64,000 bases of DNA from positions 3,286,001 through 3,350,000 of the forward strand of contig NC_064678.1 of NCBI RefSeq assembly GCF_023278565.1. The letters are read 5' to 3'. The notes under the pieces are model-generated. The model was not told the origin of the DNA. It did not search any database and saw only the letters and a list, made by a program, of their open reading frames with translations. The position numbers and the translations under genes were made by a program. Origin of the DNA: Colletotrichum lupini. Its lineage: Eukaryota; Ascomycota; Sordariomycetes; Glomerellales; Glomerellaceae. Positions within the stretch are counted from its first letter, which is position 1. Each line of letters opens with the position of its first letter. Positions 1 to 64,000 of the stretch are shown piece by piece.

Positions 1-1782
1 GAATTCTGTGAGTAGTCCCACGGCCATGACAGGCGGCCATCCCCTAATATTGTGTCTCATCGCTCCAGGCATGGTACCCAGTTATAATCCTTGGGGCAAT
101 CTGTGCAGGTGGGATCTTCACTGGTGCCAATCCGGGGTACACGGAGGCTGGTGAGTTACGAATTTATGATGAGATACCTCGGCACGAAGCATGGAGCACA
201 TGAGTAACCCAGACTAGAACTGACCCACCAACTCACTGTTTCCGGCGCTAAGTGCATTTTCACGGATGCCATCCGACTCACGACCGCACTGCAAGCTGCA
301 AGGAGTGCCGGCATACCAAAAGAATCTGTCGTCCTCGTTGACAACAAGGGCCGGCCTAGGCATGATCGCTGGCGTACCATGCAAAAGTTGTTGGCTGAGC
401 CATACTCTTGGGAGGCAATCAGTGATCCTCTAATTTTGGCAGAAAAGTGAGCTGCTGCAAGGGAACAAAAGCATGAACGCAATGCTGATCAATTTGCAAG
501 GGTCGCAGTTCTTAACTTCAGTAGTGGGACAACGGGAAAACCCAAGGCATGCATGATCACCCACCGCAATCTTGTTGCCAATGCGGAACAGACACTTCAC
601 CTTGACCGAGTGAGCGGGTTGAGAGCAAAGGACCAAGGATCTTCAACTCACAATGTTCACTGTGCATTCCTGCCTCTTTATCATGCGAGTAAGTTGCAGT
701 CCAGAACCTCAACCACACGCTACTGCGGCACGAAGCATTGACCACGAGCTCAGGTGGACTCATGACTTACTGCGTGGTCAATGTACGCAGATCTTGCACT
801 ACAGTCACAATGCGTAAGTTCAGTCTTGAGCTTCTGCTGAGCACAATTCAGCGGTTCCGCGTCACACATCTCCTCCTAGCCCCGCCGGTAGTTGTGATGC
901 TATTGAAAAGCAATCTCCTATCCCGTTACGACGTGTCCAGCGTGAGGTCCATGTTTTGTGGAGCAGCCCCCCTCCAACCGGAGCTATCCAAAAGATTGGA
1001 AGAGGTGTTCAGCGGGGGCAAAGCTCGCAGTCGACAGGGATGGGGAATGAGCGAAGCCACGATGGCAGTCACTTTGTTTGCCCCTGACGAGTTCGACCCA
1101 TTGCACAAAGGCGTTGGGTATATCCTCCCCAACATGCAGATGAAGATCGTCGATGACGATGGCCGCGAAGTTGCCTGCAATGAAGAGGGAGAAGCGCTCA
1201 TTCGGGGGCCAAATGTCTTCAAGGGCTATTACAAGAACCCGAGCGCATCTGGAGAAGCATGGACCAAAGATGGCTGGCTGAAAACTGGAGATATCGTGTC
1301 CATTCAGGAGAGTGGACTCTTGACTATTGTGGACCGCAAAAAGGTTTGTGCCGCATTGTTCTGAGGCCTCTCAAGCATTTGCTGACCATGTTATTCGGAG
1401 TATAGGAACTCATCAAGGTGAAAGGCTTCCAATTAGCCCCAGCCGAACTTGAGGGGCATCTCCTTGAGCATGAAGGAGTCAAGGACTGCGCGGTTATTCG
1501 CGTTACAAGGTGCGCTCATGCCTTTCCTATTTGCCGCTTACATTTGACTTACACGAACACGCGACCAGAGAGGGGCAAGAACATCCACAGGCTCACGTTG
1601 TCCCCAAAGACAGCAACGTCACCGCCGAATCGATTCTTGAATTCATGGAGAGCCGACTTTCGGCACACAAGAGGCTGACTGGTGGAATTGTTTTTACTGA
1701 GGCAATTCCCAAATCCGCATCTGGCAAAATTCTGCGTCGCTTACTTCAGGACCCTGCGACGGCTAAGCTAGCGCGCCTTTAG
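1..1782 (+). pseudogene. 4-coumarate-CoA ligase-like acyl-CoA synthetase (AMP-binding, ANL superfamily), 5'-partial, in-frame stop
   Basis: ANL enzymes activate a carboxylic acid with ATP to an acyl-adenylate and load it on CoA; the substrate cannot be told from sequence. Exons fit at 1-7, 69-150, 218-688, 754-1343, 1406-1509 and 1569-1782, with GT-AG introns at 8-68, 151-217, 689-753, 1344-1405 and 1510-1568; phases agree throughout and give about 486 codons in the window. Family motifs occur in order: the P-loop SSGTTGKPK (near 523), PLYHA (near 675), GWGMSEAT (near 1040), GWLKTGDI (near 1272), IVDRKK joined across an intron to ELIKVKGFQLAPAELE, and the C-terminal lysine motif PKSASGKILRR. 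The first roughly 50-60 residues of the family's N terminus lie outside the window. A TGA at 448-450 lies in frame inside exon 3, just before the P-loop, and no plausible intron removes it. It looks like a CGA to TGA change, so the copy is probably non-functional. A sequencing error is the alternative. Confidence 0.85.
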
Positions 1783-1934
1783 AGCCTGATTGTTTTAGAC
1801 CTCATTTCATGTGTCACCACACGGCCTAGTGTGCCAATAGCTATAATTCTTTAGGTCCCTGATAGGGCGCATTTTGAAACCATTGGGCTTCATTTTCACT
1901 TCCGCAACTATGAATTCTGTATCTTTGGACTTAT

Positions 1935-1939
1935 GTTAC
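1935..1939. repeat. Target site duplication GTTAC, left copy (Copia-1)
   Basis: GTTAC directly precedes the 5' LTR and is repeated at 8845-8849 directly after the 3' LTR. A 5-bp duplication is normal for LTR-retrotransposon integrase. Confidence 0.9.
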
Positions 1940-2164
1940 TGTTGGATTACGAGGCAGAAAAGGGGCCCTATTAGGTAGTTAGGTAGGGGTGGTAGGTAGG
2001 CAGTCTGGGCCCGTGCAGACGGACCCTTCTACCTACCTATACCCACTAAGGGACTGCGGGCTCTGCCCACGATCTTCCCCTCCTATACACACGCAATAAA
2101 CCTATACTAACCTATTAACCTAGTTATAACTAAAAAGTCTAACTTACTTATGTATATACTAATA
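1940..2164 (+). repeat. 5' LTR of Copia-1
   Basis: Begins TGTTGGATTACG and ends in a mutated CTAATA (CCAACA in the other copy). It aligns end to end with 8620-8844. The outer roughly 150 bp keep CA and TG dinucleotides; the inner end is RIP-mutated. Confidence 0.93.
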
Positions 2165-4630
2165 CTAATTAATAGTTAAATTATATATATATTTTTATTA
2201 TAAGTTAGTAAGGATATAACTATAAAAAGAATAGCCTCGACCTACTTCGCTAACTATTTTAACTTATTAACTTAGTTCTATTTATTTAATTAATAATAAG
2301 TAGCCTAGTTTATACTACTTTAGCTCTTTTTTATTATTATTAGCTAATAACTAATTAATTAGTTATAAGCTATTAAGAGCGCGCTTTATTACGTACGATC
2401 TCTTTTACTAAGACTACTACTATAAAGAAATTAATTATTTTATTATTATTATTAACCTCGCTTTTATTATTAATATTATCTTTATTAGCTTTATTATTAT
2501 TACTAACTTCTTTTTAATTAAACTACTCGCGGAGGAATTTATTTTAAATATATTATAACTAAGCGCTATTTTAAACTAATAATAAATAAGAAGAGATTAA
2601 TTACTAAGAAATTAATTTAATAATCACTAGCGTATTAGCGCTTAATAATAATAAGACCTTTAGAATCATAAGTACGTTAATAGCGAATTTCTTATTAATA
2701 GCGAAGTATTTTAAAATACTAAAAAAAAGAAAAGATCTCGATAGTAGTAATAATAAGGATCTATTTTATATTATTAACAAATTTACCTCTTTTTAACCTA
2801 ATAAAAGCTCTAAGACTAGATTAATAAAATAAAGTACGAGAAGTACTAAAAAAAATTACTAATTAATAACTAATAGAATCCTTTATTTATTACTAAAAAT
2901 ACGGTTATAAAAGGCCTTTTTTCCCTTTTTATAACTTTTTACCGACCTTAATAACTTTTTATTTATATACCTCGTTAAAAAAATAGAATTTTCTAATTAA
3001 TAATAATAGCCCGTTTACTACTATTAAAACGATTACTATAACCGACCTACTACTCTTTTTAACTTAACTAACGTTATATTATAATTATAATATAACGATT
3101 ATATCTTATAGTAATCTTTTATTATATAACTTACTTCGTAAATATATTATAATAATTACTAGCCCTAGTAATAAGTAAAAAGGGTCTAATAATTAATTAA
3201 TATTACCTCTAGCCTACTTATACTCTTAAATTATAAAACTATACTTAATTCTAATTTACTAATAGGACTACGTTAACTTAACTTAATAAGGCTTATTTAA
3301 TATTATACTTACCTTTATAAATAATAAAAAGCTTAATACTTTTATTTTTTATATAATAAAATACTATTATTAAAACGGCCTAATAAGTAAGGAGTTATAA
3401 AAAGACTTTAAAACCGACTTTTAAAACTAAGAAATAAGGGACTTCTTAAGAATAAAAAGTACGATTCTTAGGAAGCTAAGAGACTTTTTTATAAATAATA
3501 ATATTAATTTAATAATTAGAAATCGTAGTTAAATAATAAAAAAGATTACTAGTGCCCTTAATACTTAATACTTCTGTACTTAGATTTTTAAAAAAAATCG
3601 TAGCTTATTATAACTATACTAAATATTTTAATATATTATATTACGATCCTTATTTTTTTTATTTACTACTCTTATAATTAATAACTACTAACGATTTTAT
3701 TTAATAAGCTAAAAAAATAATAAGGGAATCCGCATAACCCTAACTTACTTAATCCTAATAATTAAAATTTTAACCTTAGCCTCGCTATTAACTAACTAAC
3801 TTACTACCTCTCTAAAAAAAAAAAAAGAACTAAAGAATAAAGTTATTATTACTTAATAACGAAATCTACTTTATTAAATACTATACTTTAATATAAAAAC
3901 TAAAAATAATATTATACCCAATACTTACTAATTAATTAACCTTATTAAGCTCTATAATAATAAGAATAAGTATAGTAATAAGAAGTACGATATTTTTAAT
4001 AAAAAGCTTTAGATTTTTAAAATACTATATTAATAAATAAGAATTAGTAAACGATATTATTCTAATACTTTCTTAAATATACTTAAGGGAAGGGCGTTAA
4101 CCTTTTATTTTAACTAACTTAATAATACTTCTAACTTACTTAGTTTTAATATAATATATTAGAGGACTTAAGAATATTTTAAGCTACTTATAAGCCGTTA
4201 GAACTACTTTACTAAGCTTTATAACCTCTACTAATATTTTATAGTTCGTAAGAACCTAGGTAAGTCGAATTAATAAATTTTATAAGCGCTAATTAACCGT
4301 ATTATAATCCTTTACGAGGCATTAACTACCTAAGGATCTATTTTTAATATAAGTAACTAACTCCTTTATTACATAAGTAGTATACTAAAATATAGACTTA
4401 CTATACTTAACTTAGTACCTATATTTACTAATATTTATTATTAGCTTAGTACTTTAATTAATACTATAAAAAGAGAGCGTAACTATAATAAGTAATAGTA
4501 GTATTTTTAAAATAGTATTTATAATAAAAAGGTCCCTACTACTTACTAAACTAACTATATTTATAATAGCTTTAGTAAAAAGACCCGATTTAATAAATAG
4601 AATTAACGCGGCCGCGGTACTACTAATAAA

Positions 4631-4710
4631 AAGTATTTTATTTATTATAAAACCGGCTATTAGTTAACTAAGCACTTAGAAAAAGAGCGACGTTAAGTAT
4701 ATAAGAAATA
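4631..4710 (+). pseudogene. Gag zinc-knuckle relic of Copia-1
   Basis: In one frame the codons read as a CX2CX4HX4H knuckle in which the cysteines (4634, 4643) and the first histidine (4658) have become Tyr by G-to-A change (TGT or CAT to TAT), while the last histidine (4673) survives. An acidic/basic tail (EKERR) follows, as in fungal Copia Gag proteins. The knuckle would bind genomic RNA in the virus-like particle. Confidence 0.7.
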
Positions 4711-5274
4711 TAAAAATAATAATAAAAAAAATAAGAGATCTATACTAAGCTTATATTTATAGTTCCTTACTTTTTATAAAGGAACCGCCCCTACTAACGA
4801 CGATAATAATAATACTATAATTTAATACTTTAATAACCTCGACTTTAATTATAAAGATAACTACGAGGATAAAGGCTAGATCTTAATAATATACTTTATA
4901 ACTACTACTAATAATAAAACCCTTATAAATATCCTCGCTACTTAGATAATAGAGCATAGCCTTATTAATATTACTTTTATTAATAAGTTAACTAAGTTTA
5001 TAAAACTAACGACCTCCTTCTCGTTAAATAAGAAGTACTTATTAAGGGATTTTTAAAATATTATATTTAATACTAACGCTATAGAATTCTTAACTACGGG
5101 CTACCCTTAACTCTTTATATTATAATAGCGACGACTTAAAATTATTTTTAATACTTTTAAAACTAGCGAGGTAGGTATTTAATTTAGTAATAGCGAACTC
5201 GTAAAGTTATTAAAATCTACGGTCATTAGTACCCTATTTAGTAATATTACTTTTTACGTCTTATTAACTAATAC

Positions 5275-5515
5275 TCCTTTTTTATACTACTTAAAGGATA
5301 TAAATAAGCTAAGAGTATACTTTAATAATATTAATAACTTACTAATTAAGGGAGATATTATAGTACTTATTATTTATAAATAGAAATACCCTTAGCTTTT
5401 GCTCTTTAATAATAAGAAAGTTATTACTAACTATTTAATAAAGAGCGAATTACGCTACTTATATTAGTACTTTAGCTACCCTTCGGTTCCTCGTTTTTTA
5501 AAATTACTTTAATAA
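5275..5515 (+). pseudogene. Protease/GAG-pre-integrase relic of Copia-1
   Basis: One frame reads through phrases typical of fungal Copia polyproteins: a stretch like LRVYFNN, then a GD-I-P segment, and finally ELRYLY-x-YFSYPSV, the degraded form of the family's LHRRFGHPSV zinc-binding stretch just ahead of the integrase. Several TAG codons stand where CAG or TGG is expected. Confidence 0.7.
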
Positions 5516-7499
5516 TTTAATAATAATATAGAGATCGTAGCCCTTAAAAAGCTTACGAAGATCTATTAATAATACTAACTTAATACTACTACTCTTAGCT
5601 AATTCAAATTTACCTTACGAAATAATTACGATTTTAATTATAAAATCGTAATTAATATAATATATTTAATAAATTATAAGGGTACTAACCGACTAGTACT
5701 TTACGTTATTAATACTACTACTTCTTTTTAAATAGTAAGGTTCTTTATAAATATAACTACGAAGTATATATAGGAGGCTCTTTAGTTATATTAAATCGAT
5801 ATTTATCTCGGTTTACTAAATTAGATTATTATAAATACCGATAAGAACTTTAGTACCGTAGAGTTTAAATCTTTTACTAAATCTATATTTATTAAGGTTA
5901 AAGAAGTACTTATTAAAGCTTATAATAATATTAATAAGGCTAAGAAATACCACGCGGTACTTAAAAAGGTATATAATATTATTTAAAATAAGTACTTATT
6001 AATAAGCGCGGAGGCTATATTTTAGGCCGTAATTAAAGTAGTTAATAATATAGTTAGCCTAAATAGCCTCGTTCTTATACTCCTCGTTTTTAGAGCCTTT
6101 TTATATACTTTTAACGAATTTTTACTATTACTAAACATTACCTAACGTATTAAAGTAATTAAAAAAGTAATAAGGGAAGTCCGTAAACTTTATATTGATA
6201 AGTAAGTAAATAAGGTTCTAGCTACTTAAAACGGACTAAATATCTTCTATATTATTAATCTATTATTATAATTAAATATTAAAATCTAATAAAAAAGTAA
6301 GGGATAAAAAGGCCTATTTAAGCTCGTTTTAATAAATAGTACTATTTATATAATAAAATTACCTTACGGCTTAATAAGCTTCTAAGCTATTATAATTAAA
6401 CCCTAGTACTTAAAAGAGGTCGACCCTAAGTTATTAACTATAATAATAAAGTACGTCGACTACTTATTAATCCCTATAGTTAACTAGCTAATTAATAATA
6501 GCGCCGCTATAAATAAAGTCCTTAATAAGATTATTATTATAATTAACGACGACCCTTTATTATAAAATAAGAGGACTAAAAAAACATTAATATAGCGCGG
6601 CTATAGTAATACTTTTATAACTATAACTTACTTTATATTTAAAAAAAAAAATTTTAAGCTAGTTATTAAGCTCTATAATAAGGGTATTATTACTACCCTA
6701 AGAGTACTTTTGATAAAATTTATTAATAAAGAGCTTTTAGGATTAATAAAGAGAGGAGTAATTAAATTCGTTTAACTTAGCCCTAAATATAGGGATATAA
6801 GGATATTTAAGTCTCGATTTATTAACGAGATTAAGAACCTAGGACTTAACTTTATTAAAAAGTCTTACTTAGTTATATAAAAGTATAATAATAAGGGGAA
6901 AAAGGAGATCCTTATATAGTTATTAATAATTTAAAAAACTAGTTAATATCTAATCCTCGCCCTAGCCCCGACCCTAATTTAAAAAGGCTACGTTATTTAG
7001 CTACGAAATATTACCTAAGTATATATATAATCGAGCTAACCTCTTTATTATAAAGTTTTTATTTAATTACTAGCTTAGATCCGTTATTTATACCTTAAGA
7101 GTACTATTTTATATATTATATAATTATTATATAGTCTTATAAAATCTAATACTTATTAATAAGTAATATATAATAAATATTATTTAAAAATACTTTAGAT
7201 AATAATATTTACGTTCGATCTATACTTACTAATCTTAATAAGAAAAAGCGGATTATTTAGTATTATTAATATATAGACCGATAATATTATTAGATTATTA
7301 AATAAGACTTTTAATTGAAAAGAAAAAACCGAGCTTAAGCGCGCTAAGCTACTAACTAAACTAAAATAATAATTATTAGCTAACGAGCTATTTATCTTTA
7401 ATAGCGGGATTATTTTACTAAAAAGTATTAATATAGTACTTAGATAGAAGAACTAAAAGAAAAAGCTTAAGTAAGTTAACCCCTCGGTATTAAACGCTA

Positions 7500-8220
7500 A
7501 ATAATAATTCGTTAAATAACAAGCTCGAGGTACTTATATTATATTAATTTATTAACTAAAAATAGCTTTTAATACGTCGTTTATTATTTAATATTAAATA
7601 GATCTATCGTTTATTAATTACGCTACGCTAAATTATTATATTAAATAGTAAATAGAATACTTAGACCGAGGGCTTATATTCGTATTATTAAATCTAACTA
7701 TAACTAAACTCTTCGTTTTTATAAATAGGTTATTTATAAATAATACTAATTATACTTTATAACTAGGTTATATTATTATTTTTATAAATAAAAAATAGAC
7801 TAACGAGAGCTTTATAATTAATAATAATATTATTTACTATAGCTTTATAAAAAGTAAAAGGATTACTTAGAGCATATTAATATTAAAAGTTTACGGAATA
7901 GTTATAAGCGTTAACGTTACTTATATTATTTTAACTACCCTGGACCTTATTACTAAATAACTCGACGTTTTGAAAATCCTTATTATAATCTATATAAATT
8001 TATATTTATTATATAAATACCTCGTTAAGCTAAGTATTATAAAAAAAAAGCGCTTTATAATAGATATTATAATACTTAGGTAATTATATAAACGCCGCGA
8101 GCTTTATAAGATTTATTAAATTATTAATAATAATAACTTAGCTAACGGGTTTATAAAGAGTATACTAAATAAGTCTTTTAAACGATTCGTTAATAAGGGA
8201 ATTATTATAATTAAAATAAA
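7500..8220 (+). pseudogene. Reverse transcriptase C-terminus and RNase H relic of Copia-1
   Basis: The frame near 7705 reads KLFVFINRLFINNTNYT, a mutated form of the Copia RNase H start (FVDGSFANN), then a LGY-I-I block. Near 8100-8220 comes a stretch resembling the RNase H end (a mutated NPADAFTKS and a KGQV that would be EGWV). All G-to-A or C-to-T differences fit RIP. Confidence 0.75.
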
Positions 8221-8619
8221 AGGATAGGTAATACGTAATTAAAATAGTAGTATATTATAAGTAGTAAGTCGTTTAGCAAATATATATACTTCTTAAACTT
8301 CGGCTTAGAGAGAAATATACGTATTCGGGGCGTAATTAAATTAATAAAAAGCTTTTTTTTAACTATATTAGATTTAACGATTTTTAAGGAGTTTAGGTAT
8401 ATAAATTATATATATTAGAGGATTAAAAAGTAATGAGAAAGAGGGGATATTAAAATTTTTATATAAATAATTATAATAAAAGCTATATTAAAATTTTAAT
8501 ATATAGCTTTGGGTATTTTTAAATAGGGGATTAACTATAGATTTTATTATTAGTTCTTATTAATAGGGGACCTAGCCCCTATTCTAGCTTTTTTTATTAT
8601 AAAAGTAGAAAACTACTAA

Positions 8620-8844
8620 TATTAGATTACGAAGTAAAAAAGGGGCCCTATTAGGTAGTTAAGTAGGGGTAGTAGGTAGGTAGTCTGGGCCCGTATAGAC
8701 GGACCCTTTTACCTACCTATACCTACTAAGGGACCGCGGGCTCTGCCCACGATCTTCCCCTCCTATACACACGTAATAGACCTATACTGACCTATTGACC
8801 TAGTCGCGACCAAAAGGTCTGACCTGCCTACGTATATACCAACA
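8620..8844 (+). repeat. 3' LTR of Copia-1
   Basis: 225 bp, collinear with the 5' LTR. The outer end retains the unmutated CCAACA terminus while the inner start is mutated (TATTAG instead of TGTTGG). Purine-rich tracts lie just upstream. Confidence 0.93.
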
Positions 8845-8849
8845 GTTAC
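8845..8849. repeat. Target site duplication GTTAC, right copy (Copia-1)
   Basis: Exact match to 1935-1939. Confidence 0.9.
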
Positions 8850-10907
8850 TCTTCAAAATAGAAGCCTATTGACGCAGCATATTCGCAAAAACGAACGACA
8901 CAGTCTGAAGAAGTTGCAAGACATTGGACTTTGTCGAAGAAATTTGCAGCAAGCAGAAGCGCTGGGCTTTATTCTCCAAGGCCTGAAAAGGTATAAATGC
9001 CACTTGGACTGCATGTAGAGAAGGGGTAGACTGTCGTCTGTTGAGTGCGATGCCCCAAGATGACTACACTTAGTCTTGTGCTTCTTTCATTCTCGACCAA
9101 TGACGATTGTCAGCCTATTTATCTTCTCTGAAGCGTCATTATCTCACACCAGGGATACGAATTACCTCGACAATAGAGTTTGATCGATGAAGCTCAGCCC
9201 TCGGGACCGCTCACAACCGTCTTTCGAGCGCACAAAACTCGCTCCTGCGTCGTCCGCGACCCTTAGGCTTCGCCCCTCCCCCCTCCTTCGGAGAAATAAA
9301 ATCAGATTCTTGAGAGCAGATGTCACTTACAAAAGCGAATTATAGTCCAGTTTTGTAGCTATCCACTCTGTCATTTCCGCTGCATATGGTTTAATCTTGG
9401 AAGTTTCAAAGAGTTCGATCACCATCCCACCTCTGCTTCGGCGAGCATCAACCGTCCGATAATGTGGGGCACTAATCGGGAACGGCGCGGCGCGGGTCGT
9501 TGTGCTGGTCGCTGGAACCTTACAGGCTGGCCGCTGTTGTGATGATAAATTAACTTCATCCATGTGACGGACCTCGACACGCGCAGACGCAAAGTGGCAA
9601 AAATTTGGCCAAAAAAAGATAGATTCTAGCGACTTTCATGTTCTTGTCCAAACTTCTTTGAGTAGTAGAAGGGCAATACTGCAGATTTGACAAGTTGGAT
9701 ACCGGTCGCCCACGGTAGAGCGCATTGTTAAATCGCCGAGTTTGGATACCACAACGTAAGATTTGGTCAGCAGAAGGGTAAAGTATCTCCATGCAGCAGG
9801 TCTACCTATATCTAGCTGGCGTTAAAATTATCAACAATTCAACCACATATATGGATGATTCAGCCAGAGCACCAGTAACTGACATCGTCAGCAGCAGCAA
9901 TCTAACGGTACCTACTTTGTGACCGAAAGAAGAATAAGGCACCTCGAAGTCTCGGAAAATGAAGACATTACTTCAACGTAAAGATTTTCGCCGGAGAGCA
10001 ATAAAGCAGAGCCCGCCGCGCCTGGGCTGTTTTACCCCCATGCCCCCTGTACCTGCATCAATACTGGATCATTCATGGGCCTAGGCGCATTGCGATTAGT
10101 TCAGCCACCGCCTCTCATAGGTCCGTTGGTGCACCATCCGCTTCCGACCCAGGTAAATCGCCCCCATCAAATCTACTGGGAAGATCCGTACCCTGCAAAT
10201 GATCACAGTCTTCTCTCCGTCATCCATCATTGTTGAAGCAAACTTGTCATCATATCTGACTTCGAGGAATTCCATCAACACAGCGACCATAATAAGACCA
10301 CATTACGGAGCCGATTTGCCCCTGCACCTCAATAGTCTGGGAATTTGCAGGATCTAAGTGCCTAGCGACTCTCTTATGCGCAGCAGCTCGACCGGCCATC
10401 ATCTTTTGGCTACCTTACAGCGCTGTAAGCCAGAAGGAAGGGGCGGGCGGAAAGAGCGGGACCAGCAAGGATGCTGCGCACCCTGGATATTTGTGAGTGG
10501 TCCTTACTCAGCACGGAAGACCGGGAGCTCGATCCTGCATGCCACTCAGCCCAGTGACAATGCCAAGGAATGAGAGATACTGAATCGAAAGGCTTTGGAA
10601 ATCTCAGTCGAGGCAACTGCCGGTAGCCGAAAGGTCAGCGGTGGTGGTTGAAGGTACCAACAACAAATACAACGGAGGATATCTACATGCACTAGTAAAA
10701 GGCGCGAGGCACATCTACCAAGGCGGGGAACAAACGATTGATCAATGCCGCACTATTTTCCGCGCCAAGATCCACACCTCTTACTATTGAGTCTGCCCTA
10801 GACCAACTTATCATGATCCTGCAAGCAACGATCTGCCCCCAAACTCCGTGTAAATCTTGCTCCAAAATCATCCGAGAGCCACTTTTGTCAAATGCTTTAA
10901 CCGTAGA
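8850..10907. other. Intergenic DNA without recognisable genes
   Basis: Normal base composition and not RIP-mutated. Only short unrelated ORFs are open on both strands (for example minus 9327-9563 and minus 10096-10290). None shows a recognisable domain, a consistent intron pattern or a convincing start. Confidence 0.6.
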
Positions 10908-11342
10908 TCAGCGAAAAAGATGAGAACTGACTGATGCGACATTTCGCATCTGCCTCATGGTTGCTGCCGCACCCCCAATCACGCGAGCTGCGAGGCGCCC
11001 ACCAAGACTTGGATTCTGGAAACTCGCGTCCTGCCCGTGCCTACAAGTCGTGTTCTTGGCATTTCCCCCAGAACACGACCTTGCGGTGTTGGTGGTATCT
11101 GGGCTTTCAGAAGCCGTTCTTGAGCTAGATCCCAATGCAGTTGTTGCCGCTGTTGCGCCGCTTGGAGCTCTCGAGGTAAGGGCTGTAGAGAGCAAGCTGC
11201 CACTGTCATCGGCCCCCGGATACTGTACCTGGCCGGTAAAGAGCTTCCCCCTATAGCTGAAACAGTTGGCCGCCTCGGAAAGCGGAGTGAACAGAACCCA
11301 TGAGCAAACAAAGAAGAAGACCAACCACGTGGGCCTCAACAT
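10908..11342 (-). CDS. Possible small secreted Ser/Thr-rich protein
   Basis: Starting at the ATG at 11342-11340, the frame encodes 144 residues. The N terminus is a good signal peptide: MLRPTW, a hydrophobic core rich in Phe, Val and Leu, and a likely cleavage after LSEA, followed by NCFSYRG. Residues about 40-95 are rich in Ser, Thr and Ala, as in O-glycosylated fungal wall or effector-like proteins, with a few cysteines. The open frame continues 14 codons upstream only from a GTG, so I prefer the ATG. The last 40 residues look less protein-like and an intron may end the first exon earlier. No family was recognised. Confidence 0.4.
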   Translation of the reverse strand: MLRPTWLVFFFVCSWVLFTPLSEAANCFSYRGKLFTGQVQYPGADDSGSLLSTALTSRAPSGATAATTALGSSSRTASESPDTTNTARSCSGGNAKNTTCRHGQDASFQNPSLGGRLAARVIGGAAATMRQMRNVASVSSHLFR

Positions 11343-12214
11343 CGCCGTGTGAAAGACGAAGACTCTGGGACGGACAAGTAGCACCGAACAAACAGGGTAG
11401 TTGGTTTAATGGAATCAAAACAAAGGAGTAAGCCAAAGGAAGAGAGAGTGCTACTTGATAAGGTATGAAAAACAGTATTAGGCTGCTGATAGGATTCGTA
11501 CTTGAGTTTCGTCGCTATTAGCTCCTTGGGCAGATTTCGAAGCATCCTTAGCTGGGTGTCAAAAAGGATTCTCCAGTCTCCACCCATAGCTTGATTGGGA
11601 AGTAACGAAGCAGCTCGGGAAAAGATGTGGGTGTAGCTGTGCCGCTCTCTTGCTTCAACCATGTTTGTGGCGTTGGGATGCTTTGTTGGTTACCTTGGTT
11701 TGTGACAAAGATCCATGTGGTGGACACCCATGCCGTGTCGACCGAGGCCAACAAGGAAGACTCGTTGGAAAGTTGAAAGATGGCTTCTCCGCGATTAAAT
11801 CCAAGAAGAAACCGTGATTGTCTAGTTGTACGGAGTAGTTCTTCAAGATTCGAAGTGAGGGCCATGAGACAGCCGCTGCTGACAAGCGCCGATGCAACTT
11901 GGACATGGGATGGAATGCACTTTCAGCTTTCATCACTCTGTTGGTCACTTGAACTAAACTTTCTTTTGTGGCCCCCTACCCATTGACGAAGGACCCTCAC
12001 GCGACTACTACGTACCTACTTTAGTCTGGCATACGTAACCAACCGTGGAGCCAGGATTTTTGGCGCAATTTTGAAAGGTAAGCAATGTGCTTGGGCACCT
12101 CACCCTTCCCCCTGGGTTTGTGAACCTACTTCCATCGTTCTCACGCGACAAGCCTACTGCCAGAACATCGTTTCCCTTCATATGTCAGTCGCAATTCGCG
12201 ACTAGTTGGCCGGC
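11343..12214. other. Intergenic region; presumed divergent promoters
   Basis: It lies between the minus-strand secreted-protein candidate and the plus-strand mannosyltransferase, so it presumably carries both promoters. Pyrimidine-rich stretches occur near 12100-12180, just before the mannosyltransferase start. Overlapping ORFs on the minus strand (11336-11948) look like chance frames. Confidence 0.4.
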
Positions 12215-12623
12215 ATGGTCGTCAAAGTCATGCCATCCTCGCGGATGACCACAGCTATCTTCTTCGCTTGTCTGTTGTTCTTGTTCTTATACTCCTCTTA
12301 TGTTCTTACTCCTTCTTATCATCCGACGTCCCCCGCCAAGCCCCCACCGGTGCAAACGCAGTCACATCCACCACAACGTTCCGACAAACCGAAGCAAGAT
12401 GGCCCGACGGCATGGCAGAAAGAGGCTGCTTTGGTCAGTGATGAAGCCGAAAACTTAATCGGCGATCCCATCCAACCTCCTTACAAGTCGAAATTCTACG
12501 AATTGGGTCAGCGGGCCAAGAAAGCCCGAGAATGGGTCAAATTTCTCGATAACGCACCCAAGTCGGAAAACATCAAGCCTACTCTAGAGAAAGTGGAAGG
12601 CGCAATCGCATCGTTGTTCCCTT

Positions 12624-12631
12624 TTATTCAA
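12624..12631. repeat. Target site duplication TTATTCAA, left copy
   Basis: Exact 8-bp direct repeat with 15500-15507, at the edges of the terminal inverted repeats. It is host coding sequence (codons for Ile and Gln). Confidence 0.95.
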
Positions 12632-12690
12632 GGGCGATAATATTCTACCACTAGCTGCCGCTATTCTGCCACTAAGTGTAGCTACGGCCG
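12632..12690 (+). repeat. Left terminal inverted repeat of the 2868-bp transposon
   Basis: Matches the reverse complement of 15441-15499 at roughly four of five positions; most differences are C/T or G/A, as expected when this copy was partly RIP-mutated and the other was not. Confidence 0.88.
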
Positions 12691-15344
12691 CCACACGACC
12701 GCCGGTCTCAGGTATATATATAAGCTAAGCTCTGCGTAGTTAGTATTTAAATAGGTTAGGCTAATTAGAGGCCGTTAATTAACTTATAATTAATTAAATT
12801 ATTTTAGTAAAAAGTACGGTAATTAACGAATTAGCCTAATTAATTACTTAATTAACTACTTAATTAACTATTAATTACTTTATATAGCCTATAGCCCGTA
12901 ATTTAATAACTTCTTCTATTTTAGCCTCGTCCTCTACTTTAGCCTCGTACTTATTAATAAGTCTATCTATCTCGCTTTTTATTATAAAATTAATATCGTA
13001 AGTATAATCCTCGTTAATTAGATTTTATAATACGTTTAATTACGTAAGATTATTAGTTAATTAAGATTATGATTTTATAAGTATTAGTGGCTAAGGAGCC
13101 CTTAAAAAATTAATTATATTATTATTAATTATATTAATTACCTCGTTAATAATAGCCCGCTAATACCCCCGCTATATTTTTATATTAAGCTCGTACGTAT
13201 CAAAATTATATATAATCTCGAGGCCTTATTAAATAAAAGTAGCCTTATTTAGTACTAAAAGTATTATTAATAATAATAGTACTAATATAGGTATTATTTT
13301 TACGCGTTTAATAGCTTTTTTATATTTAAATATAAAGGGCTCTCGTTTAAAAAAAGTACTTAGATCGACCGCTAGCTTTTTTAATTTAAGCGCCCTAGTA
13401 CCCGCTATAACTATTATAATACTTATTATAGAGCCTTATAAGCGACCCTTACCTCGGACTTATAAGGGATTAAGTAGGGGGGTAGAAGTATTACTATTAA
13501 TAATAAGCTCTAAGTATTATTAAAATTAGTATAAGTAGATCTTTTTTAATAATATTAGGGTACTATCCTTAATATATTACTAAAGAACGTAGTAATAAAG
13601 TAGCTTATAAGTAGTTCGAATTAAGTAGGGTATACACTCTTTTAACAACTTTTTATATAAACTTAAATTTAGTTATTTACTTAGTATATAGAGTTTTTAT
13701 AAGAAGTGCTTAAGGGTATCGTAATATATATACGTACGGACCTTCTTTTAAAGTAATCCCGTAATAGTACTTAATACCTTAGCTTAGTAACGGGTTTAGT
13801 AAGTATTAATTATAGCTACTTAACTTACTTAACAAATAACTAATTTATTAAATACGACTTTAAAGTTACTTATATAATAGTAGATTCGTATTTTAATACT
13901 CGCGTATAAGGATTTAATAATTAACATAGTTATATAACTAAAATACCTAATTTAGTTAATTTAAATAAGTACGATTTTTTTATACTACGGCTTAAACTAA
14001 GTATTAATAATATAATTAACTACTACTATAAGATACTTAATAGTTTTAAATTCGAATAATTAGTCGTAGTATATAACTAATAATTTACTATAAAAGAGAT
14101 TACCCTAATTTATAAGGAATTATTAAAAATAAAGGTTATATATAATAATATTAGTCTCGTCCCTCGTAGCTAGGCTAAAGTAGCGCTAGGTCTTAGTTAG
14201 TATATTAAAGTTAACGTATTAATAATAGAGTACGTACAGTACTATTTTAAATTAAGTATTATTATTAAGGGCGTTAAGTAGAGTAATCTTATAATCCGTA
14301 TATATAACTTATAAAAGGGGAATTTCGTAAGCCTAGAGTAATATTAATAGCTAGTTAATAACCTAACGGTAGTTAGCTTCTTTTTTATTAAATAGAAAAT
14401 AGCTCGTAACTTAAAAAGTATAATTATTATTCATAGCTCTATAAATATTAAATAGTAGCATATTAAATTCACTAGTTTTATATATAGAATTTATTAATAA
14501 AATATCCGGATATTATTAAAATAGGGAAATCGTAGTAATAAGTATAATAAATAAGCTCGTAATATAGCCCGCGTCGTTACGTTAGAAGCGGTACTAATAC
14601 TTTATAAAATTACGTAATTAGTTAAATAACTACTTAATAAAGGATCTATTACCTAATTCGGTATAGCAATAAGTAGCTAGTATATTAAGTATATTATAAT
14701 TAATAATACCGCTATAATTACTACTTTTTAATTAGAAGCTCGAAAGGATTTAAATAAGTTAAATACCCTTATTTTATTAATTAACAATTTAGTCCTTCTT
14801 ATTACGTAATAGCGCGCGGTAGTAATACATAAAAACGTTAATATTACTAAATAAGTAGTTATAATAATTATAAAAAGCGCTAATAACGGGATAAAAAAAC
14901 TAGTCGCTACTTAAAAAGTTAATAATAATTTACTAGCGGTAGTTTATAAACGAGGTTAAGGATTTATAACGCTTATTTAAGTAAGTTAATTCTATAAAAT
15001 ATTACTATTTTTAATTATAACGCGGGCTATAAATATAATAATAAGTAATAATAGTTAGCGCCTTAGTAAAGAGTTTATATTAAATAATTCGGACTATAAA
15101 ACTAGCCTCGTAAGTAGCCTTATTAAGTACTACTCTAGCCTTAAGTAGGCTAGAAAAGTACTAGTTATAAAATAATTAGTCGTATTTTATATAACTATAA
15201 TTATCGTAATTAATAACATATTAATAAATAAAGAGATCGTTAACTTCGTAATTATTCTTTTTTTATAGTATATTAATATTAGGAATAGTTTTAATTAGTA
15301 GTAGCGGTAGTAGTAGTAACGGCGAGGTTAATAAAGTAGTAGTT

Positions 15345-15415
15345 ATAAGTGGGTAAGTAGGTAGGTAGGTAAGTAAGTAAGTAAGTAGGTGGGTAAGTGG
15401 GTAGGTATGGGTAGC
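15345..15415 (+). repeat. GTAR tetranucleotide tract
   Basis: A run of GTAG, GTAA and GTGG units inside the right end of the transposon, just internal to the inverted repeat. On the minus strand it gives a spurious Tyr/Leu/Pro/Thr-repeat ORF. Confidence 0.85.
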
Positions 15416-15440
15416 TAGGCTCCGTGGTCGGAGGCAGGAG

Positions 15441-15499
15441 CGGCCGCAGCCACACTTGGTGGCGGGATATCGGCAGGTGCTGGCAGAATATCATCGCCC
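15441..15499 (-). repeat. Right terminal inverted repeat of the 2868-bp transposon
   Basis: Retains GC-rich, CA/TG-containing sequence including a NotI-like GCGGCCGC and ends ...CATCGCCC. It is nearly un-mutated compared with the left copy. Its reading frame runs open into the mannosyltransferase, giving a false N-terminal extension from a GTG at 15424. Confidence 0.88.
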
Positions 15500-15507
15500 T
15501 TATTCAA
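15500..15507. repeat. Target site duplication TTATTCAA, right copy
   Basis: Exact repeat of 12624-12631; the codon CAA ending it is in frame with the downstream catalytic half. Confidence 0.95.
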
Positions 15508-16611
15508 CACTCACCAAAGCGCCCAGACAGCAAGACACCATTTTCGGATTTGCGTTCGTCCATCGTCCCCGGAACACGCGGATTCATCATACCAACAGGC
15601 AAGGGAACCATGCGATATGCCACTCACCTCATCGGCTCACTCCAGAACGTCTTGTACAGCAACATGACAATCCAGATTGTATATGCCGGAGACGAGGACT
15701 TGCCATCAGCAGACCGCGAGAAGCTGCAGTCCCGCTTCAAGGGGATCGAATTCCTGGACGTTCTAAGCGTCGTCGACGATACGACTCTGCAGCTCGTCAA
15801 GGGAGGATGGGCAATCAAAGCCTTTGCGGCTCTGTATGCGCCGTTTGAAGAGGTCATTCTCTCAGATGCGGATTCGGTCTTCGTCCAGGTCCCGGAGACG
15901 CTTTTCTTAGACCCGTCATATGAGCAGACAGGGGCACTTCTTTTCCACGATCGACTACTTTGGCAGCACTCATTCGCCGACCGTCACGAGTGGTGGAAGT
16001 TGCAGATTCACGAACCTAGCGCCACGCTAAATAAGTCACTTGTCTGGACCGAGGACTACGCCGAAGAGGGCGATTCGGGTGTAGTCGTTATTGATAAGTC
16101 GCGTCTGGATGTGCTGATGGGTCTGCTCCACGTAGCTTGGCAGAACACATACGATGTGCGCGAAGAAGTCAGCTACAAAATTACGTACGGCGACAAGGAG
16201 ACTTGGTGGTTTGGACTCGAGCTCAGCGGGGCAACTTATGCCTTCGAGAAGCACTATGGCTCCATGGTTGGTTGGTTCAAGGACAAGGTCAACGACTCAA
16301 TCGAGAGAATCTGCAGCTTCGTGATAGGACACGTTGATTTGCGAGACGATCTCATTTGGTACAATGGAGGGCTTTTGAAGAACAAAAAGGTTGACCCAAA
16401 AGAATTCGGGCTTCCGACTCATACCCTGGTCGACGGAACGTGGGAGAAGGGTGGGGACCGAACCCAGATGAGCTGCATGGTTGGGCACAACGTCAAACCC
16501 CTGAGTAAGGACGCAGAGTGGATTTTAAATGGCTCCATCGCATTGGCACAAGAGCTGGACAAGGAGTTTGGCTTCATTTAGTTTGCGGCTTTGTGTCTGC
16601 TTCGTCATAGC

Positions 16612-16935
16612 CTACGATGGGTTGACAAGTTGCATCATAAGGTACTCCTTGAACTTTGTTTCCTCTTGTCCGTTATCGTATGTATTATTTAGAAGATCAG
16701 AATAGTAGACCATTACATAGTGTAGAATATATGTTCCCCACCTTGAATCCTCTACTTCTAAGCTCCAGTCGGGCTGTAGCGCATTAAGATGCTTCTCGGA
16801 TATCCTTTCTAACCAGTATAGGTACTCGCTTCGCAATGATTTTCTCCAATCTGATTTCTCCTTCCAACAAGGGACTACCTTAGCCTTGAGGCCCTTCATT
16901 AAGCACAACCTTTGATACAGCTTGATTTTGAGCAT
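16612..16935 (-). CDS. Hypothetical protein or 3' exon, 107 residues
   Basis: Reads from an ATG at 16935 to a stop near 16612. The composition is protein-like (Trp-, Tyr-, Lys- and Glu-rich, amphipathic; phrases such as KSLRSEYLYWLERISEKH and LQPDWSLEVED), unlike chance ORFs around it. A stop lies four codons upstream of the ATG. It is convergent with the mannosyltransferase gene, about 30 bp from its stop codon. It may be a small gene or the last exon of a gene with introns towards 17350. I do not recognise the family. Confidence 0.45.
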   Translation of the reverse strand: MLKIKLYQRLCLMKGLKAKVVPCWKEKSDWRKSLRSEYLYWLERISEKHLNALQPDWSLEVEDSRWGTYILHYVMVYYSDLLNNTYDNGQEETKFKEYLMMQLVNPS

Positions 16936-17540
16936 GATGAAGTGTCAGGCTCCCTTCTCTAGTCTTCAAGAATCTGAAACTCCCCATCATTTCTTGTTCG
17001 CTGAGTTAGTTCTATGTGGACCGAGTTGCGACAACGAATTGCGTCTCAATCTAGAGATCTGTCAGTGCACGTCACTATCAACGTCACAGAAGCAGGGATG
17101 GACATCATGGCACTGGGTTGAAGGAACCACGTGATGTAGTTCAAGTTTTCTTGCATTTAACTATTGGCCCCTTTCATCGTCTGGCCATCTGTCTACATAT
17201 ACCCATTGTTTGATACGTTTGCCAGTGATGTTAGTCCCGAAGCAAGCTTGCCTTCATTCTCAGCTTCAAGCTTCAAAAGACACAGAATCCAGACTTTAAG
17301 AAGTGCGCGTGTAGAACATGAATGCTATTGCCTAACAGGGCGGTAAAGTAGTCCGCGTTGATCTTGAGCACATCTCAATAAAGCTATCCCAATTCTCGAT
17401 AGTAACTTCTGGCTACCTTCCAGTCTTCGTTTTACAGAAGGTATTAGTAATGATGTCATTGAACTCGTGTATCCTATTGGGATATCATGCGAGAGACGAA
17501 CTGCGGGTACAATGTGTTCTAGCCACGTCTCTTGCAGCGC
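16936..17540. other. Intergenic, no recognisable gene
   Basis: Normal composition. Short plus-strand ORFs (16922-17134, 17164-17346) show nothing recognisable. The AT-rich block begins at about 17541. Confidence 0.5.
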
Positions 17541-18110
17541 TTATACCCAAATAAATAAATCAAATATGAGGTTCATATTTAATTATTTAATTAATTTCTC
17601 GTGCCATATTTAATTATTTAACTTATTTAATAAATAATTAATTGATTTAACTAATTTCTTAATCGGGAATTAAATAAAGCTATTATAAAAATCCTTATAG
17701 TATTAACTAATAATTTAACTTCAATTAGCTCTTTTAATTAAAAAATTAACTTTTTATTTTTATAGTACTACTATAAAGCTAGTTCTTAAAATATTAAACC
17801 TCCTTTAGCGTAAAAGATTTTATTAATAATTATTATAAGGTTAAAATTAACTTCGCGAAGCTAAATACCCTTTCGTAGTCTATTACTATTATAGGGATTA
17901 TAAAGATATTAAGTATAAACTTACTTAACGTTAAATAGGTTAGCTAATAGTTAATCTATTATTAAATTAAATTAAGGACTAGCTAAGGGATAATTTATAA
18001 ATAATATTAATTAAGCTTAGGTACGTAGTTAATTATTATTTCTATTATTTAAAATATTAACTATTATTAATACTATGAGTTTTTTATAATACTTTTTAAA
18101 ATTATAAAAG
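17541..18110. other. AT-rich border of the RIP block with repeated ATTTAATTATTTAA units
   Basis: Short related AT words (ATATTTAATTATTTAA and variants) occur several times at 17568-17650. Similar words in inverse orientation occur at 43270-43390, where the next normal-composition island ends. No coding signal. Confidence 0.45.
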
Positions 18111-18477
18111 TAATAAAAACGTATAGGGTAAAAGGGACTCTCGCAGTACGGTACTTTAGAAGAACTATTAATACTTATAAAAGTAATATAAAATACCTCT
18201 TTTAATTAAGTTAATACGGTCTTAATTAACGGAACTACGGCTAAGAGAAAAAAGATAGTATTAACCGGATTAGAAAAATAGACTTTTTAATTATCTTATA
18301 TTATTACGTATAAAAATAAATTATTAAAAAGATTTTAGTTCGATCTTAAAAAGTATATATATAATTAAAATAAAAATCCGCACTACTAAGCTCCTATTTC
18401 TAATCGGGGCCCTTCTCTTTATATTTTACTCTAATTAGCTCTTTTATAAATCCCTAAACTTAATTAGCTTTTTAAAA
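18111..18477 (-). repeat. 3' LTR of the Gypsy element
   Basis: 367 bp, collinear with 31003-31369, sharing landmarks GGGACTCTCG and ATCGGGGCCCTTCT; differences are mostly C/T and G/A. A pyrimidine-rich tract near 18520-18545 (polypurine on the minus strand) lies just inside. Confidence 0.88.
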
Positions 18478-18571
18478 AGGATTATTAAAACTGATTACTT
18501 TATTTTATTCTAATTATCTCCTAATTTCCTTTTCCCCCAATCCTTTATAAAAAGAAATTATTTTAGATTAG

Positions 18572-19635
18572 TCCTAATTACTATATAGTGGTTTTTTTCC
18601 GGCTTTATAGGCGCAAAAGATCGACCTTAACGGGATCATACTTTTAAAAGAAATTATATAATATAGTATACTTTTTAACTATATAATATGCGCAATATAC
18701 CCTAAGTACGCACTTAATATAATATAGTAATTTCGATACGAAAACTATTATATAATTCGGGATAAATAAGCTACCCTTTACGTAGCGGCGCCGGCTAGAA
18801 AAGTTAACGGTAAAGGTCGGTTATAATAGTTAGTTATAATAATTAGCTATAATAATTAAAAGCAGCCCTTAACCGCAGAGGTTCTAAACTTTAATAGTAA
18901 CGTAGAGGTTTCTAAAAAAAGGGCTAAATAGGCTAATATTTACTACTCTTTAGAGCTCGTAAAAATTCTTTCTATCCTTATCGCTTTTAATATTACCTAA
19001 AGCTCTATTTAAACTAAACAAATCTATTAAATAAATCTACTAAATAAACCTATTAATATATAAACTACTACTCTACTCTTAATATATAATTAGTAATTAA
19101 TAAGCTAAAGATGCCTATTAATAAGTCTACCCCTCTCGGGCTAAGCGCCCTCGGCTAGTTTAATACTATAGTTATCGTAGCTAACGTAAGTACGCCTAAG
19201 GATTAGCAAAGTACTCTCTAGTAATACGGAATTTAACTAAGTAATAGTACGAACGCTATAAATAGCTAAGTTAATATAGATATTAAGATTTAATATATCG
19301 ATACTAGCTTAAAATTATATTTTATAGAACTAGAAATCTTTTTAATACGGGCTATATTATAAATATAAAGAAATATATAAGGGGCCCCTTAACTTTTAAT
19401 AAAAAGGAGTATATAATATAGGATTTAATTACTTACGCGGGCTATTATTAAGAGGTCTTATATACGTTAGAGTAGGTATAGCTCGCCCTTTAGACAGCTA
19501 GAAGTGGGGGAAGGTTAGGAGCTATTTTAATTAGTAATTAGGTATAGAGCGTAATATACTTAGTTTTCTTTAATACGTAATATATAGTACGGCCCTAGCG
19601 GATTGCTCCGTCGGGGGGGTCCTAATTACTATATA
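18572..19635. repeat. 1.03-kb segment between 16-bp direct repeats inside the Gypsy element
   Basis: TCCTAATTACTATATA occurs at 18572-18587 and again at 19620-19635. The segment between has a GC-richer right end (near 19595-19619) with a run of seven G. This could be an insertion with a long target duplication, or a chance or internal repeat. No transposase or inverted ends were convincing. Confidence 0.4.
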
Positions 19636-22600
19636 TAGTTAATTATTTTAAGCCCTCTATTTACTTTTTTTTATATAATTATTTCTTTTATTTCCTCTAC
19701 TTTTTTTACTTACTCTACTTTTTTTACTTAGTTCTTAAATTTTTTTTTTAATAATCTCCTAATCCTAACTTTTATTACCCTAATTCTTTTTAATTTTTTT
19801 TATTAATAATAGTATTTAAAGAGTATAAATTAGAATTATATATATAGCTTTTATAATCGGGTCGTTATATTAATTAACCTATTACTCTCTTATACTCTTA
19901 TTAATATTAGCTTTATTTATATATATATTATAATATTATAAAAGATTTTAATAAAACTTAGCTAGCCCTTAACGTTAGTATTTACTATTTCTTTATATAG
20001 TCTAATCGTAGTTAGAGAGGGTACGTTTAATAACTTCTTATTTTAACTAAACCCTCGGTATTTTAATTAGAGTCTTCGTAGTAGGGCTATTCCTACCCCT
20101 AATTAGAGTATTTAAAGGACTACTTCTCTAATTACTTAGACTAGTTTTATTAAAAACTAAGCTAAGGTATAATAAAAACTTAAGTAGTAATATATTTAAT
20201 AAGGATTACGTAACTTAACAAGTCTTAGAAGTATTAATTAAGTATATAAGTTAATTATTAATAGCTATATTTAAATACTAGTTAGTAGCCTTCGTTAGTT
20301 TAATTACTTATAAAGTCTAATTAGGGTTACTATTTATTATAAATCTTTAGGTATTTTTAAGTATTTTTAAGGATTAAGATAGTAAAGTTAACTTTTTAAA
20401 GGTAATAAGTTTTTAATTAAAGCTCTTAGCTATATCTTTAATTTTTTTAAAATATATAAGGTCTATAGGAATATAATAGCCGTAATTATATAAGTTATAA
20501 ATTTTTAGATCTTATTTACTAAATCTAAGGCTAAGTAAATAAAAACTAGACTTTTAAAGAGTTAGTACTTTATAAGTATTAATTATAACATAATTAGAGT
20601 TATCTGAGTTAGTATAGGGCCTATTTTTAAAGTCCTAATTATATATTATATTTTTAAAAAAACCTCTTTAAGAAAAGTCTTATTATATTAAAAAGGTAAC
20701 GACTATTATATTAAAACTCGTAGTTAATTTATTAAATCTAAGCCGCGTAGAGCTTATTATTAAATAATTTAAAATATTTATAAATTATTTAGTATGCGTT
20801 ATAAGTTAAATTAAGCTAGCTATATTAAACTAGATTATAAAACTATTTAAGTATATATAAACCGTATTTATATTTACTTAGTTATTATATTATAAAGACT
20901 ACGTAAGTACTTATATTAATTAGTTATTAAATATAAAAAAGCGTATTAATTTAATTATAAAAGGCCTTTAGTACTTAAATATCGTTAACGAATATCCTCT
21001 CTAAATACTTAAAATCCTACTTTAAATCGTATTAATAAACTATATTATCTTATTAATTAATAATTATTCTTACGAAATAGCCTAGATCGTTAATATAAAA
21101 AAAGAAAATTACTAAGTATACTAAAATCCTAATTTTTTATATAATCTCTTAGGTTTAATAAATTAGGGTAGGGGTCTTATTTAGTTCGAAAATATTCTCT
21201 TATCCCTCTTTACTTATAATTATATTACGTACTAAAACGAGGTCTCGTATTATAACCTTTATTATAAATTCAATCTTATATTTTCGAATTTAGTTTTATA
21301 AGAGATTAGGCTATGAGCACTTAACTAGCGAGGCTATAATATAAGTATGGGTATATTATAAAACTAAAGCTTATAGAGTCCTTTATAAGGGCTCTGCTTC
21401 TTAAAAAGTTCTTTTATAATACGATCCGTATACTAGTCGCTAAGTTATCGGCGTCCTATCGCCGGCCGCATCCCGAATCTATTATAAGTTCTTATATAAT
21501 AAGCGTTTTTAAAAGTTATAATAATTAGTTAGGACCTCTATTACTTTATAAAAGCTCTATCCTATTTAAGTTTTCTTATTTTCTTAACTTTTAAAAGCCT
21601 TAGGTCGCTAATTAAAAAAGGGAAGTACGTCCCTTATATTAAATTAATTAAAAAAGTCGAATTTATAAGGAGTTAAGATTATTTAAAAAAAACTAATTTA
21701 TTTAAGTACTAGGCTTAGTTAATAGTTAGTATGCGTTTTATATTAATAATTTATATTAAAATTAACGAATTAAGAGCTCTTAGTATTTATTATAGTCCTA
21801 GGGTTAGTCTTATTAAAAGTAATATATTTATTTAAATTCTATTTTTTTAGTTAGTATTTAGTATTACTTTCGAGGTTCTTTATCGTAATTAGGCCTTAAA
21901 TTCGTACTACGTCCTTTTTATTATTTCGTTTAAAAAGAGAGATAGGGAGAGAGGAGGCTATTATAAATAGCTAGGTTAGTATTTATATAGTAAATTAAGA
22001 AATAAAAATTAAAAGAGGTTTAATTAGTAATAATTATAGGGAAGTAGTAACTTAGGTCTAAAAATATAAGGGAAGGCTAAAGAATATTTAAATTAAAAAC
22101 GGTTATTTAATAATAGTAGTAATAATTAAAAAGGGAAAAAAGAAAAGTTAAATAGTTAAGTAAAAAGCTACCCTTTTATACTAATTATAAAACGGCCTTT
22201 ATTAATTAAAAAAGAAAGTACTAAATTATAAATAATAAAAAGGCCCTAATCCTATAATTTATTCCTTTTTTTTTTATATAATAACTATAATTTAGTATTA
22301 ATTAGCTAAGAGGCCTATAATACTTTCTTTTTTAATACCCTAGATCTAAGGGGGAGTATATAAAGGCCTTTCCCTAATCCCTCTAATCCCTTTTTATTTT
22401 ATTTTTTTAATAATAGCTTCTTAATCGTAATTATCCTTTTTTACTTAGTCTCTTTTTTTTTTACTAATATAATCTATTTATTTATTATATTTAATACTTT
22501 AGTTATTAATAATATATATTAAATTATTAAAACTATTTATTACAACGTCCGGCCTTAGTAATATTCCTCCTTTATTTTTAAAAAGGTTAATTCCTTAAAG

Positions 22601-24539
22601 ACTTAGGGCTATAAGTTCCGAGAGGTTAGTAAAAAGTAGACTATAGTAAGTACTATTCTATTTAATCTTTTTAATTCCCGTCCTAATTTAATATTCCTCC
22701 TTTTTAAATCCTTAAGATTATTAATTAATTAACTTTCTTTTAAATTAGTTAAAAAGCTTTATACCGAATTCTATATTATTAATCCTTAAGTTAATAAGTA
22801 TATTAAAGGATAAATAGCTTAGATATTTTAGTAATTAATTACGAATTAGAACGTTATTAAGAAGTACGTTTATAAATAGGGTATCGTAAGTAGATCGTTT
22901 TTATAGAGCCGTTAGGTTTTTATTAATTATAATTACGCTAGTCCCTTTAGCCCTCTATTTTAATAATTAAGTAAACGAACCCTTATTATTAATTCTTTAC
23001 TTATTTAGGCTTATAGTATTTAGAATACTATACTTTATAATTATTATACGCGGTTTTTTTTAAAATATATTAATTTTAATATTAATAAGCTAGTTAGAAA
23101 GATAGTCCCTTATTTTAAGTGCGTTTTTTTACCGAATTATTTTAATAATTAATATAGTAATTATATATATTCTAAAAGCGAGAAATATTACTTTAAAAAA
23201 AGCTAAGATTAGTAGGATATTAAATAGTCCGGGGCCGACCTTACGTAAAGCTATTATTATTATTATATAATAAGTAATAATAGGGTAGCGTCTTTAATCC
23301 TAACTAATATTAAAAAAATTAAAACTCTAATTTATATAGTTTCTAACTATATTAATAATACTAAGGCCGAGGAGGATAAGTACGATTTTGTTTTGAAAAA
23401 CGCCTTTTTAACGTACCTTATTAAAAACTATATATTCATAATTTATAAAAGTTATTAACGTTTTAAAATAAAATAAGTAGAGTAAGAGGTTATATAAGCT
23501 AAGCTAGATACTAAACGGGCTTAATTAAATAAAGAACTAAGCTTTAATACTTAAGGGGAGAGATAGGGTTTTTTAATATAATAATGTAATTAATAAGTAA
23601 AGTCGTTAGGTTTTTAATTATAATAGTTAAAAAATAATTCTTCTTTTTTTATTATCCTCTTATATTTTTATTTTAAATCTAAGTAAAGAGATAACTAAAG
23701 AATTAGCTAGATTCGGTAATATCCTTATAAAATAAATATTTAATATATAAAACTCGTAGTTTATACTAAGAATCGGTAGTAATAAAGAGTAATTTACTTT
23801 TTTTAAGAAGCTTTTATTTATAATTAGGTTTATTTAATAAGTAGTTAAGTATCCTCGTCCTTAGAATCTATTATATTATTATTATAATTAAAAAGTAAGG
23901 TCGTAGTTTTAGTTATATTATTTTCTAAAAATAAAAAGTTAACTAAGTTAAAAATAAAGTTATTATAAAGATTAGACTTATTAGGTAATAAGTAAAAGCC
24001 TTTTAAAAACTTTAAAAACTTTTTAAATTAATTACTAATATAAGTAGCCCTTATAATTAGGTTATTAATAAGCGTTTTTAGTTAATATAACGATCCGTTC
24101 GGAGTAGCTAAGTAAATATAAAAAGGTCCTTATTAATAATAATTAAGCTTTTTAAAAGTTAATATATTAATCCTCTATTAAATATTAAGAATAAGAACTA
24201 AATTATTAAGCTATAACTTTATTAATTAAAAAGAGTAGGAGGAGTTAAACCGGTTATAGGTTCGGGCTTAATATTAAGTAACTTTATTAGTTATAACTTC
24301 TTAGTTATTTATTAAAAAAGTAAAAGCTTATAATCGGGCCTAAACTTTTTAATCCGTTATATATATATTTCTTTAATTAAGTACTTTTTAAATTGCCGTC
24401 CTTTTTTTAATTAGGGTCGTTATATAATAATTATAAATAAAATAGAACGGTATATAACTTAATAATATTTTAATAATTATTTTATTTATAAAAAGGGCTA
24501 TAGTAAGTATAAGTTTAATATCTTTTTTTCTTAATTTAA

Positions 24540-24760
24540 TTAAATACGAAGTATATACGCGATAGGTTAGTAACTCTTTTTAAAGAGCTCGTTAATACGA
24601 GGGTTATAAGCTAATATAACTTTTTATTAAGTACCATATCGTTAATTAAGCTAAGTAATAGTACCTATATTCTCTCGTCCTTGATTGATAATTAAAGTAT
24701 TATAAATCTTATAATAATAAATAATATCTTCTTAAATAAACTTCGTAATATTTTTTAATA
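24540..24760 (-). pseudogene. Gypsy integrase core relic
   Basis: The minus-strand frame from about 24745 reads FI-x-EDII...YNTLII, then RENIGTI and, further on, ILAYNPRINELF. These correspond to the fungal Gypsy integrase core: the stretch before the second catalytic Asp, the conserved GPEN, and the SAYHPQANG motif. TAA and TAG replace Gln or Trp codons, as RIP would produce. Confidence 0.75.
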
Positions 24761-26139
24761 TAGCGTTTATTATAATCCGTACTTCTAAGTATTTTATAAA
24801 TTTATAATGCGCCTTAACGACCTTTTATTTATTTATATACTAAACGTTTAAATAAACCCTAAAAAAAGGTTCGTAAATCGGGACCGTAAATATATAGGGG
24901 TTATTAAAGTATTGTAATTTAGCTTTTTAATAAGCTTTATAAGTTATAATTAGCTCCCGGGCTTAAGTATATATTCCTAGTTAGTAATATTATTTTATAA
25001 AATAAAAATAAATAGCCTCTCGTCCCTAGTACTTAAATTTATTATATACTTTATTAATTAGATCTATTTAACAGCTCTTATTATTAATTACTTAAATAAG
25101 TTAGGGACGAGTCTTCGTTCTTTATTAAAATAAAAGTTTATTTTATATAATAAATCGCGTCGCTATTTATTTAAAACGTCTAAACTAATTAAAAAGTATA
25201 CTTATTAGCCTCTTTAAAATAAATAAAAAATAAGTAATTTATCTTAAAAAATCCGATTATTATTTATTTAGCGCTAATATATTAGTTAGAATATTTATTT
25301 CTTATGCTTAATTAATAGTAATATTACTACGGCTATATATTGCGAAAAAAAGTTTTTTATAATATATATTTATAAAACTCGTACGTTAATAAAGTCCTCG
25401 ATATTTTTATTAAGCTCTATTTTAACTAAGTTAAATTAGGTAAGGATTTTTTTAAAAAGCTATTTATTATAGTAATTTTCTTTTCGTTAATATACTTAAT
25501 TTTAAAATTAAAAAGTTTAATTTAAAAGAGCTAGTGCGTTATTATTATTAATAATAAGTTATTTACTATGCTATTAATTTAAATAACTAAGATTTAAGCG
25601 TCGGCTTTTAATAAAAAGTTAATTCTAAATAGATAATTATAAAAACGCTTTAAGCTTATTAAAACGCCTCGTATTTTAAGCTTATTAAAATTATAATTAA
25701 GTTCTAGCCCGTACTATATCTCGCTCTTATATTAAGTAATAATATACTTATTATTAATAATTTAACTAAGTATATTACCTTATTTTTTAATATTAATATT
25801 TATTATAAGGATAATCTACTTAGCCTCGGTACTATAGTTTAATAAAACTAAAATAGGGGTTATAATAATTACTTTTTTAAATATTTTTATAACTTCGATT
25901 TATAATACTTCTTATTTAAAAAACTAGTTTTTACTAAGTAAAGAGTATAATAGGGCCGTTATAAAAAAAAATACTTAATTTAGTAGCGGTAAAAAGTAAT
26001 AATATTAAAAAACGATCTAATTTCTAAAACGTTTAAGTATTTTATTTATTTAAGGATCTTAAGGAATTTAACTTAATTAGGCTATCTCTTTTTTATATTA
26101 TAGAAGTAGCTTATAATAACTATAAATAACTAGTACTAT

Positions 26140-26340
26140 TATAACTTTACTCTAAAAATAGTATAGCTAGCTAGCTTAATATTAACTAGAACTTAATTAA
26201 TATTCTAAAAGTATTTATAAACGAATTACTAGATCCTAGGATAGTTAGTTAAATATTTATCGTTATAATAAGATCATAGGCTTTTAACTACGATATTATT
26301 AATAAAAGCGCTATAGTATTTCGAAATTAGGTTATAAAAA
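26140..26340 (-). pseudogene. Gypsy reverse transcriptase relic
   Basis: The minus-strand frame reads SAFINNIVVKS (degraded from an F-x-DD-x-x-V-K-G-P active-site block), followed by a NYPRI..FVYKYF stretch and LASYT. This resembles the catalytic Asp-Asp loop and downstream PGIRRFVxEH and AGLT motifs of one fungal Gypsy lineage. Confidence 0.65.
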
Positions 26341-29300
26341 ATACGGGTTATAATTTAATAAAACTAAATTACTAAATTTATTACCCCCTATAAAAGGGTA
26401 TAGTATTTATATAGCCCGAGTAGAGTTAAGAAAGTTATTAAATCGTAGCTCTTTTTATTTAAAAAGATCTAATCGTAATTAGAAAAGAAATTTAAAAAGG
26501 AGATAAGCTAATTTATAATAAATTCTTTTAAAAACTCGTTAGTATTAAGTAGTTACTAAGCGTTTCGAAGAGTAATAGTATTAATTTTAGTTATTAAGTT
26601 AATTAGCTAAAAACCGCCGTCCTTTTTTATTATTAAGAAGTAGGGGTTCTAATATATAATATAGCTTTCCTTAATAATATTTTAAGTAATATATTTTTAA
26701 ATTATTTTAAAAGCTTTTAATAATAAAGTTTTTAAAATAGGGATACCCTTTATTTATTAAGCTTTATAAAATACAGTTTTAATTAATTATAATAGCGTAA
26801 TTATAGGGTCGAGACGGCCGTATTTAAAAAAGTCCTATATTAGTACTTTTTTTTAATTAAGAAGTATTTACTTAAAGAGATCTTATTTACGAAATAAGAA
26901 GTAGTTATAACTTTTAAAAATAGCTTAAAGTCGATCGTTCGTTAATTTAGAGCTTAGTTTTATATTTAAAAACTTAGGTATAATAATATTTTTAGAAGGG
27001 CTTAATTAGTTTCGTAACTTATATTTAACCTTTTTAAGCTTTTTAAGTTTTTAGTAAGGATTATTATTAAATATTAATTTATTAAAGGGCGTATTATTAA
27101 TTAGTTAGACTTTTTAGTCTTTTTTTATATATATCGTATTAGCTTTAGTAATATAGAGAATCTTATAAAAGGCTTTTTTAGTTACTTTATATAATTTTAA
27201 TATTTCTTATCTTAGTTTCTTAATCTATCGTTCGATATATAATTCCTCTTATTAAAAAATAAGTATTCTCGTTAAGAAACGTAAATCGTTTTAATTAGCC
27301 GATTCTTTCGGCGTATTTCTAGCCTTAGTACGAGTAGTTATTATTACTTTTTTAATTTATATAATTTAAAACTAAATTATATAAAGCGCAACTATAATTA
27401 TAATTTAGTTAGCTTAGTTTTAGTTTAAAACTACCGTAATACGCTCGTCTTTTTTTAATTTAAATTCTAAATAAGGGTTATTAAAACTAATAATATTCTT
27501 AGTTATATTACTAATATTTAGGTTTTTAATCCGAAAACTTCCTTTACGTATTATTTAAAATAGGGTAAAATATCCTTTACGTCCTAAAAACCGTTCGTTT
27601 TAATTATCTTTATAGGGATTCTTAACCTCGCGTTTTTAATATAAATTAGAGCGGTAATTATTAACTTATTATATTTAAAAAATAGTTTAGTATTTTATAT
27701 AAATAGAAGACTTAGTAATAACGGATTAGAGGTCTCTCGCTCGTCCTTAATAAAAAAATAAGTAGTTATTTTAAACTTACTAATTTATATATTTATAAAA
27801 TAGAAGCTATTAAAAGTTATTTAGCTAGCCGGATCGTACTTAAACGTTTATATCTAGAGTTTTATTACTATATAAAAAATACTAGCTTTCTTAACGTATT
27901 ATTTTAAGAAAATATTAACTTACGCCCTAATATTTAAGATTATAATTATCGTCGAACCTTTATTATTTTAATTTATACTAAATATTTAGATTTTTAACTA
28001 TAAATGGGCGTTTAAAATTATAAACATTAAAAATTTAGAAGTCGGATTAGCGCCTCCAACTTTACTAACTTTTATTATATAGCTCGATCTTAAGAAGAGG
28101 TTCTTATTATACTTATTAAAAAGATCCTTAATATCCTTTTATTATTATCTATTCTTTACTAAGTTAATTAAGGATCTTAGAGCTTTTAATAAGATTTTAT
28201 TAGTATTAAAATACCCTTAATTATATATTAAAATTATTATTATTACGGTATATTTTAGTAAAATCTTTTATAAGAAGTTTATAAAAAGCGAGATCGGGGC
28301 CTCGAGCCTCTTTTCTATTAACTTTTTAACTTTAACCTTAAGGTTAAAATCGCGGGGCTAATTTATAATTATTATTTTCTAAGTCTTATAAAAGAAAGGC
28401 TCTTAGGTTTTTTAAATATTAGTATTATAAATACTAATTAGGATTTTAATAAGCTAGGGCCTAGAGGTAGATCTAAAAATTACGTTCTTTACTATTTTAA
28501 GAACTTTGTTATTATTATTAGTTTTTTATAATTTTTCTTTTTTAATTAGAGAAAAAAACCGTTTTTCTTTTAAATTATAAAAGCTAACTTAGGCTATTAA
28601 TACTATACGTCTTTTTAAAATATAATTTAGTTATTAAGGTACGATTCTTAGGGGGTCTTTTTTTACAAATAATATAAATATCCGCTTAGTTATAGTAACC
28701 TAAATTAGGTCGTATTACGTAAACGTATTTAATTATATTTATAAAATTAGTAAAAGGGAGTATAAGTATAGTTTACTAGAGTAGTCCGATTTAGTAATTT
28801 AGAATTTACTTAACTAAAAGCTTAGTATTTTCTTTAGTTAATATATTTACTACGTAAGAAAAAAAGGTAATACGATTAGTAATTACGTGTTTTTTTCCGT
28901 TTTTAATTATAATAAAGGGGATATTATTTATAAGCTTATACCCGTTACGCTTTTCGTAATACTAAGCTCCCTAAGTTAAAATAATAAGATAGGTATCTTT
29001 ATTAAGAATATACTAATCGTAATCTTTAATAATTCAATAGTATTAACTTTAGTAGTATTAATAGCGATCACTAGGTTTTATAATTAGGGGTTAATTAAGA
29101 TACGCAGCGCTTATATTAAATATATAAATAAGGCCTTAAGAGTAAATACTATTTTAATAAATTCTTAGCTTACTTATCCTATTAGCTAGGTTAAAATTAG
29201 TAGTATTATTAATAGCTACTTAAGTAACCTAGACCTTTATTATTAATTAGTAATATTATTAATAGTTTAGATATTAATACTAAGTATTATTATGCGCTTA

Positions 29301-31002
29301 AGGAGTAGGGGGTCGTAATAAGGGTTTAGGTTGATTTTAATTATTTATAAAAAGTAAGCTATATTCTTTTTTATACATAATTATATTAAAAAGTCTTATT
29401 TTAAACTTTATATATTTTATAAATTTAATAAAGCTATCTAAAATAACCCTAACTTCTTTTATTATTACTTTTCTAATATTAGTATAAAACCGCTTATATA
29501 CGGCCTTAATTAGGCTCTTATTAGTTATAATATAGAGGTTTTATTACTTAGTAAGGGTAATTACGTTATTAATTTTAATAAATAGTACCTAAGTAGAGTT
29601 TAAATTAGAAAACGAAATAAGTAGCCCCTTAGTAACTTTCTTAATTTACTCTTTTTTATTTAAAAAGTAATTAATATCTTATTTTCCGTACTTTTATAAA
29701 AAGAAATCTTTAGCTTAAGCCTAAAGTAATTTTTTAATTACGTTTTTAATTAAAGTTTAATAATCTCTTTTTATAATATATATAATAAGCTTATTTTTAA
29801 ATTAGTCCGGGACCTTACTAATCTCGTACTAGTCCTCGAACTTTTTTAAAAAGTTTATAATATTATCGTTTTTAAAAACTATAGTCCCTTTTTAACTAGG
29901 GAACGGTATTTTATAAAAACTTATATTTTTTATTAAATTAGGCTAAGGAATTATAAAAACCTTAGTTTAAAATATAATAATTTAGATCTAAGTAGTAATA
30001 ATATTTAAGAGGGTATTAATTAAAGTATTTATCCTAACCTAAGCTATAACTAGTTTTTTTTAATTAAATTAGTAAGTAAATTTATTAAAAAGTATAGCTT
30101 TTTTATTATTAAATAACTCCGCAGCCTATAAGTTTTAATAAACCGTAAAAACTAGTTTAATAAATAGTCTATTTAAAATAAAAAAGTTAAGTTCGTATAA
30201 TTAAACGTCCTAAGAAGCGCTAATAGTAATAAAAATAGCGTATTAATTATTTATATTTATAATCCGAGGTTATTAAAAATATAGTTCGTCGATTCTATTT
30301 ATAATCTTAATAGTTTTATATTAATCTATCTATTTTAAATAGAGTTCAAAAAGAGAGGAGGGGAGCTATTTTAATAATTAGAACGTAGTTATTATTTTAA
30401 TTAATATAATTTAAGCCGTTTTTTTAGTCCTTATTATATATATAACTAAAGTTTTAATTAAATATCGTATTAGGCCTATAGTAATACTAATTAAAATTAT
30501 TAATAAGTTTAATTAAAAACTAGTTTTATAAGCGCCCTTAGCCCGACGTATCCGCACTTTTAAATAAGTTTATTATTAAGTTTTTAAGCTATATTGATTA
30601 GCAGGGAGCAGTCTAATTAAATAACTAGCTATACCTATTAAGGTATTTTATTAATTCTAATTTTAACTTATTATTTATCTTATTATATTATCGTAGTGTT
30701 TTATACTTAGGCTTAATCCGGTCCTAAGTATCCGCGTTTTTATTTATTTATTTATCTTATTTACTTCTTAAGGTCTATTATATCCCCCGTCTTATTAAAT
30801 AAAAAGCCCTTTCTTATACGTTTTCGTTTTTATATCTTAATTATCTAATTATCTTTTTTTAAATTAAAGTCCTAATATTTATATTCGTTTTAATTATTAT
30901 ACCGTTTTCTTTAATTAATTATTTAAAGTATTTTTAATTAAGTTGGGTTTTTTTTTACTTATTTTTTTATTTAATAAGGAAGGGATTTTTAAAAAGGGAG
31001 AT

Positions 31003-31369
31003 TATTAAAAACGTATAAAGTAAAAAGGACTCTCGTAGTACGGTATTTGAAAAAAACTATCAATACTTATAAAAGTAATATAAAATACCTCTTTTAATTA
31101 AGTTAATACGGTTTTAATTAACGGAGCTATAGCTAAGGAAAAGAAAAGAATATTAACTAAATTAAAAAAGTAAACTTCTTAATTATTTTATATTATTACG
31201 TATAAAAATAAATTATTAAAAAGGCTTTAGTTCGATCTTAAAAAGTATATATATAATTAAAATAAAAATCCGCGTTACTAAGCTCTTATTTTTAATCGGG
31301 GCCCTTCTTTTTATATTTTACTTTAATTAGCTCTCTTATAGATCCCTAAACTTAATTAGCTTTTTAAAA
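31003..31369 (-). repeat. 5' LTR of the Gypsy element
   Basis: 367 bp, matching 18111-18477 over its full length. Confidence 0.88.
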
Positions 31370-33763
31370 CGTACCGCTAGGACTAATCGCCCTACCCTAT
31401 TTTAATAGTAAAAGTAGCTTATAACTATTATAATAAAAAAAGAGGACTTAAATAACGAGAAAGAGGAGGACTTACTATCTTTTTTATATACTATTTTTAT
31501 TAATAATTATAAAGCCCCTTTTTTATATTAAATAACTAATAGCTTTATTTAGGTATATTTTATCTCTTTTCTAGCTATCTTAATCCTTATTTAAAATAAA
31601 GAATAATTATTATAGTATAGAGCGGAGAGTTATTTAACTTAGTATAATACTTATTAAGGACTTACTAAGTATTAATAACTAATAGTTAGAAATATTTTTA
31701 CGAATTAAAATTATGATTAAAAAGTAGCTCTACCTACTCCCTACATATATATTTAAACTAAATATAACAAAAGATACTATTTAAAATTGAAAATTAAAAA
31801 AGAGGTTAGGATATAAATTAATAACGAGCTAATTACTAATAAAGTAGTATTACTTACGTTAATTATAATTACGACGCTACGATTTAAAAAGCTATAAGAT
31901 CTATTTCTTTTTTAAAACATTTATTATATAACCTCTTTTCCTCTTTAAAATAGTTAATAAAATACTTAAGACTTATTATTACTTTTTATAAATAGTTATA
32001 ACCGTCTTTTTTACCCTAGCCTTAGTATTTTATTATTTAAAAATAAAATAGCTTAAGTACTACCTTTAGCTTAGCTAATAATTACTAATCGTTATTATTA
32101 AAAACGTCGTTAATAGGGATCCGTTACTTTAGATCCTTATAAGCTCGACTAGTTACTAAAAAAATATAGATCTACTTTTTTTTTTATAAAGAATACTATA
32201 TTATAAAATATATCGAATTTCATTTTATATCGTTATTAAGTATTAATATAAGCTCTTATAACGACTTTTTAAAGAGAGTAAATATATTATTCTCGTCGGT
32301 CTTATTACTAACCTCGAGGAAGGCCTTATATTATTAAAATAATAAGTAAATAAATTTAATAACGTTTTAAAGCTTATTAATAAGGCCCCTTATATACTAG
32401 AGGTTAAGATCTTTTTAAAATTACTTAATATTAATTAATATATTTAATTCTTATTTAAATACCTCTTTATTATTACTAAATAAAAAGGCCCTACTAATGA
32501 GGTTAAGGATATAACTATAATATTTAATCCTTTAGTTAAGAATATTTTCTTAAGTATAAGTATAAAATAATATAGGATATAAATAACCTAGGTAAGTATC
32601 GTTATTTAAAGTATTATTATAAATAATCACTCCGACTTAATTACTTAATTCCTAGTTATTTATTATAGACTTTATAATTTAGGTAATATTAGCTTTATTA
32701 TAAGTACTATACTATTATTATAAAATAATAAGGTATTATATTTATTACTTAGTATGGTTTAAAAAGTAAGTAAAGACGGTAATAATAATATTCCGTATTA
32801 GCGAGGTTTATAAATTAAATAATAAATAGACTTTTATTATTAACCTCCGGATTTCTATCCTAATTATATCTTTTTTTTTAATGAAGATCCTACTTAGCTC
32901 CTTTTTTATATTTCTATATAATAATAAAAGTTCGTTAGTAATATTATAATTTAATTAATGAAAGAGGGCCCGGAGGTAAAGATCTTAAAAAGTTATAAAT
33001 AAGCTATTATTATTAATAACATACCTAATTACTAATTCTTTAATTCTCGTTACTTAGCCCTTTATAATAGTATTAAAAATAAGTTTTTATCTTTTTAATA
33101 TAGAGTCGTACTCTAAGGATTTTAATAAATATAATAACTCGCTAGAGCCTAGATTTATTATTTAGTATTTTAACTTTAAGTAAGTTATTACTAAGCTTAT
33201 AATTACTATTTTAAAATAAGTAATAATACTTATTTTGTTATAGCAATAATAAAATTAAAAAACTTCGCTTTAACTATTTTTATTATAAATCTCTTAAATA
33301 AAGACCCCCTCTAAGTAAATCTACGACTTCTTTAGCCTTATAGCCTTTTATAATATTAAATTATTATTAATAAAAGTCCTCCTTTTTTAAATTATTTTTA
33401 AAAAGGTGAAGAGGTTATTATAATTCTTAAAGTTAGTTAATAATACGAGGCTAGCGTTAATTAGGGTCTATAGTTACGAAGTAATTTAAAATAGCTACTA
33501 CGTATTAAAAATTATATAACTTATTACTAATTAATTAATTATAATATAGCGAATCGATTAATATATAATTCAATTAATTTCGATAATAATTATAATAGTT
33601 ATAAAGGGTTAGAAATAGTAATACGTAACTTCGTTAGTTTTATTAATATTAAAAAAAGGGGGTACTAGTTAACTAGTATAGGTTTTTTAAATTCCTAAAT
33701 AAAATAAAATACTAAATCTAGCGCTCTATACTACTTAGGGGTTTTTTTATATAATAATTATTA
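31370..33763. other. RIP-mutated, unassigned AT-rich DNA
   Basis: 2.4 kb with the same loss of CA and TG as the neighbouring elements, hence probably once repetitive. No LTR, inverted repeat or protein motif could be recognised. Confidence 0.5.
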
Positions 33764-33792
33764 ATAATCTATTTAATGAAATAGTATAATAC
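33764..33792 (+). other. tRNA-like (pol III A-box-like) half next to the Copia LTR
   Basis: TTTAATGAAATAGTATAAT resembles a tRNA D-arm/A-box after G-to-A decay. It ends in AATAC at the LTR border. The matching T-arm half lies inverted at 43484-43534 with the same AATAC. The halves alone would not justify a tRNA call. Confidence 0.4.
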
Positions 33793-33997
33793 TATTGGTA
33801 TCCTTATTATAAGGTAGTTAGTTCGAACCGTAGTTAACGAAGAGATTAATTAAACTATATAAATATTTACGTAATAAGTATAAAAAAGAGGTTATAACCG
33901 TAAGTTAAGCTAGTTATAATAATTATAAATAGGGCCCCTAATTAGCCCTTATATAGTCGGCTATATACCGTAATTAAATTAAATTTCTAATCTAATA
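33793..33997 (-). repeat. 3' LTR of Copia-2 copy 1
   Basis: 205 bp. The outer end TATTGGTATCC keeps near-original sequence; the motif AGGGCCCCTAATTAGCCC in the middle marks all copies. Confidence 0.9.
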
Positions 33998-36900
33998 CTA
34001 ACTTTTTTTTTTTTATTAATTTAACCGCTATAATTAGAAATATAATTCGACCTTGGGCCCGTTTACTAAGTCGTCTCTTTTTCCCCCTTTTCTTTACTTT
34101 TTTTATATAACCTATCCCTCTATTTATATAATAACTTTTTTACTACTTATAAATTACTCTAATCCCTTATTTAATACTGCTTTTATAAAAGCGTTTGCGA
34201 GGTTATGTTTATTATTAATTTAATAAATCTTAAGTATCTCGCGCCTTTTATATAATTACTTAAGGGCTATAATATTAATTATAAGCCTCTTTTCTTTTAT
34301 CGTTCCTAATTTAATAAAGTATTCGTATAGCGAGTAAGAATTAATATAAATAACCATTAGAATAGGTAAAAGGCTAATTTAATTAGTAATCTTTCTTAGT
34401 ATTATTAAAATTATATAAAAGAGGTTAACGCCGTTAATTATATTATAAACCTCTAACGCTAGTATACTTCTTATTACTTACTTATTTTTAATTAATAAAT
34501 AATAGATTATATTATTATATATAATAAATTCGCTCTTACTTATACTCTTATTAACTAAGATAATAATATACCCTAATTACGAAATAAGGTTATTATTATT
34601 TATAAATAACTTATTAATAAAGACGTAGAGCTTATTAATTATAAGGTTAATTAGGTAGTAGACGAGACCTCGATCGAGATTTATTTATTATTACTTAAGC
34701 TACTTATTAAATACCTCGACGTTTTATTTAGTTAGATTTATAGCCTACGCTACCCTAGCGTAGTTAAAAGTTATTTTAGGTTAATAAATACTTATAATAT
34801 ATACCCTTTATATAAGCTTAGCTTTATATTACTTTTTAATCTTAATTACGTTTAGATTAATAAGGTTAATCTTTTTACCCTACCCCTTTTATTAAAAAAC
34901 GACGGTTTCTTTTTTAATTATAAAAGTCTTGCCGTTAAATACTAAGGGGGTGTTTATTATAAAGACCCTTTTTAGTTTTATTATAAAGCCCGCTTTCTAA
35001 AGCTCCTTATCCTCCTTTTTTATAAAGTTAATATTAAATAAGCCTACTATATTATTAGTCTATATTCTAACGATCCTAAATTAATTACCTTTATACTCCG
35101 TAACTAATAAGTATAAGTTATACGTAAAAGTAATTATTAATAATTAATTAATATAAAAATCGTAATAAGTAGCTTATTAATAAGTGCCCGATTCTATAAG
35201 CTTATATAGTAGCTTAAGTACTTTAATAATCGTATCTTCTAGGTACTTACTAGCTATTTCTTTTAATAAATAGGCTAGGATTTTCTTTATAAGCCCTATA
35301 ACTAATTAGGTATAGGCCTAGGTAATATTATAGCTCTAAATCTCGTATCCCTTCTTTTATAATAATACTATTAATACTATTATTAATCGTTAGTTATAGT
35401 ACTATATAGTAAGTAATTATATAAATAGCGTCGCCTTTTTAACGTTACCGTACCCTTAAATTACGTATCTAGACTTCTCGTATAGCTAGGGTATTCCTTT
35501 TCTTTTTGTTTTATAAACTATTTATAATTTAAATATATAGAGGTTTATATATTTTTCTAAGTTATATAGGATAAATTAATAAACCCCTCGATTATAAAAA
35601 ATATTTATTTTAATAAGATCTAATCCCTTATATAGCTTTTAAATAGTTATAATTATACCTTCTTTACGTAATTTAACTACTAGCTCAAAATCGGCTTTTT
35701 CTTTTATTATATAAAAAGTATTAATTACCTCGTTACTAATAATAAATTACTATATTAAGGCTTGCCGTTATAGTCTTCTATAACGTCTCGCTAGTAATAT
35801 TAGTACCTTTTTAGCAATTTCCTTTTCCTTATTATTTATTAGTACTATTATAACGATTTTATTAAGGATAATTTCTTATACTTTTACTACGGGTTATATA
35901 ATTTCTCTTAGCTCTTCTTTTTTTTATAAGTTAGAAATTACCTCGTTAAGATCTATATAATACGGTCTAATTATTATAATTAATACTTTAAGTAGCTAGT
36001 TACGATCTCTCGTAACTATATAAGAGCGCTTATTAACGGAAATTAACTTATATAACCTAGCCTATTATTAAGTAATTTCGTATTATACTTATATATCCGA
36101 ATTTAGTAGTATATTTAAATTACCCCCTATATTGGGCCTATTGCGCATAGTAATTACTTTATTAATTTACCTTTTTATACTTATTTTACGCAATACTTAT
36201 ATTACTTTTTTAATTACTTAGGCTCGTTAGCTTATACTTAGTAACGGTAATAAGGTTAAAGTTATTCTTAAATATATTCCAAATACTAATAACATTAGTA
36301 TAAGTCCGTTAGGCCTTATAGTATTATTATAATATTTAAGTACTATTTAGAGGCATTTATTATTAATAAAATCCGGATTTTCTTTTTTAATAATTCTAAA
36401 CGCCCTTTTTAACTACTAGTATACCCTTTTTACCTTTCTAATACTATAATACGTTTTAATAAGTACGACTTTTAGTTATATACTATAAGCCGTCGTATTA
36501 TTCTTAAATTCTACCGATTTAAAACTAATACTGGCGTTAGTTCTAATACTATTTAGTAGTCTCTAGTATATATTAATCTAGCTTGTTTATAGGGCTACTT
36601 ATACTATCTTTACTTATAAATTCTAGAGGAATTACTCTACTTAAAAAAATATAGTTACGTTAATTATATATAATACTAGCTAACTATTTAAATAAAAGAT
36701 ATTAATAACGACTTCTTAATTAAAGTTAAGCTTATTACGTAATTTAAATTTAAATTTATATAAGCTTTGCGTATTTATTTAATATTAATAATATACTTTT
36801 GTTAACTACTCTAATACCCCTATTTTAATATTATTATTACTTAATTACTTTAAGAAGTTATATAGCTTTATAACTAACGAGTACTTAAATCTCTAATATA

Positions 36901-39900
36901 GTTTTCTAAGCTTACTTTTTATTAAGTAATTAATTAACTTCGTATTATTAATAAGCTTTATAAACGTATATCCCTATTATTATTTAATTATTTTGAAGTA
37001 CTTATTACTAGAGATCTTATTCCTTATATTATTAAATATAATACCTAGTCGATCTATATTTTTTAAATATAAGAGAAATAGGGTATTAATAAGTAAAATA
37101 TAAAAAGTTATCGTTCTAAAGTACGTTTTTATTTTTATTATACTTAGGGTAACGATTTCCTTACTTAGGCCGAAACTAATCCTCGTAATACCCGCTATTA
37201 ATATATTAAGCGTTATTAATATAATCTTTTATAGTACTTAGAATTACCCTTTTCTTCTAGTTAACTATTATAATACCCTAGTATTTAAAATAATCCTATA
37301 AAAATTATTTAAGTCGTACCTTTCGCTCGCGTAAAATACTTATATAAGCTTAGTATTTAAAAGATTTAGTTAGTATAAAAAGGACCCCTCTAGCTACCCC
37401 TAGATTTACTTAGTATTATATTCTTTTTTCTTTTAAATATTAAAGAAAATAGCGTTTTCTCTTTAGTTATTGAAAAAATAGGCTTCGGCACTATTAAATT
37501 TGCCTTTTTAACTACCTTTATATCTATTATTTAAAAAACCTTCTTTCATTATTTATAAATAATAGCTTATTTATTAAGAGCTTTTACTACCCTCTATTCG
37601 TTTAGCTTTATATATCCTCTAGAGGTTAACGGGGTAAAAAAAGAGTAGTTAATATTATTAATTTTATTATAATTTAATTTATTAATATAGGGGGTAAGAT
37701 CTTCTTTATTTTCTAAATCTCTTATAAGGAGTATATACTTTAAGCTACTATTTTAGTTATTATTACTAAGTTCTATACCCCTAGATTTACCCTTATATAT
37801 AATAAAGAATTAGTTAAACTAATAAGGGCTAGTTTTACTATTTACTACCCTTAACTTTTTATATTATTCGTACGATTTAATACGCTCTTTTTTAAAATAG
37901 TTACTTAACTAATATCTATTCTTTTTATAAATATAATATTACTTCTTTTATTGCCCTATTTATAAGTTAAATCTCTGCTTATTTAACGAATTTAGGCCTC
38001 TTTATTAGCGATTACTATATCTAGCCTCTTTTCTTTTTTTATTATACGTTTAATTAACTTAATATTATTAATAAGGGCCGTTATACGCTTAGAAATAAGT
38101 TTAGTACGGCATTTTTATTTTAATATTAAAGCTAGATCTTAGCTTCGAGTAGAGCGTCTCGTAGTCTTTAAGTACTTAGTATAAGGTTATTTTTATTTCT
38201 AATATACGCTAGACTATAATATAAAAATATCTAACTTTTTATTTATTTATCCCCTTATTTAGCTAGGTTTTTACTAACTTATTAATTCGATTAATAAGCT
38301 TTTTAAAGATCTTTACTTATAATTTACCCTTTATTATCCTAGTTATAAATATAAAAGAAATCGCTCGTAATTTAAATAAGAGCTTTAAGTTCTTATTATA
38401 AGTTTTAAAGCGGCTTCGGATTATATTAATTATATTAAAAAAGTCGTTTTAATCGAGATTATATACTGCTTCGTAATAATAATTAAAGGCTTTGTTTATA
38501 AGTACGATATTAATTACTAAATAGTATTAGTATTCCCTAATTCTAACTTTTTTATAATAATTATAAAATATCGTTAGGGTTTTTTATAAGACCTTATACT
38601 TCCCCCTAAAGTATAATTTCTTTTTTAAAAAGATCTTTTTAAAGTTTATAAATTATTTCGTATTTACTACTATATTTTTAGTATTTATATATAATCCCTA
38701 TATTACTACGTATTATTAATAACTTCGGGTTATTTATTTCTTTTTTTATTAGCTAATTAGTACTAAATATCGTATTAGTAATAGTAACGAATTATAAATC
38801 GAAAGAAGTAGAATTATTAATTATTATACTTTTAGTACTATATTTTACCCCGGTATATCCTTTTATAATAATAGATTTTTATTAATAATTATAAAAAGGA
38901 AATTTAAGTTATTTACCCTTTTTTTAAATTTATTAAAGTAATTATACGCTCTATTAACCTATACCTAGTTCTATAATACGAATTCCTTTTCTATAATTAT
39001 TATTATTAATATTTCGTATAGCTCTCGTAATTATAATTATATTAATAATACCCCTCGCTTATAAAGGAATTTATTAACTATTTTTATATTTCTTAGGCTT
39101 ACGCTCGCAAACTATTCGTTTAGTTAATAACTAAGGTTATTTACGATCTTATAAAATAAGAGTTACCCCTATAGCCCCTTTTTCTTATAAACCTTAGTTA
39201 AATAGATTAATACCGCGTTAATTTACTTATTATTAAGCTAATTTACGATTTTATATATTTACGTCCCCTAATAGTTTAAGTTAATATTTACTTATTTATA
39301 AAAGATTAGGATTCTATTTAAGATCGGGTTTTATTCTCTTTTTCTTTACCCTAACTTACTAAGGGTCGTGCTCTAGCTTATACTCGTATTAATAATTATT
39401 AATATATTTAATTTTAATAAGGATATATTTAATCCGCGTACTAGTTATAATAAATCCGTACTTTTACTACTTAACGAATTTATTAAAGTTTAAGAGATTC
39501 TTACTTCCTCTCGCCGTCTTATTACTACTCTCGTTTTTATTATTTTTAATAATTATTACTACTTTTTTAAATTACTAGTTATTATACTTATTAAGATCCT
39601 CTTTTTTATTTAATATAAAAAGGTAGGTTTCAATAGTTCTTTTTAATAATAGTAGCGGTAAACGTTTATATTACTATAAGAAGATATAGTAATTAGTCTC
39701 GGGATTTTTATTAATTACTAATTTTTACTATTTTATATATTCTTAGCTTTTTAAGCCTCGTATTTTCTATAATTTTTAAATAGCTTCCTTCCTTAACTTA
39801 CCTTTTTTAAAATAATATTTTATAAAAATAGTTAAAAATAAACGCTAAGTAGCTCGTAAAGGAGCTATATAAGCTATTAAGAACTATATAGGCCGTTAAG

Positions 39901-41008
39901 TATAGTTAACGAAATTAAGCCCTCCTTTTTATAAAATCGTAAATTTTAAGGACTTATTAAAAATACCTACTTATTACTCGTATATAGTAGGGTTAAATAC
40001 TTTAGAGACTTTATTTTTTATAGCCTCTTAGTATTTTATTTTATATTTTTTAAGTAGTCTTTTTTATAGCTTAATTATAGTTAAGTAATTATCGCTTATT
40101 AATAATCCCTTTTATTACTTAGTTGACTTTTTAAAATTAGTAATTTTGTGTTAAGAGTTAATATAAAAAAAAGCCCTTTAGTAGCTTTTTAAAAGATCTT
40201 TTTTTTTTTTTTAGATTTTTATTTTTTTAGCCTTTTTTTAAACTAATAATAATTTTAATAAGAGGTTATAAGACTATTTTAGGGTAGCCACCTTTTTTTT
40301 AAGTTAATTTTTAAAATCTATAATACTCTTAACTCGATATTATTAGGACTTTTAAATCCCCTCTTTTTTTATTAAACCGTCCCTTATACTTTATTTTTAA
40401 ATAATACTTAGGGGGTAATTAAGGGAGTTATAAAAAAGTTATTTAAATTCCGGGCTTAAGGTCGTACTTATAAAATCCTCGTAGTAATAGACTTTTTTAT
40501 ATACTATAAATCTCTTAACTTAATAACTCTTATAAAGTTACCTTCGTTACTAAGTAAAAATATTTATATTTAAAAATCCCTTTTTTTAATTACGTAGTAC
40601 TTTTTTATATTATATTATTAAGCTTATTTATCGTGCTAATTAATTAGGTAAGTAGTTATTACGTAAGTATTTTTCTTTTTTAATTTAACTAGTTAATTTC
40701 TAATTACGGGCCGGCTATAGAAAAGTCGTTTAGTAAAAAAACTACTTAGAGTAATAGTAAAAGGCTAATTACTTAAGTAGTTCTATTAATTAATATATTT
40801 TAATATAATAAACGTTAACCTCTTGTAAGTAATAAAGGGCTACGATTACTTAATTCCGTGCGGTATTTAAGAATTACTTTTTTTTTAATTTATTTTTATA
40901 AGGTTAATTAGTACGAATTTCTTATCCCGTACGGTATTAAAAGGTCGTCTCTTTTATATAATAAAATACCTTACTAATTTATAATAATAAAATTTAATTA
41001 CTAATTAG

Positions 41009-41210
41009 TATTAATATCCTTATTATAGGGTAGTTAGTTCGAACCGTAGTTAATAAAGAGATTAATTAAATTATATAAATATTTACGTAAGTATAAAAAG
41101 GAGGTTCTAACTATAAGTTAGGCTAGTTACGATAATCGTAAATAGGGCCCCTAATTAGCCCCTGCGTAGTCGGCCGTACGCTGCGGTTAAATTAGACTTT
41201 TAATTTAATA
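41009..41210 (-). repeat. 5' LTR of Copia-2 copy 1
   Basis: 202 bp, collinear with 33793-33997. Its outer third (41155-41190) is less mutated, for example CCCCTGCGTAGTCGGCCG. Confidence 0.9.
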
Positions 41211-43260
41211 AGTTAATCCTAAAATAAAAGTAAGTGCGGTAGCTAAGGTAGTCTTTATAGTTACTATAAGTATTATTAGAGCGTTGTGGGTTTAATAATT
41301 TAGAAAAAGTTTGGGCATAGAGCAGGCGGGCTCGAAGGTATATATCTCTTTTTTAATATAGTATCTTAGTATATTCGTAGTCGTGAAAAACGGACTATAG
41401 ATGACCCCGGTAATCTTAATAATGTCAACTAAGCTTATGTCTCGATTGCTGCTTATAGAACTTAGTTATTTTAATAACGTTGTTAATGAATTAGAGGCTT
41501 TAAAACTAGCCTTGCCCGAGTGGTTCCGGACTAGCGGGATGCTGACGTCGTTCGCTATGATAATATGCTAACATGCCTGGACCGGCTGAACGTTTGAAGA
41601 TGCCGAGGGGTCCTGTTTGGGCACTATACCCGTATTATTTATTAAGGGCTCGATTACTTACTTAAAGTTCTCTAATCGGGTTGCAAGACACCTACTTTGT
41701 GCTATTATAAGGGTCTATTAGCTATGAGGGGGGTGACGGAGAGAATTGCCTTTAGATGATGGCCGTTTGACTGACGAAACTCTGTTTCTCGTCTTTTTTC
41801 TTAGTTCGTCTCCGTGACATTATGTCTAGCTACTAGTAGACGTAGTTTCTCGGTATTTTATCTAAAATAGGCGGTGATGGGTGGTGGCCTGTATACCGAT
41901 TATCTGAATATTTAATATGAGTCTCATTATTTGCCCACCGGAACGTAGGAATTTCTTGAAAAGCCGGTAGATCGACCGATTAAACTTTTCCTCTTGTAAG
42001 CCTCGGACAATGTGTTCCTCCTGATTACTTCGGACATATACATTTAGAGATGTAGCATGACTTGACTTTCAAGACGAGAATTATTGATCCACCCGCGGAC
42101 ACAAGAAATCTCCGTCGCAAGAAGGAAGTTATTAGAGGTTCAGGAGACATTGGACATCTTCAATAATCTTGCGGGCGGTGGTTCTATTGCCTTTCTTTTC
42201 TTCTTGGCAGAGCTTTCCAAGGCTCGTCTCGAAAATTCTTTATCAACAGGGATTTCTTAACGGATGGAAGAAGTCTTTGGCTTTGTGAATAAAAGAGCGA
42301 TCTAATCACCCCGCATGTTTCGTGAGCCATGTAGTATGACGAAGACCGTTAATGGTTTGGCTCATTACCCTTGCCGAGGGCTCCGCATAGGTTCCAGAAG
42401 TGTCGAAAATGCTACTGTATTTCGTCTGATGTACGTTACTGTGGGAAATGCCTCGGTTCCCTACTTCGACGAATAGGGCATAGGCACACGCGAAGGCCTC
42501 TACGCGCGCAATACTGTCAGCCGGATGTCCGAAACTTTCATGCGATGGCACAGTTGTTTCCGACTACCGTTATCGTGTTCGTAGCGAGAGGGTTGGATTA
42601 TGTGACAGGCAAACTACTGTGGTAGTAGTCTTACTCTGGTCGGTGTCTTCCCTGCTATGCTTTCCAGATGGCACCTACCCTCCAATCATCATCTCCTTGA
42701 CTCGAATGTCTTTGGAAAGCGATCAACGAAGTCCCACCGGTTCGTGAAAACCGGCGAAACATCCTTCATCAACCGTATGAAGCAATAAAGACTGACATTT
42801 GATACGTTCCAAATTGGAGTCTGTCCAGACATGAGGCTAGGAGTTTGTGATCTTGGGGAGTTCAAGTTGAGACGAATCGACCTCACCTCAATGGGGGGCT
42901 GTCGCGGGACAAGTTACTATGGCACGCGTCGTTGACTAGCAAATTTCAACTGCATGGCTGTGGGAACTTGTAAATACAACGAAAGCATAATGTGTCAAAT
43001 GGCTTACAATGAAACTGTCGCCACAATTTGCCACGAATTGCATGTTGTTCCTGTGGAACAGTCAATTTTCCAATACCAGAGAACTCCTCGGAATAAGCAT
43101 CTGCCAAATACTGCGGCGTTACATGAGGACTCTATAGGGTATACTGAGGTAATTGCATTTTGCAATTAAGCTCTCGCTAAAGGACCTCTAGGAACGGATA
43201 GAAATAAAAGTATTTAATAACGCGGGCAACAATGACCGCATAGTCATACTAAGAGACTAG
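41211..43260. other. Island of mostly normal composition between head-to-head Copia copies
   Basis: RIP density falls off from 41211 to about 41700, and the rest looks ordinary. Short ORFs exist (minus 42306-42551, minus 42689-42886, plus 42954-43169 of 71 residues) but none has a recognisable domain. The two minus-strand frames have plausible amino-acid composition (for example DSIARVEAFACAYALFVEVG) and could be remnants of one decayed gene. Confidence 0.4.
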
Positions 43261-43483
43261 CGCACATACCCATTCAAATTAATTAAATAAATAAGTCAAA
43301 TAAATAGTTAAATATAGGAATTTCAATAAGTTAAATAATTAAATATCGTAAGGCCCTATATTTAATATATTTAATTAAATATAAGATCGTATAAAAAAAA
43401 AGAAATCCGGGGCCGGGCTAATTAAAAATTAATATTCCTAACTACGCCCTATAAAAGTTCGTAATTAAAAATATAAATACTTA

Positions 43484-43534
43484 TAATAAGATTCGAACCT
43501 ACGACTCCTTATTTATAATTATAATTTTAGTATT
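43484..43534 (-). other. tRNA-like (pol III B-box) half next to the Copia LTR
   Basis: On the minus strand it reads AATAC, then after about 30 bases GTAGGTTCGAATC, a good T-arm and B-box, followed by what would be the 3' strand of the T stem in RIP-mutated form. Joined to 33764-33792 across a single AATAC it gives a tRNA-like order, D arm to T arm, with A- and B-box about 51 bp apart. Confidence 0.45.
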
Positions 43535-43739
43535 TGTTAGATTAGAAGTCTAATTCGACCGTAGTATATAGCCGACTACGTAGGGGATAATTAGGGGCCC
43601 TATTTACGATTATTATAGCTAGCCTAACTTACGGTTAGAACCTCTTTTTTATAGTTACTACGTAAATATTTATATAATTTAATTAATCTCTTTATTAATT
43701 ACGGTTTAAACTAACTACCCTATAATAGGGATACTAATA
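43535..43739 (+). repeat. 5' LTR of Copia-2 copy 2
   Basis: 205 bp beginning TGTTAGATTAG (original TG preserved) and ending GATACTAATA. Confidence 0.92.
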
Positions 43740-46700
43740 CTAATTAATAATTAAATTCTATTATTATAAATTAGTAAAGTATTTTATTATATAGAAGAAA
43801 TAACTTTTTAATACTATATAGGATAGGAGATTTATATTAATTAACCTTATAAAAGTAGATAAAAAAGGAGGTAATTCTTAAATACTATACGGAATTAAGT
43901 AATTATAGCCCTTTATTACTTACGAAAAGTTAACGTTTATTATATTAAAATACGTTAATTAATAAAACTACTTAAGTAACTAGCTTTTTATTATCGCCCT
44001 AAATAGCTTTTTTATTAAACGACTTTTTTATAGCCGGCCCGTAATTAAAAATTAACTAGTTAAATTAATAAAAAAAAATACTTATATAATAACTACTTAC
44101 TTAATTAATTAGTATAACGAACGAGCTTAATAATATAATATAAAAAAGTACTGCGCGATTAAAAAAGGGGATTTTTAAATATAAATATTCTTATTTAGTA
44201 ACGAAAATAACTTTATAAGAGTTATTAAGTTAAGAGATTTATAATATATAAAAAAGTTTATTATTACGAGGATTTTATAAATATAACCTTAAGCCTATAA
44301 TTTAAATAACCTTTTTATAGCTCCTTTAACTACTTCTTAAGTATTATTTAAAAATATAATATAAGGGACGGTTTAACGAGAGAGGAGGGGATTTAAAAGT
44401 CTTAATAATATTAAGTTAAGAGTATTATAAATTTTAGAGATTAACTTAAAAAGAAAGTAGCTACCCTAAAGTAGTCCTATAACCTCTTATTAAAGTTATT
44501 ATTAACTTAAAAAAAGGCTAAAAAAACGAGGATTTAAAAAGAAAAAAAAGAATTTTTTAAAGGGCTACTAAAAGGCTTCTTTTTATATTAGCTCTTAATA
44601 TAAAATTACTAATTTTAAAAAATTAACTAAGTAATAAAAAGGATTATTAATAAGTAATAATTACTTAATTATAATTAAGCTACGAAAAAGACTACTTAAA
44701 AAATATAAAATAAGGTACTAAGAGGCCGTAAAAAATAAGATCTCTAAAGTATTTAACCTTACTATATATAAGTAATAAGTAGGCATTTTTAATAAGTTTT
44801 TAAAATCTACGATTTTATAAAAAAGAGGGCTTAACTTTATTAACTATACTTAATAACTTATATAGTTTTTAATAACTTATATAGCTCTTTTACGAGCCGC
44901 CCGGTATTTATTTTTAATTATTTTTATAAAATACTACCCTAAAAGAAGTAAGTTAAAGAAAAAAGCTATTTAGAAATTATAAAAAGTACGAGGTTTAAAA
45001 AGCTAGAAATATATAGAATAATAAAAATCATTAATTAGTAAAGATCTCGAAACTAATTATTATATCTTTTTATAATAATATAAACGTTTATTACTATTAT
45101 TATAAAAAAGAATTATTAAAACCTATTTTTTTATATTGAATAAAAAGGAGGATCTTAGTAAGTATAATAGCTAGCGTTTTAAAAAGATAATAATAATTAT
45201 TAGAAATAGTAAAAATAAGAGTAATAGCGAGATAGTAAAAGGAAATAAGAATCTCTTAAACTTCAATAAATTCGTTAAGTAATAAAAATACGGATTTATT
45301 ATAACTAGCGCGCGAATTAAATATATCCTTATTAAAATTAAATACGCTAATAACTATTAATATAAATATAAACTAGGGTATAACCCTTAATAAATTAAAA
45401 TAAAAAAAAAGAGGATAAAACCCGATCTTAAATAGAATCTTAATCTTTTATAAATAAGTAAATATTAACCCGGATTATTAAGGAACGTAAATATATAGAA
45501 TCGTAGATTAGCTTAATAATAAGTAAATTAATATAGTATTAATCTATTTAACTAAGGTTTATAAAAAAAAGGGGCTATAGGGGTAACTCTTATTTTATAA
45601 GATTATAAATAACCTTAGTTATTAACTAAACGAATAGTTTACGAGCGTAAGCCTAAGAAATATAAAAATAGTTAATAAATTCCTTTATAAGCGAGGGGTG
45701 TTATTAATATAATTATAATTACGAGAGCTATACGAAATATTAATAATAATAATTATAGAAAAGGAATTCGTATTATAGAACTAGGTATAGGTTAATAGAG
45801 CGTATAATTACTTTAATAAATTTAAAAAAAGGGTAAATAACTTAAATTTCCTTTTCATAATTATTAATAAAAATCTATTATTATAAAAGGATATACCGGG
45901 GCAAAATATAGTACTAAAAGTATAATAATTAATAATTCTGCTTCTTTCGATTTATAATTTGTTACTACTACTAATACGAAATTTAGTACTAATTAGCTAA
46001 TAAAAAAAGAAATAAATAACCCGAAGTTATTAATAATACGTAGTAATATAGGGATTATATATAAATACTAAAAATATAGTAGTAAATACGAAATAATTTA
46101 TAAACTTTAAAAAGATCTTTTTAAAAAAGAAATTATACTTTAGGGGGAAGTATAAGGTCTTATAAAAAACCCTAACGATATTTTATAATTATTATAAAAA
46201 AGTTAGAATTAGGGAATACTAATACTATTTAGTAATTAATATCGTACTTATAAACAAAGCCTTTAATTATTATTACGAAGCAGTATATAATCTCGATTAA
46301 AACGACTTTTTTAATATAATTAATATAATCCGAAGCCGCTTTAAAACTTATAATAAGAACTTAAAGCTCTTATTTAAATTACGAGCGATTTCTTTTATAT
46401 TTATAACTAGGATAATAAAAAGTAAATTACGAGTAGAGATTTTTAAAAAGCTTATTAATTAAATCGATAAACTAATAAAAACCTAGCTAAATAAGGGAAT
46501 AAATAAATAAAAAGTCGGATATTTTTATACCGCAGTTTAGCATATACTAAAAATAAAAATAACTTTATATTAAATACTTAAAAACTACGAGACGCTCTAT
46601 TTAAAGCTAAGATCTAGTTTTAATATTAAAATAAAAATACTATACTAAACCTACCTCTAAATATATAACGGCCCTTATTAATAATATTAAGTTAATTAAA

Positions 46701-49700
46701 TATATAATAAAAGAAAAAAGAGGCTAAATATAATAATTACTAATAAAGAAGCCTAGATTCGTTAAATAAATAAAAATTTAACTTATAAATAAGGTAATAG
46801 AAAAAGCAATATTATATTTATAAAACAAATAAATATTAATTAAGTAACTACTCTAAAAAAGAGCGTATTAAATCGTATAAATAATATAAAAAGTTAAGGG
46901 TAATAAATAATAAAACTAGCCCTTATTAGTTTAATTAATTCCTTATTATATATAAGGGCGGATCTGGGGGTATAGAACTTAGTAATAGTAATTAAAATAG
47001 TAGTTTGAAATATATACCCCCTATAAGAGATTTAAAAAATAAAGAAGATCTTACCCCCTATACTAACGAATTAGATTATAATAAAATTAATAATATTAAT
47101 TACTCTTTTTTTACCCCGTTAGCCTTTAGAAAATATATAAAACTAAATAAATAAAGGGTAATAGAAGCTTTTAATAAGTAAGCTTTTATTTATAAATAAT
47201 AAGAAAAGGTCCTTTAAATAACGAATACGGAGGCGGCTAAAAGGGTAAATTTAATAGGGCTAAAGCTTATTCTCTTAATAATTAAAAAGAAGACGCTATC
47301 GTTTTTAATATTTAAAAAAGAAGAATATAATACTAAGTAAATCTAAGGGTAACTAAAGGGGTCCTTTTTATATTACTTAGATCCCTTAAATACTAAGCTT
47401 ATATAAGTATTTTATACGAGCGAAAAGTACGGCCTAAACGATTTTTATAGAATTATCCTAAATACTAAGGTATTATAATAATTAATTAAAAAAAAGGGCA
47501 ATTCTAAGTATTATAAAAAATCGCGCTAATAACGCTTAATATATTAATAGCGGGTATTACGAGGATTAGTTTCGGCCTAAGTAAAGAAATCGTCGCCCTA
47601 AGTATAATAAAAATAAAAACGTACTTCGGAACGATAACTTTTTATATTTAACCCGTTAATACCCTATTTCTTTTATATTTAAAAAATATAAATCGACTAG
47701 GTATTACATTTAATAATACGAGGAATAAAATCTTTAGTAATAAGTACTTTAAAATAGTTAAATAATAATAGGGGTATACGTTTATAAAGCTTATTAATAA
47801 TACGAAGTTAATTAATTACTTAACGGAAAGTAAGCTTAGAAAACTATATTAGAAATTCGGGTACTCGTTAATTACGAGGCTATATAACCTCTTAAAGTAA
47901 TTAAGTAATAATAATATTAAAATAAGGGCGCTAAAGTAGTTAATAAAAGTATATTACTAATACTAAATAAATACGTAAAGCCTACGTAAGTTTAAATTTA
48001 AATTACGTAATAAGCTTAACTTTAACTAAGAAATCGTTATTAATATCTTTTATTTAAATAGTTAGCTAGTATTATATATAATTAACATAGCTATATTTTT
48101 TTAAATAAAGCAATTCCTCTGGGATTTATAAATAAAGATAGTATAAGTAGCCCTATAAAAAAGCTAGATCGATATATATTAAGGACTACTAAACGGTATT
48201 AAAACTAACGCTAATATTAGTTTTAAGTTAATAGAATTTAGGGATAATATAACGGCTTATGGTATATAGCTAAAAGTTGTACCCGTTAAAGCGTATTATA
48301 ATATTAAAAAAGTAAAGAGGGTATATTAGTAATTAAAAAGGGCGTTTAGAATTATTAAAAAAGAAAATCCGGATTTTATTAACGACGAATGTTTTTAAAT
48401 AGTACTTAAATATTATAATAATATTATAAGGCCTAACGGACTTATATTAACGCTATTAGTATTTAAAATATATTTAAGAACGACCTTAGTTTTACTATTA
48501 TTACTAAGCGTAAGCTAACGAGCCTAAGTAGTTAAAAAAGTAATATAAGTACTGCGCGAGGTAAGTATAAAAAAGTAAGTTAATAAGGTAATTACTATGC
48601 GCAATAGGCCTAATATAGGGGATAATCTAAATATATTACTAAATTCGGATATACGAGTATAGTACGAAATTACTTAATAATAGGCTAGGCTATATAAATT
48701 AATTTCCGTTAACGAGCGCTTTTATATAATTACGAGAGATCGTAATTAGCTACTCGAAGTATTAATTATAGTAGTTAGACCGTATTATATAGATCTTAAT
48801 AAGGTAATTTTTAACTTATAAAAAAGAGAAGAGCTAAGGGAAACTATATAACCCGTAGTAGAAGTATAGGAAATTATCCTTAATAAAATTATCATAGTAA
48901 TACTAATAGATAATAAGAAAAAGGAAATTACTAAAAGGGCACTAATACTACTGGCAAGACGTTATAAAAGACTACGATAATAAGCCCTAATATAGTAATT
49001 TATTATTAATAACGAAGTAATTAATACCTTTTATATAATAAAAAAAAAGCCGATTTTAAACTAGTAGTTAAACTACGTAAAAAAAGCATAATTATAACTA
49101 CTAAAAAGCCGTACAAGGGATTAGATCTTATCGAAGTAAATACTCTTTACGATCGAGAGGTTAATTAATTTATCCTATACGACTTAAAAAAACATATAAA
49201 CCTCTATATATTTAAATTATGAATAGTTCATAAGATTAAAAAGAAAAGAATACCCTAGCTATATAAAAAGTCTAAATACGTAATTTAGGGGTATAGTAAT
49301 ATTAAAAAAGTAACGCTACTTATATAATCGCCTATTATATAGCGCTATAGCTAACGATTAATAATAATACTAATAGTATTATTATAAAAAAAGGGATACG
49401 AAATTTAGAGCTATAATATTACTTAGGCCTATACCTAATCGGCTATAGGGCTTATAAAAAAAATCCTAGCCTATTTACTAAAAGAAATAGTTAGTAAGTA
49501 CCTAAAAGGCACAATTATTAAAATACTTAAGCTACTATATAAGCTCGTAAAATCGGGCACTTATTAATAGGCTACTTATTACGATTTTTATATTAATTAA
49601 CTATTAATAATTACTTTTATATATAATCCGTACTTACTAGTTACGGAGTATAAAAATAACTGATTTAAGATCGTTAGAATATAAACTAATAATATATTAA

Positions 49701-50109
49701 GCCTATTTAATATTAATTTTATAAAAAAAGAGAATAAAGAGCTTTAAAAAGCGGGCTTTATAGCGAAGCTAAAAAAGGTCTTTATAATAAATACCCCCTT
49801 AGTATTTAATAATAGGATTTTTATAATTAAAAAGGAAACTATTATTTTTTAATAAAAGGAGTAGGGTAAGAAAATTAACCTTATTAATCCGAATATAACT
49901 AATATTAAAAAGTAATATAAAACTAAGCTCGCGCGAGGGGTATATATTATAAGTATTTATTAGCCTGAGGTAATTTTTAATTACGTTAAGGTAGCGTAAG
50001 CTATAAATCTAACTAAATAAAATATTAAAATACTTAATAAGTAGCTTAAGTAATAAAAAACGAATCTTAATTAAGGTCTCGTTTATTACTTAATTAACCT
50101 TATAATTAA

Positions 50110-50640
50110 TAAGCTTTACGTCTTTATTAATAAGTTATTTATAAATAATAACGACTTTATTTCGTAATTAGGGTATATTATTATCCTAGTTAATAAGAGT
50201 ATAAGTAAGAGTAAATTTATTATATATAATAATATAATTTATTACTTATTAACTAAAAGTAAGCGGGTAATAAGAAGTATATTAGTATTAGAGGTTTATA
50301 ATATAATTAATAATATTAACCTCTCTTATATAATTTTAACGACGCTAAAAAAGATTATTAATCGAATTAGCCTTTTACTTATTTTAATAGTTATTTATAC
50401 TAATTCTTACTCGCTATATAAATACTTTATTAAATTAGGAACGATAAAAGAAAAGAGGCTTATAATTAATATTATAGCCCTTAAGTAATTATATAAAAGG
50501 CGCGAGATACTTAAGATTTATTAAATTAATAATAAATATAACCTCGCAAACGCTTTTATAAAAGCAGTATTAAATAAGGGATTAGAGTAATTTATAAGTA
50601 ATAAAAAAGTTATTATATAAATAGAGGGATAGGTTATATA
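50110..50640 (+). pseudogene. RNase H relic of Copia-2 copy 2
   Basis: Long readable frame with the diagnostic order of fungal Copia RNase H motifs; Asp positions read as Asn and Gln as stop, consistent with RIP. The same stretch recurs near 63620-64000 in copy 3 and inverted near 34100-34650 in copy 1. Confidence 0.8.
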
Positions 50641-50748
50641 AAAAAAGTAAAGAAAAGGGGGAAAAAGAGACGACTTAGTAAACGGGCCCAAGGTCGAATT
50701 ATATTTCTAACCGCAGTAATTAAATTAATAAAAAAAAGAAAAAGTTAA

Positions 50749-50953
50749 TATCGGATTAAAAATTTAATTTAACTACGGTATATAGCCGACTATATAAGGG
50801 CTAATTAGGGGCCCTATTTACGATTATTATAGCTAGCCTAACTTATAATTAGAACCTCTTTTTTATACTTATTACGTAAATATTTATATAGTTTAATTAA
50901 TCTCTTTGTTAACTACGGTTCGAACTAACTACCCTATAATAGGGATACTAATA
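50749..50953 (+). repeat. 3' LTR of Copia-2 copy 2
   Basis: 205 bp from TATCGGATTA to GATACTAATA, collinear with the 5' LTR. Confidence 0.92.
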
Positions 50954-51022
50954 AATTATAACGAGTGTGGACGGTATGTAAGTTAAAACTCAGTATAAAT
51001 TGACCTAATTTAACTGACGTAG

Positions 51023-51752
51023 AAAAGGTTTCTTCTTGCAAAGCTACATCTCCAGTCATTGACTAGCAAAAGATCACTAAAAGCCGTCAAAGCCGCTTTG
51101 GAAACACTCGCCACTGGCTCCAGCTCTTATGATACTGCTTACGATGAAGCCTTCGAACGAATTGAAGGTCAACTAGAAGACCAATCAGCACTTGCCAAGG
51201 ATGCATTATCGTGGATTGTTTGCTCGAAAAGGCCGCTTCAGATCGTTGAGTTACAAGAAGCTCTTGCAGTGGAGCAAGGTATGACCGAGCTCGACACGGA
51301 GAACCGGCCTGAAATCGAAGATGTCATCTCGGCCTGCGCTGGGTTGCTCACAATCGACGAATATAGTCGTGTAGTGCGGCTTGTGCATTACACTACACAG
51401 GAGTACTTCCAGCGGAACAAAACAAACCGACTTCCTGGAGCAGAAGCTCTGGTAGCAGCTGCTTGTGTATCATATCTCAGCTTCGATGTTTTCGATGCGG
51501 GTCAGTGCGAATATCAGAGTGAACTAAGAGATCGCATCCAGGATCATCCGCTTTACCACTACGCTTCAGTGAATTGGGGATACCACGTTCGGGAATCGCA
51601 TCACGTCCAGGAAGAGGTCATGTGTTTTTTGGAGGACCAGGAAAGACTGCGCGCCTCAGCACAGGTACTCTTTGGCCCAAAGACCCGGTACTTTTATAAA
51701 GCCGGTCGTGTGACTAATAGTGTCACGCGGTGTCCAATTATCGAAACGTTTA
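51023..51752 (+). pseudogene. NACHT/STAND (NLR-like) protein fragment cut on both sides by Copia elements
   Basis: About 243 host codons. The frame reads KRFLLAKLHLQSLTSKRSLK from 51023, followed by SSYDTAYDEAFERIEGQ, ALSWIVCSKRPLQIVELQEAL, the LTIDEYSRVVRLVHYTTQEYF stretch and HPLYHYASVNWGYH. This is the segment after the NTPase core in fungal NLR-like proteins, containing the winged-helix domain that precedes ankyrin or WD repeats. Such proteins act in non-self recognition and regulated cell death, but the job of this one is unknown. The NTPase domain is missing upstream, where mutated sequence and the LTR ending at 50953 intervene. The frame stops at 51763 inside the next LTR, so the repeats are missing too. 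Upstream flank 50954-51022 shows some RIP-like decay. Confidence 0.85.
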
Positions 51753-51957
51753 TATCGGATTAGAAGTCTAATTCGACCGCGGCATATAGACGACTACGTA
51801 GGGGCTAATTAGGGGCCCTATTTATAATTATTATAGCTAGCCTAACTTACGGTTAAAACCTCCTTTTTATACTTATTACGTAGATATTTATATAGTTTAA
51901 TTAATCTCTTTATTAACTATAGTTCGAACTAACTATTTTATAATAAGGATACTAATA
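51753..51957 (+). repeat. 5' LTR of Copia-2 copy 3
   Basis: 205 bp from TATCGGATTAG to GATACTAATA; its first 50 bp are little mutated. Confidence 0.92.
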
Positions 51958-52102
51958 TTAATTAGTAATTAAATTTTATTATTATAAATTAGTAAAGTAT
52001 TTATTATATAAAAGAGACGACTTTTTAATATTATACGGGATAAGAGATTCGTATTAATTAACTTTATAAAAGTAAATAAAAAGGGGCAATTTTTAAATAC
52101 TA

Positions 52103-52147
52103 AGTCGACCCACCCCCTTTTAGCCACCCCCCCCTTTTAGCCACCCC
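52103..52147 (+). repeat. Left terminal inverted repeat of the Fot1-like element
   Basis: Nearly identical to the reverse complement of 53943-53987, including a matching run of eight C. It retains CA dinucleotides that are missing from the body. Confidence 0.92.
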
Positions 52148-52689
52148 ATTTCTCTATCCTAGCTACCGTATTAAAACCCTACCCACGATTTTTAAACTAC
52201 TATAATAATTATAAAAATCGTCTAAATATAATTCTTTTTTATATACTTATTTATTAATATATAATAGTCTTATATACTAAAAATAAAGTTATTCGGGCTC
52301 TTAAGGCTATTAAAAGAGGTTTCTTAGTTAATCGGGCCTTAATTAAGTTCGGAGTTCTAAGGTTAACTTCTTATAATTATAAAAAAGGCTACTAAACGAG
52401 GGTAATAGTATTTATAGACCTCTAAAGGCTTCCTTTATAATAAGAAAATTAATTAGCTTAATAAGTTCGTATTTAGTATAATCTAAGCGTTATACTAATT
52501 TATAAATAGTTTATAAAATTTACTAAGTAAGTTCTAAGATCTTAGGGGGATATAAATCCTCTTAAAAAAAGATAAATAGACGCTTTTTTAAGGAGGAACT
52601 TATTAATTAAAGTTTAGAGAAGTCGTACTATCGATTCGAGGTATCTAAATAGGGCTATTATTAATATAATTAAGTTATAATTTAAATTA

Positions 52690-52800
52690 TTTAATATACT
52701 AGAGATTAGTAATATTAAATAAGCTAATAAATATAATATAAATAAAATTAGTATTTTAGAGGGTAAGGGATTTAATAGCCTGGTTTTAAATAAAGTAGAG
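52690..52800 (+). pseudogene. Fot1-type transposase DDE core relic
   Basis: Contains the first catalytic Asp position (D read as N at 52741) and the following LEGKG-x-N stretch typical of pogo-like transposases. Confidence 0.8.
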
Positions 52801-53942
52801 ACTATAATAATACGAAAAAAAGAGCTTAGTTTACGTACTTAGGTATTTATAATTAAATATATCTTTATTAATAATCGAGCTATTAAACTACTAATTATAT
52901 ATAAAGGAAAGTCGGTATAATAATAGTAGTTTCTATTTAAACTTAACCCTTATATTAGTTAGGAGTTTATAATAATAAATAATAGCTAGATAACTAATAA
53001 GACTACTCTTAAGTAGTTAAAAATAGTATTCTTATTATAAATTAAGACCCCCCCTTAGGGGGCTTAGTATACTTAATAAGCCTTAATTATTAGTTCTAAA
53101 TAGCTATAGGAGTTATATAATAATAGAATTTATATAAAAATACTATAGAAATAACGTTTACTTACTATTCTTATTACTATATACTTCTTATATCCTCTAG
53201 CCGTTAGATATAGCTATTTTTAAACTTATTAAGTCTAAGTATAAGAAGGAGCTTAGTAAGGAGGATATAGTAAATGATTCTATTATTATTAAAAAGCGGT
53301 ATTTCTTAAGCTATTACTAAAAAGCTCGTTTAGCTAGTTTAATATTATTAAATATACGAAATAGGTAGAAAGTAATTAAACTATATCCCCCTGATATAAC
53401 TAGACTACTTATTAATTTAATAGTCCTACTTAACTTAGTTATATTAACTAAAAAGACCGTAAATACTAAGTAAGTAATTAGTAATATTAAAAAAGCTATT
53501 AACTAAGTATTAGTAGCGTCTATTATTAACTAGTTAATACTTAGGAAAGCTAGTAAGCTCTATAATTAGTTAAAGTTATTTATAGAGCTTAGTTTAAATT
53601 ATAATACTTAATAACTACTATTTAGAAAAGTAAAAAAGGTATTTAGTAAATAGGCCTACTATTTAGTAATATCTTAGTACTATATTCGAGTTTTAAAAGC
53701 TAAAGTTAACCGATTAAGGCTATAGAAAAAGAAGAGTATATTAATAAACCTAAATACTAAGTTTATAAATATTTAGGATATATAGAGAGCTTAAGAGGAC
53801 TTTAGCGACCGTTTAGTTAGTCCTAGTTAACTCGTAGGGGTCGAATTACTTAGGGAGAATAATAACTATATTATTATAATAATAAAAGATAGTTAATTAA
53901 TTAAGTATAGTTAGTAGCGATGTTTTAATACTATATTTTGAT

Positions 53943-53987
53943 AGGGTAGCTAAAAGGGGGGGGTGGCTAAAAGGGGGTAGGTCGACT
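53943..53987 (-). repeat. Right terminal inverted repeat of the Fot1-like element
   Basis: Mirror of the left end; two or three C/T differences. Confidence 0.92.
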
Positions 53988-55761
53988 TATATAAAATTAA
54001 GTAATCGTAGCCCTTTATTACTTATAAAAGGTCGACGCTTATTATATTAAACTATGTTAATTAATAAAACTACTTAAATAACTAGCCTTTTATTATCGCT
54101 TTAAGTAGCTTTTTTACTAATTAACTTTTATATAACCGGCCTATAATTAAAAATTAACTAGTTAAATTAATAAAAGAAAATACTTACGTAGCAACTACTT
54201 ATTTAATTAATTAATATAACGAACGAGCTTAATAATATAATATAAAAAAGTACTATATAATTAAAAAAAAAAGATTTTTAAATATAAATATTTTTAATAA
54301 GCATAATAAGAACTTATATAAGAGTTATAAAACTTAGAGATTTATAATATATAAAAAAGCCTTATATTATAAGGATTTTATAAATACGACTTTAAAGCTT
54401 ACGATTTAAATAATCTTTTTATAGCTCCCTTAACTACCCCCTAAGTATTACTTAAGAATATAATATAAAAAACGGTTTAATAAAAAAAGAAGGGATTTAA
54501 AAGTCTTAATAATATCGAGTTAAGAATATTATAAATCTTAGAAATTAATTTAAAAAAAAAGGTAGCTACCCTAAAATAATCTTATAACCTTTTATTATAA
54601 TTATTATTAATTTAAAAAAAAACTAAAAAAATATAGCTCTAAAAAAAAATTCCTTTAGAGGGCTACTAAGGAGCTCTTTTTTATACTAAGCTCCTAGTAT
54701 ATAATTACTAGTTTTAAAAAATTAACTAAGTAATAAAAAGGATTATTAATAAATAATAATTACCTAATTATAATTAAGTTATAAAAAAGACTATTCAAAA
54801 AATATAAAATAGGGTATTAAAAAGCTATAAAAAAAGATTTTTAAAATATTTAGCCTTATTAAATATAAATAATAAATAAGTATTTTTAATAAGTCTTTAA
54901 CGTTTATAATATTATAAAAAAGAGGGCTTAACTTTACTAATTATACTTAATAGCCCATCCGGCTTTTTTATAAGCTACTTAATATTCATATTTAACTATT
55001 TTTATAAAATACTACTTTAAAAAAGGTAAGTTAAAAAAAAAAGCTATTTAGAAATTATAGAGAGTACGAGGCTTAAGAAGTTAAAAATATATAAAATAAT
55101 AAACATCGGTAATTAGTAAAGATCCCGAGACTAATTACTATATTTCTTTTTAGTAATATAAACGTTTATTATTATTATTAAAAAAAAGAACTACTAAAAC
55201 CTACTTTTTTGTACTAAATAAAAAGGAGGATCTTAGTAAGTATGATAACTAACGATTTAAAAAGGTAATAATAATTACTAAAAATAATAAAAATAAGAGT
55301 AGTAACGAGATAATAAAAAAAAGCGGGAATCTTTTAAACCTTAATAAATTCGTTAAGTAATAAAAGTACGGATTTATTATAATTAGTGCGCAGATTAAAT
55401 ATATTTTTATTAAAATTAAATATATTAATAATTATTAATATAAGTATAAGCTAGAGCATAACCTTTAATAAATTAAAATAAAAAAGAAAAAGATAGAACT
55501 TAATCCTAAATAGAATCCTAATCCTTTATAAATAAGTAAATATTAACTTAAATTATTAAGAAACGTAGATATATAGAATTATAAATTAGCCTAACGGTAA
55601 GTAAATTAACGTAGTATTAATTTATTTAACTAAGGTTTATAAAAAAAAGGGCTATAGGGGTAACCCTTATTTTATAAAATTATAAACGACCTAAGCTATT
55701 AACTAGATAAATAGTTCGTAAGTATAAGTTTAGGAATCGTAAAAGTAGTTAATAAATTCCT

Positions 55762-55771
55762 TTATAAATAA
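55762..55771. repeat. Target site duplication, left copy (Mutator-like candidate)
   Basis: TATAAATAAG, matching TATAAGTAAA at 59203-59212 apart from G/A differences. Copy 2 has the single site as TATAAGCGAG near 45687. Confidence 0.7.
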
Positions 55772-55860
55772 GGGATTTAATATATAAGTATTATAAATTA
55801 ATATACGGGCGTCGCTCTTATACGGGCGTCGCTATTCTACTTTTTAATTAGTTTAAAAAA
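55772..55860 (+). repeat. Left terminal inverted repeat of the Mutator-like candidate
   Basis: Carries GGGCGTCGCTCTTATACGGG and CTATTCTACTTTTTAATTAG, both found reversed at the right end. Confidence 0.85.
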
Positions 55861-58800
55861 ATAGTACCTTCCTATAAAAGCGGTAAGAGTAACTATATTA
55901 ATATAGCTATTCTTATTATCCTCTCTAACCTAAACTTTAATTTAAGATTTTTAAAAATAAGAATATTACTATAACTTACGTATTTATTTAGAACCGCTAT
56001 ATTACTTATTTAAGATTTATAAATTTTAAATTAATTAATAATATAAGCTTTTATAAATCTTAAATAAATAAGGCTTTTTTTTATTATATACTTAAGATAT
56101 ATAAAGAATAAATTATAGTAACGTTTACTTAACTACTTTTTTAACGTAATTATAATAATTTATTATTACTATAAACTATTTCTTATTAGCTCCGTTTTTT
56201 TTAAATACTAAGCTATATTAGCCGTTTATTTATATAATTCCCCGTTATCCTCCCCCTATTAAGAACGCTAAATTAGCTCCTTATTTATTATTAAAATAAG
56301 CTCAATATTTAGTTTTAACTTAACTAATTTATTTTTTTTATAAGCTTAGTTAGTATTAACTTATTTTTATTTTTAAATAAGTAGCCTCGTTTTTTATTAC
56401 TTATACTTTAGTTATTATAAATAATACGGGCTTAACTAGCTAACCGGCCTTTTTTAAATAAAGCTAGTTATAATAAAATAGGCTATATTATATTCTTTAG
56501 CTTACCGTAGAGGGATATAATAATCTTAAGATTTAAAATTTAATAATATAAATTTAAAAAAGACGTTTTTTAAAAACGCTACTAAAAATATACTTCTTAC
56601 TTATTAAAAATAGCTAAATTTAATATTTTAAAATAGATTTTATAATAGTATAAGATATTTAGCTTAATTAAAATAGTATAATTTAAATTATAAAATCCGA
56701 GGGGGTCTAGGAATAGCCTCTTATTAAATAGTATTACTTTTTTTATAAACTAGCCTTATATCCTAATTAAAATAAGATATTTTAAAAAACATATTATTTA
56801 AAGTTTACTTAGGTACTTAAAATAAATACTTATATACTCCTAGCTTATAAGTACCTCGTCCTCTATATAAGCTTAATAAAATCGTAGCTCCTAATTACTA
56901 ATTATATCTTATATAATATTAATAAGCTAATATAAGTAACTAAAACTATTCAAAAAATAACACTTAATATTATTATTACTTAACTTAGTACTAAAAATAA
57001 CGCGAGTACTAAAGTTTTAATATTTTTAAATAAAATAATAGGCCTATTATATTTTTAAAAATAAGTATATTATATAAAAGTATTAAAGAATTAAGCGTTA
57101 GTTATTAAACTTTTTATAAAGCTTAGTCTAGGCTTTTTTAAAAATATACTTAGTCTTAGTAAAAATAATAAGCTTTTATATCGTAAGGACCCTATAATAT
57201 ATATAAAGGGGGGGCTTATTAATAAGTATATTAATATAGGCTTTATTTCTATTACTTAGTATAGCTATTACTTATATTAATAACTAATATCCCTCGTTAT
57301 TAAACTTATTACTATTATTATTTTAACTACGGTCCTTAACCTACTTCTACTTAGCCCTAAGTATAATATTAAAGTTAATATAATAAATATAAAGTTATTA
57401 CTAAACGTCCGGGAACTACTTATTTAGTATAGCCTTTATTTACTTATCGTAATTTATAATAATAATAATAAGGTAACGGACTAAGTATTAATTTATAAAT
57501 TAGTAAATATTTACTAAAAAAAACTAAAAACCCTCTAGTTTTTTATTATTAATAAGGCCGAACGCGGTATTATAAAGAGATTTAAAATAGGTTTACTTAG
57601 TAGCTTAAAAAAGAGGGAGCTTAAAGCGATTAGTATTATAAATATTATTAAAACTAATTACCTTAGGGAATCGCTTTTATATTTAAAAATAATAAAAAAA
57701 GGTTTAAATAAGGCTAATAAAGCAGTTTAGCTCGTTATTTACTTATTTTACTATATATAAAATATCTCGCTTATTAAATAGTTTAATTAATACTATAATT
57801 AGCGAGTATTTAGCTAATTTCTCTTAGTTTATACGAGCCCTTATATTATAAATATCTTACTAAGTAAATAAGGACTTTAAGAACTATTTTTAAATAATAA
57901 TATATATATCCTAAGCCTAAATCCTAACTCGTCGGTTTATAATTTTAATAATATCCTTAACTATTTTAATAAGCTTATAATATAAAAAGTACGTAGAGGC
58001 TTTAAAACTAGGGCTATAATTATACTATTTATACTAGGGGTCTAGATAATAACGTAATAACTACTTATCCTCTTCTTAAGCCTTAGTAATAACTTATTAT
58101 TTATAACCGTATTTTTAAAACTTATATTATTAAATATTAGTACTTTTTATAAACCTAAGCTCGCTAAACTAATTATATTAAAAAGTATATTAAATAATTT
58201 AGCCTCGAGCTTTATATTTATTTTATTTTATAATACTAAATTTATTAGCTTTTATAAAGTTATTAACTTAGTTAAAAAGGGTATTATAAGTTTACTTTAA
58301 ATCGCTAAGAATCGGTAAGTTTAGGATTTAGGTTATAAAAAAAGAAGAGGATCGATTATTTAGAATATAATAAGAGGTTATAATTTAAAAAGACGCTTTA
58401 CTTTAAATAAAAAATAGTTATAAAAATAAATAAAATAATAAGTTAACTTAAGGAACCTATATTTATTATTATTAACGGATGTATTTTTATTATCGGAGTA
58501 GTATTATTATTAATTATTAATTAGTCCTAATAACTTATTTAATAAGCTAAAGAGTATTATTAAACTACTTTATTATAAAATAAAAAGGTTATTAAGACTA
58601 TTTATTAAAAGGAGAGGGGTTATATTTTAAAACAATTATAAAAGAGTAGTCCGCTAGGTTTTCGTTATTTCTTTAGGGAAATAGTAAATAAAATATAATA
58701 TAAACTTTATATTAAAATAATCGTTTTTAAAAAGTTACGTATTTTATAATATACTAATTAAGAGCTTAGTAATAAGGTCGTACTACTTTTTAGGATTACT

Positions 58801-59119
58801 AATTTTATAAAATTAGTTAATACTAAGGTAGCTACTTTTTAAAGAGGGAGATAATAGTAATTAACTAAATAATAATAAGAGGTTATAATTAATTAATAAT
58901 CGTTTTTATAAAAAAAGAAGTCTCTTAATAAGAGTATTATTTTAAAATTGGTTTTAGGGAACGTCTCTAACTCTAATTATAAAAGCTATTATAAGTAAAT
59001 ATTATAAATTAAACTTCGAGGCTTGATAATATAACCTAAATATAAAAAGAGTAAAAGAATAAAGGCTTAGGATATTTTATAGGTATTTAATAAAATTTAA
59101 CTATATTAATAATTTTTTT

Positions 59120-59202
59120 TAAACTAATTAAAAAGTAGAATAGTAACGCCCGTATAAGAGCGACGCCCGTATATTAATTTACGACGCCCGTATATTAATT
59201 CC
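59120..59202 (-). repeat. Right terminal inverted repeat of the Mutator-like candidate
   Basis: Keeps all three ATACGGGCG units; it is the better preserved end. Confidence 0.85.
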
Positions 59203-59212
59203 TATAAGTAAA
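59203..59212. repeat. Target site duplication, right copy (Mutator-like candidate)
   Basis: TATAAGTAAA; see the left copy at 55762-55771. Confidence 0.7.
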
Positions 59213-62200
59213 AAGTATTACTAACGTAATTATAATTATAAAAACTATATAAGATCCTAGTAGCGACGATTATAAAAAAGGAATTTATATTATAGAACTA
59301 AGTATAAGTTAATAGGGCGTATAATCGCTTTAATAAATTTAAAAAAAGGGTAAACGACGCAGATTTCTTTTTTATAATTACTAACGGTAATTTATTATTA
59401 TAAAAAGATATATAAAAATAAAATATAATACTAAAAATACGATAATTAATAATTCTGCCTATTTTAATCTATAGCTCGTTACTAATACTAATACGAAATT
59501 CGGTACTGATTAGTTAATATATATAAAAAACGACCTAAAATTACTAATAGTACGTAGCGACGTAGGGATTATATATAAATACTAAAATATAGTAATAAAT
59601 ACGAAGTAATTTATAGATTTTAAAAAGATCTTCTTAAAAAGGAAATTATACTTTAGGGGGAAGTATAAGGCTTTATAAAAAACTTTAATAACTTTTTATA
59701 ATTATTATAAAAAGGTCGGGATTAAGGAATACTAATACTATTTAGTAATTAATATTATATTTATAAGTAAAGCTTTTAATTACTATTATAAAGCGGTACG
59801 TAATTTTAATTAAAATAACGTTTTTAGTATTATTAACGTAATCCGAAGCTATTTTAAAACTTATAATAAGAACCTAGAGCTTTTATTTAAGTTACGAGCG
59901 ATTTTTTTATATTTATAGCTAGGATAATAGAGGGTAAATCGTAAATAAAAGTATTTAAAGAGCTTATCGATCGAATTAATAAATTAATAAAAACCTAACT
60001 AAATAAGAGGATAAATAAGCGAAAAGTTAAATATTTTTATATTATAATTTAGCATATACTAGAGGTAAAAATAACCTTATACTAAGTACTTAAAAACTAT
60101 AAAACGCTCGATTTAAAGCTAAGATCTAGTTTTAATATTAAAATAAAAATACTATACTAAACCTATTTCTAAGTATATAATAGCCCTTATTAATAATATT
60201 AAGTTAATTAAATATATAATAAAAAAAGAAAAGAGGCTAAATACGGTAATTATTAATAAGGAGGCCTAGATTTATTAAATAAGCCGAGATTTAACTCGTA
60301 AATAGGGTAATAAAAAAAGCAATATTATATTTATAAAAAGGATAAATATTAGTTAAGTAATTATTTTAAAAAAAGAGCGTACTAAATTATATGAATAGTA
60401 TAAAAAGTTAAGGGTAATAAATAGTAAAACTAGCCCTTATTAGTTTAATTAATTCCTTATTATATATAAAAGTAAATCCGGGGGTATAGAACTTAGTAAT
60501 AGTAATTAAAGTAGCGGCCTAAAATATCTATTCTTTATAAAAAGTTCGGAAAATAAAAAAGATCTTACCCCTTATATTAATAAATTAAATTATAATAAAA
60601 TTAATAATATTAATTACTTTTTTTTTAGCCTGTTAGTTTTTAAAGGATATACGAAACTAAATAAATAGAGGGTAATAAAAGCTCTTAATAAGTAAGCTTT
60701 TATTTATAAATAGTAAGGGAAGGCCCCTTAAATAACGTATATAAAAGTAGTTAGAAGGGCGAATTTAATAAGGCTAAAGCCTATTCTCTTAATATTAAAA
60801 AAAGAACGTTACTTTTTTTAATATTTAAAAAAAAAGAATATAATACTGAGTAAATCTAGGGGTAGCTAAAGGGGTCCTTTTTATACTACTTAAATCGCTC
60901 GAATACTAAGCTTATATACGTATTCTATATAAATAAAAAGTACGGCCTAAATAATTTCTATAAGATTATCCTAAATACTAAAGTATTATAATAATTAATA
61001 AGAAGAAAAGGGTAATTCTAAGTATTATAAAAGATCGTATTAAGAATATTTAATATATTAATAACGGGTATTATAAAATTTAGCTTCGGCTTAAATAAAG
61101 GAATCGTTATTCTAAGTATAATAAAAATAAAGACGTATTTTAAAATAATAACTTTCTATATTTTACTTATTAATACCCCATTTTTCTTATATTTAAAAAA
61201 TATATATTAATTAGGTATTATATTTAATAATATGAGGAATAAAATCTTTAGTAATAAGTATTTTAAAATAGTTAAATAATAATAGGGGTATATATTTATA
61301 AGGCTTATTAATAATATAAAGTCGATTAATTACTTAATAAAAAGTAAGCTTAGATAACTATATTAAAAATTTAGGTACTTATTAATTACGAGGCTATATA
61401 ACTTCTTAAAGTAATTAGGTAATAATAATATTAAAATAGGAGCGCTAGAGTAGTTAATAAAAGTATATTACTAATACTAAATAAATACGCAAAGCTTACG
61501 TAAATTTAAGTTTAAATTACGTAATAAGCTTAACTTTAATTAAGAAATCATCGTCAATATCTTCTATTTAAATAGTTAGCTAGTCCTATATATAATTAAC
61601 GTAGTTATATCTTTTTAAATAGAGTAATTCCTCTAGGATCTATAAATAAAAATAGTATAAGTAGCCCTATAAAAAAACTAGATTAATATATACTAAAGAT
61701 TATTAAATAGTATTAGAACTAACGCTAATACTAGTTTTAAGTTAATAAAATTTAGGGAAAATACGACGGCTTATAGTATATAGCTAAAAGTCGTATTTAT
61801 TAAAGCGTACTATAGTATTAAAAAAATAAAAAGGGTATACTAGTAGCTAAAAAGGGCATTTAAAATTATTAAAAAAGAAAATCCTAATTTTATTAATAAT
61901 AAATACCTTTAGATAGTACTTAAATATTATAATAATATTATAAGGCCTAACGGGCTTATATTAATACTATTAGTATTTAGAGTATATTTAAGAACGACCT
62001 TAGCCTCGCTACCGTCGCTAAATATAAACTAACGAGCCTAAGTAATTAAAAAAATAATATAAGTACTATATAAAATAAGTATAAAAAAGTAAGTTAATAA
62101 AGTAATTACTATATATAATAGGCCCGATATAGGGGTTAATTTAAATATATTATTAAATTCGGATATATAAGTTTAATATAAAACTACTTAATAATAAGCT

Positions 62201-64000
62201 AAGCTATATAAATTAACCTTTATTAACGAGCGCTCTTATATAGTTATAAAGGATCGTAACTAGCCCCTCGAAATATTAATTATAATAATTAAACTATATT
62301 ATAATAATCTTAGCGAGGTAATTTCTAAATTATAAAAAGAAAAAGCTAAGGGAAATTATATAACCCGTAGTAAAGGCTTAGAAAACTATCTTTAATAAAA
62401 TCGTCGTAGTAATACTAATAAAAAAAAAAAAAAAGAAATTACTAAAAAAGTATTAATATTATTAATAAGACGTTATAAAAAACCACGATAGTAAGCCCTA
62501 ATATAGTAATTTATTACTAATAACGAGGTAATTAATACCTTTTATATAATAATAAAAAAAGCCGATTTTAAGTTAGTAATTAAACTACGTAAAAAAGGCA
62601 TAATTATAATTATTAAAAAGCCGTATAAGGGATTAGATCTTATTAAAGTAAATACTCTTTATAATTAAGGGGTTTATTAATTTATCCTTTATAACTTAAA
62701 AAAGTATATAAACCTTTATATATTTAAATTATAAATAGTTTATAAAAAAAAAAGAATACCCTAGCTATATAAAAAGTCTAGGTATATAATTTAGGAGTAT
62801 AGTAACGTTAAAAAAGTAACGCTACTTATATAATTACCTATTATATAGCGCTATAACTAACGGTTAATAATAATATTAATAATATCGTTATAGAAAAAGG
62901 GATACGAAACTTAAAGCCATAATATTACCTAAGCCTATACTTAATTAGCTATAGGGCTTATAAAGAAAATCTTAGCTTATTTACTAAAAAGAAATAGCTA
63001 GTAAGTACTTAAAAAGTACGATTATTAAAATACTTAAATTACTATATAGGCTTATAAAATCGGGTACTTATTAATAAGCTATTTATTATAACTTTTATAT
63101 TAATTAGTTATTAATAATTATATTTACGTACGACTTATATTTATCAATTTCTAAGTATAAAAGTAACTAATTTAAAATTATTAAAATATAGACTAACGAT
63201 ATATTAGGCCTATTTAATATTAACTTTATAAAAAAAGAGGATAAGGAGCTTTAAAAAGCGGGCTTTATAATAAAACTAAAAGAGGTCCTTATAATAAATA
63301 CCCCCCTAGTATTTAATAGTAGGATTCTTATTATTAAAAAAAAACTATTATTTTTTAATAAAAAGGGTAGGGTAAGAAAATTAACCTTATTAATTTAAAC
63401 GTAATTAATATGAAAAAATGATATAAAATTAAGCTCGTACGAGGGGTATATATTATAAGTATTTACTAGCCTAAGGCGATTTTTAATTATATTAGAGTAG
63501 TATAAACTATAGATCTAACTAAACGAGATATTAAAGTACTTAATAAGCGGCTTAAATAGTAATAAACAAATCTTAATCGAGGCTTCGTTTATTACCTAAT
63601 TAATTTTATAATTAATAAGTTTTATATCTTTGTTAATAAGTTATCTATAAATAATAATAACCTTGTTTCGTAATTAAAATATATTATTATTTTAATTAAT
63701 AAGAGTATAAATAAGAGCGAATTTAATATATATAATAATATAATTTATTACTCGTTAATTAAAAATAAGTAAATAATAAAAAATATACTAGCGTTAGAGG
63801 TTTATAGTATAATTAACGGCGTTAACCTCTCTTATATAATTTTAATAACGTTAAAAAAAATTACTAATTAACTTAGCTTTTTATTTATTTTAATAGTTAT
63901 TTATATTAATTCTTATTTATTATATAAATATTTTATTAAATTAGGGATAAAAAAAAAGAAGCTTATAATTAATATTATAATCCTTAAGTAATTATATAAA

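What the first reader, a model, noticed from the sequence alone, without database searches (positions are those of the whole stretch)
12624..15507. Mannosyltransferase gene split exactly in frame by a DNA transposon
Seen directly: TTATTCAA flanks an element with inverted ends, and the two host halves are in the same frame with no stop or gap when the element plus one target copy is removed. An MNN1-type enzyme with an otherwise undamaged coding sequence suggests a recent hit, possibly a strain-specific loss of a glycan-modifying enzyme. If the element could once excise, it would leave small footprints in the stem-to-catalytic junction.
Basis: partly seen in the sequence, partly recalled or inferred. 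Interest (0 to 1): 0.8.

Follow-up and report, generated by a model that had tools for sequence, protein, structure and literature searches.

The report
Mutated transposon splitting a mannosyltransferase gene
In what is probably the lupin anthracnose fungus, a Mutator-type jumping gene, itself ruined by the fungus's own repeat-mutating defence, sits inside a sugar-transferring enzyme gene and breaks it; this is an ordinary kind of gene loss, but the mutation pattern bears on whether this supposedly asexual fungus had sex lately.

Summary
TTATTCAA (12624-12631, 15500-15507) flanks a 2868-bp element with about 60-bp inverted ends. The two host halves, searched apart, match residues 1-140 and 134-496 of one uninterrupted 496-aa Colletotrichum melonis protein, with no residue lost. 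The gene is a GT71 (MNN1/MNT-type) mannosyltransferase, cut between anchor/stem and catalytic domain.

The element is most likely a Mutator-like element (MULE): a MULE domain trace (just below cut-off here, above it in 12 of 21 aligned sisters) and perfect 8-bp duplications in 33 of 37 elements with both ends located. Its interior is saturated with repeat-induced point mutation (RIP); the host exons are not.

Differences from three sisters are 390-408 transitions to 6 transversions, so nearly identical copies were each mutated independently. Five transversions are private to this copy, so "recent" is only partly right. The host protein shows no marked acceleration (5 changes against 4), a weak test. 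Strain specificity could not be tested. If RIP struck in place, a RIP-competent, normally sexual, stage acted after the split from C. melonis. New member of a known kind.

The parts
12215..12631 (+). 5' half of the GT71 mannosyltransferase gene (start codon, membrane anchor, stem; 139 codons, ends in the left target-site copy)
   Evidence: matches residues 1-140 of intact C. melonis P0003 at 94%; translation; ATG at 12215; anchor read by eye from the hydrophobic stretch
12624..12631 (.). left copy of the 8-bp target-site duplication TTATTCAA
12632..15499 (.). Mutator-like element, 2868 bp, interior saturated with RIP-type mutations
   Evidence: ends and length; RIP indices TA/AT 1.68 and (CA+TG)/(AC+GT) 0.07 for 12718-15339; family copies
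12632..12691 (+). left terminal inverted repeat; A at 12639 and 12647 where L009, L010, L012 and L050 have G (L014 and L049 also have A at the first of these)
15440..15499 (-). right terminal inverted repeat, no RIP-type change in this copy against the four sisters compared
14261..14500 (-). remnant of MULE transposase domain (PF10551), 5 stops inside
   Evidence: 26.9 bits, E 2.9e-4, just under the 27.6 cut-off; 22.4 bits, E 1.8e-4 with X at stops; 12 of 21 aligned sisters over the cut-off
12638..12640 (+). TAA inside the element that ends the 5' reading frame (predicted 141-aa fragment)
15500..15507 (.). right copy of TTATTCAA
15508..16581 (+). 3' half of the gene: GT71 catalytic domain, stop TAG
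   Evidence: P0003 residues 134-496 match at 98% (overlap with the 5' half is the duplicated target and element-end codons); PF11051 115.1 bits; yeast MNT2 structure 7xjv E 4.7e-8
15610..16581 (+). first ATG-started frame left in the 3' half (323 aa), lacking the anchor and the first positions of the Pfam domain
   Evidence: Pfam match starts at residue 55 of P0002, the ATG is residue 66

Best explanation
A Mutator-like DNA transposon inserted into the coding sequence of a Golgi-type alpha-1,3-mannosyltransferase gene (family GT71, Pfam Mannosyl_trans3) of a Colletotrichum of the C. acutatum complex, most likely C. lupini, duplicating 8 bp of target. Translation now ends two codons into the element, giving a 141-aa anchor-and-stem fragment without catalytic domain; the 3' part keeps an open catalytic frame but is cut off from the gene's start codon, anchor and upstream region. 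The gene is therefore a null allele (inferred, no expression data). The element belongs to a multicopy family; nearly identical copies of it were each mutated by RIP, which stopped at the element's edge because the host gene is single copy. The null allele is probably locked in, because the element's transposase is broken and one end is mutated. Shown: insertion, duplication, one-gene origin of the halves, family copies, RIP pattern. Inferred: loss of function, RIP in place rather than before arrival, species name.
For: Duplication and inverted ends. Halves match one orthologue without loss. GT71 identity. MULE domain here and in sisters. 33 of 37 elements with both ends located, this one included, have a perfect 8-bp duplication; 2 differ at one base and 2 do not match. 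RIP indices inside and outside. Against L009, L010 and L012: 405, 390 and 408 transitions with 6 transversions each; L010-L012 differ by 338 transitions and L009-L012 by 371, both with 0 transversions. Among 696 RIP-type sites varying in these four copies, 125 are mutated only here and 26 kept only here. C. lupini: C. melonis 98% protein match; 63,443,975 bases against 63.4 Mb as the largest C. lupini assembly in PMC11645255; ten contigs sum to 62.88 Mb (my sum), leaving 0.56 Mb for two, which fits the 0.52-Mb accessory chromosome described there.
Against: The MULE hit in this copy alone is below Pfam's cut-off, and 9 of 21 aligned sisters do not pass it either (3 listed below it, 6 not listed). 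MULE inverted ends are said to be commonly hundreds of bases long (PMC6446971); here about 60. No transcript data, so loss of function is inferred. A pair of RIP-mutated copies elsewhere (L027/L048, 96% identical, different duplications) suggests that already mutated copies could move, so RIP in place is not proven. The private transversions fit an insertion that is not very young. C. filicis has a genome of similar size, 62.96 Mb, so the species name is not certain.
Confidence: 0.92

Rival explanations
1. The copy was already RIP-mutated when it was moved into this gene by a transposase acting in trans, so no RIP happened at this locus.
For: L027 and L048 share most of their RIP state (96% identity, 110 transitions, 4 transversions) but have different duplications, and their main alignment covers the element and stops at its ends. 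Cut-and-paste leaves no donor copy behind. L014 and L049 carry the same A at position 8 of the left end and may have it by descent.
Against: No close sister of this copy was found. Among the 40 scored candidates of each interior search the best identity is 86% over the whole 1.1-kb query and 88% over about 0.9 kb; only stretches under 200 bp reach 90-93%. Best of 21 full alignments 86.2%; of the three left out for length, L011 is 88.6% over 1236 sites (135 transitions, 6 transversions; a further 185 bp at 93.5%), L014 86.3% and L013 85.1%. Its left end has RIP-type changes at positions 8 and 16 that four sisters lack, which should hinder transposase binding (inference). Site patterns pair it with L009, L010 and L012 at 80, 73 and 52 sites, so no marked partner.
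Confidence: 0.22
2. The element is a hAT transposon, as the 8-bp duplication might suggest.
For: 8-bp duplications are also the hAT length (recalled), and this copy's own duplication fits the recalled hAT target pattern.
Against: The hAT target pattern nTnnnnAn (recalled) fits 6 of 33 clean duplications; inverted ends of about 60 bp; a MULE and no hAT domain was found inside. The hAT dimerisation family has 3 matches in the genome, none in this element or in the copies fetched.
Confidence: 0.02
3. The element is spliced out as a giant intron and the enzyme is still made.
For: Frame is open in both halves and the halves are conserved.
Against: The last GT dinucleotides before the in-frame stop are at 12593 (GTGGAA), 12613 (GTTGTT) and 12616 (GTTCCC), none a good donor, and using them would delete codons. 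A 2.9-kb intron would be unusual for a fungus (recalled).
Confidence: 0.02
4. The two halves come from different genes, or the junction is an assembly error.
For: None found.
Against: Both halves match one orthologue at adjacent residues and no other locus of the genome at that level (next best 58%); perfect duplication; same structure at many other sites.
Confidence: 0.01

Closest known systems
Mutator-like elements (MULEs), fungal Hop-type group
   Same: MULE transposase domain, inverted ends of tens of bases, 8-bp duplication. PMC6446971 (passages seen) gives 8-11 bp duplications for MULEs, an aphid MULE with 74-bp ends and 8-bp duplication, and fungal subgroups of its group 35 with ends of 22, 51 and 85-99 bp.
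   Different: This copy is broken by RIP; no zinc-finger or second frame was recognised; the same paper calls ends of hundreds of bases common; the subgroup was not placed.
MULE-MuDR families of Colletotrichum
   Same: MULE-MuDR is named as a repeat class of C. lupini in a supplementary legend (PMC11645255, passage). Two MULE-MuDR families of C. truncatum show CpA-biased transitions (PMC6180176, passages).
   Different: Those papers' family sequences were not compared here. MULE-MuDR-1 of C. truncatum fails one of the two RIP indices; the element here passes both.
RIP in Colletotrichum without known sex
   Same: RIP-mutated elements reported in C. higginsianum and, as cited there, C. cereale, with the same puzzle about sex (PMC5576322, passages).
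   Different: Here single copies are compared by transitions and transversions, at a gene split that an intact relative lacks.
GT71 alpha-1,3-mannosyltransferases (yeast MNN1, MNT2, MNT3)
   Same: Pfam PF11051; solved yeast MNT2 (7xjv) similar over residues 211-326 of the 3' frame.
   Different: Split by an insertion; activity of the intact orthologue untested. The GT71 label for PF11051 is recalled, and used in several source names.

Membership tests
Mutator-like element (MULE) | MULE transposase domain (PF10551) | tested here: inconclusive
   This copy 26.9 bits, cut-off 27.6; among 21 aligned full-length sisters 12 above, 3 below, 6 not listed (matched by coordinates). Met for the family, not for this copy alone.
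Mutator-like element (MULE) | 8-11 bp target-site duplication | tested here: met
   8 bp here; perfect in 33 of 37 elements with both ends located
Mutator-like element (MULE) | terminal inverted repeats | tested here: met
   62 nt, 82%. Shorter than the hundreds of bases that PMC6446971 calls common, within its fungal subgroups
Mutator-like element (MULE) | uninterrupted transposase frame with catalytic residues | tested here: not met
   72 stops in the 956-codon minus-strand frame; the copy is a dead member, which does not bear on descent
hAT | target nTnnnnAn (recalled) | tested here: not met
   6 of 33; this copy's own duplication does fit it
hAT | hAT dimerisation domain (PF05699) | tested here: not met
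   3 matches in the genome, none in this element
RIP | C-to-T/G-to-A changes in repeats, TA excess, CpA loss | tested here: met
   indices; 390 transitions to 6 transversions with L010
RIP | single-copy flanks spared | tested here: met
   (CA+TG)/(AC+GT) 1.26 and 1.16 in the two exons against 0.07 inside
RIP | dependence on RID and the sexual cycle | not testable with these tools
   a 755-aa methyltransferase frame without stops is present; its identity as RID rests on a recalled motif
GT71 mannosyltransferase | Mannosyl_trans3 domain (PF11051) | tested here: met
   115.1 bits, cut-off 22
GT71 mannosyltransferase | one continuous frame with N-terminal anchor and catalytic domain | tested here: not met
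   anchor and catalytic parts are separated by the element

The most novel reading that the evidence does not exclude
The split gene is a time marker: because an intact C. melonis orthologue exists and the element inside the gene was RIP-mutated in place, a RIP-competent, normally sexual, stage operated in the C. lupini lineage after it split from C. melonis, although no sexual state is recorded. Bolder still: the lost enzyme is of a class whose missing glycan products are linked with sexual development in Fusarium graminearum (PMC12244721), so this loss could be one of the steps towards clonal life.
Probability: 0.35. Interest if true: 0.55.

Novelty: new member of a known kind. Interest (0 to 1): 0.34.

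Why it matters
Gene loss by transposon is common, and so is RIP of transposons. The locus is useful because it offers a simple presence/absence marker and a clock: an insertion absent from a close relative, carrying its own count of RIP transitions and of RIP-independent transversions. Read across the four C. lupini lineages it could show whether RIP, and hence sex, stopped before or after the lineages separated. It also predicts altered terminal mannosylation in this fungus, with two other GT71 loci left.

Tried and rejected
Search for a truncated 5' product in the protein database: 6 candidates, none scored (lengths limited to 0.55-1.75 of the query, database clustered at 90%). Rfam at gathering threshold and tRNA scans of the window: none. 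hAT identity: rejected. A simple model of independent mutation per copy did not fit the site patterns (chi-square 62, 9 degrees of freedom); all six two-against-two classes are below expectation, which I read as unequal site sensitivity and not as shared history, but this was not modelled. An absolute date was not attempted: no rate and no orthologue DNA were at hand. dN/dS could not be computed, since only proteins of the relatives were to hand. The relative count (5 against 4 amino acid changes, one further site ambiguous; some outgroups disagree at sites 63 and 342) has little power and cannot exclude that the gene has been dead for much of the lineage's history. A paper search for Colletotrichum with mannosyltransferase and MNN1 gave 4 papers, none on this locus by title or abstract start. 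I ran no search for this insertion itself and make no claim that it is absent from print.

Rows dropped before counts: of 28 fetched loci screened for the full-length alignment, 3 had no pair of ends (L062, L063, L065), 1 gave a poor right end (L056), and 3 were left out for length (L011, L013, L014), leaving 21 plus the window's copy; the three were compared apart. L028 showed one end only. The 37 elements in the duplication count are the window's copy, 11 short copies (L016-L026) and 25 longer ones, L046, L049, L050 and L056 being the four not perfect. The private-transversion count uses only columns with at least 18 of 22 copies.

Full report
What was claimed and what is there. All of this holds. 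TTATTCAA lies at 12624-12631 and 15500-15507, and the element is 2868 bp with inverted ends of about 60 nt at 82%. The 5' frame starts at ATG 12215 and runs without a stop to 12631; in the element it ends at TAA 12638-12640. The 3' frame runs from 15508 to the TAG ending at 16581.

One gene, no loss. I searched the halves apart. The 3' frame has Pfam Mannosyl_trans3 at 115.1 bits and a match to solved yeast MNT2 at E 4.7e-8. Its best relative is a 496-aa protein of Colletotrichum melonis at 98%. In the window's own genome that protein matches the two halves at residues 1-140 (94%) and 134-496 (98%); the next best locus is 58% identical. The junction reads FPFIQ / HSPK here. Of 11 intact relatives read, 8 have FPFIQHSPK, 2 have FPFIQNSP and C. 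melonis has FPFIRHSPK. The cut lies between anchor plus stem and catalytic domain.

Which organism. The window is C5:3286001-3350000 of a 63,443,975-base genome in 12 contigs. Ten of these contigs, listed, sum to 62.88 Mb, which leaves 0.56 Mb for the other two. C. lupini assemblies reach 63.4 Mb with ten core chromosomes and one accessory chromosome of up to 0.52 Mb (PMC11645255: abstract, the first two of three parts of Results and the Discussion read). The protein match is to the same species complex. Against certainty, C. filicis is 62.96 Mb. No tool names the genome, so C. lupini is an inference.

The element. Searches with its left and right ends gave 40 scored places each, this copy included, of 116 and 154 candidates. 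Of 37 elements whose two ends I located, this one included, 33 have a perfect 8-bp duplication, 2 differ at one base (L049, L050) and 2 do not match (L046, L056). The MULE transposase domain lies on the minus strand at 14261-14500, 26.9 bits, just below the 27.6 cut-off; read with X at stops the whole frame scores 22.4 bits, E 1.8e-4. Among the 21 aligned full-length sisters, 12 have a MULE match over the cut-off, 3 have one below it and 6 are not listed (matched by coordinates). The hAT family has 3 matches in the genome, none in this element, and the recalled hAT target pattern fits 6 of 33 duplications, this copy's own among them. I therefore file the element as a dead Mutator-like element. 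Eleven shorter copies of 751-860 bp share its ends.

RIP. The interior (12718-15339) has TA/AT 1.68 and (CA+TG)/(AC+GT) 0.07; the two exons have 0.52 and 1.26, and 0.53 and 1.16. The mutated zone reaches the eighth base of the left end (12639), while the exon beside it is normal. Against L009, L010 and L012 there are 405, 390 and 408 transitions and 6 transversions each; against L050, second nearest by identity, 392 and 17; against the other 17 aligned copies 379-475 transitions and 23-49 transversions, many of these copies having the other type of end. L010 and L012 differ from each other by 338 transitions and no transversion, L009 and L012 by 371 and none. Copies that were practically identical were thus mutated independently. 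Among 696 RIP-type sites varying in the four copies, 125 are mutated only here, 26 are kept only here, and pairings with L009, L010 and L012 number 80, 73 and 52. A model of fully independent mutation does not fit (chi-square 62 on 9 degrees of freedom); I ascribe this to unequal sites without having shown it.

How old. This copy has 5 private transversions, fourth highest of 22 (L049 10, L064 8, L050 7; L009, L010, L012, L052, L057 and L060 none). So it is not among the youngest. In the host protein, polarised on five outgroup species by majority, I assign 5 changes to this lineage (5' half A46V, S63G, I74V; 3' half S165L, S342G) and 4 to the C. melonis lineage (5' half K58T, E79V, Q139R; 3' half A38G), one further site being ambiguous. 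No acceleration is visible, but the test is weak. The reading that I hold: the gene was broken after the split from C. melonis, not extremely recently.

In place or before arrival. For RIP in place: no close sister was found and the left end itself is mutated. Against certainty: L027 and L048 suggest that RIP-mutated copies could move (96% identity, main alignment confined to the element, different duplications), and L014 and L049 share the change at position 8 of the left end. I give RIP in place about three in four.

Sex. RIP acts before meiosis (stated in PMC5576322, passages). No sexual state is recorded for C. lupini and its clade (PMC10189766, passages), while PMC11645255 does not rule out rare sex (Discussion). 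RIP in Colletotrichum without known sex has been reported (PMC5576322, passages), so the puzzle is known. The main texts of PMC11645255 and PMC10189766 do not contain the words RIP or repeat-induced. Three cytosine methyltransferase loci with open frames are present, among them a 755-aa frame with an EQT motif that I recall as typical of RID, and an 882-aa frame that I take for Dim-2-like from memory.

Consequence. Loss of function is inferred. The genome has two other GT71 loci with long open frames, on C7 (540 aa) and C9 (553 aa). In Fusarium graminearum, glycans not modified by Mnn1 and Mnt2-4 were linked with sexual development (PMC12244721, section 24 read). That this loss bears on clonality is speculation.

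Verdict. A correct, precise observation of an ordinary event, with a RIP history that turns the locus into a usable marker.

Noticed in passing
L027 (G000:C4:7395312-7398193) and L048 (G000:C3, about 7181.6-7184.5 kb): Two RIP-mutated copies of the same family are 96% identical (110 transitions, 4 transversions) with different target duplications and no main alignment beyond the element, so a mutated copy seems to have moved.
   Followed up: partly
L016-L026: Eleven short copies (751-860 bp) with the same ends and 8-bp duplications, some hardly RIP-mutated (L019 GC 0.569), look like internally deleted, non-autonomous members.
   Followed up: no
window 33745-41210 and 43540-50958: Two RIP-mutated LTR-type elements in opposite orientation (88.5% over 7.4 kb) enclose an island of higher GC at about 41.3-43.3 kb.
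   Followed up: no
window 1942-2162 and 8622-8842: An 87% direct repeat pair 6.7 kb apart, probably LTRs of a RIP-mutated element, next to exons of an AMP-binding enzyme at 693-1779.
   Followed up: no
window 51023-51760: A 246-aa open frame with a GPIID winged-helix domain in a small GC-rich island between retroelement remains.
   Followed up: no
G000:C3:5036096-5037247 (L066), G000:C4:5961306-5962193 (L067), G000:C5:3156229-3156462 (L069): Cytosine methyltransferase loci with open frames, two of which look like Dim-2 and RID by recalled motifs; the RIP machinery may be intact.
   Followed up: partly
window 15346-15407: A degenerate 4-base tandem array (GGTA/TAAG) just inside the right end; the translations of L010 and L012 show a like repeat at that end.
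   Followed up: no
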